The notes under the pieces: generated by a model
The model's input: only the letters and a program-made list of their open reading frames with translations
Told to the model about the DNA's origin: nothing
The model's database searches: none
Part shown: positions 1 through 64,000 of the stretch, one piece after another
How positions within the stretch are numbered: the first letter of the stretch is position 1
How the letters are laid out: the number at the start of each line of letters is the position of its first letter
Assembly: GCA_025558075.1 (NCBI GenBank)
Contig: JAHLKF010000016.1
Location: forward strand, 62,001 to 126,000
Direction: 5' to 3'
Source of the DNA: Gaertneriomyces semiglobifer
Taxonomy: Eukaryota; Chytridiomycota; Chytridiomycetes; Spizellomycetales; Spizellomycetaceae
Length of the DNA: 64,000 nt
Program-made: the position numbers and the translations under genes

Positions 1-636
1 ATCTTTTTCGAGTGGAGATTCACAGGCCGGTGCACTATCCGTCTCCAATGCCAATTTTTGCTCTTTCTCCTTGGCCAATACTGCAAGCTTGCTCCTTTTC
101 CTCTTTATCCGTAAACTTGCCGCACTCCCTTTCTTTTTCAGCTTGGGTGCGGTCCCTGAGCCGAAGATGCCTAAGGCTTCCGGACTGATCTCAACAAACC
201 CCAGAACTGCCCTGACGCCGTGACGAAAATGGCGAACGACAGGAGGCTCCCGCTCAGTGGCACTGGTAGATTCAGGCTGGGGCATGGACGCCGAGTCATG
301 CAATACCGAGTCAATCTTGATGCCGTGATCCATTATGGTTGTTGTATAACTATCGTCACCGTCAAGTTCGTCTCCATCGTCTGGGTGACTCGATTTAGAT
401 AATATTGGCGTATACTCGGAGTAGCGAAGTTGTCGGCACAGGTGGACAGTGACCCTGGGAAAGTCGATGTCAGACTTTGACCGTTGATGAATGGGATTCC
501 CAGCGCCTCCCGTCACTTACCGCCATATCACAAAAGCAAGTCCTACCAACGCTGATCCTGTTATTAATCCGGCTAAAAAGTCAGGAGAGGCCTCGACCCG
601 TTCAATATCCACGTCGGTGGTGTGAAATGGTGGCAT
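1..636 (-). CDS. Partial gene: unrecognised protein with N-terminal membrane segment
   Basis: Runs off the left edge. Exon 1 is 521-636 and exon 2 is 454 down to beyond 1. The 66-nt intron 455-520 starts GTAAGT and ends TTTCCCAG, and the phases match (CG|G). The start is the ATG at 634-636. The N-terminus has a hydrophobic stretch at about residues 20-38 followed by basic and aromatic residues, as in a membrane-anchored protein. It continues into an acidic stretch, a short conserved-looking block (GFVEISPEALGIFG) and then a Lys/Arg-rich segment at the window edge. I do not recognise the family. The frame stays open through the whole of exon 2, which supports real coding. The C-terminus is missing. 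Confidence 0.6.
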
Positions 637-744
637 TACGGTGGATGCTCGTTCGTTTTAGGTGAACTTCGTCGCAGTACCGGACGTTCACTGCAGAATA
701 CAACTATATCAGGCCTTGGCACTCGTTTCTTCCAATAGCAATCA

Positions 745-1157
745 GTGTCTAGGACTAGTGATCTGTATGTACATCATCCGACAGCAGCTGGCAAAGTGAC
801 GCGAGCTGCTAGTAAACACCAGAAACATGCGCCAAGCGACAAACGACAGCGGATCTTGAGCGAAAGTACCTCTGAAAAGCAGGGCGTGCAACCACTAATC
901 GTTGGTGATGACTTTTCTAAAAGCTCGTTCAACTCAACGAGGTCAATTCAAAGGTGAGGATGCCTCCAGCGAAATAAGGTCTTGATGAGGTCAACGGTTG
1001 GCAAAATTTTCAGGGAAGACGACAAGCTACGTCTAAGTATCTGCTTGAGGGCGAGCGACGGTTGCCATCTCCATGAGAACAGCAGTGGGTGAGTAGCATG
1101 CAAGCACTGCTACTAGGCTTCACATTCAGGTACCGTCGACGCCATGGCAGCATCTGA
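745..1157 (+). CDS. Possible small gene, 5' end not found
   Basis: Three stretches join in phase through good splice signals: about 745-953, 1014-1088 and 1130-1157 (stop TGA). The introns are 954-1013 (GTGAGG...TTTTCAG) and 1089-1129 (GTGAGT...CATTCAG). The product is basic and Ser/Lys/Arg-rich with no recognised domain. No ATG is present in the first exon and an in-frame stop lies just upstream, so the first exon must be elsewhere or the locus is not coding. It would be divergent from the membrane-protein gene that starts at 636. Confidence 0.3.
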
Positions 1158-1963
1158 TGCGAGGAGTGGCTGCATGTATTGCGTTTGGGCCAGCGCGTTC
1201 ATTCAAATTCAGTGTCGCAGTGTCGCTCATGCTCAACTCGCAACCGCATGCCACTCACATCAACGCCATTGATTGATGGAAGCCATGTTGCGTGGTATGG
1301 AGAACATAGGTGATGTCCGCAGCAGGTTGGAAGAAGGGCCTTTTGCGAGAGGTAAAAGTTGGATTAAACTTGCTCAATCATTGAACTACACGGTTGGAAT
1401 GGCTATCAATGGTCAAGACGTCAAGACTAGAGAGACTGTCTATAACCAGGTGTCGTTAAGAAAGTAGCCCAGCAGCATCGTTGAGCGGCTGCCCGTAGGG
1501 CCTTTATACGTGGCGTGCTACGCCAGGAATACAAGTGTCTGCTCCATCTGACCATCAAGCTATTAAGGTTACTTCTCTCTAACCTAACTGTGCATGCGCA
1601 ACCTGCCATGTGCAAGCATGGATCTGTACAGTTGGCCTGAGCATTATCGGTGAGCATAGTCCCTAGGCATTTGATCTTATATGGACCAAACAAGCATGAG
1701 AAAAAACCTTAAGCAGGATTCTCACTCAAATATGATTCTCGCTGCTACCGCTGCTCGGTGATGCTGCTGTTGGCGGTCGTTTCCCGCAGCAGTTCGCGAT
1801 GATGTCCGTCCGAACCTTTTGAACAGTTCGCGTCGCGGGCTTCCTCAAAGCGTTCACTATTAGCAGCCATGACCGCTTGTTGCTGGCTCTTCGCAGCGCA
1901 CATAGTTGGCGCTTCTTCATTTTGCGATTGATCTGCCTCCATCAAACTACCCACCTGATCCGG
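1158..1963. other. Intergenic, nothing firm
   Basis: A 64-residue open frame at 1273-1467 and overlapping minus-strand frames at 1427-1954 have no recognisable domains or paired splice sites. I treat them as chance frames. The last part is probably the promoter and 5' UTR of the gene at 1964. Confidence 0.5.
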
Positions 1964-4900
1964 ATGGCCGTCGACGGTTCCCGCGAAGACGCGATGGATA
2001 GTTTCATGGCTTCACTGTCGCGAGACCTCGCGGCTATGAACGCCGAAGCAATGCAGGATATCGGAAGCCGCAAGTTCAGCCTTGATGACTCTGGTAATTA
2101 TGCCTTTTAGGTATGTCTTACAATGGACTTTTCTCTCATCTGGTTCAATCTGTAGAAAATGGTATTACACCCAGGGGCGACCGAGACGAACTGGATGGGG
2201 CGCGGAACATTGAGATAGATACCTCGTCCATACCACATATGGACATGGACGAATCATATGACTTGAGACCATTGGGCTTACAAAAAATGTACTCCTCTGA
2301 CCCGTTCCTTGCCCGAATAGAGCGTGAGGTGCACGAGGAGTTGGCGAGCTACGGTGAAGCCCATGGTCAGAATTCCACTCTCAATATTCATTTGGAACCG
2401 GAACGGATGACTGGAGAGGCAAGCGGGATTGGAACTGGGTGCGAATTCAGCATATCGTTTGATGAAGCTGACATCAACCGAGAATCGTTTCCAGAATTCA
2501 CCTTTGAACAGCGGACCAGGGTACATGTCTCCCGAACGATCACCGGTCCACACGATCTTCGGAAGGCATCTGGATCTCAGCGCGAAGTCGCTACCACTGA
2601 AGCAGACGACAAGCGAGTCATTGATATAGACGATACTCAAGACCATCGCTTCGACTCGGCCGCATTGGCGGCACCCTTTGACCGCATCATTCAAAACGAA
2701 GTCGGCAACTTTGATACAAAAAAGGCTGCTCAGGGTCAATTGCATCACAGTCCTCATGAGGTTTCCCCGCAACTATTATCTGAGTCCGACCACCCATCAT
2801 TTGATCCGTCAGCACTGGATCTTAACTCTGATAAGGCTTTCCAAGGAACCAACGAAGACATTGCGAACAACAGATCGGATAAAGACAGAGAAGAGCTGCT
2901 GAGCTCTCAGCGTGGGAAAGGTCCTCAACAAGCGCGTTCTAATTCAGACAGAGGGTTTTATGTCTCCGAAGAGGATACCTTCAGCAAGTTCCTTCGTCAA
3001 GCCATGAATAGGGATGACGAGCAACTTAGCCCAGAACTTGATGATGTCTCTATTCCTGAAATGATCTCGCCGAGTCCACAATTGGCTGAAACCGCATTTC
3101 CTCTGGAGGACACTCGTCCGGAACCCGCATCATTCCCGTATAACAACAATGAACCAAATCAGCCACCATTGACCAATGGCCACCACGATATTGAACATAC
3201 GAAGCCGATTTCTATACCGATGCCCGACATGGATGTGGCAGACCGATCATTGGGTATGAGCGCCAGGTGCGTAAAAAGTCGACCGCGTTACATGAGAGAT
3301 GGATAGATATAAATTCGTCTTTATCTTAGTGACACGCCAAACCGGTCGAGCCACATCTTGGAAACTGGCTTGAAGGAATCTATTCAGGAGTATCTCAAGA
3401 ACGTAGAAGTCCGCAATACTGATCGTGTAAATGAGCTACCTCCGCAACAAGCGAACCCGGATGACGGCAATGGGTTACCTGAATCATATGATATGACACC
3501 GCCGTCGACATCTTCGCTTGACCTACGACCGCATTACACATACTTGGACGTTAACTCAGCCGGAATCTCTTTAGTTGATTTCTTGGATCCTTCGGCTAGC
3601 CGCATCCCCCACCCTTCTGAAGAGGCATGGCGAACGTCGCAGCGGCATCTGGATATAATGGACGTACCCGAAGACATCAACACTCGTGCTGTTGTGAACA
3701 CATTACGAACTCTGCAAGAAAAAGTGGGGAAGCTTGAAGTTGAGAAGGCCGCCGCCAAAGAACGTATCAGTGAACTAGAGAGCGAGCTGGGCCGAACAAA
3801 GGGCATGGTTCTGGTGGAGCACGGCAGGTTAGCTGATAGCCTGGCGGGAAAACAAGCGATCAAAGCGGTGCGTGCTCGAAGAACTCGCAAACCTTCTTAT
3901 GAGCCCCACACATCACCGTCAGCGATGGGAGAAGACGAGGAAGAACAGAAGATTAAGAGGCAGCTGGATTCATTAAAATTGCGGTCGACAAGATTGTTAA
4001 AGCAATTGATGGAATCAAAACGGGATGCACAATTGAAGGAGGAGCAGAGGAGGGAAGTGGTTCAGAGATTAGAAGAAGCACAGAAGCAGCTGGCATCTTT
4101 CAAACGAGATTTGCTTGAAAAAGAAGCTGAGCTCCGGCGTTCTCAACAACGTAGCCCATCGCCCAAGAAGCAGCCACCCTTACAATTACCGGACGAGCAG
4201 CCCGTCAATCGACCGCGATCTCCATCGCCGGAACAGCCATTACCGTCGGAAGTGCCACCACCTCAAGCACCAGTTACTCCAGCACTGGCCGGTCATGATA
4301 ATTTGAAACCTGGAGCAAGATCTCGACATGCGAAATCAGAAATGAAGCCAAGAACACTTTTTCATGACCCCTATATAATTGATAACCCCGTCCATTCTCA
4401 TCGCAACCATGTGATCCGCAGCAAGAATAGTTCACCGGCGCTTGAAAGTGCGAGCAATGCAGAGGCAACCCAAGAAAAGAGCTTTTTAACTCACCAAGAA
4501 ATTGAAGAGCTCCAGCGTGAAATCGACCAAAGCAAAAATGAAGACCGCTATGGCGGCCATCACACGAATTCAAAAGCACCCGCAAAATGTCGAAGACACC
4601 ATGCTCGCGCCAAAGACCTTGCTTCGAGGGGAGCTCGACGAGACCCAGATCCGCAGTGGCGCAAAGTTGATTCCTCGCGACCAAAGGTGCGCCCTTACGG
4701 TGATACGGGAAGACATCATGCTCGGAAAGAACTGTACTCCAAGCATAGGCCAGGGCTGCAGCACCGGATGCAGGCGACGCGATCGTCCCCAGCGGCGCTG
4801 GTACGAGAAATGCCTTTTGTCGTCGGCAAGGTAAGAGACGCTCTGAAAATCTTTCCATGGCGCACTTGAATCTGAACACTGTGCGCTTGATCTGCTACAG

Positions 4901-5597
4901 AGCGTATCTAAATCGCATTCAGTGACCGCAAACCTGCAAGCCGTGTTTTCTTTGTTAAAGAAACATAATCCCGCCCTGTGCTCAGTATGCTCTCGTCGAC
5001 GGCACGACAAATATATCGCGGATGAACGAAGGGATTGGGTACCAGTTCCAGCAAGGCGTATTGAGAATGACACTGATGATAAGGACGAGGTAGAAACAGG
5101 TCCGGATGACCACGCGTCATTGCACGAGTCATTAGCCGAACCGGAGACGGAAACGTTGGAGAATGTTCTGCAGGTGTTAGAAGAAGAATTTAACTCATTG
5201 AAGAGGTATGCAACATTGATCTCGTGGCGGGCGGTTGGAAAAGTGCACTGACGCGAGACTTAGCACATATAAGGCCTTGGTCGACCAGTACGACCAGCTG
5301 TCCGCAGGCGCAGAAAACACTCGGGTACTTCGAGCTGTTGGAGACGAACTGCGAGAAGTGATCCGCGGGATGGAGAGCAAGGGAGATCAAATTGCGGTAT
5401 TGAGGGATGTTATGCGCCGGCGCGCTGCAATTGTAAGCCACGCCAGCCCAATGGCCCACAGGAAGAGTAACAAACCGCGCAGTGCGGAAAAATCACACAA
5501 GAACCGCACTACTATAGGTAGTCCCGGGACACTGCACAGTCTTGGACTTCTCAAGGGGAGCGTAAAGGTCCGAGAGGTCCTTGAAGGTTTTGTTTAG
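1964..5597 (+). CDS. PPC89: CEP57/PPC89-family centrosome (spindle pole) protein
   Basis: Exons are 1964-2093, 2156-3266, 3330-4830, 4901-5205 and 5264-5597, all in phase, giving 1126 aa. The N-terminal two thirds are disordered and acidic, followed by a coiled coil (about residues 520-700) and Pro/Ser-rich linkers. The diagnostic part is C-terminal: an FVVGK block joined across an intron to SHSVTANLQ, the Cys motif CSVCSRRRHD, and a final helix with a KGDQI-type motif typical of the CEP57 microtubule-binding domain. In fission yeast Ppc89 anchors septation proteins at the spindle pole body; CEP57 acts at animal centrosomes. The residues encoded at about 4540-4810 are unusually Arg/His-rich. 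The ATG at 1964 was chosen because the frame upstream looks non-coding. Confidence 0.72.
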
Positions 5598-6318
5598 ATT
5601 GTAGCTTCTCTACATCCAATATAATGAACCCATGTACACTCGCCATGACTTTAAGTGACTTCTCGCGACTCATGCAGTGACATGAATCATAATTTTAACT
5701 TGACAAGTGCAGTGAAGTGACATTATTTTTGAATGGGGCGAAATCGGTGATTTATCAGAGGGCGGTGAAGAATACTCCGAGGGCCGATTGCGGGTCAACG
5801 GAATCAGCAAAAGTGTTTGGCAGCGACTCAGCGAAGGCGTGCAACCTAATTCCGGCAGGATCCCACAAGCAGCGCCTTAGAGGGGGCGTCTCTGCCATTC
5901 TGTCAGTGTAGTGGGGGAAAAATCAAACGGTGAGTGAGAGTTGCAGATCGATTACTTTTATTTTAGGTCAAGCTAACACTCGGTTTGTTGCTTGCTCGAA
6001 AAGATAGGCTTGGCCAAGTATTGAGGCAGCAAGCGAATGTCGACAGGGGTCCGGCGAATTGCTGCACCACGCCTCAACAACGATTCTTTACAGATCCTGT
6101 AACTGTCTTCACGGCTGCATAAGTAATTAAACCTTGATACGGACGTTCAGGCGAGAACCTATACCGTAATCTTGAGTATCACCGGATATCACCAAAGTAC
6201 GATTCATCCCAGTTTGACATTGGACCCACGACGAACAGCAAAGTAGTGTACTTTACAAACCATCTCTACCGCCGAAAGGTGGTAAAACGATGCAATCTCG
6301 ATACACCTCCCGCCGGCG
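5598..6318. other. Intergenic, nothing seen
   Basis: Between two same-strand genes. It holds the 3' UTR of the CEP57-like gene and the promoter of the deubiquitinase gene. The 64-residue open frame at 5717-5911 has no coding character. Confidence 0.5.
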
Positions 6319-8836
6319 ATGGTGAACGTAAACGACAGTGGTCTGTTAGTTCCAGGAAGCTTGAAGCAGAATCGGTCTCCTATTTGCAAGGTTGCCGTTG
6401 ACGCGAATTGTACAAAAATGACAGTCAAATGCAGAGAGCTGTTCGATTTGATCTCTTTTGGAGATTTGGCAAAGTCCGATGTTCTGCACGTTGTTGATCC
6501 GGATTCTCTAGTGAACTATCAGGTGGGTATGCCCCTTTACAACGCGCTACAATGTGCCAAGGTTGGTGCAGACCTAACATTCATTTCCATCGCAGCCCGA
6601 CTGGTCTGTTGAGGCTTTGAAAGAAGAGCAGATACGTCCCAGCATCGTCTTTGGGTCGATTGTGGTCGTTCGCAGCCAGCAGGATCTTTCTAGCAGTGCC
6701 TTACCTTCCCCGGTTGCGATCGCACCTGGTTTCCGGCGTAACTCCGGTGCTGGACTTGCGGCTGAGACTACTACTCATCATAAGAGTGCCCTTACTCATC
6801 ATTCAATCGGAAGCCATGGTTCCGCAATATCGGGCCACGCAGCTACTTCCACTCCAGCGAGGAAGGACGTGGCGCCGGTAAGCGTGGCGCAGAGTCAACC
6901 TCAACTGAATGGAGTAGATCATAAGCTTACTCAACCACAGTCAACGCCCACCGCTCAATCGAATGGCTCTACAACGAAGTTTGCACCTGTGCAGATACCA
7001 GCCGTTATTGAAACAGGGAAAACGACTGAGGGCGCGAGCTCTGATGAGTTGCTGGAACACCCAAGTGCCAAAGCGGATGTGACCACTGCAGAGTCAGCGG
7101 GTGCGACTTCCCCAAAGAAAAAGAAGAAGAAGCGGCGAAAGTCGTCTGCCGGTTCGTCCATGTCGAGCCCCGTAGGGAATGGAGCACTCGACAAACCTCT
7201 TTCCAACGGCGTTGACGCCCAAGAGCCTGATAGCCCACACGGTGAGACTGCGATATCTGTAGGAAAACCTAACGGGGTTGATCATAAACACCATCACAAC
7301 GAAATACCGTCACCGCCAGCCTCCGATGCTGATATCTCATTAGATGACAGTGTCTCCCTTCCCGAATCACCAGCAGAAGTACATGTTCCACAGCCCACTC
7401 AACCAGCAACGCCTAAGTCGTGGGCATCCATTGTCCGCTCCCCCATCGCACCAGGTGCAACTGCCGCACCTCTGAAGCCGCACACCCCAACCACCACCGC
7501 CGCCCCAACAAACCCGCTAATATCTTTTACCGCCACTTATACACCCAAACTGATTCGTCCGCGCGGTCTGATCAACAACGGCAATATGTGTTTTATGAAC
7601 GCCATATTGCAACCATTACTGCACTGTGCACCCTTTTATAATTTATTGAAGATGTTGGCTCGAGAAGTGGCTCATAAATTGGGTCAAGTGAGTTTATTGC
7701 AGAGCATGATCATTTTTCAAAATGAGTTTTTCGAAGAGGAGCCGGGCACGAAGCTGCAACTCTGCGAGGGTGACGATCGTGATGCTTTTGCGCCCGAGTA
7801 TGTGTACGAGGCGCTACGACAATGTAAAGGGATTGGCAGTGTCAAGGTATGGTGATTGTCGTGTATGCTAAAATGACGGAAATTCTTACTGATTCTTCTT
7901 GTTCAGGGGCGGCAAGAGGATGCAGAGGAATTCCTTGGGTTTATTTTAGAAGGGCTCCACGAGGAGCTGGTGAAAATACAAAATAAAGGTCAACCGACAC
8001 AACAGTCGCAGTTGCCGGACAGCGACTCCAGTTGGACAGAGGTTGGACGGAACTCTAAGGCGGTTATTTCCCGAGAGAATCAGATCACGGAGAGTCCGAT
8101 AACCAAAATTTTTGGAGGAAAGATGCGAAGCGTGTTGAGGTGCCCTGGACGTAAGGATAGTGTCACAATGCAACCCTATCAAGCGCTACAACTCGACATT
8201 ACGGTATGTGCCGCTGACGACGGATGTGGGATTGTTTTCGTTTTTTAGCGCTAACGCCCGGCATGTTCTCTCTTTGATTAGCCCGATGGGGTGCACAGCA
8301 TTGAAGATGCTCTATCAAATCTTACGGAACCGGAGGTGCTCGAAGGATTTACCAGCTCAAAGGGTAGCAAGGTATTTAAAGCACATTTGAAGAGCGCTTG
8401 TTTTTGACCGCAAGAGCTGACGCACACATGATACTGACCTGCTTGGATATTGTAGATTGACGCGGTAAAACAAGCCTACATTGAATGTCTGCCACCGATC
8501 CTCATCCTTCATCTCAAACGCTTCGTGTACAACCCTGCGACTGGTGCTGAGAAAGTTACAAAGTGTGTTTCGTATCCGATCGAATTAAAGATCAACCCGC
8601 AAGTGATTTCACCACCCCAACGGGCTGTGAATGGTAGAGCCAGTTACCGATTATTTGCTGTCGTGCTGCACCACGGTCCGGTCGTTAGCGGTGGACATTA
8701 TACCTGTTTTGTTGGAAGGCAAAGCGGAGAATGGTTGAGCATTGACGATGCGTGTATAAAAGTTGTTGGAGAGGACGAAGTTCTTGGACGTGTTGGCAAG
8801 GGTGAAGCGTATATGTTATTTTACTGTCGGAGCTGA
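6319..8836 (+). CDS. UBP3: Ubiquitin carboxyl-terminal hydrolase, USP10/Ubp3 type
   Basis: Exons are 6319-6522, 6596-7846, 7907-8203, 8282-8371 and 8456-8836. All are phase 0, giving 740 aa. It is a cysteine protease that removes ubiquitin from proteins; yeast Ubp3 works with Bre5 in COPII recycling and ribophagy, and USP10 binds G3BP. Residues 70-370 are disordered and rich in Ser, Pro and Thr with a Lys run. The USP domain then begins: Cys box GNMCFMNAILQ with the nucleophile near residue 400, QEDAEEFL, LHLKRF, and the His box SGGHYTCF near residue 694 with the following IDDACI Asp. All catalytic elements are present. Assignment to the USP10/Ubp3 branch rests on domain layout and on RGLINNGN-type wording around the Cys box. 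Confidence 0.88.
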
Positions 8837-9302
8837 GTGCAACCGGCGACAAAGGAGGGAGTGTGTGGGGGGCGCCTAGTATATACCGTTCGATAGCCAT
8901 AGGAAAGATATTTTTTGATAGTGGAGCATGTCACTATATCAGATGCAACATTCGTTTACACACCTTGGATAATTCTTATGTTTGATCGGTTGATCGAGGG
9001 ATGCCGAGATGACAAATGCGCGAAAAAGGAATGTGTGTCCTCCGATGCTACACACTTCGGAGGGGGCAGCTATAGGTGGCTTTTACACACACTCTTTCCT
9101 AAGAGCGTTCTCTTATTCACAGGACGTGCTGCTATCCATGTCCAATCTCCATTTCTTTTCTGACAACGTTCCTGATGAGTGCAGAGGAATTATTATTAAT
9201 ACGTTTTGCCTGTGGAACGTGCAATGTGTTTGGGTGCACATTTTTGCAATTGATTCAATTGATCTTGAGGCGGGGGTTCAAACGTTATGAATTTGAATTG
9301 GG

Positions 9303-9326
9303 AACAACACAACACAACACAACACA
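9303..9326. repeat. (AACAC)n microsatellite
   Basis: Four to five tandem AACAC units in the intergenic region upstream of EGT1. Confidence 0.8.
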
Positions 9327-9901
9327 GCGCACCCGTGGCCATTGTGTTGTTCATCTCATACGTTCATTATCAGTAGTAATAGTAATAGGAATAATAAACA
9401 AACTTGCCCACTTCCTTTCCCCCCCGACATTGTCCGTTTGCTGCTACCAGTAGTTACTAGTAAGCAAGTAAGTAACAAGTAAAACCCGCGTTCCCCGCGC
9501 CTTGCGATGTTTCCACGCGGGTGTGACAACGCCTTGCCGTGCGTGCCATGAAATGATCATTGCATGACGCCACGACACCCACCAACACTCACTCCCTCAC
9601 ACACTTACTCACAGCACATTCCCAAACTGACATGCCCATCGCACACCCAAAGTAACACTATCGTCAATCCCGATCCACACAGCCAAGGCGATGGGCCACT
9701 CAGCCAAAAGGAAATTCACATTCACATTCACATCACAGAACAGGTTCGCCCCCCTTTTCCGGAATGTTGTTGACATGTTCTTCGTCGTCAGTCGGGCAAC
9801 CGGATCCGCCGGCGTTACGCACACAAGCCTTGAAATCGACGATCCCTGTACATGTATATACCTTTTCCCTTTTTCCTTATTACATGTCCCAGAATGACCC
9901 T

Positions 9902-9930
9902 CCGCCGCCGCCGCCGCCGCCAGTATAAAA
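9902..9930 (+). promoter_or_regulatory. GCC repeat and TATA box of EGT1
   Basis: A run of six GCC triplets is followed at once by TATAAAA (9924-9930), 68 nt before the EGT1 start codon. Position and sequence fit a core promoter with a short 5' UTR. Function is inferred. Confidence 0.5.
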
Positions 9931-9998
9931 GAACTTTGGGTGGGAGATCCTTCCGTAACTCCTTGTAAATAGCGCAATACCACTTCTATCATTGCGCC

Positions 9999-12690
9999 AT
10001 GTCTCCTCCAGTAACCATCGAGTATCGACGTCCAGGCGCATTCGCATCCAAGAACAAGGGAAACCATTCTTCTGCTGCTCCTACCATTCAGCAGAAACAA
10101 ACTCGCTCCGATAGCGGTCATTCGCCAGCTTGCGAAATCATTGACGTCCGCGGCCGCACACCCACTTCCAATACCGATGTGAATCTCCGCGAGTCCATCT
10201 TGAATGCCATTCAAACCAAGAATGTTGGGTTCACCGACCCGAAAACCGGAGAGGAATCTTGTATTAGGTCCATTCCAACAATGGTCCTGTACGATGACAA
10301 AGGTCTCGACATCTTTGACCAGATTACCTACATTGACGAGTACTATCTGACAAACTGCGAGATCGATATCCTCAAGCGTAATGCCGAAGAAATTGTCAAC
10401 TCGGTTGCGTCAGACAATGCAGTCTTTATTGAGCTGGGTTGTGGATCCATGCGAAAGACCAAGTATCTACTAGAAGCTATAGAGCGCAAAGGTCTGCGAA
10501 ACGTAACCTACTACCCTGTGGATCTATCCCGTTCCTCTCTCCAAGAGTGCATCGGTCCTCTCACGCTTGCATTCCCTACCATTACCTTCCTCGGTTTGCT
10601 CGGTTGTTACGAGGATGCTGTGCATTATGTAAAAGAGACGCTCCCTGCAACAACGCGTAAGACGTTCCTATGGTTGGGATCCTCCATTGGCAATCTGAAC
10701 CGCGAACAGGCAGGTGCTTTCTTGCGGCATGTATGCCAAGAGGGCATGAATGAGGGTGATGTGTTTGTGTGCGGGATCGACCGTAGGAATGAGAGTGCAT
10801 TGGTAGGCTCCGCCTATAACGACTCACACGGGCTCACAAGGGACTTTATCATCAACGGCCTGGACCATGTCAATCGTATCTTTGGTGTCAACATATTCGA
10901 CCGCGGCGACTTTGAATATGTAAGCATTTACAACGACAGAGAAGGCCGCCACGAAGCCTACTATAAATCCCTTCGGCGCCAAACGTTGACGTTTCCTTGC
11001 AACGATGGTACAACAAGTGCAACCGTCAATGTCACGCTAGAGAGTGGCGAAATGATCAACGTGGAGTACAGCTACAAGTATTCCAAAACCGAAGTACAGC
11101 AACTAACCGAGACTGCCAAACTGTACTATGTGGGCAAGTGGACGGACAACCGAGACATGTACGACCTTTGCCTTTTCCAAAAGCCTCCTTTTTGGTTCGA
11201 AAAGAACGCAACTAGACCGGCTGTGCCCACTATCGCTGAATGGCAAGAGTTGTGGAAGGCATGGTGAGTCATTCACGTTTCCGCTGGTTGTTGTGCTATC
11301 GTTGGTGCTCATGGTGCCGGTTCGACAGGGACACGATCACCACTCCTCTGCGGTCGGAACCGTTAACACAACCCATTCAGCTTCGCCATCCGTATGTATT
11401 TTACCTCGGGCATATTCCCGCATTTTTGGATATTCAGATATCACGCGCTTTGAACCCTACCGAGCCTTCTTATACCTCTCCGCAAGATTTCCCCCGTATA
11501 TTTGAACGAGGGATAGACCCCGATATGAATGATCCTCTGCAGTGCCATCCACACTCTGAAGTCCCAGAGCAATGGCCGGCCATCACGCAGGTGGTTGCTT
11601 ACGCGCAGAGGGTGAGACGGAGAGTCCAGAAAATCATGAGCGAAATTGAAACCAATGACGAGCTTCGGGTAAACAAGCGATTGATGCGTGTTCTTTGGAT
11701 GTGTTACGAACATGAAGCAATGCATCTCGAGGTAACTAATAAGACGAATCAATTCTTCTGCCGTTTGCTCACGAGATACGCTGTTAGACAATCTTGTACA
11801 TGATTGTACAACAGGAAAAACCTCTGCCTCCTCACAAAGTCCTCGCGCCGTTATTGCCTGCTACGCCCCCGACCGTGCCTCCATTGTCCTTCCACCAATT
11901 CTCTGAGGTTCCCAGCACCATCATGACTGGCCTCGATGATCCAGAGGCGGCTGACTTTGATGGCAACGCATCATACCCGGAAGTCTATGGTTGGGACAAC
12001 GAGAAGCCCGTGCGCGAGCTTCCTCTGAAGCCGTTCGCTATCTCCGATCGCAAAATCACAATAGGTGATTGGATCAAGTTCCTCGACGACCATACCAATT
12101 GGGATAGTGCGGACATCCCTTCCAGCTGGCTGCGCGTCAACGCCGGCACAGATCACTCTGCTACTGGATACTTCCTGAGGACTCTGCACGGCCAAGTGCC
12201 TCTTCAGCGGGTGCTTCACCTTCCCGTTCAAGTCTCGTACGATCAAGCGTTGCGCTACGCAAAAGTGCGCGGCACACGTCTCCCAACAGAAGCTGAACTT
12301 CGGTATTTGCGCCGTGAGCAAAAATCGCTTGGTGCAGCACCGAACTACGGCTTTCAGCAGTGGATACCTGCAACGGTGGATACAGTGGTTGGCGACTTGT
12401 GGGAGTGGACGGGCAGCGTGATGGATAGATCGGAAAAGGATGGCTATGTGAAGAGTGAGACGTATCCGGGTTACTCATCCGACTTTTTGTAAGTTTTTGG
12501 CGTTGGGATTTACGAAGTGGCGAGCCGGTATTGACATGGTTTTTTCATCAGTGACGGTAAACACAACATCGTTCTCGGTGGTTCGTGGGCTACGGTGCCG
12601 CGCCTGTCCGAGCGGGAGTCGCTGGTCAATTGGTACCAGCGTGGCTACCCATATGTATTTGCCGGTTTCCGGTTGGCAAGAGACATCTAG
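9999..12690 (+). CDS. EGT1: Ergothioneine biosynthesis enzyme Egt1 (methyltransferase plus sulfoxide synthase)
   Basis: Exons are 9999-11263, 11329-11731, 11788-12488 and 12552-12690, giving about 835 aa. Fungal Egt1 trimethylates histidine to hercynine (EgtD-like half) and then joins hercynine to cysteine as a sulfoxide (EgtB-like half). The N-terminal domain shows the SAM-binding motif ELGCGSMRKT (about residue 145) and LGSSIGN. The middle is a DinB-like domain with the iron-binding HEAMHLE motif (about residue 549). The C-terminus is an FGE-sulfatase-type domain with TRLPTEAELRY, GDLWEWTGS and LGGSW, ending FAGFRLARD. Length and domain order match the fungal family. A TATA box lies 68 nt upstream. 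Confidence 0.93.
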
Positions 12691-12733
12691 TGATGGCTGA
12701 CATTGTCGCTGTATATTTTTTTTTTTGAATATG

Positions 12734-12739
12734 AATAAA
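12734..12739 (+). terminator. Polyadenylation signal of EGT1
   Basis: AATAAA 44 nt after the EGT1 stop, following a T run. Canonical position for eukaryotic 3'-end processing. Confidence 0.5.
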
Positions 12740-12894
12740 GCTTTTGTTGTTTTTGGGATAATGCCGTTCTCGTACTGTCCACAATGAGGCACACGGAAAA
12801 CGTCATGAACATGTCACACGCTGTTTAGATTTGCACCCGTTACAAGACAAGAGAAACATTTTGACCAGGAGATGATGTCCCTAAAAGAAAGTAC

Positions 12895-13746
12895 ATGCGG
12901 AATTGCCAATTCAAGGTCCTCCTGCTGGTCCTGATGTTTGGCGGCTTCCTTTCTCGTCTTTCGATATTTAGGCCAGCAACAGTCAACTCCCACAAACCAT
13001 TCGTGATGCCGACCTCAGACCAGCCCTTTTCATTCTCGCGTGTTCATATTGCACTGCTCGGCGACTCCATCCTTGACAATGCCCCGTATGTGGAGGATGG
13101 GCAAGAAGTTTCATCTCACCTTCGCAGAGAGCTCCAGCGCCAGTTCCCGGATATCCCCACCAAAGTGACCCTGTTGGCCCGCGACGGAGCTACGCTTTCT
13201 GGCATCCCCCATCAGGTGGATAAACTAGCGAAACTAGACGATGTCACTCATGTCTTTATGAGCGCTGGTGGGAACGACGCGTTGGGAGAGATGAGCAGGC
13301 TGCAGAAACGAGTGTCAAATGTGGGTGAAGCGCTACTTGATCTCTACGAATTAAGAGAATCCCTGCGAGATGATTACGAGCAGGTGTTCCAGAATGTGAT
13401 GGCGCACACTCCAGACGGCCGATTGGGTTTGCTGAATATCTATAATCCCAACTCAAAGGCCACCGGTGTTCCTGAGCAACATCCGGATATTACGAGTGGG
13501 ACGATTGATCCCCGTGAAAAGTCGCTTATTGCCGGGCTGTCGTTGTTTAATGATGTGATTCAGGCTGTTGCTACAAAGTATCATAGACCTTTGATTGATG
13601 TCAGGGGACTTTTCAGCGATGCGGGAGACTATGCAACCCCGATTGAACCGAGCAGCCAGGGTGGAATGAAAATCGTTAGGAACATTGTTGCAATTGTGCA
13701 GCAAGATAGATGGGAATGTCGAGTATGGAGGGAAACAGTCAAGTAA
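12895..13746 (+). CDS. SGNH/GDSL-family hydrolase, membrane-anchored or secreted
   Basis: Single exon, 283 aa. Residues 7-24 are hydrophobic after a short basic start, so it is a signal peptide or signal anchor. The catalytic core has block I GDSIL (nucleophile Ser, about residue 61), a central Gly, and block III GGND (about residue 124). Block V, which normally supplies Asp-x-x-His, reads IEPSSQGGMKI here with no His, a form seen in some SGNH relatives. Substrate is unknown (ester or acyl group). The start ATG lies 204 nt after the EGT1 stop, on the same strand. No intron is needed. Confidence 0.75.
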   Translation: MRNCQFKVLLLVLMFGGFLSRLSIFRPATVNSHKPFVMPTSDQPFSFSRVHIALLGDSILDNAPYVEDGQEVSSHLRRELQRQFPDIPTKVTLLARDGATLSGIPHQVDKLAKLDDVTHVFMSAGGNDALGEMSRLQKRVSNVGEALLDLYELRESLRDDYEQVFQNVMAHTPDGRLGLLNIYNPNSKATGVPEQHPDITSGTIDPREKSLIAGLSLFNDVIQAVATKYHRPLIDVRGLFSDAGDYATPIEPSSQGGMKIVRNIVAIVQQDRWECRVWRETVK

Positions 13747-13917
13747 ATCATGCCCCAAAGAAAAAACCTTTCGTTAATGTCTCGTCTCTGGAATATTATT
13801 TCCAATGATGCAGAATGTACCCAGATGTCTGAGGTTTACAACGTCGTTGAGCTTCTTCGGCGCATTGTTGGGTCGAGATCTACCAAATTCTCATTGTTTA
13901 ACACCAGGTAAACTGAT

Positions 13918-15042
13918 TTACATATCCTCACTCCGCCATTTCCAACTCTCCACCTCATTCACTCGCTTTTCATTTCGAACCAGAAACCATTGCTTCTCGA
14001 AGCCGTTGCTCCGGTCAACACCATCCCATCGATACCCTGGTAAGATTCCAAACCTATTAGGTGGACTTGGTCCTTGGTAAACTTTCTTTGCGCTCTTCCC
14101 TTTCTTGCTTTTCGTCATGAAGGCCATGGGATCGCCCCATCGCTCGCGCTCCATTTGTCGCGCATTAAGCTCTTGATCGTCCTTATAAACAGCAAAAGAC
14201 GCATTCTTCTCTTGTTCAAGCTGCTTTTGTAGCTTTTCCCGGTCAGAGAGTTGGGTGACACCTTTACCCCAAACAGCGTTGCGCGCGATGTCCTCATCCC
14301 GCTTCTGTTGAGCGTGTCTTTCCAAAGCCTTTTGAGCAGATATGTTAAGCACTCGGCCGTGTTTGTCACGATGGATAGTTGCAGCTTGTTCCAAAGGTGG
14401 TCCGGCAGATCGGCGAGGAGGGCTCATCAGTCGTGATGGAGAGCGAGATGGAGGTCGACGAGCTCGATGGGGGGAAGGCGACGGGGAACGGCGGCGGCGA
14501 CGCGGTGGTGAAGGTGTTGGCGACTTCCTGTTTCGTTTTGGAGACACTGAAGGAGTAGGACTTTTCCTCCTATGGCGGTGTCTATCTGGACTTCGGGATG
14601 GGCTTCGTCGTCTCCTGTCTCGCCCCCGATCATCGGAATATCCTTTGTGACTGACCTCCACTGAATCATCTATCACGCCTTCCACAACCGGTGCATCCTC
14701 ACCAGTTTCCAGTTCCAGTTCGTCATGCTCCCCTCTGCGTTCGCCTTCCCGAATCACTTCCCACGAGTCGCTCTTAAAACCTCCAAATGCGTTCGTGGTC
14801 GTCGATACTCCGCCGCCTTTTAAAAGCTCTGCACCATCGACAATCACTGCCCCATCTAGCACCTCTTCATCGTCACTATTATTGTTGTTATCGAACCCTA
14901 AGGTATCCTCATCAATGATAAATGTTGTCCCACGAGCTCTAGTCGATGCCCCGTCTTGTCTGGTCTTCTTCTTCTTCTTTTTCGGCTTTGTGGGATCCGT
15001 TGGGGACGCATACTTTTGCAGATACGCTTTCAAAGAAGACAT
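13918..15042 (-). CDS. BUD13: Pre-mRNA splicing factor BUD13 (RES complex)
   Basis: Single exon, 374 aa. Bud13 with Pml1 and Snu17 forms the RES complex, which binds the activated spliceosome and helps splicing and nuclear retention of pre-mRNA. The N-terminus [11 protein letters not shown] and a Lys run (residues 20-26) are typical. A long Arg-Ser-Pro repeat region follows (about residues 145-225). The conserved C-terminal domain has [32 protein letters not shown] and [11 protein letters not shown]. Length fits the family. Confidence 0.93.
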
Positions 15043-15218
15043 GTCCTTTTGAAGCGGTAACCGTTTTCGTCCTCAGGGTTCCAAAAAGTTTGAAGCCGAG
15101 CAGTTTCCTACGTGCGCGTTAAATTCCAGATCGCAGTTGCAAAGCGTCAACGGCCATTAGCAGCTACGGCGGAGCGAGATATTCTTTATGACATAAAAAA
15201 GAGAAAGGAAAGAACGAA

Positions 15219-16017
15219 ATGATCCTGCTGACGGCTCTGACTTACATTGGGGCTGCGCTTGGGTTAGGCTTCGTCACCCTCTCGTTCGGTATGTACGCTG
15301 CGGTGCACGAACGAGCTTTTGCTACGTTGTCAGTAGACTAACCATCTGCTGTTATCTGTCTCTATCCTATATGTGCGAATTACAGCCTGTGGTTTGTACT
15401 ATCTTGCCGAGCTTATCGAAGAACATACCATCACCGCACGACGCCTAATAAAACACATTACTCTCTCGATTGTTGTCACCCAAATACTTCTCTGGCTAGT
15501 GGATGCATTCCCTTTGCCGCAGACCCTTTTCACACTCTTCTGCCACTTGTGGTATTCCCAGCTCCTGCGCTCCTTTCCAGTTATTGAGCTGAGCAGTATC
15601 GCTTTCATGGGGAGTTGCTTATTGGTGATTGTGGACCATTTTGTTTGGTTTTTTTGGTTTGTGGATCGGCGCTTTACGTTTGGAGAAATTGCCAGCTTCT
15701 TCGGAGTATGCGTTTGGCTCGTACCATTCCTCTACTTCATATCGTTGTCGGCGAATGAGTATACCCTACCGAATTACGGTGCGTTCTGTTGTGTTTTTAA
15801 CCGTCCAATTTGCTCGCCGCCGACCACTGACCTTCTGATCTACGAATTCGTAGACCCAACATCAAGTTCGCACCCGACGCTCATGCAAAAGAAAAAGGGG
15901 AATCTTGTCAAGACCTTTGTTGCATGGCTGTGGAAAACAAAGGAGAACATGTGGCCGTCAAGTGGTGGTGGTTCCAGGAGCGGGAGCTATACCAGAGGAA
16001 TGACAAAAGTTATATGA
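15219..16017 (+). CDS. SVP26: SVP26/TEX261-family ER-Golgi membrane protein
   Basis: Exons are 15219-15288, 15386-15778 and 15854-16017, giving 208 aa. Svp26 is a COPII cargo adaptor that exports Golgi mannosyltransferases from the ER. It has about five hydrophobic segments and the family blocks YYLAELIEEH, LPQTLF, CHLWYSQLL and LSLSANEYTLP. The second intron (15779-15853) is 75 nt, divisible by three and without stops, so a retained form would add 25 residues; the spliced frame is preferred from GTGCGT and TCGTAG and from family length. The next gene, ALG12, is convergent and its stop lies 80 nt away. Confidence 0.88.
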
Positions 16018-16096
16018 GATGCATCTTGGGATTGCATAGTCAAACGCTATATATATATGTACAGGCATCCAAACAACCTCTACCTAATCTATCACA

Positions 16097-17803
16097 TCAA
16101 CTGAACTTCTGCTTTTGGTGCACGCAAACTTTTTCTGATACCTTCCAGGGAGTAAGCTTTGTATGGCTGACTTGGAGACAAGCTCTCAGATCTGCAAGAT
16201 ATTTCGCCGATTTGAAGCACCTTGACATTTCCGCGAATTGCCCCTTAATTGGCTCAAGATCGAGTCCGTCGAACCCGGTAACCGTTGTGACCTGTTCCCA
16301 CGAGCTACTCAATTTGTTCAATTTCTCAGATGCGCACTCCCATATCAAAACGCTCACGTCCTTTGGTAGGTCACTGCTGTTTTGAATATCTTCTTTCTTG
16401 TCGATCGTAAGCCAATGAGGCAGCTCATCCTCTATAAATCGAGTAACCCCTGTTTGCGCTACGTAGGAATCGATATGTGCTACTATGTTCTCATTTGGAA
16501 GTCTGCTGCTGAGTATGGTTGGCAGCTCCATCACCGCGTGTCCACCAGGGTAATTGAGAGATGAGATGTAGGACATTCCAACGCTCGCGACCACCGTCAA
16601 TGCAATCATGCCACTTATGCACAGCTTCCACAACCAATTCGTTTTCCAAAGTTTGACCGTCCCGATAGCTGCAGCAAGATTGATAACCGGTATGACGTAT
16701 ATAATGAACCTCCACTCTTTGTGTCCCAAAAACGAATACATGGCCACGTATCCAATCATGATCGCCACGTACCTGCGTACGTCTTTATCACAGACAAAGC
16801 CGACAACTGCAAGCGGGAGAGCCGTAGAGCAAATGCGCGGCAGCAAAGAAGTGAAGTAATGATGCCATGGACTAATGCCGTACGCTTGTGCCCCTTTGTT
16901 GATGATATTGAACGTAAAGACATCCAGCTCGGTCAGCTTCAACAGTTGAGATTCATCTGGATGCCAGAAGTATGCATCTAATCCCATGGATAGTAGCAGT
17001 ACCAGGTTGTACACCGCCACGCAGGTAGCTGCTGACATGACCGACAATGTCCCCGACTGGATTGCAGGTGCTAGCGTAATGAGAAGTATAGAAATGGTGA
17101 GAGGGAGCGTATCAAGCCGAATAAGCGTCGTTGCCGCGGCTAAGGAAAACAGCGGCAGAAGTCGTGGCCTTCTCGGTACACGATCGATCGAAGTTGTGAT
17201 GAGAGTAGCCAACCCCCATGTAACAAAGCCAAACATCAGCACATTTCCCACCGTCCTTGTGCCCCAGAACATCAAATGAAATTGTGCTGCCGAAATGACA
17301 CAAAACCATGCCCCAACGGGTCTGCCCCAGGTGCGTGCCGCTGCCAAGCATAACCTATCCAGACTCCAGGCCGTCCAGCATCCCACCATCAATCTGGCAA
17401 TAATTTGGGCTGAAAAGCCCTTGCATGAAGGTAGCATATAGTGAATTCCAGCAAGTGACTTCCCCAAGATCAGTGATGGGATGAAGCTTCTTGGGACAAC
17501 TCCAGGGAACTGCAAATGATCGTAGTACTGAACTGCAGACCGGCCCGTGCCGAACACAAAGACATCATGAATGGATTGCAAATGAAATGACTCTTCGACC
17601 TTGGAGTAACGACATAAGGCGAGATGGAACAGTAGCGCGACGAGAGGTAGAAGGCGCAAGTATAGGGACGGGGCGAACGACGATCTTGCGGCGGGATAAT
17701 TCCGATCTGTGGAGAGGCGTTCATCGGTAGTCTCGTAACCCCTACCGGTTGCTGGCATCGCCTTTCGACGCCGTATTCCATCCTTTGATATATCTGTGAC
17801 CAT
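16097..17803 (-). CDS. ALG12: ALG12, dolichyl-P-mannose alpha-1,6-mannosyltransferase
   Basis: Single exon, 568 aa, glycosyltransferase family 22. Alg12 adds the eighth mannose to the lipid-linked N-glycan precursor in the ER lumen, using dolichyl-phosphate mannose. The lumenal signature KVEESFHLQSIHD (about residue 69), with its acidic residues, and YDHLQFPGVVPRSF are diagnostic of ALG12 rather than ALG9 or PIG-B. HKEWRFIIY (about residue 385) is the second GT22 block. About ten hydrophobic segments are visible. The first ATG of the frame is used; MPATG at residue 16 is an alternative start. Confidence 0.92.
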   Translation of the reverse strand: MVTDISKDGIRRRKAMPATGRGYETTDERLSTDRNYPAARSSFAPSLYLRLLPLVALLFHLALCRYSKVEESFHLQSIHDVFVFGTGRSAVQYYDHLQFPGVVPRSFIPSLILGKSLAGIHYMLPSCKGFSAQIIARLMVGCWTAWSLDRLCLAAARTWGRPVGAWFCVISAAQFHLMFWGTRTVGNVLMFGFVTWGLATLITTSIDRVPRRPRLLPLFSLAAATTLIRLDTLPLTISILLITLAPAIQSGTLSVMSAATCVAVYNLVLLLSMGLDAYFWHPDESQLLKLTELDVFTFNIINKGAQAYGISPWHHYFTSLLPRICSTALPLAVVGFVCDKDVRRYVAIMIGYVAMYSFLGHKEWRFIIYVIPVINLAAAIGTVKLWKTNWLWKLCISGMIALTVVASVGMSYISSLNYPGGHAVMELPTILSSRLPNENIVAHIDSYVAQTGVTRFIEDELPHWLTIDKKEDIQNSSDLPKDVSVLIWECASEKLNKLSSSWEQVTTVTGFDGLDLEPIKGQFAEMSRCFKSAKYLADLRACLQVSHTKLTPWKVSEKVCVHQKQKFS

Positions 17804-17991
17804 CCTACATCAAGTGAAAATGTCGCACCTTTAGATTCATCTAATGTTGTGCAAGACAGGCTGATTATGAAGCTCCTACCCTTTCCACTACAGCTTTGCG
17901 GCACTCTACCTGCCGTCGGTTGAAACCCACGCAGTTGTGAGTGCTTGGAAGGAACGCGCAGATCTACGAAGTTTGAACGAGGACTTCATTT

Positions 17992-18007
17992 ACACACACA
18001 CACACAA
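17992..18007. repeat. (CA)n microsatellite
   Basis: Eight CA units in the short divergent intergenic space between ALG12 and TERT. Confidence 0.8.
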
Positions 18008-18041
18008 ACAAGTGAAAGCATCAAGATCCAAATGATACTCC

Positions 18042-21000
18042 ATGATTGGAGCTTCTGCGACGGCTTCATGCGACCCAGCACAAAAGATTTGCAACCTGGT
18101 CTTACAGACCCTCTTCCCGTCGATCTGTTCTCTACACCAGTACTTGGATCATCAAGCACAACAACCCATCACGAGGCCGAATGATCCATTAGAGTACCGC
18201 CTCCTTCTGGGGACAACCGTGGTTGCTAGGAGCGATGGAAAGGACGGTGTGCAACTTAGTCAAGGGCAAGTGGTTTTCCACCAAGGAGAAATCGTGGACG
18301 GAGTGATAGAAAGGCTGGTGAAAGATGGGAGTCTCAACATTTTAACTTTTGGATATCGTAACGTAAGTGCAGCCCAGCGTCACCTGCAGGCTCTGCTTGA
18401 TAGGATGCTTGTAATCTAACTATAATGCTTCGGCATCCCGATAGTTCAGTGGAAGGGGCATTCGGGTTCATGGTACTCGACAGCTGGAGAGCTATTTTCC
18501 TAACACGATAGTCAATCAGGTCAAATCACCAGTATGGCAGATGCTTTTGGAACGCATAGGCGTTCGGGCCATGCGTGATTTGCTCTTAAACTGCTGGATA
18601 TTTGTCGATGTTGGCTGTGGATCTTTTATACAGGTTGCCGGTGAGCAACTCTCGGGGTGGTCCAAAACCTTGATGGCATTCACAGCTAATGCGTAATCTT
18701 TAAGGTACTCCAATTACTGACTCGAGCATTACTGCTGGGACCATGCACTTGACCACAACTGGTGAGAACAAGCGAGCAGCAGGAAACCAACCCGCACCAA
18801 AGCCCAAACGTGCTAAAATTGATGAGCCTGTTTCGGCGGCCAAGCTGCCAGATAGGTACGCGACAGCTCTGGTTGTCATACTTGGGCCCGCCCTGATGAC
18901 ATCCCATATAGAACTACCCTTGTGACGACTCTTCCATTTGCGCGACGGCGAATCTTTTACACTCGACCCATCCGAGGCAGTAAGAACTCCATTATTTTTG
19001 GCCTGCCTAAGAGCCACATTTTCAATGCGACTCGACATGTACCTGAATCGCAAGCGGTTCGTCAGGTGCTGGGTCGCATGTTTCCGCGCCAATTTGGCAT
19101 GTACAGCGTTTTTGAAGAAGCACAAAAAACGAAAGATCTCAACAGTCTAGAGTGGGATGGTGACGATGTTGAACTGGAGGTGTGTTTTGTGCCTCGAGCT
19201 TTTTGATGTGCTTTTCTCACCAAACCCACCACAGCCGGCCATCAAGAAGAAGCTCCCATGGAGGCTGCAGACGGCACAGGGTCTGGTTTCCAAGATGCTG
19301 TATCTTCATCGAAAACTCAATTATGCAGCTCTCCTGGATCAGTATTGTGCACGACCAGCAATTGTCCGTGGCCATGGCGTTTCATATTTTGACAGCTGAG
19401 ATATTAATCCAGCACGTACTCCTTCGCAGAACATTGCAACAATGCCCAGAACGAGTTACCTGACTGCCCACTCGACTCATTTCCAGGTTTGGACCTTTAT
19501 TCTGGCGTGCTTGAAGCGGGTTATTCCTCGAAGCTTTTGGGGCACGGATCACAACCGGCAAGTCATTTTCACATGTAAGTGAAAGCAAGCTGAGGACCTA
19601 CCCGTTGTTTTTTTCTTTTGATGAAAGACGTCCCTCTTCTTTGCAGCCCTTAAATTGTTCATTCGCTTACGGCGCTTTGAGACACTCTCATTGAACAATG
19701 TTCTCAAGTGCTTCAAGATTTCCGACTGCTCGTGGACGAATCCTTCACGAGCCGAGGCCCGGCATCCGCCACCTAGTGAATCTCGCAAACGACTTGAGCT
19801 TGTTCTAGAGTTCTTATGGTGGATTCATCAAGGCCTAGTAATTCCGTTACTCAAAACCAATTTTTATGTAACGGAATCGGCTCCGCATCGCAATCGCATT
19901 TTTTACTTTCGTCACGACGTATGGGACACCTTAACTAGACCTGTGTTGACAAAGTTGATCGGCCAGTGTGGCATGTTCAAGCCCCTGCATCAGAAGGCTG
20001 CTGATGCGTCTTCAAAGGAAAAGATGTTGAGCTACAGTTATGTACGGCTGCTACCAAAAGAAACGGGCGTACGGATGATCATGAACTTGAAACGGCGAAC
20101 CGTTCCAGGACAGGGCAGAGGAGCAGCGAAATTGTCTAGGAATTCGAGTACACTCAGCGATGAGAGCACCACGAGGAGCAAGTTTGGGCAAAGTATCAAT
20201 ACTATACTACAGAATGCGTTTCAGGTGCTTTGTTTTGAAAAGAGGCGGAATCCTCATTTGTTGGGGGCGTCCGTGCTCGGCCTGAACGATATCTACCTGC
20301 GCTTGTCCTCGTACAAGGCCGGTCTCCTGAATCAGTACGGGAACATTCCACCCCTGTACGCTATCAAGCTGGATATCCAGGCATGTTTCGACACCATCCG
20401 TCCCGAACTCCTGATGAATATTATCAAAGACGTTCTCTGCGACGAAGAGTATCTTGTTGCAAAACATAGCCTGGCGTATCCCTCCATGGATCGAATCAAA
20501 AAGCGCTACGTACGAACTGCGAGACCTGGCTGGGACTGGAAACAGTTCTCCGATTTCGTTGACAGTGTCAAAGAAGGTGTGAAGGGAACAGTTTTTGTCG
20601 ACCAGGTGAGCTACGTCAATAATTGCTGGCAGCGCCCACCCTTATTAAACCGAACCAGGTTGTTTATAACTTGGAAGAGACCCAGAACCTTTTGGCGTTG
20701 CTGACGTCTCATATTCGCCACAATTTGATCAAGCTCGGCAAGAGGTTGTATCAACAGATTATTGGAATCCCCCAGGGATCCATCTTATCGACCATACTTT
20801 GCTCATTCTACTATGCTCACTTGGAAAAAATGCTGTTGCAGCAATTCATGAATGACGACACCATTATTCTGCGTTATGTTGACGATTTTCTAGTCATCAG
20901 TACCAAGAAGAAGGACGTGGAAGGGGTATGGGAGGTACTCAAAGATGGAAGCCAGTTGCACAATTGTGCCATCAACCATACCAAGACCTTGTCTACCTTC

Positions 21001-21703
21001 CCCATTCCTTCGCATCCTGACATCAAATTCATCTCACCCAATCAGCCGTTTCCGTGGTGCGGTCTTATGCTGCACTTTGCCCAACTCGAGGTTTCTCCTG
21101 ATATCAAACTCGCAACGCATATATCCAACACCCTCACCATCCCACTTCATGCACGGCCCGGGATGCATTTTCAGCAGAAAGCGATGGCTTTTCTGAGACC
21201 GAAGATGCACGCCTTGCTCTTGGACACGAACTTCGGCACAGAAGAACGGGTCATCAAAAATGTTAGCGCTTTGCTCAAGGCCGCTGCCGGCAAGGTTTGG
21301 GCGTACGTGCGCGTTCTCAACAACGGGCAGGAGAGCGTTTGGCATGGCTTACGTGACCAGTGGTTATTTGTAACCGTGAAAAACATGCTTCGATTATGCT
21401 TCATGATCATTCAAAATATGATGAAGGGACGAGTGGCAACTTCATGCGGAGGGAAATGTGAACTTCGGTGGCCAGAGATCGAATGGTGCGTTGCGTTGCT
21501 CGTTGAGCCGCATGCGCCTGCGTTAATGAACCGATCTTCTGATTTTGTCACTGTTCTCCAACTGTAGGATCGGATTGCAAGCGTTCCTTAGCGTTTTCAA
21601 GCAGAAGCAGTGTAATCATTTATTACTCAACCAATTATTAGAAAAGGAGTTAAGTAGCAGGCGGTTCAAGACAATTAGAAAGATCAAAACAATAATTAGA
21701 TAG
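18042..21703 (+). CDS. TERT: Telomerase reverse transcriptase
   Basis: Nine exons: 18042-18362, 18445-18640, 18705-18855, 18912-19179, 19235-19378, 19430-19574, 19647-20605, 20659-21485 and 21568-21703. All phases agree, giving 1048 aa. TERT extends chromosome ends by copying its bound RNA. Visible in order: GQ/TEN-type block with LLERIG; T motif region with RRIFYTRPI and GLPKSHIFN; MFPRQFGMYSVF; RVIPRSFWG; motif 1-2 WWIHQGLVIPLL, YVRLLPKETG and IMNLKRR; motif A KLDIQACFDTI (about residue 649); motif B GIPQGSIL (about 764); motif C RYVDDFLVIS (about 800); and a C-terminal extension ending IGLQAFLSVFK. The catalytic Asp residues are intact. Intron 5 (19379-19428) uses a weaker GTTTCA donor and removes an in-frame TGA; it contains a TATTAAT branch-like site. 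The last small exon restores the expected C-terminus. Confidence 0.92.
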
Positions 21704-21767
21704 GGCTAAATTTTCTATTCATCAACATCCAAAGTGGTACAGGTACGTTCATTGCCCAAGTGTGATC

Positions 21768-22776
21768 TTATATGGCCACGTAATTCCGGTTTCCTCGAAT
21801 GCGATCGTACACGTCCATAGTCTTGTCCCATAAAACAGCCAATACGGTGCTCCACATGTCCCAGTTCGGGATGCACTCCGGAAAATGTCGTATGCCCATG
21901 ACTGTCCAGTTGTAAACACTGCCCAAAACAATGTATGCCGCGAATAATAAAAAGCAAATCAGGAAGAAAAGCGACAAGAATGACATGCCAGCCTTGCCAG
22001 ATATAGGTTGCCCGCCTTTTCCATGTGCGCACCCCGCTGGGTGGGTCCATGATACAGTGAAATTACGTTTATCGTCTGAAACAATCTTCGGTGTCTATTT
22101 GTTCAAGGTAAACAACCGAGGGTGAGGATCATGACGAGTTCGAAAATGCCGAGCTTTACGATGCATCCAACTCACAGCAGCAGGGTCCCCGCAGATCAAG
22201 CTGAGGTTCGCGCGGCTTTTTTCGTCTGTGCTTTCGTAAATCAAATCTATGCCATTGCTTCTTTCTACTATATGTGGTCGGTAGTCCGCAATCCGAATGG
22301 CTTTGATAGCCAAAGGCTCCTTGGCAGGGACATCCACAGTTTGTACATAACAGGCCCAGGTATCCGGTCCGCACACACCTAATTGGATCCGTCAATATCA
22401 TTAGTTCTTATGGGACCAGCCGTTGCAAGCTCAATCCTGAAAGGGGCCAACCTACCTCGTGCATCATTGGGAACTGCTTCGTTCAAATGATCACAAACGC
22501 CCAAAAATAATTTAGACGATCTATCATAGATCCACGTCGAGCTATCTTTTGGGATAAGGTTTTTAAAGACCTGCTCTGTTTTGAGCGGGGAGAGATTGTA
22601 GATATTGGCTAATGCATAGTTGCAGGTACATGAGTGAATCGGCGGAAGGTAGGCGCCGAAGAGATGCTCAACTCACATGAGCCCGCGGGCGTTACGGCAT
22701 TACAATCATATGAAGCCGGTGCAGCCGAGATTAGCGGTAAGGCAGAGAGCGCCAGATGCAGATGACGGAGCCACAT
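21768..22776 (-). CDS. MRL1: MRH-domain sorting receptor (cation-dependent mannose-6-phosphate receptor / Mrl1 type)
   Basis: Exons are 22677-22776, 22456-22608, 22176-22378 and 21768-22094, giving 260 aa, all in phase. Type I membrane protein: signal peptide (residues 1-18), a lumenal MRH domain with YNLSPLK, DRSSKLFLGVCD, IYESTDEKS and WTHPAGCAHG, one transmembrane segment (about 195-215), and a short tail with IPNWDMW. Such receptors carry hydrolases from Golgi to vacuole or endosome; yeast Mrl1 is the nearest functional parallel and Atg27 is a more distant relative. Whether it binds phosphomannose cannot be told from this sequence. It converges on TERT, with stop codons 64 nt apart, so the 3' UTRs must overlap. 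Confidence 0.78.
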
Positions 22777-23220
22777 CTCAAAATAACGATGTGAGGGATC
22801 GTTGGTGTGATTAGTATTCAGGAGGAAGCCTGCATTTGATCTCGACACAGACCGCGCGCATCCCGCCTTTGTTCGATTCGAACCAACGTGTTTTACATTA
22901 CTGGATTTGGGCAGTGACTATCTAAATACGCATAGGCAGACAAGGAATCCTCATCAGGCTATAATGCGCTGGAGACTGAGTGTAGCGTTCGAGCAAATGA
23001 GATGACGGGGAGATGCAAAGAGGGTATCGCGGCAGTCTCGATGATATCCGCCACGGGTAACTCCATAGAATACACACAGTAGCAGAGGCGCACATCTTTG
23101 CTCCAATTTCAAGTAATATTTTGCAGAAATGACATGGATCTATCCAGACATGATTCATTGTCCCTGTGCCTCAGCGCTCATTAGGTATTCTTTACGGCTG
23201 TAGTACTCAAACTAGACGCT
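22777..23220. other. Intergenic, nothing seen
   Basis: Between the MRH receptor start and the QCR8 stop. A palindrome GTTCGATTCGAAC near 22871 is the only notable motif; it does not form a tRNA T-arm. Probably the promoter of the receptor gene. Confidence 0.45.
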
Positions 23221-23546
23221 TCAAATTAGTACTCGAACTCGCTTAAGCACTGTTTCGAAAACTGCTGATACCTTTGCCTCAGCCCATGTGGCAACACAGT
23301 AGGCAGCAGCTGCCGGAGGAAGAATGAAAGCAGCATTGCGTGAGTGGCGTCTGAAGAAGTTCTTGGCGCCGGGAACGAAGAACCCTTTCATGGTCTTTGT
23401 GTGGAACGGCGAAAGACCATACTCGTAAAAGCCGTTCTGGTGCGACATGTTACCCCACCATCTATTGAAAGTGCACATAGACTTCAATTCAGCATGCGGC
23501 AGGTAAATATGATTCACCAGGGCGAGACTTACTTGTGATCACCCAT
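23221..23546 (-). CDS. QCR8: Cytochrome bc1 complex subunit 8
   Basis: Exons are 23533-23546 (14 nt, MGDHK) and 23221-23461, giving 84 aa. Qcr8 is a small inner-membrane subunit of complex III that sits by the ubiquinone pocket. WWGNMSHQNGFYEYGLSPF matches the conserved N-terminus (GHMPHQKGI...LSPF in relatives). NFFRRHSRN and a hydrophobic helix (ILPPAAAAYCVATWA) follow. The tiny first exon is supported by GTAAGT and CAATAG splice sites and restores the expected short N-terminus. Slightly shorter than yeast Qcr8 (94 aa). Confidence 0.85.
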
Positions 23547-24707
23547 TGTGACAGATTGCGACTCAGTGTAGTGCAGAGGTTTTGAAGTGTGTGCAGAAAG
23601 CGGTGACAGGAATGAGGTGAAAACGATCCTGATGTCGAGTACGCCTATGGAAAGTGGAGCTGTGGGGGGAGGAGCGTGTTGCCCTTAACGACGCTTTCGG
23701 TGCAGTAGTTCCTGCGCGTACTCGCACGGAGATTCGCGCATTGAACATGTTCGCGAATGAAGTTAGGAGTCCAGTTTTGTGGACTACAACGAAAAGTGTA
23801 GAAAATATATCATGAATGAAATTTAAGGCTCCTGATATGTCAATTCCATTTCCCAGTTGGATTCGAAGTTGCTTGAGCATTCATGTATTATCTAGTCAAC
23901 CTTCATCAACTTTGCACCTACGCAATTGCGTGGTACCGAAGGATGGTCCTGAGCAAATCAAGCAGAGTTGCATTATTGTCCGTGTGCACCAGTCCTCACT
24001 CCGTTGGCTAAGGAAGCCGCATTAGCATTTGCTGGCAGGCCTAACTTTAATTACTGGGGACCTAACAAGCCTGCTACAAAATATACGACACATTGAAAAC
24101 TTCTCCGCTGGGACTGAAAAGAGAAATGATTTGGATCCTTTCGGCTCTGTCCACTGAAGCAGTAAAACGAAAAGCACGATCCCTCACATCCAGACAAGGT
24201 ATTGCATGGAATGCAGCTCACTTCACTAATTGGTTGAATCAAGCATCCTGCTCATTACCGGCTTTCCGATCGTCTAGGCGTCTGCGTTCCTAATGCTCTT
24301 CTCGCCCAGCAATTTGCCTCCACAGGCCTTCTTCATCTCCTATTTCGAAATTTTTATGGTGGACCGTCAAGTTCGAATATTGAACCCTCGGCTCCAGTTT
24401 GGTGGGCCGGCTCACGTAGTTTGCTCCACCAACTTGAGGAACAGACTCATCGCTCAATCCGGTTCAGCCTAGTTTGTTCACCACGGAGGAAGCGTCGAGA
24501 CTAACACTTTTGGAACAGGCGCCTAAAGTGATTCCTTTGTTTGACCCATAAGTTTTCGAAGAAAGCCTAGAGCTCTCATCGATATACAATCTAGCGGTCA
24601 GCAACTAGGCATCGTCGAATCGCCTGGTGACGACGGTCGGAATATACAATGGTCTCATCCACTTCTATTAGATTGCTTATCATACAGCCAGTAGCCAAAT
24701 TTCCCGC
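23547..24707. other. Intergenic, no convincing gene
   Basis: About 1.16 kb. Open frames at 23563-23880 (-) and 24093-24293 (+) show no domain or splice pairing. Could hold decayed sequence or an ncRNA; nothing supports either. Confidence 0.45.
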
Positions 24708-25377
24708 TTAGTGAGCACGACGGGACTCGGCAATGACATTGGACATCTCCTCGACCTTACGCTTGGCGCGGCCGAAGGTACCCAGCTAGAAACGAGATAA
24801 GTCTCATCGTTCTGATAAAGCAACGTTGACAGCTGCACTTCATACTCACCCTCCTCTTGGCCAACTTCCTCGCTCTCTTGTCAGCAGAGTTTTTCAACAG
24901 CTCCATGATGCGCTTCTCGTACGGTGCATAACCGGCAACCTCACGAACAAGGTCACGGACAAACTTGGTGCGCTTAGAAAGCACCTAAACACGGAACAAA
25001 AGGAATCAGCATTGGTTTCACAAGCGGCTACGGCAAAAGTTTAAATTTAATATCGCTGCAATACGTCTCGTCGTTGTGAGGAGCGCTGTCCGCTGGCGTC
25101 GGCAATCTCCGGCAACATGCAAACGATAAAATCTCCTGAATACTCGTCCAGAAAGTGCATCCTTGAGCAGCGACCTCCAATAACGCCATTTCCTCTCACA
25201 CCGCCGCCTCGCCTTCTCCTCTCGCGAACCTAGGAAATCTCGCAAGAACAACAGTAGGTTTGGAATACTCACTCCCTTCTTGTTAACAGGCTTGGCCTTC
25301 AATTCCCGGCGGGTAGTGACATGGCCTTTGTTGGTACCGACGGCAATGCCGGTCTTCTGAATCGGAGTGGCAGCCAT
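24708..25377 (-). CDS. RPL36: 60S ribosomal protein eL36
   Basis: Exons are 25273-25377, 24850-24984 and 24708-24785, giving 105 aa, all phase 0. Cytosolic large-subunit protein. Sequence reads [43 protein letters not shown], then [14 protein letters not shown]. Length equals the family norm. The first intron (24985-25272, 288 nt) is the longest in the housekeeping block. Ribosomal protein introns can host snoRNAs, but I found no clear C/D or H/ACA box in it. Confidence 0.95.
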
Positions 25378-25628
25378 TGTTGGTTATGTCGTTTCTCGGT
25401 GAACGGTTTGTAGCTGACCACCTTCCACCAGAAATTGAGCCAGGGCCAGGCCGAAAATGTGCTCACGTGCACAAGGTCACCTGAATAATGTGGTGCACGT
25501 GCCTCAATTGCTTTAGATTTCCGTTTTATTTCATATTCAGTTGAAAGTTTCAACGCGTGCTGGTCGCGGGTTTTCGTCCTGCAGAGACATATGTTGCTTT
25601 CTTGATCCCAGCACACATCCTGAAGAAC

Positions 25629-28600
25629 ATGAGAAGAGTGACAGTGTTACACTTCTTCAGTGCTGCCTTGTGGACGGCATTGCCGTGCTCTCGCGCTGGT
25701 ATTTCGACTCAGAACCTCGCACCTGCTCCCCAAATACCTCAATGCTCTGGTGGGCAATTCTACAACCCAATCACGCAGAGCTGTGAAGGATGCGGGGAGA
25801 ATAGCATATTGGGTCCCAATGGTGAGAAGACGCCAAAATCTGATAAATAGTAACTGTAAGCTTACCACCACGATAGGGATGTGCGTGTGCGCGGTCGGAT
25901 TTCGTCGACATAATGGAGCATGCACTGCATGCCCAGGTGGTCAAGTATCAAGCACGGATGGTCGCTTTTGTATTAGCTGTACTTCTCCTGCTACCGCAGC
26001 TGAGTTGAGCGCCACTGGGCTTCAATGCATCTGTGGGACAGGGGAGCAAATAGGTGAGCTGTGACCGCAGACAACTCTACGGCACGGCGAACTGACATTG
26101 TTTGATTAGTGGAGTATGACGCGGTGACACTCTCTCCCCTTGTAACCGCTCAATGCACAGCATGTTCAGCAAACGCCTACCCATCAGCATCTCTATCTGC
26201 TTGCAACCCGTGTCCCGATCCCCTCATGATCGCATCTTGGAACAACAACATGCAGAGTTACACGTGCGGCTGTCCGCCTGACTTTGTGCAGGTACAGGAA
26301 TTTGATCTTACTGAGCAATTTGGGGTGATGGTACGATTGATTTCTAGCAAGGTTTCAGATGTATAGCTGCCGCCGATGCTGGCTCCGTCCTAGATGATTG
26401 GAATAGCCCCGACCCTAAGATAATCAAGTATCAGGTGGGTTGACATAGTCTCTTTCCCAGTGGCCTCGCATTGAGAATATCTGCCACTAGGATGTAGTAA
26501 CGAACGCAGGAATAACCACCATCACACTTCAATCCGATACGTTTGCTTCGTTGTACATCAGAGCCATTTCGGGATGTCGACAGAGCGACGTCCAGTCCTG
26601 TTCCGCTCTCGCCAACCTGTGTGCCTTACAGCTGTATGATGAGACTTCCACAGTGTGCCGGGCATTATCTCAGCTGAAGTCATCTAGCGGGGGCCAGGCC
26701 GTGCCGACTGTTGATCTTAGCTCCGGCACTTCCAACTCAACGCCCAACCTTGACAATTACCCGACCAGTGAGTTAAGGCTGGTGCTAGCTAGATACGCGC
26801 TGAATGGGACTTTTTTCGGCCTGGAGAATGTGGTCGATCAAATGGCGTTCTGTGTTTCCGACGTGAAGACAAACATATGGCGGAGGATAGGATCCAACTA
26901 TCAGGTTTCGTGCGATATCGACGTTAGAGCAGCGACGAACGTTAGCATGGGACAGACACAGTTTCTTGAACTTTGTGAGTATCGGGTCGCGTCTCTACAA
27001 GATGTGTTGACATGTCCTCATTGGCCGGATGGCAGATATGAAACGCCAGGATTCCACGCTCATACCGATTCCCGTCGCTATCAGTAACACTCGTGCTACC
27101 TCTGTTGGCAGTGGGCAACCAAAATACTTTAGCCGCTTCTTCATGGTTGATGCCGCGAGCGGGATTGAAGGTGGTCAATTGAAGATCGCCAGAATAGCTG
27201 AAAACATGCACATTGAGTACGAATCCGCTTAAAAGGCTGCGCAAATTAACACAGACGTACTGAGTATATCCCAACAGCATACGGAAAGCGGACAGTGGCA
27301 TCTCAATTCCCACGTTGAACGTTGCATACACCGAGCATGACTTGAGTTCTTCTTCTCCAATTGTGCGGACAACGAGGTTTTCCGCTGCCTACACATCACC
27401 ATCCCAGTCATTCCTGAAGACTCTAACCCCCATTTTTGCTATTCTATGCGTTCTGGCCGGACTGATTGGACTGTGGCGTATACGGGCATGGAGCTTGAGA
27501 AATGAAGGGAAACTGCGGTTGACTGGCTGGGATCTTAATGTGAGTAATCAGCCATTGTGATGTCAATGGATTCTTCAAGCTAAACACACGGGTAGTTCTT
27601 TGGTCGTTGCATTCTCATTCTTGCTGCTACCTTAGCCCCGATTCTATACGCCCTTCTTTTCTTCTCGAGTCTCTATTTCTACATTGCGTACAAATCCACT
27701 ACACCCGGCGCATCGTTCATTTTCCTTCCGTCGGACGTCTCGGCCTTTGAAGCTGTCTTATATGCAACAGTGACATGTAGCGCGCTAAGTATTGCTCGAT
27801 TACTGTACAAACAATGTTCCATGGACGTGTTTTTCATGGATTGGGAGAAAAGCAAGGGAAGGATCATCAGCCATGGAGTGGAAGAGAAAGGTCGCTTGGC
27901 AACCGTGAGTGTCTGGAGGCTGATTCTGGTGGGAAATTTGTGGGGTATGGTCCAGGTGCGCTATGTTCTACCTCATTGGTCCGGATTGTATGACGCAAAT
28001 TGACAAGCCTTCCGGTGCAGCGTTATCGGCGGGTGCATATACCTGGAACATTGGTCGCCCTCTATTTTCTTCTCGAGGCGCTCGGTCTGCGGTATACGGC
28101 CACTGAACAGCCAGATTTAACCGACCTCAGCACAGGACGTACCAATCCACTCCTACTTTTTTGTATAGACTCGCTTTTGCTGTTAGCGTTAGCTTTAACT
28201 CAGGTAAGGTTGCCTTGCCAGAAGGACAAGGAATTGGCGATTAACCCCTGCTATGTAGTATGTTTTTCACAGGCTTGCATATGAGCGATTTTACAAGAAC
28301 CCTCTCATGGACCTTTTTGACATGTGTTCCTTGGCCAATATTAGTATTCTGATGCTCGACGAGTGGGGGCACGGGTACTACGTACACGGCCGATCTGTTC
28401 ATGGAATTGCCGACACCAACCTTGCAGAATTAAACGAATATTTGAAACGAGAAGAGGTAGGAAATGCATTTCCCGTTTTGTAATGATACTTCACGATGTA
28501 CTCACTGCGACCAATGTGTGTAGATGGACTTGGTTCCGAAGCGAGGCTTAGGCGGGACCGATGATCAGATATTTGAGGTTTACCTCCAGACTCCAATGAA

Positions 28601-29229
28601 GGAAGCTCTTGGGAAAGTTTGGAGCGCAGTATTAGAAGACATTGAGACGCATGGCAGGCGACCACGTAGGAAAAAATTCCCATTCGTTACATCGTTGTAG
28701 GTGCGCTAACTTCATTGAGGTAGAACGCTTTCCCGGTATCAAAAGCGCAACAGACACTAAACCTTTGCGAAAGTTTACCTCCATTGAAGAAACTAAGGTC
28801 CGTGGATATGAGACAGTCAATCATTTTCTGAAAGGGTTCTTTGATAAGGTGAGCAGACTTGTTGAGATAGCATTCGCTGCACGATCAGATTTGTTTAAAT
28901 TATTCTTCAACCAGAATCTGAAGGACTACACGTACACGCTCACCACGCGGCTAGGACTCTTTCATTTTCTACATACACCGTCAACGCAAGCCAACAGCAC
29001 GCTAGTTCCCATCGCACACGCGCCACCGGTCACCCTGGCATCGTTGGATCCGCACTTGTTTATATTGTACAGCTTAGTGTTTGCTGCGGTGGATATACGG
29101 TTAGATTCTGCCGGAAAGGCTGCGATTGTAGTTTTAGTGATTGACTGGATCCTCAGGTTCGTCCGGAGTACATGGAGCGAAAGAAACGCTGTCCGCAAAG
29201 GGGTTGGTGATGGGAAATTCTTGCTGTAA
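25629..29229 (+). CDS. TMEM67: Meckelin (TMEM67), ciliary transition-zone receptor
   Basis: About twelve exons: 25629-25821, 25877-26053, 26110-26291, 26348-26434, 26491-26974, 27036-27216, 27278-27539, 27596-27955, 28021-28203, 28259-28456, 28524-28628 and 28720-29229; about 973 aa against 995 in human. Signal peptide (1-24), Cys-rich ectodomain (residues 35-200), then PIPVAIS, a first membrane segment, the cytosolic DVFFMDWEKSKGR, several more membrane helices, YERFYKNPLMDLFDMCSLANIS and a C-terminal hydrophobic region. Meckelin gates protein entry at the base of cilia. It is absent from non-flagellated fungi, so it marks a zoosporic lineage. The exon 11/12 boundary is uncertain, and the exon 7 start could be 27 nt later. 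Confidence 0.9.
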
Positions 29230-29335
29230 TCACAATGTACATAATGCTAATTGGATACCCAAGTGACACTTATCCAACCTGTTTTCTCATATGCAGCTCC
29301 CAGGCAATCTCTTCATTCACCAACATCCCGATTCC

Positions 29336-29851
29336 TCAGACAACATTCTCCGTACAGAAGAAAACGAAATGGGGGCCATGATCAATAGAGGTCTCAGCGT
29401 TAACCGGTCGGATTTTTTCAATAGTCTCCTCGCGAACATCTGTGAACAGAATCACCACCTGCCCAGAAGGTGTCCTGGCCTTGACACCTAGCGGACCTCG
29501 ATCGGAAATGAATTGATGAAATTCGGCGTGCTCGTCGCAGCCGATCAGGAGGGTTGGCCATATTTACGGACAACAGTTGGAGCAACGGAGAGCCAATCCG
29601 GAAATCCGTATTATGTCCGCCTATTATCCTCAAACCGTTATTCCTAGCCCTTATTGACGGATTTAGCACAATACACAACCTTTCATAGTTGTTTCGCCAA
29701 GCTCCCTCTGAACTTCACCGAATGCTCGAGATCTTTGGTGAAATGACAACTTGCCAACCCGGTCTCTCGCCGCTGCGGTATGAGATACATCCTTTATGAT
29801 AAATGTATGCCGGCGCCCATCATTCATTCCAAATACCTCTCCATCGTCCAT
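29336..29851 (-). CDS. Unrecognised small gene with a likely frame break
   Basis: The first exon runs from the ATG at 29851 to about 29685 and joins via a 58-nt intron (GTTGTG...AATAG) to a second exon. The second exon reads coherently but changes frame by one base near 29552, in a C-rich stretch (AACCCTCC). It then continues as IGCDEHAEFHQFISDRG ... VVILFTDVREE ... FVFFCTENVV to the stop at 29336-29338. No family recognised. It lies tail-to-tail with TMEM67 (107 nt) and head-to-head with WDR24. The frame break may be an assembly error or an unusual intron. Confidence 0.4.
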
Positions 29852-30103
29852 CGTACTATTCGTATTGAGTTCGTCCTTCAGTGCATCACATTCGCATAAC
29901 CTCTATGAACGGCGGATGTCATTTTCTGGTGTGGAAAAAGAACCGCGTTCGCCACAGCGACATCAAGATGCAGATGTACGGGAAACAGACCAAAAGTGGC
30001 CGAATTCAGGCCATGTGTCGGATGCTGAATTGAAAAGTTTTGGATCTCAGAGAGAAGAAGGAAGAAAGCACATCAATGAGCATTCGAAAGGTGATATTAT
30101 CCG

Positions 30104-33100
30104 ATGGCTAAACGCTTCCTTGAAGCTGCAACTGCCCTGCCAATAGGCGCTGGGTTTGTTTACCACGACCGCTCGGTACCGCCCGCAACCACCACAACTG
30201 CTACTGCTTCTACCCAGATCGCCAACCCTTCTGTCGCTGGAGCCTCCGCATCACAACCTGCGGCCATTGATAATGCGGCCAGCTCGTTCAACGCGGTCGT
30301 TAGAACAGCGACTGGTAGCAACACATCAGCAAGCACGGCCTCGACGACATCTAGCTCGGTTGGCGTTGTTCCAAGCCGACATGCCGTCACTGCGATTCCT
30401 CCTGCACCTCCACTCCCCGCGACCACCAGATTGCAAACGCTTCGATACAGGACCAATGGACCATTGTCCGCTTTAAGCGCTTCACCGGATCATGACATGG
30501 TTGCTGTTGCTGGAAGAGAGGGTGAGTTTCACAACCAATGCATTTTGCCGATACAGAAAAGCCTAGTCACTCCGGCACGCCGCAACAACTGAATGATGTG
30601 CAGCTACGAATTTGACAATGTACCCCCCAATATGATGATGCTTTGTGTGGCTAAAACTGACTATCTTCAGTGCTCAAGATTCTGGCCGTTCATCCCACTG
30701 AGGTCACGGAGGTTCTGAACCTTCGGGGCGGAGTCAAGCTAAACCTCAACTTCTCGATCAATGATGTCAAGTGGGCTCCTGCGTTCGCTAAGTCTACCAT
30801 TGCTACTGCCGCTACGTCCGGCACGGTTATTATATGGGACCTTTCCCGCCCGTCACCTCAAAAACTCTCCAGACACCTCAGCGAGCACACCCGCAGTATT
30901 AACCGCATCACGTTCCACCCAATTGACCCCGTCTTATTACTGAGTGCGTCACAAGATGGTACATTGCGTTTGTGGGATCTGCGAGCCAAATCTATTGCCC
31001 GTAACGCTTTCGAGGGAAAGGCCGAGTCTGTACGTGATGTTCAGTTTTCTCCCGTGAATCAATACGAGTTCTGTGCTGCCTTTGAAAATGGGACTTTGCA
31101 GAGGTGGGACATACGATTTCCCGCAAGCTGGGAGCGAAAGTGGAGTGCGCACAACGGTCTCGCCTTGACTGTCGACTACGCCGAGGGAGGAAAGTTTATA
31201 GCCAGCGGAGGCCGCGATCGACAAATCAAGGTACGTCGTAGCTCACATCGACCGTATCAAAGGCCAAGCATAGCCTGCGAGGCTACAATGAACTATTTAT
31301 CTTACATGATGTTGCAACAACGCCCTGACTAACTCTTTGATGATAATCCCATAGGTTTGGGACCTTACTAGCTCCGCACGGAAGCCGGTCCACGCTATTT
31401 ATACGCCTTACCCAATTTCGCGTGTTCAATTCCGTCCATCCTATCATGCTAGTGCTTCTTCCAGTGGAGCGTTGACCCAGCAGCTGTCCTACTGCGCCCT
31501 GGCAACCGACTACCGCATTCACACTTACGATCTCAATCGTTCATACGTTCCCGAAATAACACTCGAAGGGCATGAAAACGTGACGACGGGATTTTTGTGG
31601 ATGAAAGGACGTGACCCAGGAAATGCGGAGGTGTGGAGCTGCGGAAAGGATAGAGTATTTCTGCGGCAAAGCATCGACAACGGATATTTTCCGGGAAAGA
31701 GTTTGGCGAAAGCATGTGGAGGATGGAATGTGTTCGGCGACTTGGCATTGGCGGTTCCTAAGCAAAAGACCTCGCATGATCTCCATCGCCGGAGTTGGAG
31801 AGGGGACAGCAGCTCTGCTGGAGCAGGGTTCCCCGTTGAAACCACGGCTAATGAAAAATCCAAGTTTTCTACATTGCAGATGACTGTTCTCGCAGATACC
31901 GACACTTTTGACTATCAAGGATTCCAGGATTTAGCGGAAGATTACATGCTAGCTGCTACCAATACTGAAGACGAAGCGACTGCTGACACAACGAAAATTT
32001 TCAATGCTTGTATGCATAATGCTGAGAAGGCGCTTAATTGTGGAAAAATGAAGGAGTCTTATACCTGGAAAGTGCTGGGACTCCTTTTTGGAGTAGAACC
32101 ACCCCCGGAACGGAATCTTTCTCGGCTTTTTGGCCTAGATTCTGCCGGTGCCTCGTTGGACGAGAAAGCACGGATGGAAGGGGATCGTACGTTGGTAGAC
32201 CAAAAAGATGACGTGCGGGCGGATGTGGTCGCCAGACTGGACGTACCACATCGTCGTACGGTAGACACTCCGCCACCTAGTTCTCCTCACTCTGATTCGT
32301 ATCTCTTGGAAAGACATCATAACAAAAGCGGAAGTGCACACCAACGACTCAGAACATGGAACCATATTCGAGAATCTCCTCAAATACCACATCATATGGA
32401 TCCTGACAAAGACTGGTCTGATACAGATTCCTCCGAGTCGGATACCCTAAACCTTACTACCCTCGGTAGAACTACCAAGCCATCGCTGCCAAGTCTGAAG
32501 ATCCCATATAGTCAATTGAAGAAGACAGAACAAACTGATCTGATAGTACCAAATTGGGATTTCACGGATATTGTCGGAGAAATGTTAGAGTACTACGGAG
32601 AACGTGGAGATGTGCAAATGTGTGTGACCGTCTTGGGGGTTCTCGATGCTAAAGTCGGCATCAGAGAGTGGCAGTCTGCTGCTCAAGAGCAGCCTGTGAA
32701 AGGAGGGAAAGACAGAACCCAAAAACGGCTATGGGTTGACAAGCAACGGTATGAGGAATGGTGTTTGAGTTACATAGGTACGTGCGTATCGCCTCCACAG
32801 GCCTTCATACCCTGCATAGTGCTAACCGGTGTTACTTTTCCAGATCTTCTCCATCGCATGAAGCTCTACTCACCTGCCACCAACCTCATCCGCACATCCC
32901 GACTTCCGACGATCCGCTCAATGTCGCAAGAATCTACAACTGTCCATCTGACCTGCTGCTGGTGTCATAAACCACTGCCGATAGGATCTCTTTCATCCTC
33001 GACAAGTCATGAAAACACACCATTCCCTGTGTGTTCTAACTGCCACAAACTTCAAAACCCCTGTTCGTACTGCCACCGAGCAGTAAGGGGGCTATATCTA

Positions 33101-33235
33101 TGGTGCCAGAGCTGTGGGCATGGTGGATGTTTGGGTTGCCTGACGAAATGGTTCAGTGGAAGCAGCCAGACTGGAAGTGGGGAGCGAGAGTGTTGCACAG
33201 GTTGCGGCTGCTGGTGTTTAGGAGGAAAGAAGTGA
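30104..33235 (+). CDS. WDR24: WDR24 homolog, GATOR2/SEACAT complex
   Basis: Exons are 30104-30521, 30671-31230, 31355-32777 and 32844-33235, giving 930 aa. WDR24 (yeast Sea2/Rtc1) is a vacuole or lysosome-bound activator of TORC1 in amino-acid signalling. A Ser/Thr/Ala-rich N-terminus precedes WD repeats (VIIWDLSRP, LRLWDLRAK, LQRWDIRFP, VWDLTSS). An acidic middle follows, then a C-terminal zinc domain with CCWCHKPL, CSNCHK, CSYCHRAVRGLYLWCQSCGHGGC and CTGCGCWC, the RING-like end typical of SEACAT proteins. The last intron (66 nt) is a multiple of three with no stop, so retention would be silent for the frame. Confidence 0.9.
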
Positions 33236-33908
33236 GGTTGCTATCTGGGAAACCACCAGGGCAGGCCCTCGGTCATCCAACCCTAGGTGTAGAACTCCCG
33301 ACCCCGCCAGGCCAGCTTCACGCACTTAGAATGTCCAGTCAATAGAGTCCAGGAACCATGTATGTATCATAAGCATGACCGAAGATATTACTATACAATC
33401 ATAAAAGATTGGTGCAGCACTTCCGCAGCCCCACTATCATGAGATGAAGCCCCAAACTCCGATGTCCAATGGAGCTTTGGCTGATCTCTCCCAACTAACG
33501 TTACTAAGAAATTTGACTTGCGTCCTGCTTTGCTTTTCCTTTTGATCAGCGGTACTCATTTTTCTCGCCATAGGCTCTGGTGATATGAATCGGTGAAGTG
33601 GCAAGTTCAGCTAATAAAGATGAATCTAAGGTCTACTCATTAGGCACTTGTCCATTGAGGAATTCGGCAAATAATTTGGATGCACACAACAGAGCACAAG
33701 GGTATTTGCAGGTTTCTCATCTGTTTATCATAGTGGTGTGCATCTGCCGCAACTTCTGGTTCGGAGAGATCACTGAAGACATCGCTCAACCCTGCAGGAT
33801 CATCGAATTTCTTTAGATGACCAAGCAATCCTGATACACCATGGGTGGTACCAATTTTCGCAAGCTTCGATTAGGCATCTACATACTAGATATTATGTAG
33901 CAAGAACT
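33236..33908. other. Intergenic, nothing seen
   Basis: WDR24 3' region and the start of the accessory block. Only short frames without domains. Confidence 0.5.
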
Positions 33909-35610
33909 CTACTGTTGGACTGATTGTGACGATTTGCTTGTGCGCAAGTCACATCTGCAATCGGTCCTCAAGCCTGGCACACACATGATCTGGTCGCAAG
34001 TTGCACGCCTCTCGAGTAAGAATTGCATGGTATAATAGATTGTGTACTTGCCGTGGTTCTCAGTCGGATTAGCTCCTTGAATTTCTTTGATGTGTTCCAC
34101 TACCTTTTCGTACCCTGCATAAATGCCTGCATCGATCATCGGAGTGAATGCAACCGGTTTGACACTCTGCATATCCACCATGGAGGAGATGCATCCGCTC
34201 CGGGAATTTGCAATTCTGCTTTTAACGCAGCATTTTCCACCCTCTGCGGACGCAGATATATCCAGCTGTCGCGGATCTGTTACGAGCAGGGTTGGGCTGT
34301 CTCTTCCGAAGACCGGTTCCGCCTCGGTCTGGTAGGTATGATCTGGGAGCAGCTTTAGTCGGGATGGATCTGTACCTTTTGCTGCCGCGTCATTACAAGT
34401 TGCTTCCTGGTTGTGTTCATGCAGCGTCTTAAGGCCAGTGGGCGGGGTGGGTGCCACGTGCGCTACTAAAAGCCGTAAGTCCCCGCTGGAAGTGTGTGCA
34501 AAAAAGGCGAGGGTTTTCTGAGTTGTATCGAACATGTTGGTAGAGTTGCGATTTTGATCCTTGTAAGATCTCTCCAAGGAACTCTCCATCTCTTGTCGTG
34601 CTCGGCAGACGCGATCTTTGTTCGTCTGCTTCTCGCGCGGTCTGGCAGCGACAACCTTGTCCCATGCCTCCCGTCTCTGAAACCCTCAGCAAAAAACAAA
34701 ATTTAGCATGAGCAGGATCCCCGAAGTGTATTGACAGAAGGATGGTAGACGCAATGGCAAACTCTCGCGCTGGATACCATCGATCAGAGAACAAATGGCT
34801 CGCAGCTGGACAAGTGGGTGTACCCGAGGTAAAACCCCTTGCCACGAGGCTGCCGGACCGCACTCGGCCGGGCGCACCCCGGTCAATACTTCACGTCTCC
34901 AAATCCAAGTCGACGTGGGTGGAAACCTTCAAAAAGTGCCAATGCGCCGCGCAGCGGAAGGTAGGTGACAGCGATACCATCGATCAGAGAACAAATGGCT
35001 CACTGCTGGACAAGTGGGTGTACCCGTGGTAAAACCCCTTGCCACGAGGCTGCCGGACCGCACACGGCCGGGCGCACCCCGGAGAGCAACACAACGAGAC
35101 CCGCTGAACTTGTCCCACTTCACGAGCTCGACGACCATCCTCGTTGAGAGTGACAGATGCGGTCGCGTATGACGCGCCAAGTGTTGCTACAACCTTGCAC
35201 GTACTTCCGTCCGCCCATCCTGAAAGGTAAGCAGTGCACTTACCAAGGAGAGGGCTTTCTCGAACTTGTCTAATCAGCCCTGGATCGCTTTCCGGAAACC
35301 GGCCTTGAATATTGCCTACAATGGTCCAAAAACGGCTGAAGGCGTGAACGGCCGTCTTGAAGTGCTTCCCTGTACTGTTCAAATGTGAATCCGGCGGTGA
35401 CATAGTCCTTGTAATCTGGGACCGTAGGAAGATCACCGTCCATGGTGAAAGTAACCAGCAGGTTTGACGCGGCACATGGATGCCCGCATTGGTGTTAGGG
35501 TTGCTCACTTCTGTGGCGCTGACTTTGGCTTGAAGTTTAGATATTGTGCGGCATATCGATTCCGTTATTGCTAAGCCTGTGGTACGCACTTTCATTTCGA
35601 CGTTTGACAT
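33909..35610 (-). pseudogene. Broken minus-strand coding locus beside the CR gene
   Basis: Several minus-strand stretches look coding but lie in different frames: 34984-35610 (ATG at 35610, with MDGDLPTVPDYKDY in another frame of the same stretch), 34429-34880 and 33909-34589 (includes KYTIYYTMQFLLERR). I cannot join them into one intact frame with normal introns. A 110-bp segment occurs twice inside the locus. Divergent from the CR gene at 35803, with 192 nt between start codons. Family not recognised. Position suggests decayed members of the same accessory gene class, but that is inference. Confidence 0.4.
34773..35082. repeat. 110-bp direct repeat, two copies at 200-bp period
   Basis: Copy 1 is 34773-34882 and copy 2 is 34973-35082. 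They differ at only a few positions (for example GCA/ACT near 34804, A/T in CCCGAGG versus CCCGTGG). The offset is exactly 200 bp. The repeat is GC-rich with a GGCCGGGCGCACCCCGG end. The 90-bp spacer is unique in the window. Confidence 0.85.
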
Positions 35611-35802
35611 TTAATATTTGACAGGCAACCAGGCGGGCCGCTGTATATAGTCAAGCGGATAATGACATGGGCCTGAACACCCGTGCAACCCGTTTGTTTG
35701 ATCTGTAGGTACTGTTGATGGGAATGGCCGCCAGACGTGCGTTAACCGTGTGCTGCCTGTTCGCAGCTTGAACCAGCATTTGCGAGTAGGTTGTCGTCAA
35801 CA

Positions 35803-38114
35803 ATGCCAAGCGAGGGACAACAACGATTGGTCGAGCTTTTGCAGTCCGAAGACCTGGATGAGTACAGCGATGCTCTTATATCGCAAGGTTTTAAGACGGT
35901 GAAGTCTGTAAGTAGAGCGCCGCTGTTCTGTCGCTGTGACTCGTACGCGCATGCACTGTCATTAACTTGATATTCAGCTGGGCTACTTAACGGGAGAAAG
36001 TCTTGAGCGGATGAGTATTCAGCAGGAGTATCCCAAGCGCAGGCTTTTGGCGCTTGCCGAGGAGGGTGAGCTTATTGGCCAATGTCGCCAGATGTCCGAC
36101 GTTTGCCTGACATGTGCATTTGCAGTGACGGGTGAAAGATCTGCCAAGCGGCCACGCCTGAACAACCTCGCGGTCGGCCCAGCCGAACCAGCTGATCCGA
36201 GATTTCACGTTGTTTTTCCATTTGAAGACCTTGACTGGGCCGCCAAAACTCTTCAGAAGCTAGTGCGTGAAGACCGTGTTTTGACAGTACTTCATGGTCC
36301 GTATTCTTGCGGCAAGACCTCCATTCTTCGTTGGATTCAGGAGGAGTTACAGGCACAGCCCAACGTGGTAGTGGCTTTGGTGCATGGCGACATGATAGTT
36401 GGCCGCCAGGAAGAGGCTGTTGATCCAGCCGAGTTTTGGCGCCGAATGGGCCAAGCTCTTCTTGATGACCCAACTGTCGGCTCCTACAGAGACATGTTCT
36501 ACCGGTTGTCGGAGACATATGGTAGGTCAAACAGCAATTTGTTTCTTTTTGCTGTTGTAAGTGCTAATCACACCGTACTCAGCTGGCCGACGGTGGTATT
36601 TCATCGTGGATGAGATGACAGTGCTTGTGAGCAACCAAGGAGCTCGCTCTCAGTTTCTTGACTTCATGACATTGCTTAGTGGGTATAGCGAAGCCAGCAA
36701 GTTTTTTGGTGGGTTTTTGGGAGCTGGAACGCTGGTAGCGAGCAACCTGTTGCGTAGCCCTCCAATCACGGCTGCGCCAACTCCACAGGAAGCGGAGCCG
36801 TCAGGTGGTCAGTCGCACACCGCCGGTCTAGCTCAATCTTTGCAACGGGCTCTCTTGGACTCGTCAAGGTACCGGTCCCCTTTTCAGAGTGGAACCCATA
36901 TAGCAGTTGGCACGCTTTCTCTGGACCAAAGCCTGCATTATTTGGAGATGGCTGTAAAGGCTGCGTGGCTGGAAGTGGACGATGATGTGAAGTCAGATAT
37001 TCACTTCTTCACCTTCGGTAACATCGGTTTGGTGTCATCGTGTGCATCGCTACTCTGCCAGCACGCCCCATCCAACCGACACATAACGATGGTGGAATGG
37101 CAAAAGGTAAAGGGTAACGCGAAGTTGACCTGTTTTCTGGGACGCCTTTTTCTAACTTGCTTTTTCAGATAAAACTGTTCCACGCGGAGAGTCATCTTAC
37201 TAGGTGGAATCGAATGACGTGGCGGATTACAAATACGTTTCATACTTCCTCTGATGAAATGAAACAACTTATTTTGGATTTGCTGGTGCATGAAGGTCCG
37301 CGTGTACTACAGGAGCGTGAAGAGGATGCTGGAGAGACGCTGATAGAAATGGGTATCGCAACAAGAGGGGCCACTGGAGCAATCCTCTTGTCGTCACCGT
37401 ACATGCGTATGCTGCTTCTGCGGTTGGCGTACCCGATGAAGAGAATTAGCGGTATTACGGTTCCCAAACTAGATGATCTCTCTATCGACGGGCTGAAGTT
37501 ATTGCAGCTTGCTCTTGAGTATGTCGCCAAAGGTACATTTTCATTGACACTGAGGAACCACAATCATATGACTAAAAATTGCGTTGTTCTTTGTCTCAGC
37601 TGTAATCAGCGCTCCTTATAGTATGAATCGAAATGGCCCGTCTGAAGCCGTCATCCAAGCTGAATTATATTCCGTTTTCAAGGCAATCGGCGAATCTACG
37701 GGAGACTTCAAAGTGTTTGTGGAAGTGAAGGAGAAACCTGGGGCGGCAATGCGTCTGGATCTGATGCTCGTTGACGTGCATGGGAATCCCATTGTGGGCT
37801 ACGAACTAAAAGTTGGGTTACTCCGTGCAACTGATATAGTGTCCGCAGTGCGAGATCAAGCTGAGAAGTATCGAAAGGACCACCGCCTCCCGCAAATGTA
37901 CCTCGTGAACTTTGTCGCAGACACCAGTGGCCTGGACCGGAACCTCCCTGGGCGCGTCGGTAATGTTGATTGTGTTGTTTTTCGATACTCCGCCGGCTTT
38001 CAGCAGCTACGCCGGGAGCCTCCGGCAGTCACTTCTGCAGCGCCAAGCGCAGCCGATACGCAGATTTTGTACGAGGTAAAAGGGGCGGAAAAGCGAGACA
38101 CAGTGTTCATATAG
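35803..38114 (+). CDS. Crinkler-like (CR) protein: SAM-like domain, P-loop NTPase, PD-(D/E)XK nuclease
   Basis: Exons are 35803-35907, 35978-36065, 36126-36521, 36583-37106, 37169-37532 and 37600-38114, giving 663 aa, all in phase. Residues 8-55 look like a SAM helical domain (LLQSEDLDEYSDALI). A short KRPR basic patch follows. The NTPase has Walker A GPYSCGKTS (about 121-129) and Walker B YFIVDEM (about 202-208). The C-terminus is a restriction-endonuclease fold: a helix with Glu (AVIQAELY), then RLDLMLVD (Asp 546), GYELKVG (Glu 561, Lys 563) and a following Gln/Lys helix. This NTPase-plus-nuclease architecture is the one described for Crinkler-RHS-type effectors, which are expanded in chytrids and oomycetes. 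All catalytic residues are present. Intron 2 (60 nt) has no stop and could be retained. No signal peptide is visible. Confidence 0.72.
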
Positions 38115-38524
38115 CTGAGTGGTTGTTTGAGTGAGGTTTTCCTCTTGTCGCCCTCGATTTCGCGCCAATGGCGTTGTTTGGCAATGTTCAATTGAGACCT
38201 AGTAGGTAGAAATAGAAATGCTGTTGCGCCTCAAACGTACCAAAAGCCGTATATATGCAGAAGTCCATGGCAGGTATTTCGGTCCATGGTGTTCTGAGCT
38301 ACCTGAACCTGTTTGCAGCATTGGCGGACTCAAATACCAAATCGGCATTACCATCAGGGATGCCTTAAGGAAAGACTATGTTTCTTCTTTCTTCCTGTCG
38401 GGCCAAAGGAAACGAACCAAATGCACCAGAATCCAGCTGACTGCGATGCTTCTCGCTTGTGCACCATGAACGTTGCAGTGCTACAGGCTCGTCATACCTG
38501 TTATGAAGCCCCAAATGAGCATAA

Positions 38525-40260
38525 TTAAGATCGTAGGGATTGCACCGTTAGCGACGCTCCTTCAAGGAAGGAGCCGCAGAATTCGGTGTTGGCTCGCCCG
38601 AAAAATGAAATTGATGTGAAAACATCTGTGATGCCGTTTGTTACGTAGACATTGAGTGCGATCTGGCCCAGCACCCTACGCATGTCACCGACGGTAGCCT
38701 CGGTTGGCCGTTCGAGGCTCATAATTATTTCTGGAGCTACTTTCCCTGATACCTTCAAACGAAACGATTCTCCCTTCTATCAAATCGAGCGCCAATATGT
38801 TCAACTGCGAGTTGCTAGATTTACCACTGCTAATCCAATCAGAACGATTACGCTGGAAAAGGAGCGAGGTTGCTGAAACAACCCTCAGCAAATCAATTGA
38901 CTGCACGTTAGGGTCATCGTTGCCAACGCTGAACCCCTGCACTTCTTCCTGGTCTTTGTATTAACCCGATTCATTTAGTGGAGGTACCGAGGTTTTGGCT
39001 TACCCTTGAAACTTTCAGCCCCAGAACCTAGACATTGACCACCCGCACTGAAAGACATTACTTTATTATATAACAGCCAAGGTCACCCGTTTGTCCCACA
39101 TGGTCGGGATTTCGGCGCTTCTGGATCCACGTGCTCCCATTTTCTACCGTCGGCGGTAAGCTGCGTCGATGTTAACGTCACCCGGTCCAGAATAGATTGA
39201 ACACCCAACACCTTGAGCTTCATGGCTGTTGCGAACGAGACTTGCCAGCTGCACCATGAGGGCATCCGCCGACCCTTCAATCAGTGTCACGTATGCGCCT
39301 AGCGACTGTTGGATATCTTCAGCGTGATCAATACTGGCAGCTTTCCTCAGATTAATCTCGTCTCCAGAGGAAGGCCATATCCCCAAACCGTCTGCCAGTT
39401 TGGCGCTCAGACCATGGTGGTCCAGTGGTACCTTCTGCTTGCTTAATATCGGATCCTAGTGCATGTTGCAAGCGCCTCGAACAGCGAAACGACGTAGCGA
39501 ATCCATGTAGAATGCTTGTTTGCTTTCCGTGTATTTTTTTTTAGCCTTGCGGTTGTGGTTTCTTTTGGTTCCCGGTGGAATGAAGCACTTGTCTTCTTCT
39601 GTGGCACTGGAATCAAGCTTGTATGTCCACAGCCATTGTGGCCATCTCTCCGCATCTTTGTGTTAGAGAGCCTCATGGATCAACTTGAACGATTCTGAGA
39701 AGCTCTTGAGCGCGCTCAGTGTCCTCTGCTGCTCCTCATTGTTGCGGAACTCGTCTATGGTGGTCCCATCTAACGTTAACGGCGCATTGGGCAATGCAAT
39801 AACCACTACACTTTCCAGAGATTCAATATCTTGTTGCTGCAGCTTGGCCGTTCCGCACATCAATGTGTCCACCGTCTGACCTGCGACGCTTCCGAGGCGG
39901 CAGCCTTCGCGGTTCATCAACGCGACTAAGACCTGCTTCATCGTGAAGTTCGTCATGACCGTCCTCATCAAGTCCATCTAAGCGGCACGCGTTGCCGGCC
40001 TTTGTTGATGATATCCCGCGTCTGCCGCTAAACCACGTCCCGGTTCAACAGTCGCCGTCGAGTATTGCCGTCCATCCCAGTGGAACAAACTTTTCCGGGA
40101 TTTGGGGAGGCAGTGCATTCTGTGGCATACTTGCGAAGCTCACCTGGAAGGGTTTGTCAGGATATGATAGATATGCTTTAGACAACGTAACTGAGTTGAA
40201 CTCGCGACCGCTCCCAAAAATGGAACCATTCAGCGTGAATCACGTGGGCTGAATTTACTC
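38525..40260 (-). pseudogene. Degraded or unresolved minus-strand gene after the CR gene
   Basis: Minus-strand blocks with coding character are: 39663-39977 (MTNFTMKQVLVALMNREG), 39083-39386 (two overlapping frames), 38685-38942 and 38525-38758. The last two continue each other only through a one-base shift near 38755 (IVSFEGIR then KVAPEIIMSLE). An additional block around 40060-40240 reads SFASMPQNALPPQIP. No family recognised and no clean intron set found. It is convergent with the CR gene, and with the broken locus at 33.9-35.6 kb it brackets it. Confidence 0.35.
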
Positions 40261-40417
40261 ATTTGTTCAGTTATCACTCACCAAATGTGTATTATGACTG
40301 TGCCGTCAAGTGCTGTTTGCCATGGTTGAATTGCTTTTGGTTGATTCTCCGCAAAGCAACGAAAACCCACCACCGCCAATCCACCTCAAGGCCAACACCA
40401 CCCCGTAGCAAGCAAGC

Positions 40418-41129
40418 ATGGTAAAGGCAAAGTTCAGATTTGCCAACCTATTGAAGCGACGGCCAAAGGTTGCGGAACACAACAGGGTACCGGAGCAGAA
40501 ATGGAAGATCCTCCCTGGAGACAAGGTCGAGATAATTGGGGGGAGGATTGATGTCGGGAAACAGGGAACTGTTGTTGAGGTCTCACATAAGGATCACACA
40601 GTGACCGTAGAAGGATGTCGAATGGTATGAGCCGCCACACAAGTTGCAGGGGTTTGGCGTTTTTGTAAGCACATCTCGCCTATTAGGTTTTCAAACACAT
40701 CAAGCCAAATCCAGATTATCCCAAGGGAGAAAAGATTCGCAAAGAAACACCCATTTCATACACCCATGTTCAACTTGTCGATCCGACTGTGAAGTAAGTT
40801 GATACCACGAAGTAGCGGCTGTTAGTATCCGCAGCGACTGATGTAAGCTGTCTAGCGAACCGACATCTGTCAAGCTCGTTAAAGTCCGGGATCCTTCGAC
40901 GGGGCGCATTGAGAAGTCCCGCATATCATTACTGTCCCAGCAGCTGATACCAATTCCCAAAGAAAAGGATCCGTTTGCGGACAAGCCTGTGGGTCCAATG
41001 GACACGACGAAGGAGAACGTCACGCAGGAAACAGTGATGTTCAATATTAAACAATGCCCATTTCCATCAGCATTCATGAATGAGCTAGAAAGGATGAGGC
41101 GACGGAATAAGGAGGCTGCCGCATTGTAG
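40418..41129 (+). CDS. MRPL24: Mitochondrial large-subunit ribosomal protein uL24m
   Basis: Exons are 40418-40624, 40687-40793 and 40856-41129, giving 195 aa, all in phase. A basic N-terminus precedes a KOW motif (KILPGDKVEIIGG, GKQGTVVEV), which places uL24 at the exit of the mitoribosome tunnel. YTHVQLVDP and KVRDPSTGRIEKSRIS follow as in fungal uL24m (Mrpl40). A lone housekeeping gene between broken accessory loci. Confidence 0.85.
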
Positions 41130-41381
41130 ATATTTATCATGTATACGTCCATTGAAACTTACTCCCACCATTCATACTCCATTTCCAGAGTTTGCTGCTC
41201 TCTTTTCTGTCGCTCTTATGGTGCTTACCATTCTGCGGTTTTGTTGGCGCACGGAGCATCCACCAAGGTAAGCCTGCACACTCTCACAGGCAACCATAGG
41301 CGCCCAAGCCGGCCGTTGCAGTGCTAGAGAGCAATCAGCTTTACAAGGGTAACCCTCATGTGTTCGACCGTCAGATCATTC

Positions 41382-41813
41382 TTAGACTGTCGTTCTCTGA
41401 GATAGATGGCGGAACTGACACTTGTCGCCTGAGCATCCTTTCCGTTTTCCGAAGAAAAGGCAGACCTTCTTTTGTCTCTTGAACACAACTTTGTCAGGCA
41501 AGATTTTGCCGATTGGAGTATCGGGTATTGCCCACGATAGTATTGGTGTCCCTCTCGGCGCATTTCTTGCGGAGGTTGGAATCCGATATTCGACTTCATT
41601 CGTGAAGGTGCGCAAGGACAACGCTGAAGTTTGGAGAGCCACATTCTAGCAGATGGGTATTTGTTAAGACAATGATAACAGACAAGAATCGACGGAGCGC
41701 CATACCTGAGCGTTTATAAAGAGCTTCACGCCATCCAGTACTTTTCGAGCGGCCTCCCGCCCAAGTACAGCGGGTTCGGGAAGCGCCCGACGTAATCTGC
41801 CACTACGATATTG
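41382..41813 (-). CDS. 3' part of a CCCH zinc-finger protein gene
   Basis: Two exons fit: 41706-41813 (36 codons) and 41382-41645, both phase 0, split by a 60-nt intron (GTATGG...CTGCTAG). The last 20 or so residues hold a CCCH finger, C-x8-C-x4-C-x3-H (VCLFFGKRKGC, CQFRH), preceded by ILSWAIPDTPIGK and a block LQTSALSLRTF. Upstream exons were not resolved; a long open frame at 41850-42052 on the same strand may be part of it. CCCH fingers usually bind RNA. No family assignment. Confidence 0.5.
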
Positions 41814-42598
41814 CTAAATAGTGGTCGGACCAGGAAACCTACTGCGCAATCGTGGTTTTGGAAAAAACAAGGAATCCCGACCTTGCTCGTAAACCCTTCA
41901 GCGGTCTCCTGACTGTTTCTAAGACAGAGGTCCCTACAAGCTATGGCAGACCGAACAAACTTGGATCGTCCGTCCGCGGAACTTAGGGCTAGTTTCCCCA
42001 ACGACTCACCCAAGGCGAGCTCCCAACCCCCGTTCTGTCCGTCTTCAATCATACATTCATTTAGATGGGATTCAGGATGGTTTCAAAGGCAAACCCAATC
42101 TCCGTACCAGTAGAAAATCTACCATGTTCTCCGATCCGCTTTCCAATTCCCGCGACTCACATTTAGCTTCCCCTCTATGCAAATTGTAGCTAGCATCTTC
42201 GTGCGAAGCGAATCATAAGCGAGCGACAGACACCTACTAGTGCAACAGGAAATGATCTATCCCTTCATTCAAAAATTCGTAGAAATGTGTCCATAAGCGT
42301 TGACCCAAAGTTCTTTCATTAGCTTCCTTTCCTAGACAGAATCGTTTGGCTTTAACTTTGGATCTGCAACTGGGATTTCAATATGCTTAGTGCTGCGAAA
42401 GTCAAATATAACAAACTACCAACATATGATTGATCAAACGTAGCGCCCGCTGGAGCAGCTCATTCTTGATCCGCCAAGCCCAAGCTACTCCAGTACGCCC
42501 TTGGCCCCGACAGCAAGCAGGTTCGACGACGCCTGTTCCAAGTTGTCTGGCGGAAGTTACATTGAATTACAGTCAGTGAAACTGCCCTAGATTTGTGA
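41814..42598. other. Unresolved stretch upstream of the CCCH fragment
   Basis: Contains a minus-strand open frame 41850-42052 that could supply earlier exons of the CCCH gene. The remainder (42060-42598) shows nothing I can support. Confidence 0.35.
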
Positions 42599-43746
42599 CT
42601 AGTCATCACCTATCACCTTTTCGAGAGTTCGGAGCCAGTAGGGTGCAGGTGCAACCGACTTCGGGAACGCAATCGTAACTTCCAAAGCAGGCGAAAGCTT
42701 TTGCAATTCCTCTGGGACATTTGACACCAAGACCCCGATGGGCACTTATGCTGTCTAAAAAGATTTAGAGACCACATCAAGAAACTTCAGTGACATACAG
42801 ACCTTCCAGGGTTACTGGCTTGTTGCTGTAGTATGAACTCCGTGACTGCACTTTCGGCGGACGCTTCAGCGTTACATTGGTTCACAGACGGCGAGTCAGA
42901 AATCGGAGGGACTTGCACGGAATGTTCACAGGAAATCAATGCAGAACTTTGGCCTTGTTTGGCGAGAAAATAAGCAGTATCCGGGCTAATGGTATCATCC
43001 TTGGGGCGGCGTGAACGGATACGCGACGATCTTCAAACTGTGTCCTCTTCATTGCTTTGTTTTCTTAGGTATTTCCTACCTCTCTCTGTCTCTTCAATTG
43101 CGGCTGTCCAGTATGGATTAGCCTCTCTCGAGTCCTTTTTCAATCTCACATGCCCCGTTTTTTTCCCAATTGCGTTCCCCCAGAATTAACTTGCTGTTGC
43201 CTGAGGCCACCTCTTTGAACGCTTCGATCGACTTCAGAGCGGAGGTCAGGTTTCTCTGGCATGCTGTAATCTCTGAAACAAGGCACGTTGTGTTCAATTG
43301 GCTTCGCTGGTGTTCGTACTCATGTCGCATCTGCGGTGGGAAGGGACGGTTCAGTACAAGCGGTCCCAGGAGTGAGTGAGGCTGTCCAGACAATGTTGAA
43401 CCAGCGATCGTTTGAACAAGCGTCAAGCTCTCGCTATGGCGGATTAACCTGACCAAGTGCCGAGGTCTCTGGCCTGGATGGTCTAGCCTGACCGAGTGCC
43501 AAGCTCCCACCCCAGATGAGCAACCTCCGAGTGCCAAGCTCCCCACCTGCACAAAGTCCATGCTTTGCCCATAATTGAATTGTCTACAAAGCACTCACTC
43601 ACCGTCAATTGCTTGTCAAGTGGTACTAGCGCCTTGCGGTGACTAGCAATGAGACGATCTGCTATTGATTTCTTCTGCTGTAGGTACGAGGCATACAGTT
43701 CCCAATTGGCGTCCGGGTTCTGGAGAAGAAACGCACCAGGACGCAT
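42599..43746 (-). CDS. Unrecognised coiled-coil protein, multi-exon
   Basis: Proposed exons are 43603-43746, 43211-43330, one around 43045-43122, a following one to 42816, and 42599-42744. The first two are firm (GTGAGT donor, CCGCAG acceptor, both phase 0). The last intron uses GTAACC and joins QQQA to MPIGVLVSNVPEE in phase, and the gene ends in IGDD-stop. The middle junctions are uncertain. The protein is helical: LYASYLQQKKSIADR, then HQRSQLNTTCLVSE, a Ser/Gln-rich segment, and a C-terminal segment FPKSVAPAPYWLRTLEK. No family recognised. A possible extra N-terminus (MSSILNISRFPK) lies upstream in another frame. Confidence 0.5.
43492..43543. repeat. Short direct repeat inside an intron
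   Basis: CCGAGTGCCAAGCTCC occurs at 43492 and 43527, offset 35 bp, with a diverged third copy near 43452. It lies in the 272-nt intron 43331-43602 of the coiled-coil gene, much longer than other introns here. Confidence 0.6.
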
Positions 43747-44442
43747 GAACTTCAGAATTCAGAGCAGGCTTGGGAAAACGCGAGATGTTCAAAATGGATG
43801 ACATAATCGCAAACGCGTTCGGCCACTGGTTAAAGTAGAGATAAATCATATATTAACTAGCGGCCATCATACACTTCCACACAGTGCAAACCAACTACTA
43901 CGATCTCAGCTGTCCGTCTCCTCTGAGAATACCTAACTTCCAAGCTTTCGGAGGCGTACCGTGAGTGCTCGAGCGCTTCGGCCCTCGGTCTGACCAATGT
44001 CATGTGGACAATGCAACCTGATCGTGATACGCACGATGCTATTAAACCGGAGCAGCCTGCGCTCGTTCGTGGCCGTGGTAGAAAAGTTCCTGAATAGCCC
44101 GCAAGCAAGGTTTATCTCTCTCCAGCATGACTTGATTGAACCCACCGTCGAAATGGCCACCAAGCTTTTCGACCACTAGGCAAAGCAGGATGATGGATCG
44201 TTCGCCTTGAAACCAGTGTCCATAGGCCAATCCTATGACTGTGGACCGGCCAGGGTTACCCTCACCCTCACCCTCACACTGTTAGCTCCCAGCAAGCGCA
44301 AATATGTGGGGGACCATTATCAAGTTGAAATCACAGATGTGCATTAACAACTGTATGTGTATAGTAGCTACTACGAGGGGTACGACATACCTTCTAGATT
44401 TCTCTATCCATCTATGCTAACTAGGTTGATATTGTCATTCAA
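43747..44442. other. Intergenic, short frames only
   Basis: A 60-residue plus-strand frame at 43997-44179 (SSLRSFVAVVEKFLNSP) could be an exon remnant but has no partner. A (CCCTCA)n tract at 44257-44279 is a simple repeat. Nothing else seen. Confidence 0.4.
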
Positions 44443-45421
44443 TCAATTAAAGAGTTTGAAATCACCACACTTGTGGTTGGAGTTGTGCGAGCACCGGTTT
44501 TTACCAAGCAACACGCCCACTCGGTACGAGGAGCCACACCAAGGCGTATAGCCTGTCAAGCACACGCCACTCGTATGATAAGAGCTCAGGTTCATCTTGC
44601 CGTTCAACAAGGCTGCAATCGCGGAGGCTTGGTTCCCCGCATCCTTGGGGTTGCCGCAAGGCGGTTGTTGATTCTTATATTCGGGAGCCCAGACGTTCAC
44701 AACGATCGTCATTTCATCCGTTCCGCAAAGTCGAATCGTCTGGCGTTTGCCAAGCTTACCAACAGGTGAGCCGCCAACCGGACCCCACACAAACTGTCCA
44801 GTAGCAGCCCTGACTTCCTTGATTTCAAGAGCGACATCTTGAGGGGTAGCATCGCTGTCGGTAAGGATGGTGTCGTTCATCAACGCAGGGAATCGGCTAA
44901 GATCAAACTCCTCATCGCCAACAAACTGATCGCGAGGCAAAGCCATGGCTTCGTTGAGGGCCCGGATGGCACCTTCATCGTCCTCGAAACGCGCCATGAT
45001 CTCCTGTAGAGTTTCATTGCCCATGAGCTGACGTTTACCAACGTGCTTGCCGCTGTTCATCCAGATTTCCGACAACCAGCGGCCCAAACGACCGCTCACG
45101 ACTTCTGACCAAAAGACCGCCGACGCTTGCACCCAAGCGCTCGACACAATCCCAACCGCGGTCCATGTCATGAACGTGTTGAAAACAGAGATGATTGGTG
45201 TCTGTCCTGTAGATCAGCGTGGAGCCGGGCGGACAAGGGTTCGCCTGCCGCAAACCCAGATTCACTTTGGCGTCGACAGCAATAGGTGACAGTTCCAAAG
45301 CCACGCCTGGATCCGTAGGAAGCGTGGCCAGAAGCAGCAAAAGCACCCCAAAGCAAGTACGAGAGACGTTGAAAGTGCATTTTCGTCCGTCAGCGTGCTC
45401 CCAGTGAAATAGAACCGGCAT
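44443..45421 (-). CDS. Putative secreted protein, model uncertain
   Basis: The ATG at 45421 begins a frame with a hydrophobic segment CFGVLLLLLATL at about residues 24-35, which could be a signal region. The downstream frame (45171 to 44443) is long and coherent (ARFEDDEGAIRALNEAMALP, MTIVVNVWAPEY) and ends with a Cys-rich tail (TPWCGSS, RCSHNSNHKCGDF). A 61-nt intron with a GTTTTC donor near 45190 would join them in phase, but the donor is weak. No family recognised. Bacterial-like spacing is not evident; transfer cannot be judged. Confidence 0.4.
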
Positions 45422-46158
45422 GTAAGTCTAGATCTAGGTTACAAGCGAGGGGACGGTGAAGAGTCCCTATTCATGTTCGTCGGTCAAGATGCCGACGTTG
45501 TTGGAGGCGCTTGGTTGCCTTGAAAAGTTGTGGATATGTAACGTATCTGGTTGCAGAGACTGCTCATCGGGTAGAGTAGATGTGTTGCACAGAGAGGTCC
45601 TTTGGAAGACTTGCTAACGACGGTGTCGTTCTGTGGATTTCCGAGCTTGTAGCAGGAAATCGCGCAGTTACGGGAGAAATGCGCTCGGGGATGGAAGGTG
45701 TTAAATCCTTTTACACACACACAATCACCCGCAGCTACACTTATGTAAACTGGTGGTGAAATGGCAATGTAAATGGCAGGTGTAACGAACGAAAGTTAGA
45801 TCGCCGCGCTCTTGAAATTGAGATCCGGAATAAGGTTGCGTTATCGATTTAGACGGTTGAGGCGGCGAAACTTAAAATTAAGTTTACACGCGCCTTTGCA
45901 CACTACAAGTTTTTTCCACTCTGTATTTCAATCTTATAGATGGTGTCACGGGCTATGGGCACAGCGACGCTAATGAAAGTAGACCAAAACGACGAGAACG
46001 TCTCTGCAACAGCCAGGGCCATCAAGGTCGTATCATCAGGACGAAAATACAGTGCAGGTGGCGCGACCAATTTATAAAACACTTGGGTGAAACCGAGACA
46101 GACCAGAATCCACAACCAGTCGTGGAGGTGGGATGCAATCAATGATTTGCGCGAGCGG
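45422..46158. other. Intergenic, with an ambiguous minus-strand frame
   Basis: A minus-strand frame 45903-46256 encodes 117 aa with two hydrophobic segments and could be a small membrane protein. It overlaps the better-supported first exon of the plus-strand gene at 46159, so it is not called as a gene. Confidence 0.35.
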
Positions 46159-49018
46159 ATGGGGATGTCAAAGGGAGCGGTTTTGCGCCATGCTGCGTCG
46201 CTTGGAACGAAATACACTGTGAGGGATCTGCTTTTTATGGCGGGGAAGAGCGCCATATTCTCGTCTTTGAGGGGACAACAAAAGCAACCCCAAAGCTCTT
46301 ATAGTCCTCAAGACGTGCAGCGCACCTCGCTGGTAAATGTGCGAGCTTCTGGAGACCTCCTGGTCAGAGAAAGGGTAAGAACGAAGACATCGTCCACGCC
46401 CTATAAAGTGAGTTTACTCATAAAGTCTACCGTTCGGCTGTGGAACCATTGGGCATGGTATCACGTGATCTATTACGCCGCGAAGAACAATGACTGAAAT
46501 TCCCCAAGGTCCCCTTTTGGAAGGATTACTTGACGAGCGGTAAAACATTCGAACAGTATGTAACGGACAGAACGGCCTGTGCTCGATCGCTTGAGCAGCT
46601 TGGGAAGCAGAAAGATGGATTGTGCAGGACCAAGAGAGAATGCCTTGAGAGACGCTGCACGCAACTTCGGAAGGCAGCAGCCGTGGTGAGTACAGCAAAC
46701 GTTTTGCGAACAAGGTGTCTACGTGTTGGTCCCTGCTGGAGAAGTCATCTTCAAAGGTATACCGGGGAGGAAACCGGTGTTAGCCGGCGGGCCTCTTCGT
46801 GGCAAGGTCCGCTGAGAATACTAGCAGGCACTTGTCCGCCGAGCGCAGCGGTCGCTGTATCTCCGTCATGTAGACACCACCTTTTTGTTGATAGTCCATG
46901 TCTACGTATTGGTCCCTGCTGGAGAAGTCACCTTCAAAGGTATACCGGGGAGGAAACCGGTGTTAGCCGGCGAGCCTCTTCGTGGCAAGGTCCGCTGAGA
47001 ATACTAGCAGGCACTTGTCCGCCGAGCGCAGCGGTCGCTGTATCTCGGTTACGTGACGGCGAAACAACACAACATATATTTCCATGTCACCTTCGCGGAA
47101 AGTTTGCTGATGCTCTCTCCTTTTTAGAACCTGGTGCATTGGGATACCGAGATCAAGAGAGCGACAAGGCAGCAGATGCTACTGGAGGAACGCCTGGCTC
47201 GAAAGCAACGACTCGAACGCCATCATGATATTCAGGTGCTACAGACCAGGTGCCAGGCAAAGCGCCATAGCGAGCAAATGATCTTGGAACGCCTGAAGAA
47301 GACACAGAGCACGTTGGCGCACACTCTAATCTCAGCAAATGAAATCGCCTCCAAGGACTTCCGAACGTCCCTGGGTATACTTCCAGTATGTGAAAGAAGT
47401 TCCGATGACATGGTGCAACATGCACATGAAAATCATGGTGATCATGAAGGACAGGAAGTCATGGCTGATGACATGGTACAGAAAGCAATCGACGGCGCGT
47501 CTACAAACGGGACCATGGACAGGGTGCTGCAATCACAGAGTGAACCTTCTCTACCACAAAAGCGAAAGGTCGAAGAAATAGTGAACAACGGTGGAGGCGT
47601 GTTAGTCAGGCACATTCATAGTCCCGTGCGTACGCGTTCGATGAAAAAGAAGTTGGCGTATTTGAAGCCAAATCACCCACCCCAGACCGAGCGACCTGAG
47701 ACCACAGCCTCTGGTAGCCACTATATTGACACGGTGAAGGGTGAGGCAGATCCTTTCTGTATTTCCGAAAACAACGAGGGCCAATCAGAGTGCACAAGTA
47801 CGACGTCTTTGACTTTAACAAGCGATGAGCGGACAGACGAGGTGGAACTTGTGAGGGAAGTTGTAACCCCACCCAGAAAGAGAAAGGTAGATTGTTTGGC
47901 AGACCTGGGGGAAAAGGAGCTAGTCGCTGTGGAGGACATCATGGAGCTTGCTGGGGGAGACGGTGGGGTGAGAACCTATCTTGGGAAACTGATCGAGGCC
48001 ACCCAGCACCCTGAGGTTCATCTGCAGCAACGCGGCAGGCACATGATAAGATTAGTACGAGACGCTGGTATGTTAGACAGTCGGATGTATGGAGGCGCTG
48101 GACCATCTCGTACAGCAGATTTGCCGGTGACGCTACCTCTAGTGGACACTTTGAAGTGGCTTGGGACTTCGTATCCGCAAATCGCGAAAGAATTGGCAAC
48201 GTTAGCGAAGAATAAGGCAATTATTGACAACGGCGGCAATCAGCTTGTGAGACTTATCAAAAACCTTCGATCGTCCATCTTCGGTGGAACGGGAAAAATC
48301 CCCGCTTTGCCGCACCTAGAGTATCAAGGTGTTTGCTGCTTGCTCCGGCGAGCTTCGCGAATCGACACGTCTTTACATGTAGGTGACGAGCAGGACCTGC
48401 GCTTGGCCTGGGCTGCAATCACGCAGGAGAGCCTCACAAATGGGTGCCAGACGGAGGTTTCACTCGAGTTCCGGCATGAATTCGTTGCCAATAAGGCGAA
48501 ATCCGATGTTACCCTTTTTGTCGAAGCTGAAGGGTTTCCAATAGGATACACCGTTTTGGAAATCCAAAAAGCCGACACCGGCCCTCACAAAAGATCATCT
48601 CGTCACCCCAGTGGAGCTCGCTCAACAGATCTCAAAATTCATTGGCTATGTGGATGTGACTGAGGATGAGGTGGAACGACTGCGTTTTCACTACGGGCTG
48701 GTATACCGATGGCGGATTTGCCTTTTTACGGTGCGCGTACACAAGACAAACGGGGGATATTTCCTGTTAGGGGAGACCGGGCCGACCTACCGTATTGGGT
48801 CCCACGGGGAACAACTACGCGGGATTTTGCAATATGCGCAGTATTTAATCCAGGAGGTAATCAAGGATGGCGAAGCGCTTCACCGTCTCTTGCTGTCACG
48901 GGCCGGTTCACCGAGTCTGGATATCGTACGTCATCTAAGATTCAAAGGCTGTGAAGCCCCGCGGAGCCGAAGTTCGTCTGCACCGGTTACACCTCACCCA
49001 AAACGAGTCCGCAGCTGA
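46159..49018 (+). CDS. Large coiled-coil protein with possible nuclease-like core, one frame break
   Basis: Exons are 46159-46407, 46509-46685 and 47128-49018, with introns GTGAGT...CCCAAG and GTGAGT...TTTTTAG, both phase 0. The frame shifts by one base near 48590 in ACAAAAG (PHK then KDHLVTPVELAQQ). The N-terminus is basic; exon 2 and early exon 3 form a coiled coil (LEQLGKQKDGL, MLLEERLARKQRLERHHD). A charged linker with KRKV-type nuclear signals follows, then a folded C-terminal region. KSDVTLFVEAEGFPIGYTVLEIQK resembles the Asp...Glu core of PD-(D/E)XK folds and parallels the GNPIVGYELK core of the CR gene. The nuclease idea is inference, and the Lys of the motif is displaced. Family unknown. 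Confidence 0.55.
46717..47046. repeat. 147-bp tandem duplication (183-bp period) inside an intron
   Basis: Copy 1 is 46717-46863 and copy 2 is 46900-47046, nearly identical (T/C and G/A single changes). Both lie in the 442-nt second intron of the coiled-coil gene. The period of 183 is a multiple of three and the plus frame stays open through both copies, so an unspliced product would not stop here. Confidence 0.85.
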
Positions 49019-49368
49019 GTTCGAAACCCTATTGAGTATGAGCTATACTCACCCGGTACCATGATGACACGAGTGGAGTTGCGGAAATGGTATGCTTTCA
49101 AATATTTTACAAAACCCCGGTGAGAAATTCAGAAGTTGGAGGTTGGCGTTGTACATCATTGACGCTGTGACAATTTTCGCCGCGCAGGGCAAAATACGAA
49201 CCATTAATCATTGGATAGACAAAAAGTACTTGATCGATGCGAACAAACTGAATTGCTCAATCATGGACGACCGCCAATATTAAAGAACTGTAGCGCATAA
49301 AGGGCACATCTAAATATGGGTTCGTGAAGGTCAATTTTAAGTGAGCTCAGCTATGCGGGAAAACCCTT

Positions 49369-50140
49369 GTAAGTATATACTCTCTGGTTTCAAGTCCCGG
49401 TAAATAAATCCCATAAGGTGCAGATACTCTATGGCGCAAATTACTTCTGCCACGTAGAATCGAGCATCTTTTTCTGGTAGAGTCTTGGTTTGGAGCACGC
49501 GGGACAGGTCGGACAGTTGGTGAGCTATTAGGTTGGGGAGTCCTTGCACTTACCGGAAAATACTCCATTATGAAATAGAGATAATCTTTTGCTTTGGAAA
49601 GTATGATACAACGGGACAATGAAAGGGCGGTTCGTCATGACCTAATTTAGAGACGGGCAGGCCCGAGTTAAGAGCGGCAGGCAGGCAGACAAGCAGGCAG
49701 ACAAGCAGGTAGGAAGGCGGCTGCTGCCTCCCGCAACTCGCATGACCCTTCAGCCAAAACCCTTTGAATTTTCTTACGGTTGATCATTTCCTTTTTAGAA
49801 AGGACTTTCATCGCATACAGTTTTCCAGCCGTGTTTTCCTCCTGCAAGACGACACCAAGGAACCAATCCCTCAACGTCAGTGTCTGATACTTCGAGACCA
49901 GACCATACCACCCAACTCCCACACCCTTCCCACGAATCAATATCGATGCGTTGTTAAAAGCTGCACTACTTACGACTAAATAAACCTTTCCAACGTCTCC
50001 TTCTCCAATTAAGTTTCAACCTTTTGAAACTGTTGGTCTGCTTCAGTGAATTTGACCGAGTTGGCCGAGAAGCTTCTCCTGAACACCCGGTTACGACCAG
50101 TGTCATTTGAGGGCGGTTGGCGTTGGTGTTGCTGTCGGGG
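49369..50140 (-). pseudogene. Truncated AGC kinase of the Nrc2/KIN82/Fpk1 type
   Basis: Fragments in the correct order are: FRRSFSANSVKF and LIGEGDVGKVYLV (about 49974-50080), then AGKLYAMKVLSKKEMI (exon start 49841, GTCTTGCAG acceptor), RPFIVPLYHTFQSK and KDYLYFIMEY (about 49559-49640), and [24 protein letters not shown] with YRDLKPES (49369-49521). These are flippase kinase signatures. Frame breaks occur at GTTGAAACTTAA and at GCAAAAGATT, each explained by one missing A. The metal-binding Asn of RDLKPEN is Ser, and the DFG, APE and all later motifs are missing: the sequence ends at ESIYLQG next to the neighbouring gene. Not functional as it stands. Confidence 0.7.
49676..49721. repeat. (GGCA)n / GGCAGACAA tandem repeat
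   Basis: Imperfect tandem units GGCAGGCAGACAAGC between two exons of the broken kinase, possibly an expanded intron segment. Confidence 0.6.
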
Positions 50141-50431
50141 TTGTTGTGGACTGCCTGCGTGAATGCAACGGATATGCAACGGCGACCAAGCCAGCGAGAC
50201 ATGTAACTTCTGATTATCCGGGGGAGAATGCGAACCCTGGCTCAACACTGTGTGTGGACAAAGGGAGATGCTGCTTATCAGACTATCGAGCAAAAGGTTC
50301 ACGCTGTATAGTGCACTTGAGGAACAAGAGAGCGAGGAAGGAACCCCCGACATTCGGGAATGGACATCACGGTGACAACCCTCAAGATTGTGAGCGATCA
50401 ACATTACATGGAGAACTTCGACCGTTTCACT

Positions 50432-51917
50432 CTAAAGAGCAGCCAACGTGCTGTTCACCTCATCTTGACCCGCAAACTCGGATCCCAGCATCGCTTCAAA
50501 GGCTTGCTCCGTCCGCATCGGTTTGACACCGCCGCGGGCCATAGAAGCATTCGCTGAGGCGGCCACCTTGCTTGTTTGCCTTTCTCTGAGCCGCTTGTCG
50601 AGAACGCCATTCACGAATCGCTTCAAATCGGCCTCCCGGACCAAAAGTACCCGGCATAGATGATATGCCACAACGTTGTCTGGTTCTTCAACGCGAGTGA
50701 TAGCATACTCTTTAAATGTGGTCTTCGGTTCGACAATGGATCCCTCACCTTCTGTCTCCGGTTTACCGACTTGCATGAACCGGAGGTAGTATCGGTACAC
50801 TGCCCACACTCGCAGCGTCTCACGGGCACGTTCCACAGAGGGGTCAAAACAGAAAAAGACTATAGAATTCACAAAGCCGTGGAGACCCAGGGCAATCGCA
50901 GAAACCAACCAGAACATTGGATGGTTATCCTCTCGAACTAGGAATTCGATGTCCACAGCCAAAGTCAACGTCTGCGTGATCACGGGTACGGCACAGTAAT
51001 ATTTGATGCGACTCACTGCTCGACACACCATGCGGTCCGTCTCGCTAAGCATTGCATGTATGCCGAGAGAATGAGTGACTTCCCTTTCTCCCAAGGTATG
51101 TTGGGCGGTATTGGTCATATCCTGAGAAACGGGACGCCGCACCGACCACCAAAATAGCGCCGTGCTAGTGGTGCAGAAAAGAATGACGAGCATGACCCAA
51201 CCGTAATAAGTCGTCTGGTGAAGGAACGCACAGTATCAGCACATGCACTAGCGAGGAGTGGACGCTGATTTCCACGTACCCACTGCCAAATGACGACGGG
51301 TTCGTACGGCTCGTCAATCGACCACTTGTACCAACATTCACTCTCATTCCATCCGAAGCGGCCACAAGCCCAGGTAATGAGGGGAATGGTGAAAGCTGCG
51401 ATCCCGGCAACGATATAGTACGTTTTCTCCAAATTCTGCCGCTTGGCCACTTTCATGACAAACACAAGGAAGATATTCAGTGCAATCGCTGACGTGGAGA
51501 AGAGCGACATGAGTAAGAACGCCACATTGAGAAACATGGCAGGGGCGCATAATGGTGAGGGGCCGGTGGGGAGTGCTGCCACCAAGTAGAACACCGCTGA
51601 AAGCAGATCACATACGGCGATCGCGACTGCTAGCCGTAAGGAGACACGCTGGGCCAGGTTGGGTTGTATCTTGCGAATCGCGAAAAAGGTGACGATCACA
51701 CAAAACGCTCCAATAATTGACAAGGATGCCCATTACCGAGTTGAGCTGACAAGTTAGATTTTGAACAGCGAGAGCCCGCGATATGACCCAGGAAACGTAC
51801 CGCAGCCTGAGATCCACGCGACAGCGCTTTCTCGAATGCAGGGTCGTTCCAACCGGAGTAACCTTCATCGTCTAGGCTTTCCTCGTCTCCCAAGTTTTCC
51901 GGATCAGTGTCAGCCAT
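50432..51917 (-). CDS. Seven-transmembrane G-protein-coupled receptor, with a one-base frame break
   Basis: Exons are 51801-51917, 51280-51745 and 50432-51214, with canonical introns, phase 0 at each junction. Exon 2 is 466 nt, one base too many. An extra base near 51727 separates LNSVMGIL from SIIGAFCVIVTFF, which together make TM1. The extracellular N-terminus is short and acidic. TM2 (AIAVCDLLSAVFYLVA), TM3 (AMFLNVAFLLMSLF), TM4 (IVAGIAAFTIPLITWACG), ECWYKW in loop 2, and TM5 (YYGWVMLVILFC) follow, then TM6 and TM7 and a cytoplasmic tail. The layout resembles fungal/Dictyostelium cAMP-receptor-like or Gpr1/Git3-like receptors; the class is not certain. Ligand unknown. Confidence 0.7.
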
Positions 51918-52964
51918 GAAGCTTTAGATAACCTGGAGTCGCCGTCCCAGCAAAAAGCGATGAGATCGTTCCAATAGAGGTATCAATCACGAATATATGC
52001 CAGGCGATAGTCTACTACTTTCCAGGGAAGGAGGCGCCTATGATGGCACACCGTTATCGCCAGGGCAGAAAATGCCAGTTGGTTGTTCTTTTCACGCCGG
52101 TGCACGTTTGGACCCCAGTTACGGGTGGGAGGCGACCATCCGTCAGCACCCAGAAGCGGCTCCCATCGTCATCCAACGCATGCCATGCAAAATCTAAAAT
52201 TAAAGTATTCATGATACAGATGTACTTGGGAACTGTGGTCGCAGTGGCAGTGGAATATTGTGCAAAGCATGCGTTCAATGCGCGCGTTGGCAGATAAGCG
52301 TAATCCACCAGCTTTAAACTCGTGCGCATTCAAGTCCTTCAGGAAAAGCATAATAGCATATCGATGAGTGGGAAGAGAGGTTACTTATTTTTAGGAGCAC
52401 ATTAAGGTGCTTAACCATGAATTAGGTTTTGTCAATGTCTGCTGGGTTTTATCGTACAGATTCAGGCTCATGAATGAGCGTTCTGCCGCGGGATCTTCGC
52501 ACCAGATCAGTAGAAAGGTGAACGCCGTAAATGCTCTTATTCAAAAGCATTCTATGGCCATGGTATCCACTGTGCATTCATTCTTTCAAAACTCGACAAC
52601 ACAAGGGTGCAACCAGCCAATCTCACTCTGCTCGCTACACAAAGTTTGACGTCGAGAAACCTCGTTTGTACAGTGGATCTGAATAGGTTGCGTATCTGGG
52701 CGGTCACCGTTCTTTGGTTCGTCCAGCGTCTTCAAGCCTTATTTCTAAGCGCTCGCAACACGGACTTTTTATATGGCGTCGCTTTTCTCTGGGCACGGAA
52801 GATGAGAAGCACTTGATCAAAAAGAGTCGAGCTGGTGGGCAGGACGAAGAGGATGATCTCCGATGTATTAAAATGCTATATGTTAACAATGACTATGGCT
52901 ACCAGGCCATTAATGCTATTAATGCTATTTATGATATGAGAGGTATCTATCGTCCATGAGGCGT
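51918..52964. other. Intergenic, nothing firm
   Basis: About 1 kb with short plus-strand frames (52407-52649, 52607-52816, 52714-52959) that have no domains. Probably the promoter of the GPCR gene plus decayed sequence. Confidence 0.45.
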
Positions 52965-53577
52965 TCATTCCTTAATCAACTTGTTCTTGATACACAGACT
53001 AAGAAGTGCTTTGAAATATTCCTTTCCACAACCGGCAGCGGTCTGAAGCATCTCCACGATCCCTTCTTTGCCAAATAGATCCTGCAAATCCACGATTCCA
53101 ATGAGGGTAACCCAATCCTGGATAGGCAGCGTGCAGAAACCCTCGGTGAGGTAGCAGTCAGAGTGGGTGTCAAAAGCCTTTTTACGGATGACAGGGCAGG
53201 TTGCGGGGGTTGTCAATGTTGGGATGAGGGAGACCTGAAGACAGGACATGACTGAGCCGATCCTGCAAATAAAAACAAAACATCAGCAAGTTGAAAAATT
53301 AGAAGGAGATGCGTACTCGGGAGAAAACAACGTACCAGAGTTGTCCTTTAGGTGTGAACTTCTCAACGTTCGTGCGGAACTCGTTACAGTACTTGAACCC
53401 ATATCCAAGTGCGTATTCACTGGCGCCACAAGGATGGGTGGCTTCCAAACAGTCGGTATAGAAAGTGCATGTCCCAGGTTCCGGGTTGGCACATTGAGGA
53501 GGCGGGGCAAGTGGAGATGCTGCCACTGATACAATGAGGACAGAGATGAGGAAGACGATGCCGCTTTTTAGTGCCAT
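52965..53577 (-). CDS. Secreted Cys-rich protein, stanniocalcin-like
   Basis: Exons are 53336-53577 and 52965-53262, giving 179 aa, phase 2 joined at TG|G (Trp). Signal peptide residues 1-20. The mature part has about ten Cys in the pattern CTFYTDCLE, YGFKYCNEF, FTPKGQLW, MSCLQVSLIP, DTHSDCYLTEGFC and AAGCG. The order short-Cys block, FxPKGQxW, Cys-Leu-Gln, then xCYxxxGxC resembles the stanniocalcin-type secreted proteins found outside animals as well. The assignment is by pattern memory and is tentative. Role unknown; extracellular. Confidence 0.55.
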
Positions 53578-54919
53578 TGTTGTAAGACGGTATGAAGGGA
53601 TGTCGTTCCAAACTTGTGAAATGCAGACGTCCCCTATTTATAGTCTGAGGGTTCGTGGACGTCCATCGCTGCTTTTGCGCTACCCGTGGGAGATCACATC
53701 TGCGCTAGATCATATTTTCGTAGGGTGCGGGCACTGTCGGCGATCGTCCAAAGGCATCATAATCCCCGCATTGTTCTGCAAAGTTTTTTGTATGTAAGAA
53801 GCTCGTTTCGTGGGGGCGGCGGCCGCGTCGAGTCGCCGATGTCCCGCAACTGATGTCAGAACCTTATTTTTGCAGATTTTGCATTTTGCATTTTGCAGGT
53901 TCAGCTGTGCATTGCAGGCTTCTGCGGCCCATGGCCTGCGATGAGCGTACACGCCGGAACGGAATTGGGACGGGAACCTGACGTTGACGGTGGGCGGACT
54001 GTTGACGGGCGGTGCTCAGTCATTGTATATATATATATATATGTACTTGTTATTATTACTCGACAACGGGTCAATGACTATAAAGGGTTGGGCGTGAGAA
54101 TTGGTGAGAAACTGCGGATTCGCAGAACATTGTCGACTTTGTGGATTTAGGACGCAGGGACTGTCAAGAGCTGTATAGAGGACACTTGAATAATAGAGGA
54201 CCCTTACTCAATGCCTTTCGCCACGTCTTGATGCCACCTTTCTTCTTAACGCTACGGGAAGGTGAAATGCAGATGCAGCTGCGCATTGGCCAGCAACGGG
54301 GTCTGATCGAGAAGAAGAGACATAGAGTTAGAAGTTGTTGACGACGACAGAATAGACAGTAATGAACCAAACGCACCTGAGTCGCAGCCGTTGGATGTTT
54401 ATGGCTCCACGGCAGTCGCAGAAATGAGGTCGTATGCCCGGACATCTGAGCATGAACCATCCAACAGAGAATAGCTATCATTATTAAAAAAAATAATTAC
54501 AGATATGTCTGATTACCTTGAATGAACACTTTGCAAGAATAGGTTACGTTTGGTAACGTCAAGGTTAGGTTAGATGATTAGAAAATGGCTGGATACATAG
54601 GGCATGAGATAGATACGAGACTGCTGTTTGGGTAAAAAGCAGGTTGCGGGTCACCCGAGTCCAGCAGTTCACCGCACCCGGCCGGCATCTTGCTATTAAT
54701 GAAAAACACCCCACCAATGCGATGCAGCTGGCACCAAGATCATTTACCACAACGGAGGCACCTGAAAGTAAGCCATAACATCAAAGAACCGAAGGTCATC
54801 TTACAATGACACCCCGTGAACCAAAAACAACCTTTTGAACAGAGTGTGTGAAGTATCTTTTTCACACTTCAGACGCACAACGCGTTAAAATTAAGACTCA
54901 CAAGCGACACTCCCAAAAA
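53578..54919. other. Intergenic with a TA microsatellite
   Basis: About 1.3 kb. A (TA)n tract lies at 54026-54042. No gene is supported; frames at 53893-54150 and 54164-54481 are short and lack domains. The left part is the promoter of the secreted protein, the right part that of the gene at 54920. Confidence 0.5.
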
Positions 54920-57025
54920 ATGCAGCACATGCACACCCCCAGGCCCAGATCGACAACCACTCCCTTCGGAACCTCCATCTCCATACCCACCACCACGCTC
55001 CACCGGCTCACCAACGCCCGCCATTTCGTCCAGAAAGAACTGCGGCTTCTCCAATCACTTGGTGTGGATATCGCGACACTCTCACCCCGCGACGTGCGAC
55101 GAGCTTTGGATCGTGTTCTGGTGTCGAAGAAGACCAATCCGACACGAGGAAAAGAGGGTGCTGGAGAGAAGGGAGCGAATACAAATGTACCGGAGGCCAA
55201 GGTAGACGTGTCTGATAACGTGGAAGGAGGTGTGAGTACGGATGGTGGTGTGGGTGACAACAATGTGCATGAGGTGCACATGCAGAACCGTGATAATGAT
55301 GAGGAAAAGGAGGAAGAAGTAAATCAAGAGGGGAAGAAGATGGATGATACCGAGGGTCAGAATGATACTCCAGGAAATCAGATACTTCCTGTATCTCAAA
55401 GTCCCGACATCGAGGTTATCACAACCCCACCACCACGACAATGTGCCCAAACCGAAACTCAAACCTCCCCACCATCCGATCCTCTCATGCTCAGTGGTGT
55501 TTCAAATTCACGACGCCATACGGAGATAGTATACCCGCGCCAACTTGCCCTCCAATCCCAGTCTATCGAAACCCAAACGCCACTAGGGCAGACGCAGATG
55601 TTCGAACCTCCTACTCATCGTCTGCGTACTGAATTTGAACCCCGCCAACACACGCAGATCATGTATCCCCGTCAACTCGCTCTTTCTCAAGCACTTGAAA
55701 TACCGATCTCCCTTCGAACGTCCAACGAGCGACAACAGAAGCAAGGGGAAAAGGTGATATACCCATCTGCATCGGCAAATGCACGTTCGAAGGGTGGACT
55801 ACCTGTGCTTCAAAAGGGTGTTGCTCCGAAAACACCTTTCAAGACGGGAAGACCAGCAACAGCACCTAAGACTCCTACGCAGGCCACACACTGTGCGAAA
55901 CCGGTATCGGGGTCCACTCCAAGACCTCAGCCGAACAATAACGCAACAACCATCAATACCAGCAGGAAAGCTAACGAGCAAACTGACGCCATCCAATCAC
56001 TCGTTCAGGAAATGCACACCATTCGATCATTGTTATCGCGTGCTAGTGCTACTACCTCTCACTCCCAAAAACACGCATCTCAATCATCGGAACATACAAA
56101 AGAAACCCGGAAAGAAGCACCATCAAATACACCACCTCGAAATCAGGAAAAAGAGAACCACCCCATCCCACCTACCGCAACTCCACTTAATCGCATCCAC
56201 CCTGTTCCCTCCGGTACCGGTACCGCAAAAAAGAAACCTGTGCAGATTCATAACCCCAATTCCCAAATGCCGACTACGAAAACCGGACTACATCCTACAC
56301 TTCATCGGGTACGTCAGACTCAGATGGGGTATCAGAGGTTGAGGGAGAGTGATGAGCGGTTGCAGAAGGTGTGGAGCAAGATGCGGGATCGGGCGGTGGA
56401 GGATCGATTAGGTGGGAAGGCTCAGACTAAAGAGAAAGTGAAGGGGGTGAAAGTGGGGGTACGACAGAAACAAGTACAGAGAGATGAGCGAGAACGGGGA
56501 GAAAGAGAGAGCGTGAGCCCAAACCCGAAACTGAAATTGAAATTGAAAGCGAAGACGGAGGGCGACGTGGGTGGGTCACTGATGGTGCCCGTTACACACA
56601 CATCCGATACACCTGTACGAAACCAACAAGTCAAACAACAACCACAACTACCACAACCACAACGAGAGTCAGTACATATACACTCCCACCCTCCTCCCCG
56701 CGTAACCATCACTCTCCCGACCTCCACCACAACCAACGCTGCCAAACGCCTGAATCTAAAACTCCCTCCACACCTCCACCGTCTCCTCCTCACCGACATC
56801 TCCATGCGCAAACAGAACCCCATCACCAGACTCACACGTCCCAAAAACAACAACAACAACAGTCTAACACACGACGATCTCCAATCGATCGTCGTGGAAC
56901 CGTACATCGCAACATGGGTCGCTGCAGAGATCGTCGAGGAAGTCGTGGAGGATGTGTGGAAGGACTTGGGGGGGTGGGTGGAGGAATGGGTTGATGACCT
57001 TTGTCGGGTTGAATGTGGGATATGA
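54920..57025 (+). CDS. Long low-complexity protein, unrecognised
   Basis: Single exon, 701 aa, from the ATG at 54920. The N-terminus has a folded-looking helix pair (RHFVQKELRLLQSLGVDI, RDVRRALDRVL). An acidic Asn-rich stretch and a very Gln/Thr/Pro/Ser-rich middle follow. A short unit YPRQLALQ/S recurs at about residues 211 and 248. A basic stretch (KVWSKMRDRAVEDRL) and a charged helix end (WVAAEIVEEVVEDVWKD) close the protein. The C-rich coding strand composition is unlike its neighbours. The domain plan (N-terminal helix, disordered middle, C-terminal helix) would suit a centriolar or scaffold protein, but no family is recognised. Confidence 0.6.
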   Translation: MQHMHTPRPRSTTTPFGTSISIPTTTLHRLTNARHFVQKELRLLQSLGVDIATLSPRDVRRALDRVLVSKKTNPTRGKEGAGEKGANTNVPEAKVDVSDNVEGGVSTDGGVGDNNVHEVHMQNRDNDEEKEEEVNQEGKKMDDTEGQNDTPGNQILPVSQSPDIEVITTPPPRQCAQTETQTSPPSDPLMLSGVSNSRRHTEIVYPRQLALQSQSIETQTPLGQTQMFEPPTHRLRTEFEPRQHTQIMYPRQLALSQALEIPISLRTSNERQQKQGEKVIYPSASANARSKGGLPVLQKGVAPKTPFKTGRPATAPKTPTQATHCAKPVSGSTPRPQPNNNATTINTSRKANEQTDAIQSLVQEMHTIRSLLSRASATTSHSQKHASQSSEHTKETRKEAPSNTPPRNQEKENHPIPPTATPLNRIHPVPSGTGTAKKKPVQIHNPNSQMPTTKTGLHPTLHRVRQTQMGYQRLRESDERLQKVWSKMRDRAVEDRLGGKAQTKEKVKGVKVGVRQKQVQRDERERGERESVSPNPKLKLKLKAKTEGDVGGSLMVPVTHTSDTPVRNQQVKQQPQLPQPQRESVHIHSHPPPRVTITLPTSTTTNAAKRLNLKLPPHLHRLLLTDISMRKQNPITRLTRPKNNNNNSLTHDDLQSIVVEPYIATWVAAEIVEEVVEDVWKDLGGWVEEWVDDLCRVECGI

Positions 57026-57733
57026 GAAAAACACAATAATAATCAAATAAACTCTATTCAATTTTGTGGTATTGAAGAAATGGATAAGAAGTGATGAGTG
57101 TTTGTTTTTCTCCCGGGTTTGCGTTTTTGTGGGTTGGGAGAGGAGTGAGTGAGTGGTTATATTATGTGTGTTTCTTTGTCGCCCCACCCTATCTGGGGTG
57201 AACATGGTTCTCGCTTTTAAGCGGCCCTCTTTCACTCATCCCCACCAAAGGTAAATTTATTCTTACCTCAGCTCACACATTAAGAAAACTTACAATAAGG
57301 AAAACACCAAAAAAAAAAGCGTCTGTAGCTGATTTCGTAACGCATCAAACAAAGTAAAAAAAACGCGGTAGGTCGGGTCATCGCTGCTCCCAATCAAAAA
57401 ACAGAACCTAGTGGAGACATGTGGGAAAAGTCTGAATATGATCGAGGTTTGGTAAGTTTCTCATGTCCTTGGCGCTTTTCCCATCTTCATTGCGTTGGTG
57501 TGTGAATTTGCGAAGCGTCTCACGACTCGTTGAGTAGGTGTGGTGTTTGGTACCAACCGATTTCACGATTCGTGCCAAAAGCACAGACGGTGTGTAGTTT
57601 CTCCAACACTCTATCAGCCTTCATCCCAAAAGTCCATTGCTTCCTTCACATAAAATACACGAACCAAATCCGTTAAAAGAGTCTCTTCAAAATATAATTG
57701 TGTTTATTTTTTGTCAAATCATTATGTTTTGTC
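57026..57733. other. Intergenic, convergent 3' ends
   Basis: AATAAA at 57046-57051, 21 nt after the stop of the low-complexity gene, is a likely poly(A) signal. The remaining 700 nt between the convergent genes shows nothing else. Confidence 0.5.
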
Positions 57734-59415
57734 TTATAGAGGATTAGCATCATGCCCACCCACACCGGCCCCATCATGGTCTCCCATCACACCCCCATGA
57801 TGTCCACCATCATCTAGGTTTCCCATGGCTAACGGTCTGTCCCGTCGTTCCCCCCGTTCGGGTTCGGTCATTTCCTCAATCATTGGCGGTGGTGGTGGTG
57901 GTTGTAATTGTATTTCCTGATGTTGTTGCTGTTGTTGTCGACTTGGATAAGACGAAAGTGTTGGATAGGATGCACCACCCGAGGAGGAGGACCCGGTTGG
58001 GAGGATAGCTTCAGAATGGATACGTTCGATCTGTTCGGTTTCGGATTCGGCGACGAGTGGGAGGCCGAGTTCTGAGGCGAGGGGTTGGAGGGATTTTTGT
58101 TTGACATCTTCATTTTCAGGAACCTTTTAAAAAAACATAAGGGTTGAGTATAAATGTGTGAAAGAGATAAACGAGCCAAGGAGGGAGGGACTTACTTTAC
58201 TTCCACCTCTCGAGAACGGAGGTGCAGGGTCCATGGCACCCGTACTCCCTTCCCTTCCATACCCACTCGAATACCCCGGCGGACAATTCTCCAACTGCAC
58301 CCGACTCCTCACAATCGCCCACGGCCACCTCTGTTTAATAACCTCCACGACGCGTTCACGGACATAACACCTCAAATCAAAAGTTTGTCCCGGGTTCTTG
58401 GCGCTGGCCAGACACCGGACCTGACAGACGCCGTCGGTGGTCATATCCGTCAACTGCATGGCGGCGACTTTCCCATCCCACAGACCACCCGAGTTGGGCA
58501 AGATCTCGTCCACGTAGATTTTACGAAGGGCGTCAAGCGGGATCATGGGGTCGACGTACAAAAACGCCGTTCCGATTTTCCAAGGGGAGCGACGAGACCA
58601 GTTTTCAAAAGTGGAGGAGAGGATGCGTTTGAGGGGGACGACGAGACGACGGGCGTCCCATGTGCGGATGACAATGTACATGGAATGGATGGCTTCCACA
58701 CGGCCGTACTCGCCGTCAATGATGACTTCGTCGTCGATGAGGATCGGACGGGTGACGGCGATGATGAAGCTGTAGAAGGAGTTTTCGAGAATGGGTTGGG
58801 AGGCAACGGTGAGGACGATTCCCATCAACCCTGCTGAGGCAAGGAGAGATGCTCCGATTTGCCAGGCGGTGGGGAAGACGAACACGATGCATGCCGCGCA
58901 GATGACGGTGATGAAACCGAAACACAGACGGGAGAAGACGCGGACTTGGGTTTGCGCGATCCGGGCGTGCAGGTTGTTGTCGGATTCGACAGAGTTGGCG
59001 CGGAGAAGCGTTGCTGCCGCCACTGTAATACGTAAGAAAATCCATCAGATTAGTATTTTGTTTGTTTCTCACCACCAGATGAACAGAGAATACATGAATA
59101 CTCACATCGCACCATATTCCCGGCAAAATATCCTATCCCCAATATCAGCAGGACAGTCATCGCTCTCTGCACACTCACACGCGTCCCCGGTTCCATCTTT
59201 AAATTCGCCAAAGCGACCATGACAGCAATGATCGGGAACAGGATGAACAGAGGCCATCTTGAGAAAGCGACGAGGTCATCATCAAAAGGCCATGGCGTTT
59301 TGCGCGCAGCCCACCGTAAGAGAAAGAAGATGATGGTATGAGCGACCCAGGCGATGAGGACGGATGCGATGGGAATCATGATCAGGCGCCATGTTGGGTC
59401 TGAAAAGATCGCCAT
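57734..59415 (-). CDS. MscS-type mechanosensitive ion channel
   Basis: Exons are 59106-59415, 58196-59022 and 57734-58123, giving 508 aa, all in phase. N-terminal membrane helices (residues 8-32, 50-70, 85-105) precede two more around 130-175, then the MscS pore helix and beta domain: GLMGIVLTVASQPILENSF, IDDEVIIDGEYGRVEAIH and VVPLKRILSSTFENW. These proteins open under membrane tension and release osmolytes or calcium; the location (plasma membrane or organelle) cannot be told. A soluble domain follows. The C-terminal 130 residues are disordered with Gln, Pro and His/Gly runs coded by simple repeats. Confidence 0.85.
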
Positions 59416-61043
59416 CTTTTTTAGTGTATGTTGGTGTGTGTTGCGTCAGGGTATCAGAAAATCGCCTTTGGTTTTGCCTTTCTATTCTTCACTTGATTGA
59501 TTCACGCTGATTTCTTAAATTATCCAACTCGTCCAGGACACAAAACTTGGTGAAGAACCAATCCTCTTGCTCTTGCTCGTAACTTGGAAAACGAGCCTAC
59601 AAGAGCTCCGCCTTGAACAGAAACGACCCTCCTCTAGTAAACGATTTTGAAAGTGTCCTTTGCACAGTAGTAGTAACAGCCGCGCGCGGTTCTTCTCCCC
59701 AAAACCAGAGATCCTCCGCGCCCTATTAACCCTCCGATTCCGCCAAACTCTGCACAATCTCTAACAGACAGTTGCAGTATATAATATAGTCCTGAAGAAT
59801 ACTTGGGCGTGGAGTGGTGATGTAAAATCTATCTATATCTATGTCTATCCGCCGACGGCGGGTTGGGGGAATGAAGAAAGAGAAAGAGGGAGGCTGGTGT
59901 ATGTAATGGTCCGTAGTTTTTACCCTCTCCCTCGAGGGAAGAATAGGGTGCCGAGTTTGTTGATTGAGGAGCGCAATGTGCAAAAGTGCCCGAACAAAGC
60001 GAAAAGAATTTGAGGGTCTCGGTTGATGTGACGTCAAACCCCGCCCTTCTCTCAGTATGAACTGGTATCGGTGGTTTGAACTTTGCAGCGGCGCGGGAAA
60101 CTAGTATCTCGAGATCCTTATCTCGCTCTCTTCAAACCTCTGCTACGTTGGGCGGCCCACAACCGGGGCAATGACTGTTTACGTAGTAGAAAGAAATGAA
60201 AAATGATGAAATGGTTCTGTCTTTGTGGATCCTCTGCGGCGCGCGCGGGAGTGTCCAGATCTGTATATATGCCGGGGGGCGGCGGGGGGGTGGGGATATC
60301 ACAGTTGGGGTGTGAGAAGATATGGAAAAATGGTTACTGGCTCTATCTACTACTGTGCATGTGCAAAGTGTAATGTGAGAGCGGAGTAGCATATATGATA
60401 ATAGCACCTACGTACGCCTCATCGATCTACATAGAAAATGTCACACACCCACACCCACACACGATGGGATCGTCCAAATACCCGAATATGAATTGGGAAT
60501 TGATGGGATGCGCCCCGCCCCCCCCAAAAAAAACAAAGAAAAACCTCTCTCTCTCTTCTCTGATCTTCCCCCCGTCGCTCGTCATTCCCCCCCTCCCCAT
60601 CCCAAGATCCCCAAATCCAAAGTGCACGCACACACACACACACACGCAACAACAAATCCAAAGAACTGTTCGACGGGGAACAAACGCAACGCAACTCGGG
60701 AACAACCCTTTCTTCCCATCCACAACACAACGCGTATTACGTCACTCCGACAAACTCCGACATGCTTGTTGTCGATAAGCACATAGATGACGATGGTCAT
60801 GACTCCGCACTGTTTGGCACATGTCAGCAAACAAATACAATGACTAATGATTATGTGCGGCACAGCGCGCGTAGCTGCAGTTATTGGTTTAAGTAAGCCA
60901 TAAATGTATTACACAGCCACTAGATGTTAATTAGCGTACACGAATGCGGCACAGTCACGCGTGGTTCTTTTTGGAGCGCTGTGAACTTTTAAACTTGTCA
61001 AATAGGAACACGGACGGATAACACACACCCTACCGTCACAACC
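59416..61043. other. Intergenic with simple repeats
   Basis: About 1.6 kb holding the promoter of the MscS gene. It contains pyrimidine and G tracts and a (CA)n run at about 60629-60645. Overlapping frames at 60395-60863 on both strands come from these simple repeats and are not genes. Confidence 0.5.
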
Positions 61044-61764
61044 ATGCGTCCAAACGCTAGGAACTCCCTCGTTGATTCCGACGATGTCTTCGAGAGGGAT
61101 TTCAAGTATGTCCCTCGCAGGGTCGTCGACAGAACAAAGCGGGATCATAAACGAGCAAGCGTCGATGACTTTAAGGCGCAAAGCCATCAAAGCGCATCAT
61201 CATACATCATGACCCGTTTCGCAGGCGACTTTCTTCAAAAGATCCCCACTTATGCAGGCCCCCTCGACGGTGATAAATCACTAGTGACCTTCATCCGCTC
61301 AATCTCAACCCTCCACTCCCTCTGCCCAGACCTCTCCGACACAGACCTATTCAAGATCGCTCATGCCCATCTCCGTGATCAAGCTTACACCTGGTTAAAA
61401 CGCGTAAACGACCAACACCCCATCGGCCATCCCGATCACATACACCAATGGTCGTCTTTAGAATCCAAACTACTAGAACGCTTCCGTCCTTCCAAGTTTT
61501 GTAGAAGCCCAACGGATCGCTCTTTATGACCTTAAGCAAGACGGTACGCTCACCGAGTATGATGCTGCATTTGAGGAAATCTGCGAACGGATACCTGATA
61601 TGACCCCAACCGACATCTGTCATGCGTACGTCCGCGGCTTGAAACCGATCATTCGCGATGTGATCCGTATCGGTGTTCCTTGGGGTACGCAAACTTTGGA
61701 TGGCCTGCAATTGGCTGCTGGGAACTTTGACCCGTCCATTTGGGTCGAAGAACCCGTCGAATGA
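61044..61764 (+). pseudogene. Retrotransposon gag remnant with a frame break
   Basis: A gag-like helical protein begins at the ATG at 61044. The block SSLESKLLERFRPSK is followed, after a one-base shift in a TTTT run near 61498, by FVEAQRIALYDLKQDG, TLTEYDAAFEEICERIPDM and HAYVRGLKPIIRDVI, ending at TGA 61764. This is the retrotransposon gag domain pattern of Ty3/gypsy-type elements. No zinc knuckle, protease, reverse transcriptase or integrase is seen in the remaining window, and no long terminal repeats were found. A truncated, decayed copy. Confidence 0.6.
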
Positions 61765-62097
61765 AACACTGGCGCGGCCTTGCATCCATGACTGCCCATT
61801 TCTCATCGATACCCAGAAACGTACTGGAAACACACACCGTCAGCCGAGACTCACTCTGAAACCATCCCGAGGCATTCCTCGTCCTGTCGCCGTTGAATAC
61901 ACCAGCATTTTTCTATCCTTGGTTGCCTGCCCCTCGCGCTTTGCGCTCAGCATCACACATGATCGAGTCTCGCAGACAGAGTTTCTGACACCTTCCCACC
62001 GGCAAGATTCCAAGGGATCCAATAAGTTAGGTATTAGTGTTAGAGTTTAGATGGTTGTTTTTTTTTGGTTCGCTTTTTGGGGTAGCGTGTTATTATA

Positions 62098-63017
62098 ATG
62101 AACGAGTCAAGGTGTACTGGCCGGGATCCGCCAAAATCACCACCGTGAGTATTCAAAATGTAACTTCACCCTGGAATTTATCTGGCAACATTTTCTCAAG
62201 ATGTCGTATCGGCAAACTTGAGAAAATTCTCTACCAAACATCTTGTAATGCGATTTGGAAAAATTGTAAATGTACGCTTAGGAAGCCAATAAATGATGAT
62301 TGCTTCAGGATGGATTCCTATAAAGATGTAAGGGTTTGGTATCCCACCTTTCCTGTTTTCCTTTTTCCTCTCAAGGCCTTTTGGCTAACATCAAGTTGTA
62401 GTATCTGTTCTTTTCAGTTTACCAACTGGATTTCCTCGGCATTCATTGTCCGAGTGATTTTTTCTTGTCATTACCTCATTTTTAAAAATTCGCAGGACGT
62501 TGATGGACTTGCTTCTAGGCACGCTGGCAACTGGTGGCCCTGGTATTTGCACTACTTCTGGGTGAGCGCCGAGACAACCCCCCGGGAAAACAAAGTAAAG
62601 GAAGAGATGTTTGAATTGATGTATTGCCCTCATTGTCTGCTGAACGACACTTATTTGTCTGTTTAGATGTACGCATCTCAACCTTTTTTCAACGGTGCTG
62701 GATTTGACGGACAACTAGTTGTATATTTAGGCAGTGCAGGGCCTGGAACTGCGATCTGGAAGAGGATTTCTATCCCGACTGCGTTAGGAGCGACGTTTTG
62801 CTTAATTCTGGCCCACCTTGAGGAAGGGTCGTTTCCCGTAAATTCGGATAATTTGGAGGCTCTACCTTTTCGGAGAGGAATACTGGGTTTGTCAAAAGTT
62901 GGTCAGACGCATCGACATTTGCCAGGCGGACCACCAAGAAGCGTAGATTTGAATTTTGGCCAGTTTCGACCTTCCTTTTTTTGGGGGCGGAAACATCCTC
63001 GGAGGATAACACGTTGA
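62098..63017 (+). CDS. Possible small multi-exon gene, unrecognised
   Basis: Four exons fit with agreeing phases: 62098-62144, 62309-62327, 62496-62561 and 62667-63017. All three introns are GT-AG with good donors (GTGAGT, GTAAGG, GTGAGC). The product is 160 aa with an aromatic block (NWWPWYLHYFW) followed by GAGFDGQLVVYLGSAGPG. The last 60 residues look less natural, so the end may lie in another exon. No family recognised. It lies downstream of the gag remnant in AT-richer DNA. Confidence 0.35.
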
Positions 63018-64000
63018 ACGTCAGCGCGCAAATGAGTTTAACTCCTCTAGTGTGCCACCAGGGACATACATTAAAATGTCGAAAGTAGACGGTACGAATT
63101 GACTCTAGAGAATGGGAGTATCAGAAAAAAAAATCCCGGCTAGATTTCGATGGGAAACAGAGTAAGTCACAAAAAACTCATCCACAAAAGGGGGGGGAGA
63201 ATGTGCCCGCGCAAAAACATGAACACCTCGGAACAGTTGTGCAACACTTTAGTGAAAAACGGGGCATTAGAGCCACCGGAGAATGGTGAAACAGAATACT
63301 AAACCCCGAAAACTCGAATCATTGTTTTTCTCCGAACTGATCCAGTGGAAAACCGCGAAAGGAAGAACCGTTTATAAGATGCGATGTTGGGGCTGCGACC
63401 TATGACTGTGAAAAAAATTCGATAACCCACAGATCCACGAGATAAGCTGGGTTAAAGCAACAGACCTAGCAAGGGCAAAAACGCCGCCTGAATGATGGAA
63501 TATCGACAAAGCTAAAGCTTTCAAACTCTCCGGATAGTTACCGACGTTACTCATCGTCCCAACAAGACCTGGATTTTTTCTAAAAACGGAAAACGTGATA
63601 TGGATGAAGAGTTCATCTGGTTGGATGTATCGTAAGCGGTAGCGGACAATAAAGGCATGTTTGGAGAAGGTAATGGATGCACCCCCCTCTTTTTCATTTA
63701 TTTTTACTTTCATACTGTCGACTCGTTCCATGATCGTATCCCACCTATTACACACATAATGGGGTGTATTTTCCCAAAGAAAGAAAGCATGAAAATCAAT
63801 GTGAATTGGAGGAACCCTGTTAGGTATCGCGCTATGCATTTAGCAAGTAAACTCCCGTTTTCGAGAGCCCTTGATTTAGGAAAAAATACGTTTTCCGGGG
63901 TTGTTTTACAACTACGACCTCAATTCAGGGTCCAAGTTAAAATTTTGTATATACGTTACCCGCACGCGTCAAAATATCTTTTTCAACCCATTTAACACTT
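63018..64000. other. AT-richer end of the window, nothing firm
   Basis: A 155-residue minus-strand frame (63372-63839) and a 112-residue plus-strand frame (63657-63995) overlap; neither has a recognisable domain. Base composition is lower in GC than the rest, as in decayed transposon DNA. Confidence 0.4.

Follow-up and report, generated by a model that had tools for sequence, protein, structure and literature searches.

The window, a stretch of 64,000 nucleotides from the genome of Gaertneriomyces semiglobifer (order Spizellomycetales; the assembly includes a radial-spoke gene, in keeping with a fungus that bears flagella), carries at 35803-38114 a gene, here called copy C16, with a spliced six-exon frame of 663 codons and a stop, free of internal stops and with all five introns of the GT..AG type. 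Its features are as follows.

35803-35907, forward strand: exon 1, with the start codon and the first half of the SAM header (residues 1-35)
35818-36052, forward strand: match to the Pfam SAM profile (residues 6-60), with intron 1 inside it
35978-36065, forward strand: exon 2, latter half of the SAM header
36126-36521, forward strand: exon 3, a linker with the basic cluster KRPR, then the first part of the NTPase
36146-36157, forward strand: basic cluster KRPR, at or after the header end, with a possible nuclear role
36296-36319, forward strand: Walker A, GPYSCGKT, intact (residues 122-129)
36583-37106, forward strand: exon 4, latter part of the NTPase, with 31-44% identity to the four paralogs
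36597-36617, forward strand: Walker B, YFIVDEM, intact (residues 202-208)
37169-37532, forward strand: exon 5, the winged-helix middle
37214-37435, forward strand: modelled part of the winged helix (residues 387-460), from the predicted structure
37600-38114, forward strand: exon 6, the PD-(D/E)XK-like nuclease and the stop codon
37758-37760, forward strand: predicted catalytic Asp546, Asp in four of the five genome copies and Ser in C2, so that the column is not invariant
37803-37811, forward strand: predicted catalytic Glu561-x-Lys563, with Glu and Lys invariant in all five genome copies

Shuffled base by base 1000 times, the coding sequence gave a longest open stretch of 246 codons (mean 84). 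Chance is argued against more strongly by the recurrence of the same order of parts at four other places in the genome and by the conserved introns 3-5 of the three fully modelled copies. The deposited protein BC832DRAFT_124641 (P0003, 277 aa) is identical in sequence to residues 387-663 of our model and shares its exon 5/6 junction. In this public model and in those of the paralogs C19 (P0002) and C3 (P0001), the header, the Walker motifs and most of the NTPase are missing, since all three start downstream of the Walker motifs, P0002 and P0003 in exon 5 and P0001 towards the end of exon 4. The first-pass annotation had proposed a single intact gene for a 663-residue protein with a SAM-like N-terminus, a P-loop NTPase and a nuclease, and the open spliced model, the motifs, the domain matches and the recurring paralogs confirm this proposal.

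Taken alone, the C16 header matches the SAM_1 profile at 25.9 bits, above the Pfam cut-off of 23, and the full-length protein matches both SAM_2 and SAM_1 at 20.6 bits, which is above the cut-off of the former (20.5) and under that of the latter. A PDB sequence search with C16 as the query yielded nothing beyond weak matches to SAM (best E 0.2), and a search with the full-length profile gave the SAM structure 6fxf as the best match (E 0.0013), with NTPases marginal only. By eye, the N-terminus is hydrophilic and a signal peptide is not evident. Basic clusters like KRPR also occur elsewhere, so this one is a weak pointer to location.

The best Pfam NTPase match of C16 is AAA_22, at 21.3 bits and under the cut-off of 27, and NB-ARC is matched in C28 at 22.8 bits, below the cut-off of 23.5. 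No WD, ankyrin or TPR sensor repeats were detected after the NTPase by Pfam, which found no repeat family in either C16 or C28. The winged helix of the predicted structure resembles those of Roq1, Avs3 and Avs4 in the fold comparison.

The nuclease motif RLDLML...ELKV begins at residue 544, and the predicted core, alpha-beta-beta-beta-alpha-beta with a D..ExK signature, indicates a PD-(D/E)XK-like domain, with moderate fold matches. Besides the ExK residues, a Glu in helix 1 is invariant in the five genome copies. In a second nuclease alignment (A4), three of whose six rows are genome copies, the Glu and Lys of ExK are kept in every row and the Asp in five, with Asn in P0004. The nuclease exon folded alone reached a pLDDT of 46.9, and its Foldseek matches were set aside; the better model had no match at E <= 0.001 in a Foldseek search of the PDB and BFVD. 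No Pfam nuclease family matched this domain, nor did a PDB sequence search with the nuclease profile yield a match. Among the 21 rows past residue 200 in the fold comparison, 6r0j (a rhomboid N-terminal domain) and 1xmx (VC1899, with a title that states no function) were not counted as nucleases. The Asp, Glu and Lys of the first-pass annotation are thus in place in C16 and the structure prediction gives the expected type of fold; the C-terminal domain is probably a PD-(D/E)XK-like nuclease, and nuclease activity is predicted for it.

Genome searches run separately for exons 3 and 4 and for the nuclease exon recovered at least five near-complete copies (C16, C19, C28, C2 and C3) and a fragment on C27. 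The paralog count proposed at the outset thus comes to at least four near-complete copies besides the window gene, plus a remnant. The order of the parts is identical in all five copies, and the four paralogs are 31-48% identical to the window copy, exons 4 and 6 being counted apart. C28 (674 aa) and C2 (655 aa) both have six exons and open frames; identical over aligned residues are 195/633 for C16 and C2, 209/621 for C16 and C28, and 223/624 for C28 and C2. In these three copies, introns 3-5 agree in phase and map to identical or neighbouring alignment columns (252/253, 427 and 553), and the intron that closes the header is in phase 1. Within the header, the intron has phase 0 in C16 and C2, both SAM copies, and phase 1 in C28. 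The frames of C19 and C3, judged by eye, seem to be interrupted close to where the NTPase begins or within the header region, with an assembly error possible, and all that the C27 remnant retains is a piece of the SAM exon (21.3 bits, against a cut-off of 23) and the beginning of an NTPase. Although its frame is open, C2 is probably not a nuclease because the Asp that precedes ExK is replaced by Ser in its row, which comes from a DNA reference. With two copies apparently frame-broken, one reduced to a remnant and one devoid of the nuclease Asp, the fast turnover that had been postulated for this family is supported.

The copies differ in their headers. SAM exceeds a Pfam cut-off in three of them, namely, C16, C2 (23.8 bits, cut-off 23) and C19 (31.2 bits, cut-off 23), and in BLASTP the C16 header matches those of C19 (1e-8) and C2 (3.8e-5). 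The C3 header is SAM-like only, with one piece at 13.4 bits (cut-off 20.5) and no match for the other. The 107-residue header of C28 is unrelated to the SAM headers, the best of which matches it with an E of 0.10 in BLASTP, and ends like them at a phase-1 intron. Pfam gave no match for it, the PDB none that was informative and the genome search no second copy; by eye only, this header shows a beta-beta-alpha-beta-alpha-beta pattern, a ubiquitin-like order of strands and helices. Trees built from exon 4 and from exon 6, with five unrooted tips, set C16 and C19 apart from C2, C28 and C3 (support 76 and 98) and place C28 next to copies with SAM or SAM-like headers. Because C28 joins an unrelated header to the same body as the SAM copies, and both kinds of header end at a phase-1 intron, the sequences indicate that headers have been exchanged at an exon border on one conserved body, in a direction that trees of this size do not fix. 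The earlier suggestion that the SAM header replaces another header gains in strength from C28.

A SAM_1 search of the genome gave 12 places at E <= 0.1, one of which is the C27 remnant. No other SAM-headed nuclease was seen at the six loci surveyed by eye (L028, L029 and L031-L034, two of them also with Pfam); L024-L027 and L030 lay outside this survey. One of the six, L034 on contig C5, has at 1474-2343 a SAM-like exon (16.7 bits, under the cut-off) on an open frame of 290 aa, which contains a basic KRQR cluster, is matched by Pfam nowhere else and could encode another SAM-headed protein.

Beyond this genome, neither C16 alone nor the C16/C2/C28 profile gave a match when 5.8 billion proteins were searched at full length, with lengths of about 365-1160 aa covered and the 7997 best word-sharers scored. 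Given this scope, and because eukaryotic genes may be stored as fragments, this result is no proof of absence. The nuclease profile, which did reveal such fragments, matched six proteins, P0001-P0003 from this genome and P0004-P0006 from short contigs (JGI or ENA sources). Scans of viral contigs and prokaryotic genomes with short peptide patterns, which distant relatives would escape, gave no relative.

The flanks had been described as decayed coding sequence, and this description is weakly supported. A minus-strand stretch at 35369-35431 resembles the start of the open reading frame at 46494 (62-65%) and is perhaps a decayed copy; the 20-aa match at 35372-35431 (65%) has an E of 2.9e-4 in one search but of 0.06 genome-wide. 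The forward-strand region 46494-49018 itself holds long open reading frames of an unknown family with a near-perfect tandem duplication (46716-46871 and 46899-47054, 156-nt copies, 96% identical, 183 nt apart), and the 511-aa frame within it is distantly related to two others in the genome (C8 and C24). Upstream of the C16 gene, a direct repeat occupies 34773-35082, its two copies of 110 nt being 200 nt apart with 96% identity; it is not clearly related to the repeats at 46716. Elsewhere in the window, the forward strand encodes a telomerase RNA-binding domain (19625-20701, 113.9 bits), and the frame at 20623-21567 looks by eye like the reverse transcriptase part; a retrotransposon gag-like frame lies at 60993-61526, forward strand (23.1 bits, cut-off 24.1). 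The second part of the forward-strand frames at 9969-12489 matches FGE-sulfatase at 57.3 bits, and we take these frames to resemble an ergothioneine-type methyltransferase fused to a sulfatase-modifying-factor-like enzyme.

Taken together, these observations lead us to favour, with modest confidence, a reading in which one intact gene encodes a SAM domain, a P-loop (STAND/AAA-like) NTPase, a winged helix and a PD-(D/E)XK nuclease, that is, a body of the CR (Crinkler-RHS-type) kind under a SAM header, most likely used in the cells of the fungus itself. Under this model, the NTPase and the winged helix would hold the nuclease off until a trigger arrives, the trigger and ATP loading would cause oligomerisation, the SAM domain would cluster the protein or recruit it to a partner, and the nuclease domains thus brought together would cut DNA. 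For a free-living fungus, the most probable use would lie within its own cells, to counter invading or selfish DNA or to bring about cell death, and not in injection into a host. Action in the fungus's own cells is favoured by the lack of a signal peptide evident by eye, by the basic cluster, a weak pointer, and by the free-living habit. The first-pass annotation also considered action in host or competitor cells; this part is not supported, given a soil chytrid reported as saprotrophic and an N-terminus that is hydrophilic by eye.

The alternatives differ in what they make of the header and of the gene boundaries. Delivery of the protein, as a CR effector, into the cells of others (microbes, algae, plant debris or pollen), as is assumed for oomycete Crinklers, appears unlikely. 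SAM domains are known as intracellular modules, and the N-terminus is, by eye, not hydrophobic. The order of NTPase, HTH and REase is that of most CRN C-termini in two Phytophthora species, according to the figure 1 legend of PMC5289972, and CRN-like genes exist in chytrids, a passage of PMC5364385 listing 162 in Bd, 10 in Bsal, 11 in Homolaphlyctis and 6 in Spizellomyces. The latter two are given there as saprobic chytrids. Signal peptides, however, are credited in that paper to only 2 CRN-like genes of chytrids. SAM domains are described as mediating protein-protein interactions (PMC9815663, section 10), and host-cell action lacks support here because soil isolates of G. semiglobifer are treated, in the relevant part of PMC9024642, as saprotrophic soil chytrids. 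An NLR-like protein of self/non-self recognition, with SAM as a signalling adaptor and DNA cleavage leading to cell suicide, would account for the STAND-like NTPase and the winged helix, and section 10 of PMC9815663 reports both the Crinkler ubiquitin-clan domain and SAM_Ste50p as newly annotated at the N-termini of fungal NLRs. Nevertheless, we regard it as rather improbable, as no repeat family was matched after the NTPase, the nuclease is C-terminal and the NB-ARC match stays below its cut-off. The truncated public models would suggest two adjacent genes, one for SAM and NTPase and the other for a winged-helix nuclease. The starts of the three deposited proteins, however, lie at different places, P0001 crosses the intron-4 junction, the exon 4/5 junction of the C16 model is in frame, introns 3-5 are conserved in the three fully modelled copies and the order of the parts is constant in five; a split into two genes is accordingly improbable.

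A broader conjecture, which we consider somewhat unlikely, is that the CR body of free-living chytrids is a resident intracellular DNA-damaging switch for defence or suicide, that the header, SAM in most copies and a different fold in one, with the swap at a phase-1 intron, is a module for activation or recruitment rather than a signal for secretion or translocation, and that pathogens adapted the body by changing the header. For the use of Crinkler-type proteins outside pathogens and the role of their headers, a saprotrophic chytrid in which the same NTPase-nuclease body occurs with two header types offers a natural header-swap comparison, in which the header as a translocation signal and the header as an activation module could be told apart without a host.

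Among known systems, prokaryotic defence ATPase-nucleases of the STAND/AAA type (Avs, QatA and BrxD) also join an NTPase switch to a nuclease, and the winged helix resembles those of Avs3 and Avs4; in contrast to these, C16 presumably lacks a TPR sensor and differs in domain order. Matches to PADLOC and NCBIfam were marginal only (best mad8, 5.6e-4, in two of three members). Fungal NLRs share the STAND-like NTPase and, as noted, SAM and Crinkler-ubiquitin N-termini (PMC9815663, section 10), whereas C16 has no match to WD, ankyrin or TPR repeats and carries a C-terminal nuclease. Some of the Crinkler effectors proper (PF20147), known from oomycetes, Rhizophagus and Batrachochytrium, have a C-terminal enzyme module of this kind, and Rhizophagus Crinklers are listed with REase, NTPase4 and HhH domains in a passage of PMC6131194. 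In the C16 protein, Pfam finds no PF20147 but SAM in its place, and PF07999 (RHSP) is missing from the match list up to E = 10, most matches above about 0.1 being dropped by the HMMER filters; a PF07999 search found nothing in the genome and no match in any control genome either. An exon-by-exon reading of the genome gave one weak PF20147 match, on C4 (19.4 bits, cut-off 24.6), with none of 14 control genomes matched. We rejected this place as a second Crinkler, since by eye its features look like those of a ubiquilin gene. No SAM-headed Crinkler was found among the literature matches listed; Zhang et al. 2016, reportedly the founding paper on CR proteins with their C-terminus of NTPase, HTH and REase, lay outside these matches and may list one. 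The closest likeness is with the CR proteins themselves, with which the C16 family has in common the order from P-loop NTPase through HTH to REase-fold nuclease (the NTPase below Pfam cut-offs, the nuclease fold at moderate Z), a modular N-terminal header, a small family with broken copies and occurrence in a free-living eukaryote; their header is the ubiquitin-like LxLFLAK type, unlike the SAM of C16. Free-living carriers and several unrelated headers of Crinkler-type proteins are noted in section 11 of the review PMC5289972. The proposed match to the CR toolkit therefore stands for the domain order and the exchangeable header on a conserved body and fails for PF20147 and PF07999, neither of which matched; C16 is most likely a CR-type NTPase-HTH-REase protein by architecture, as opposed to a Crinkler as defined by PF20147.
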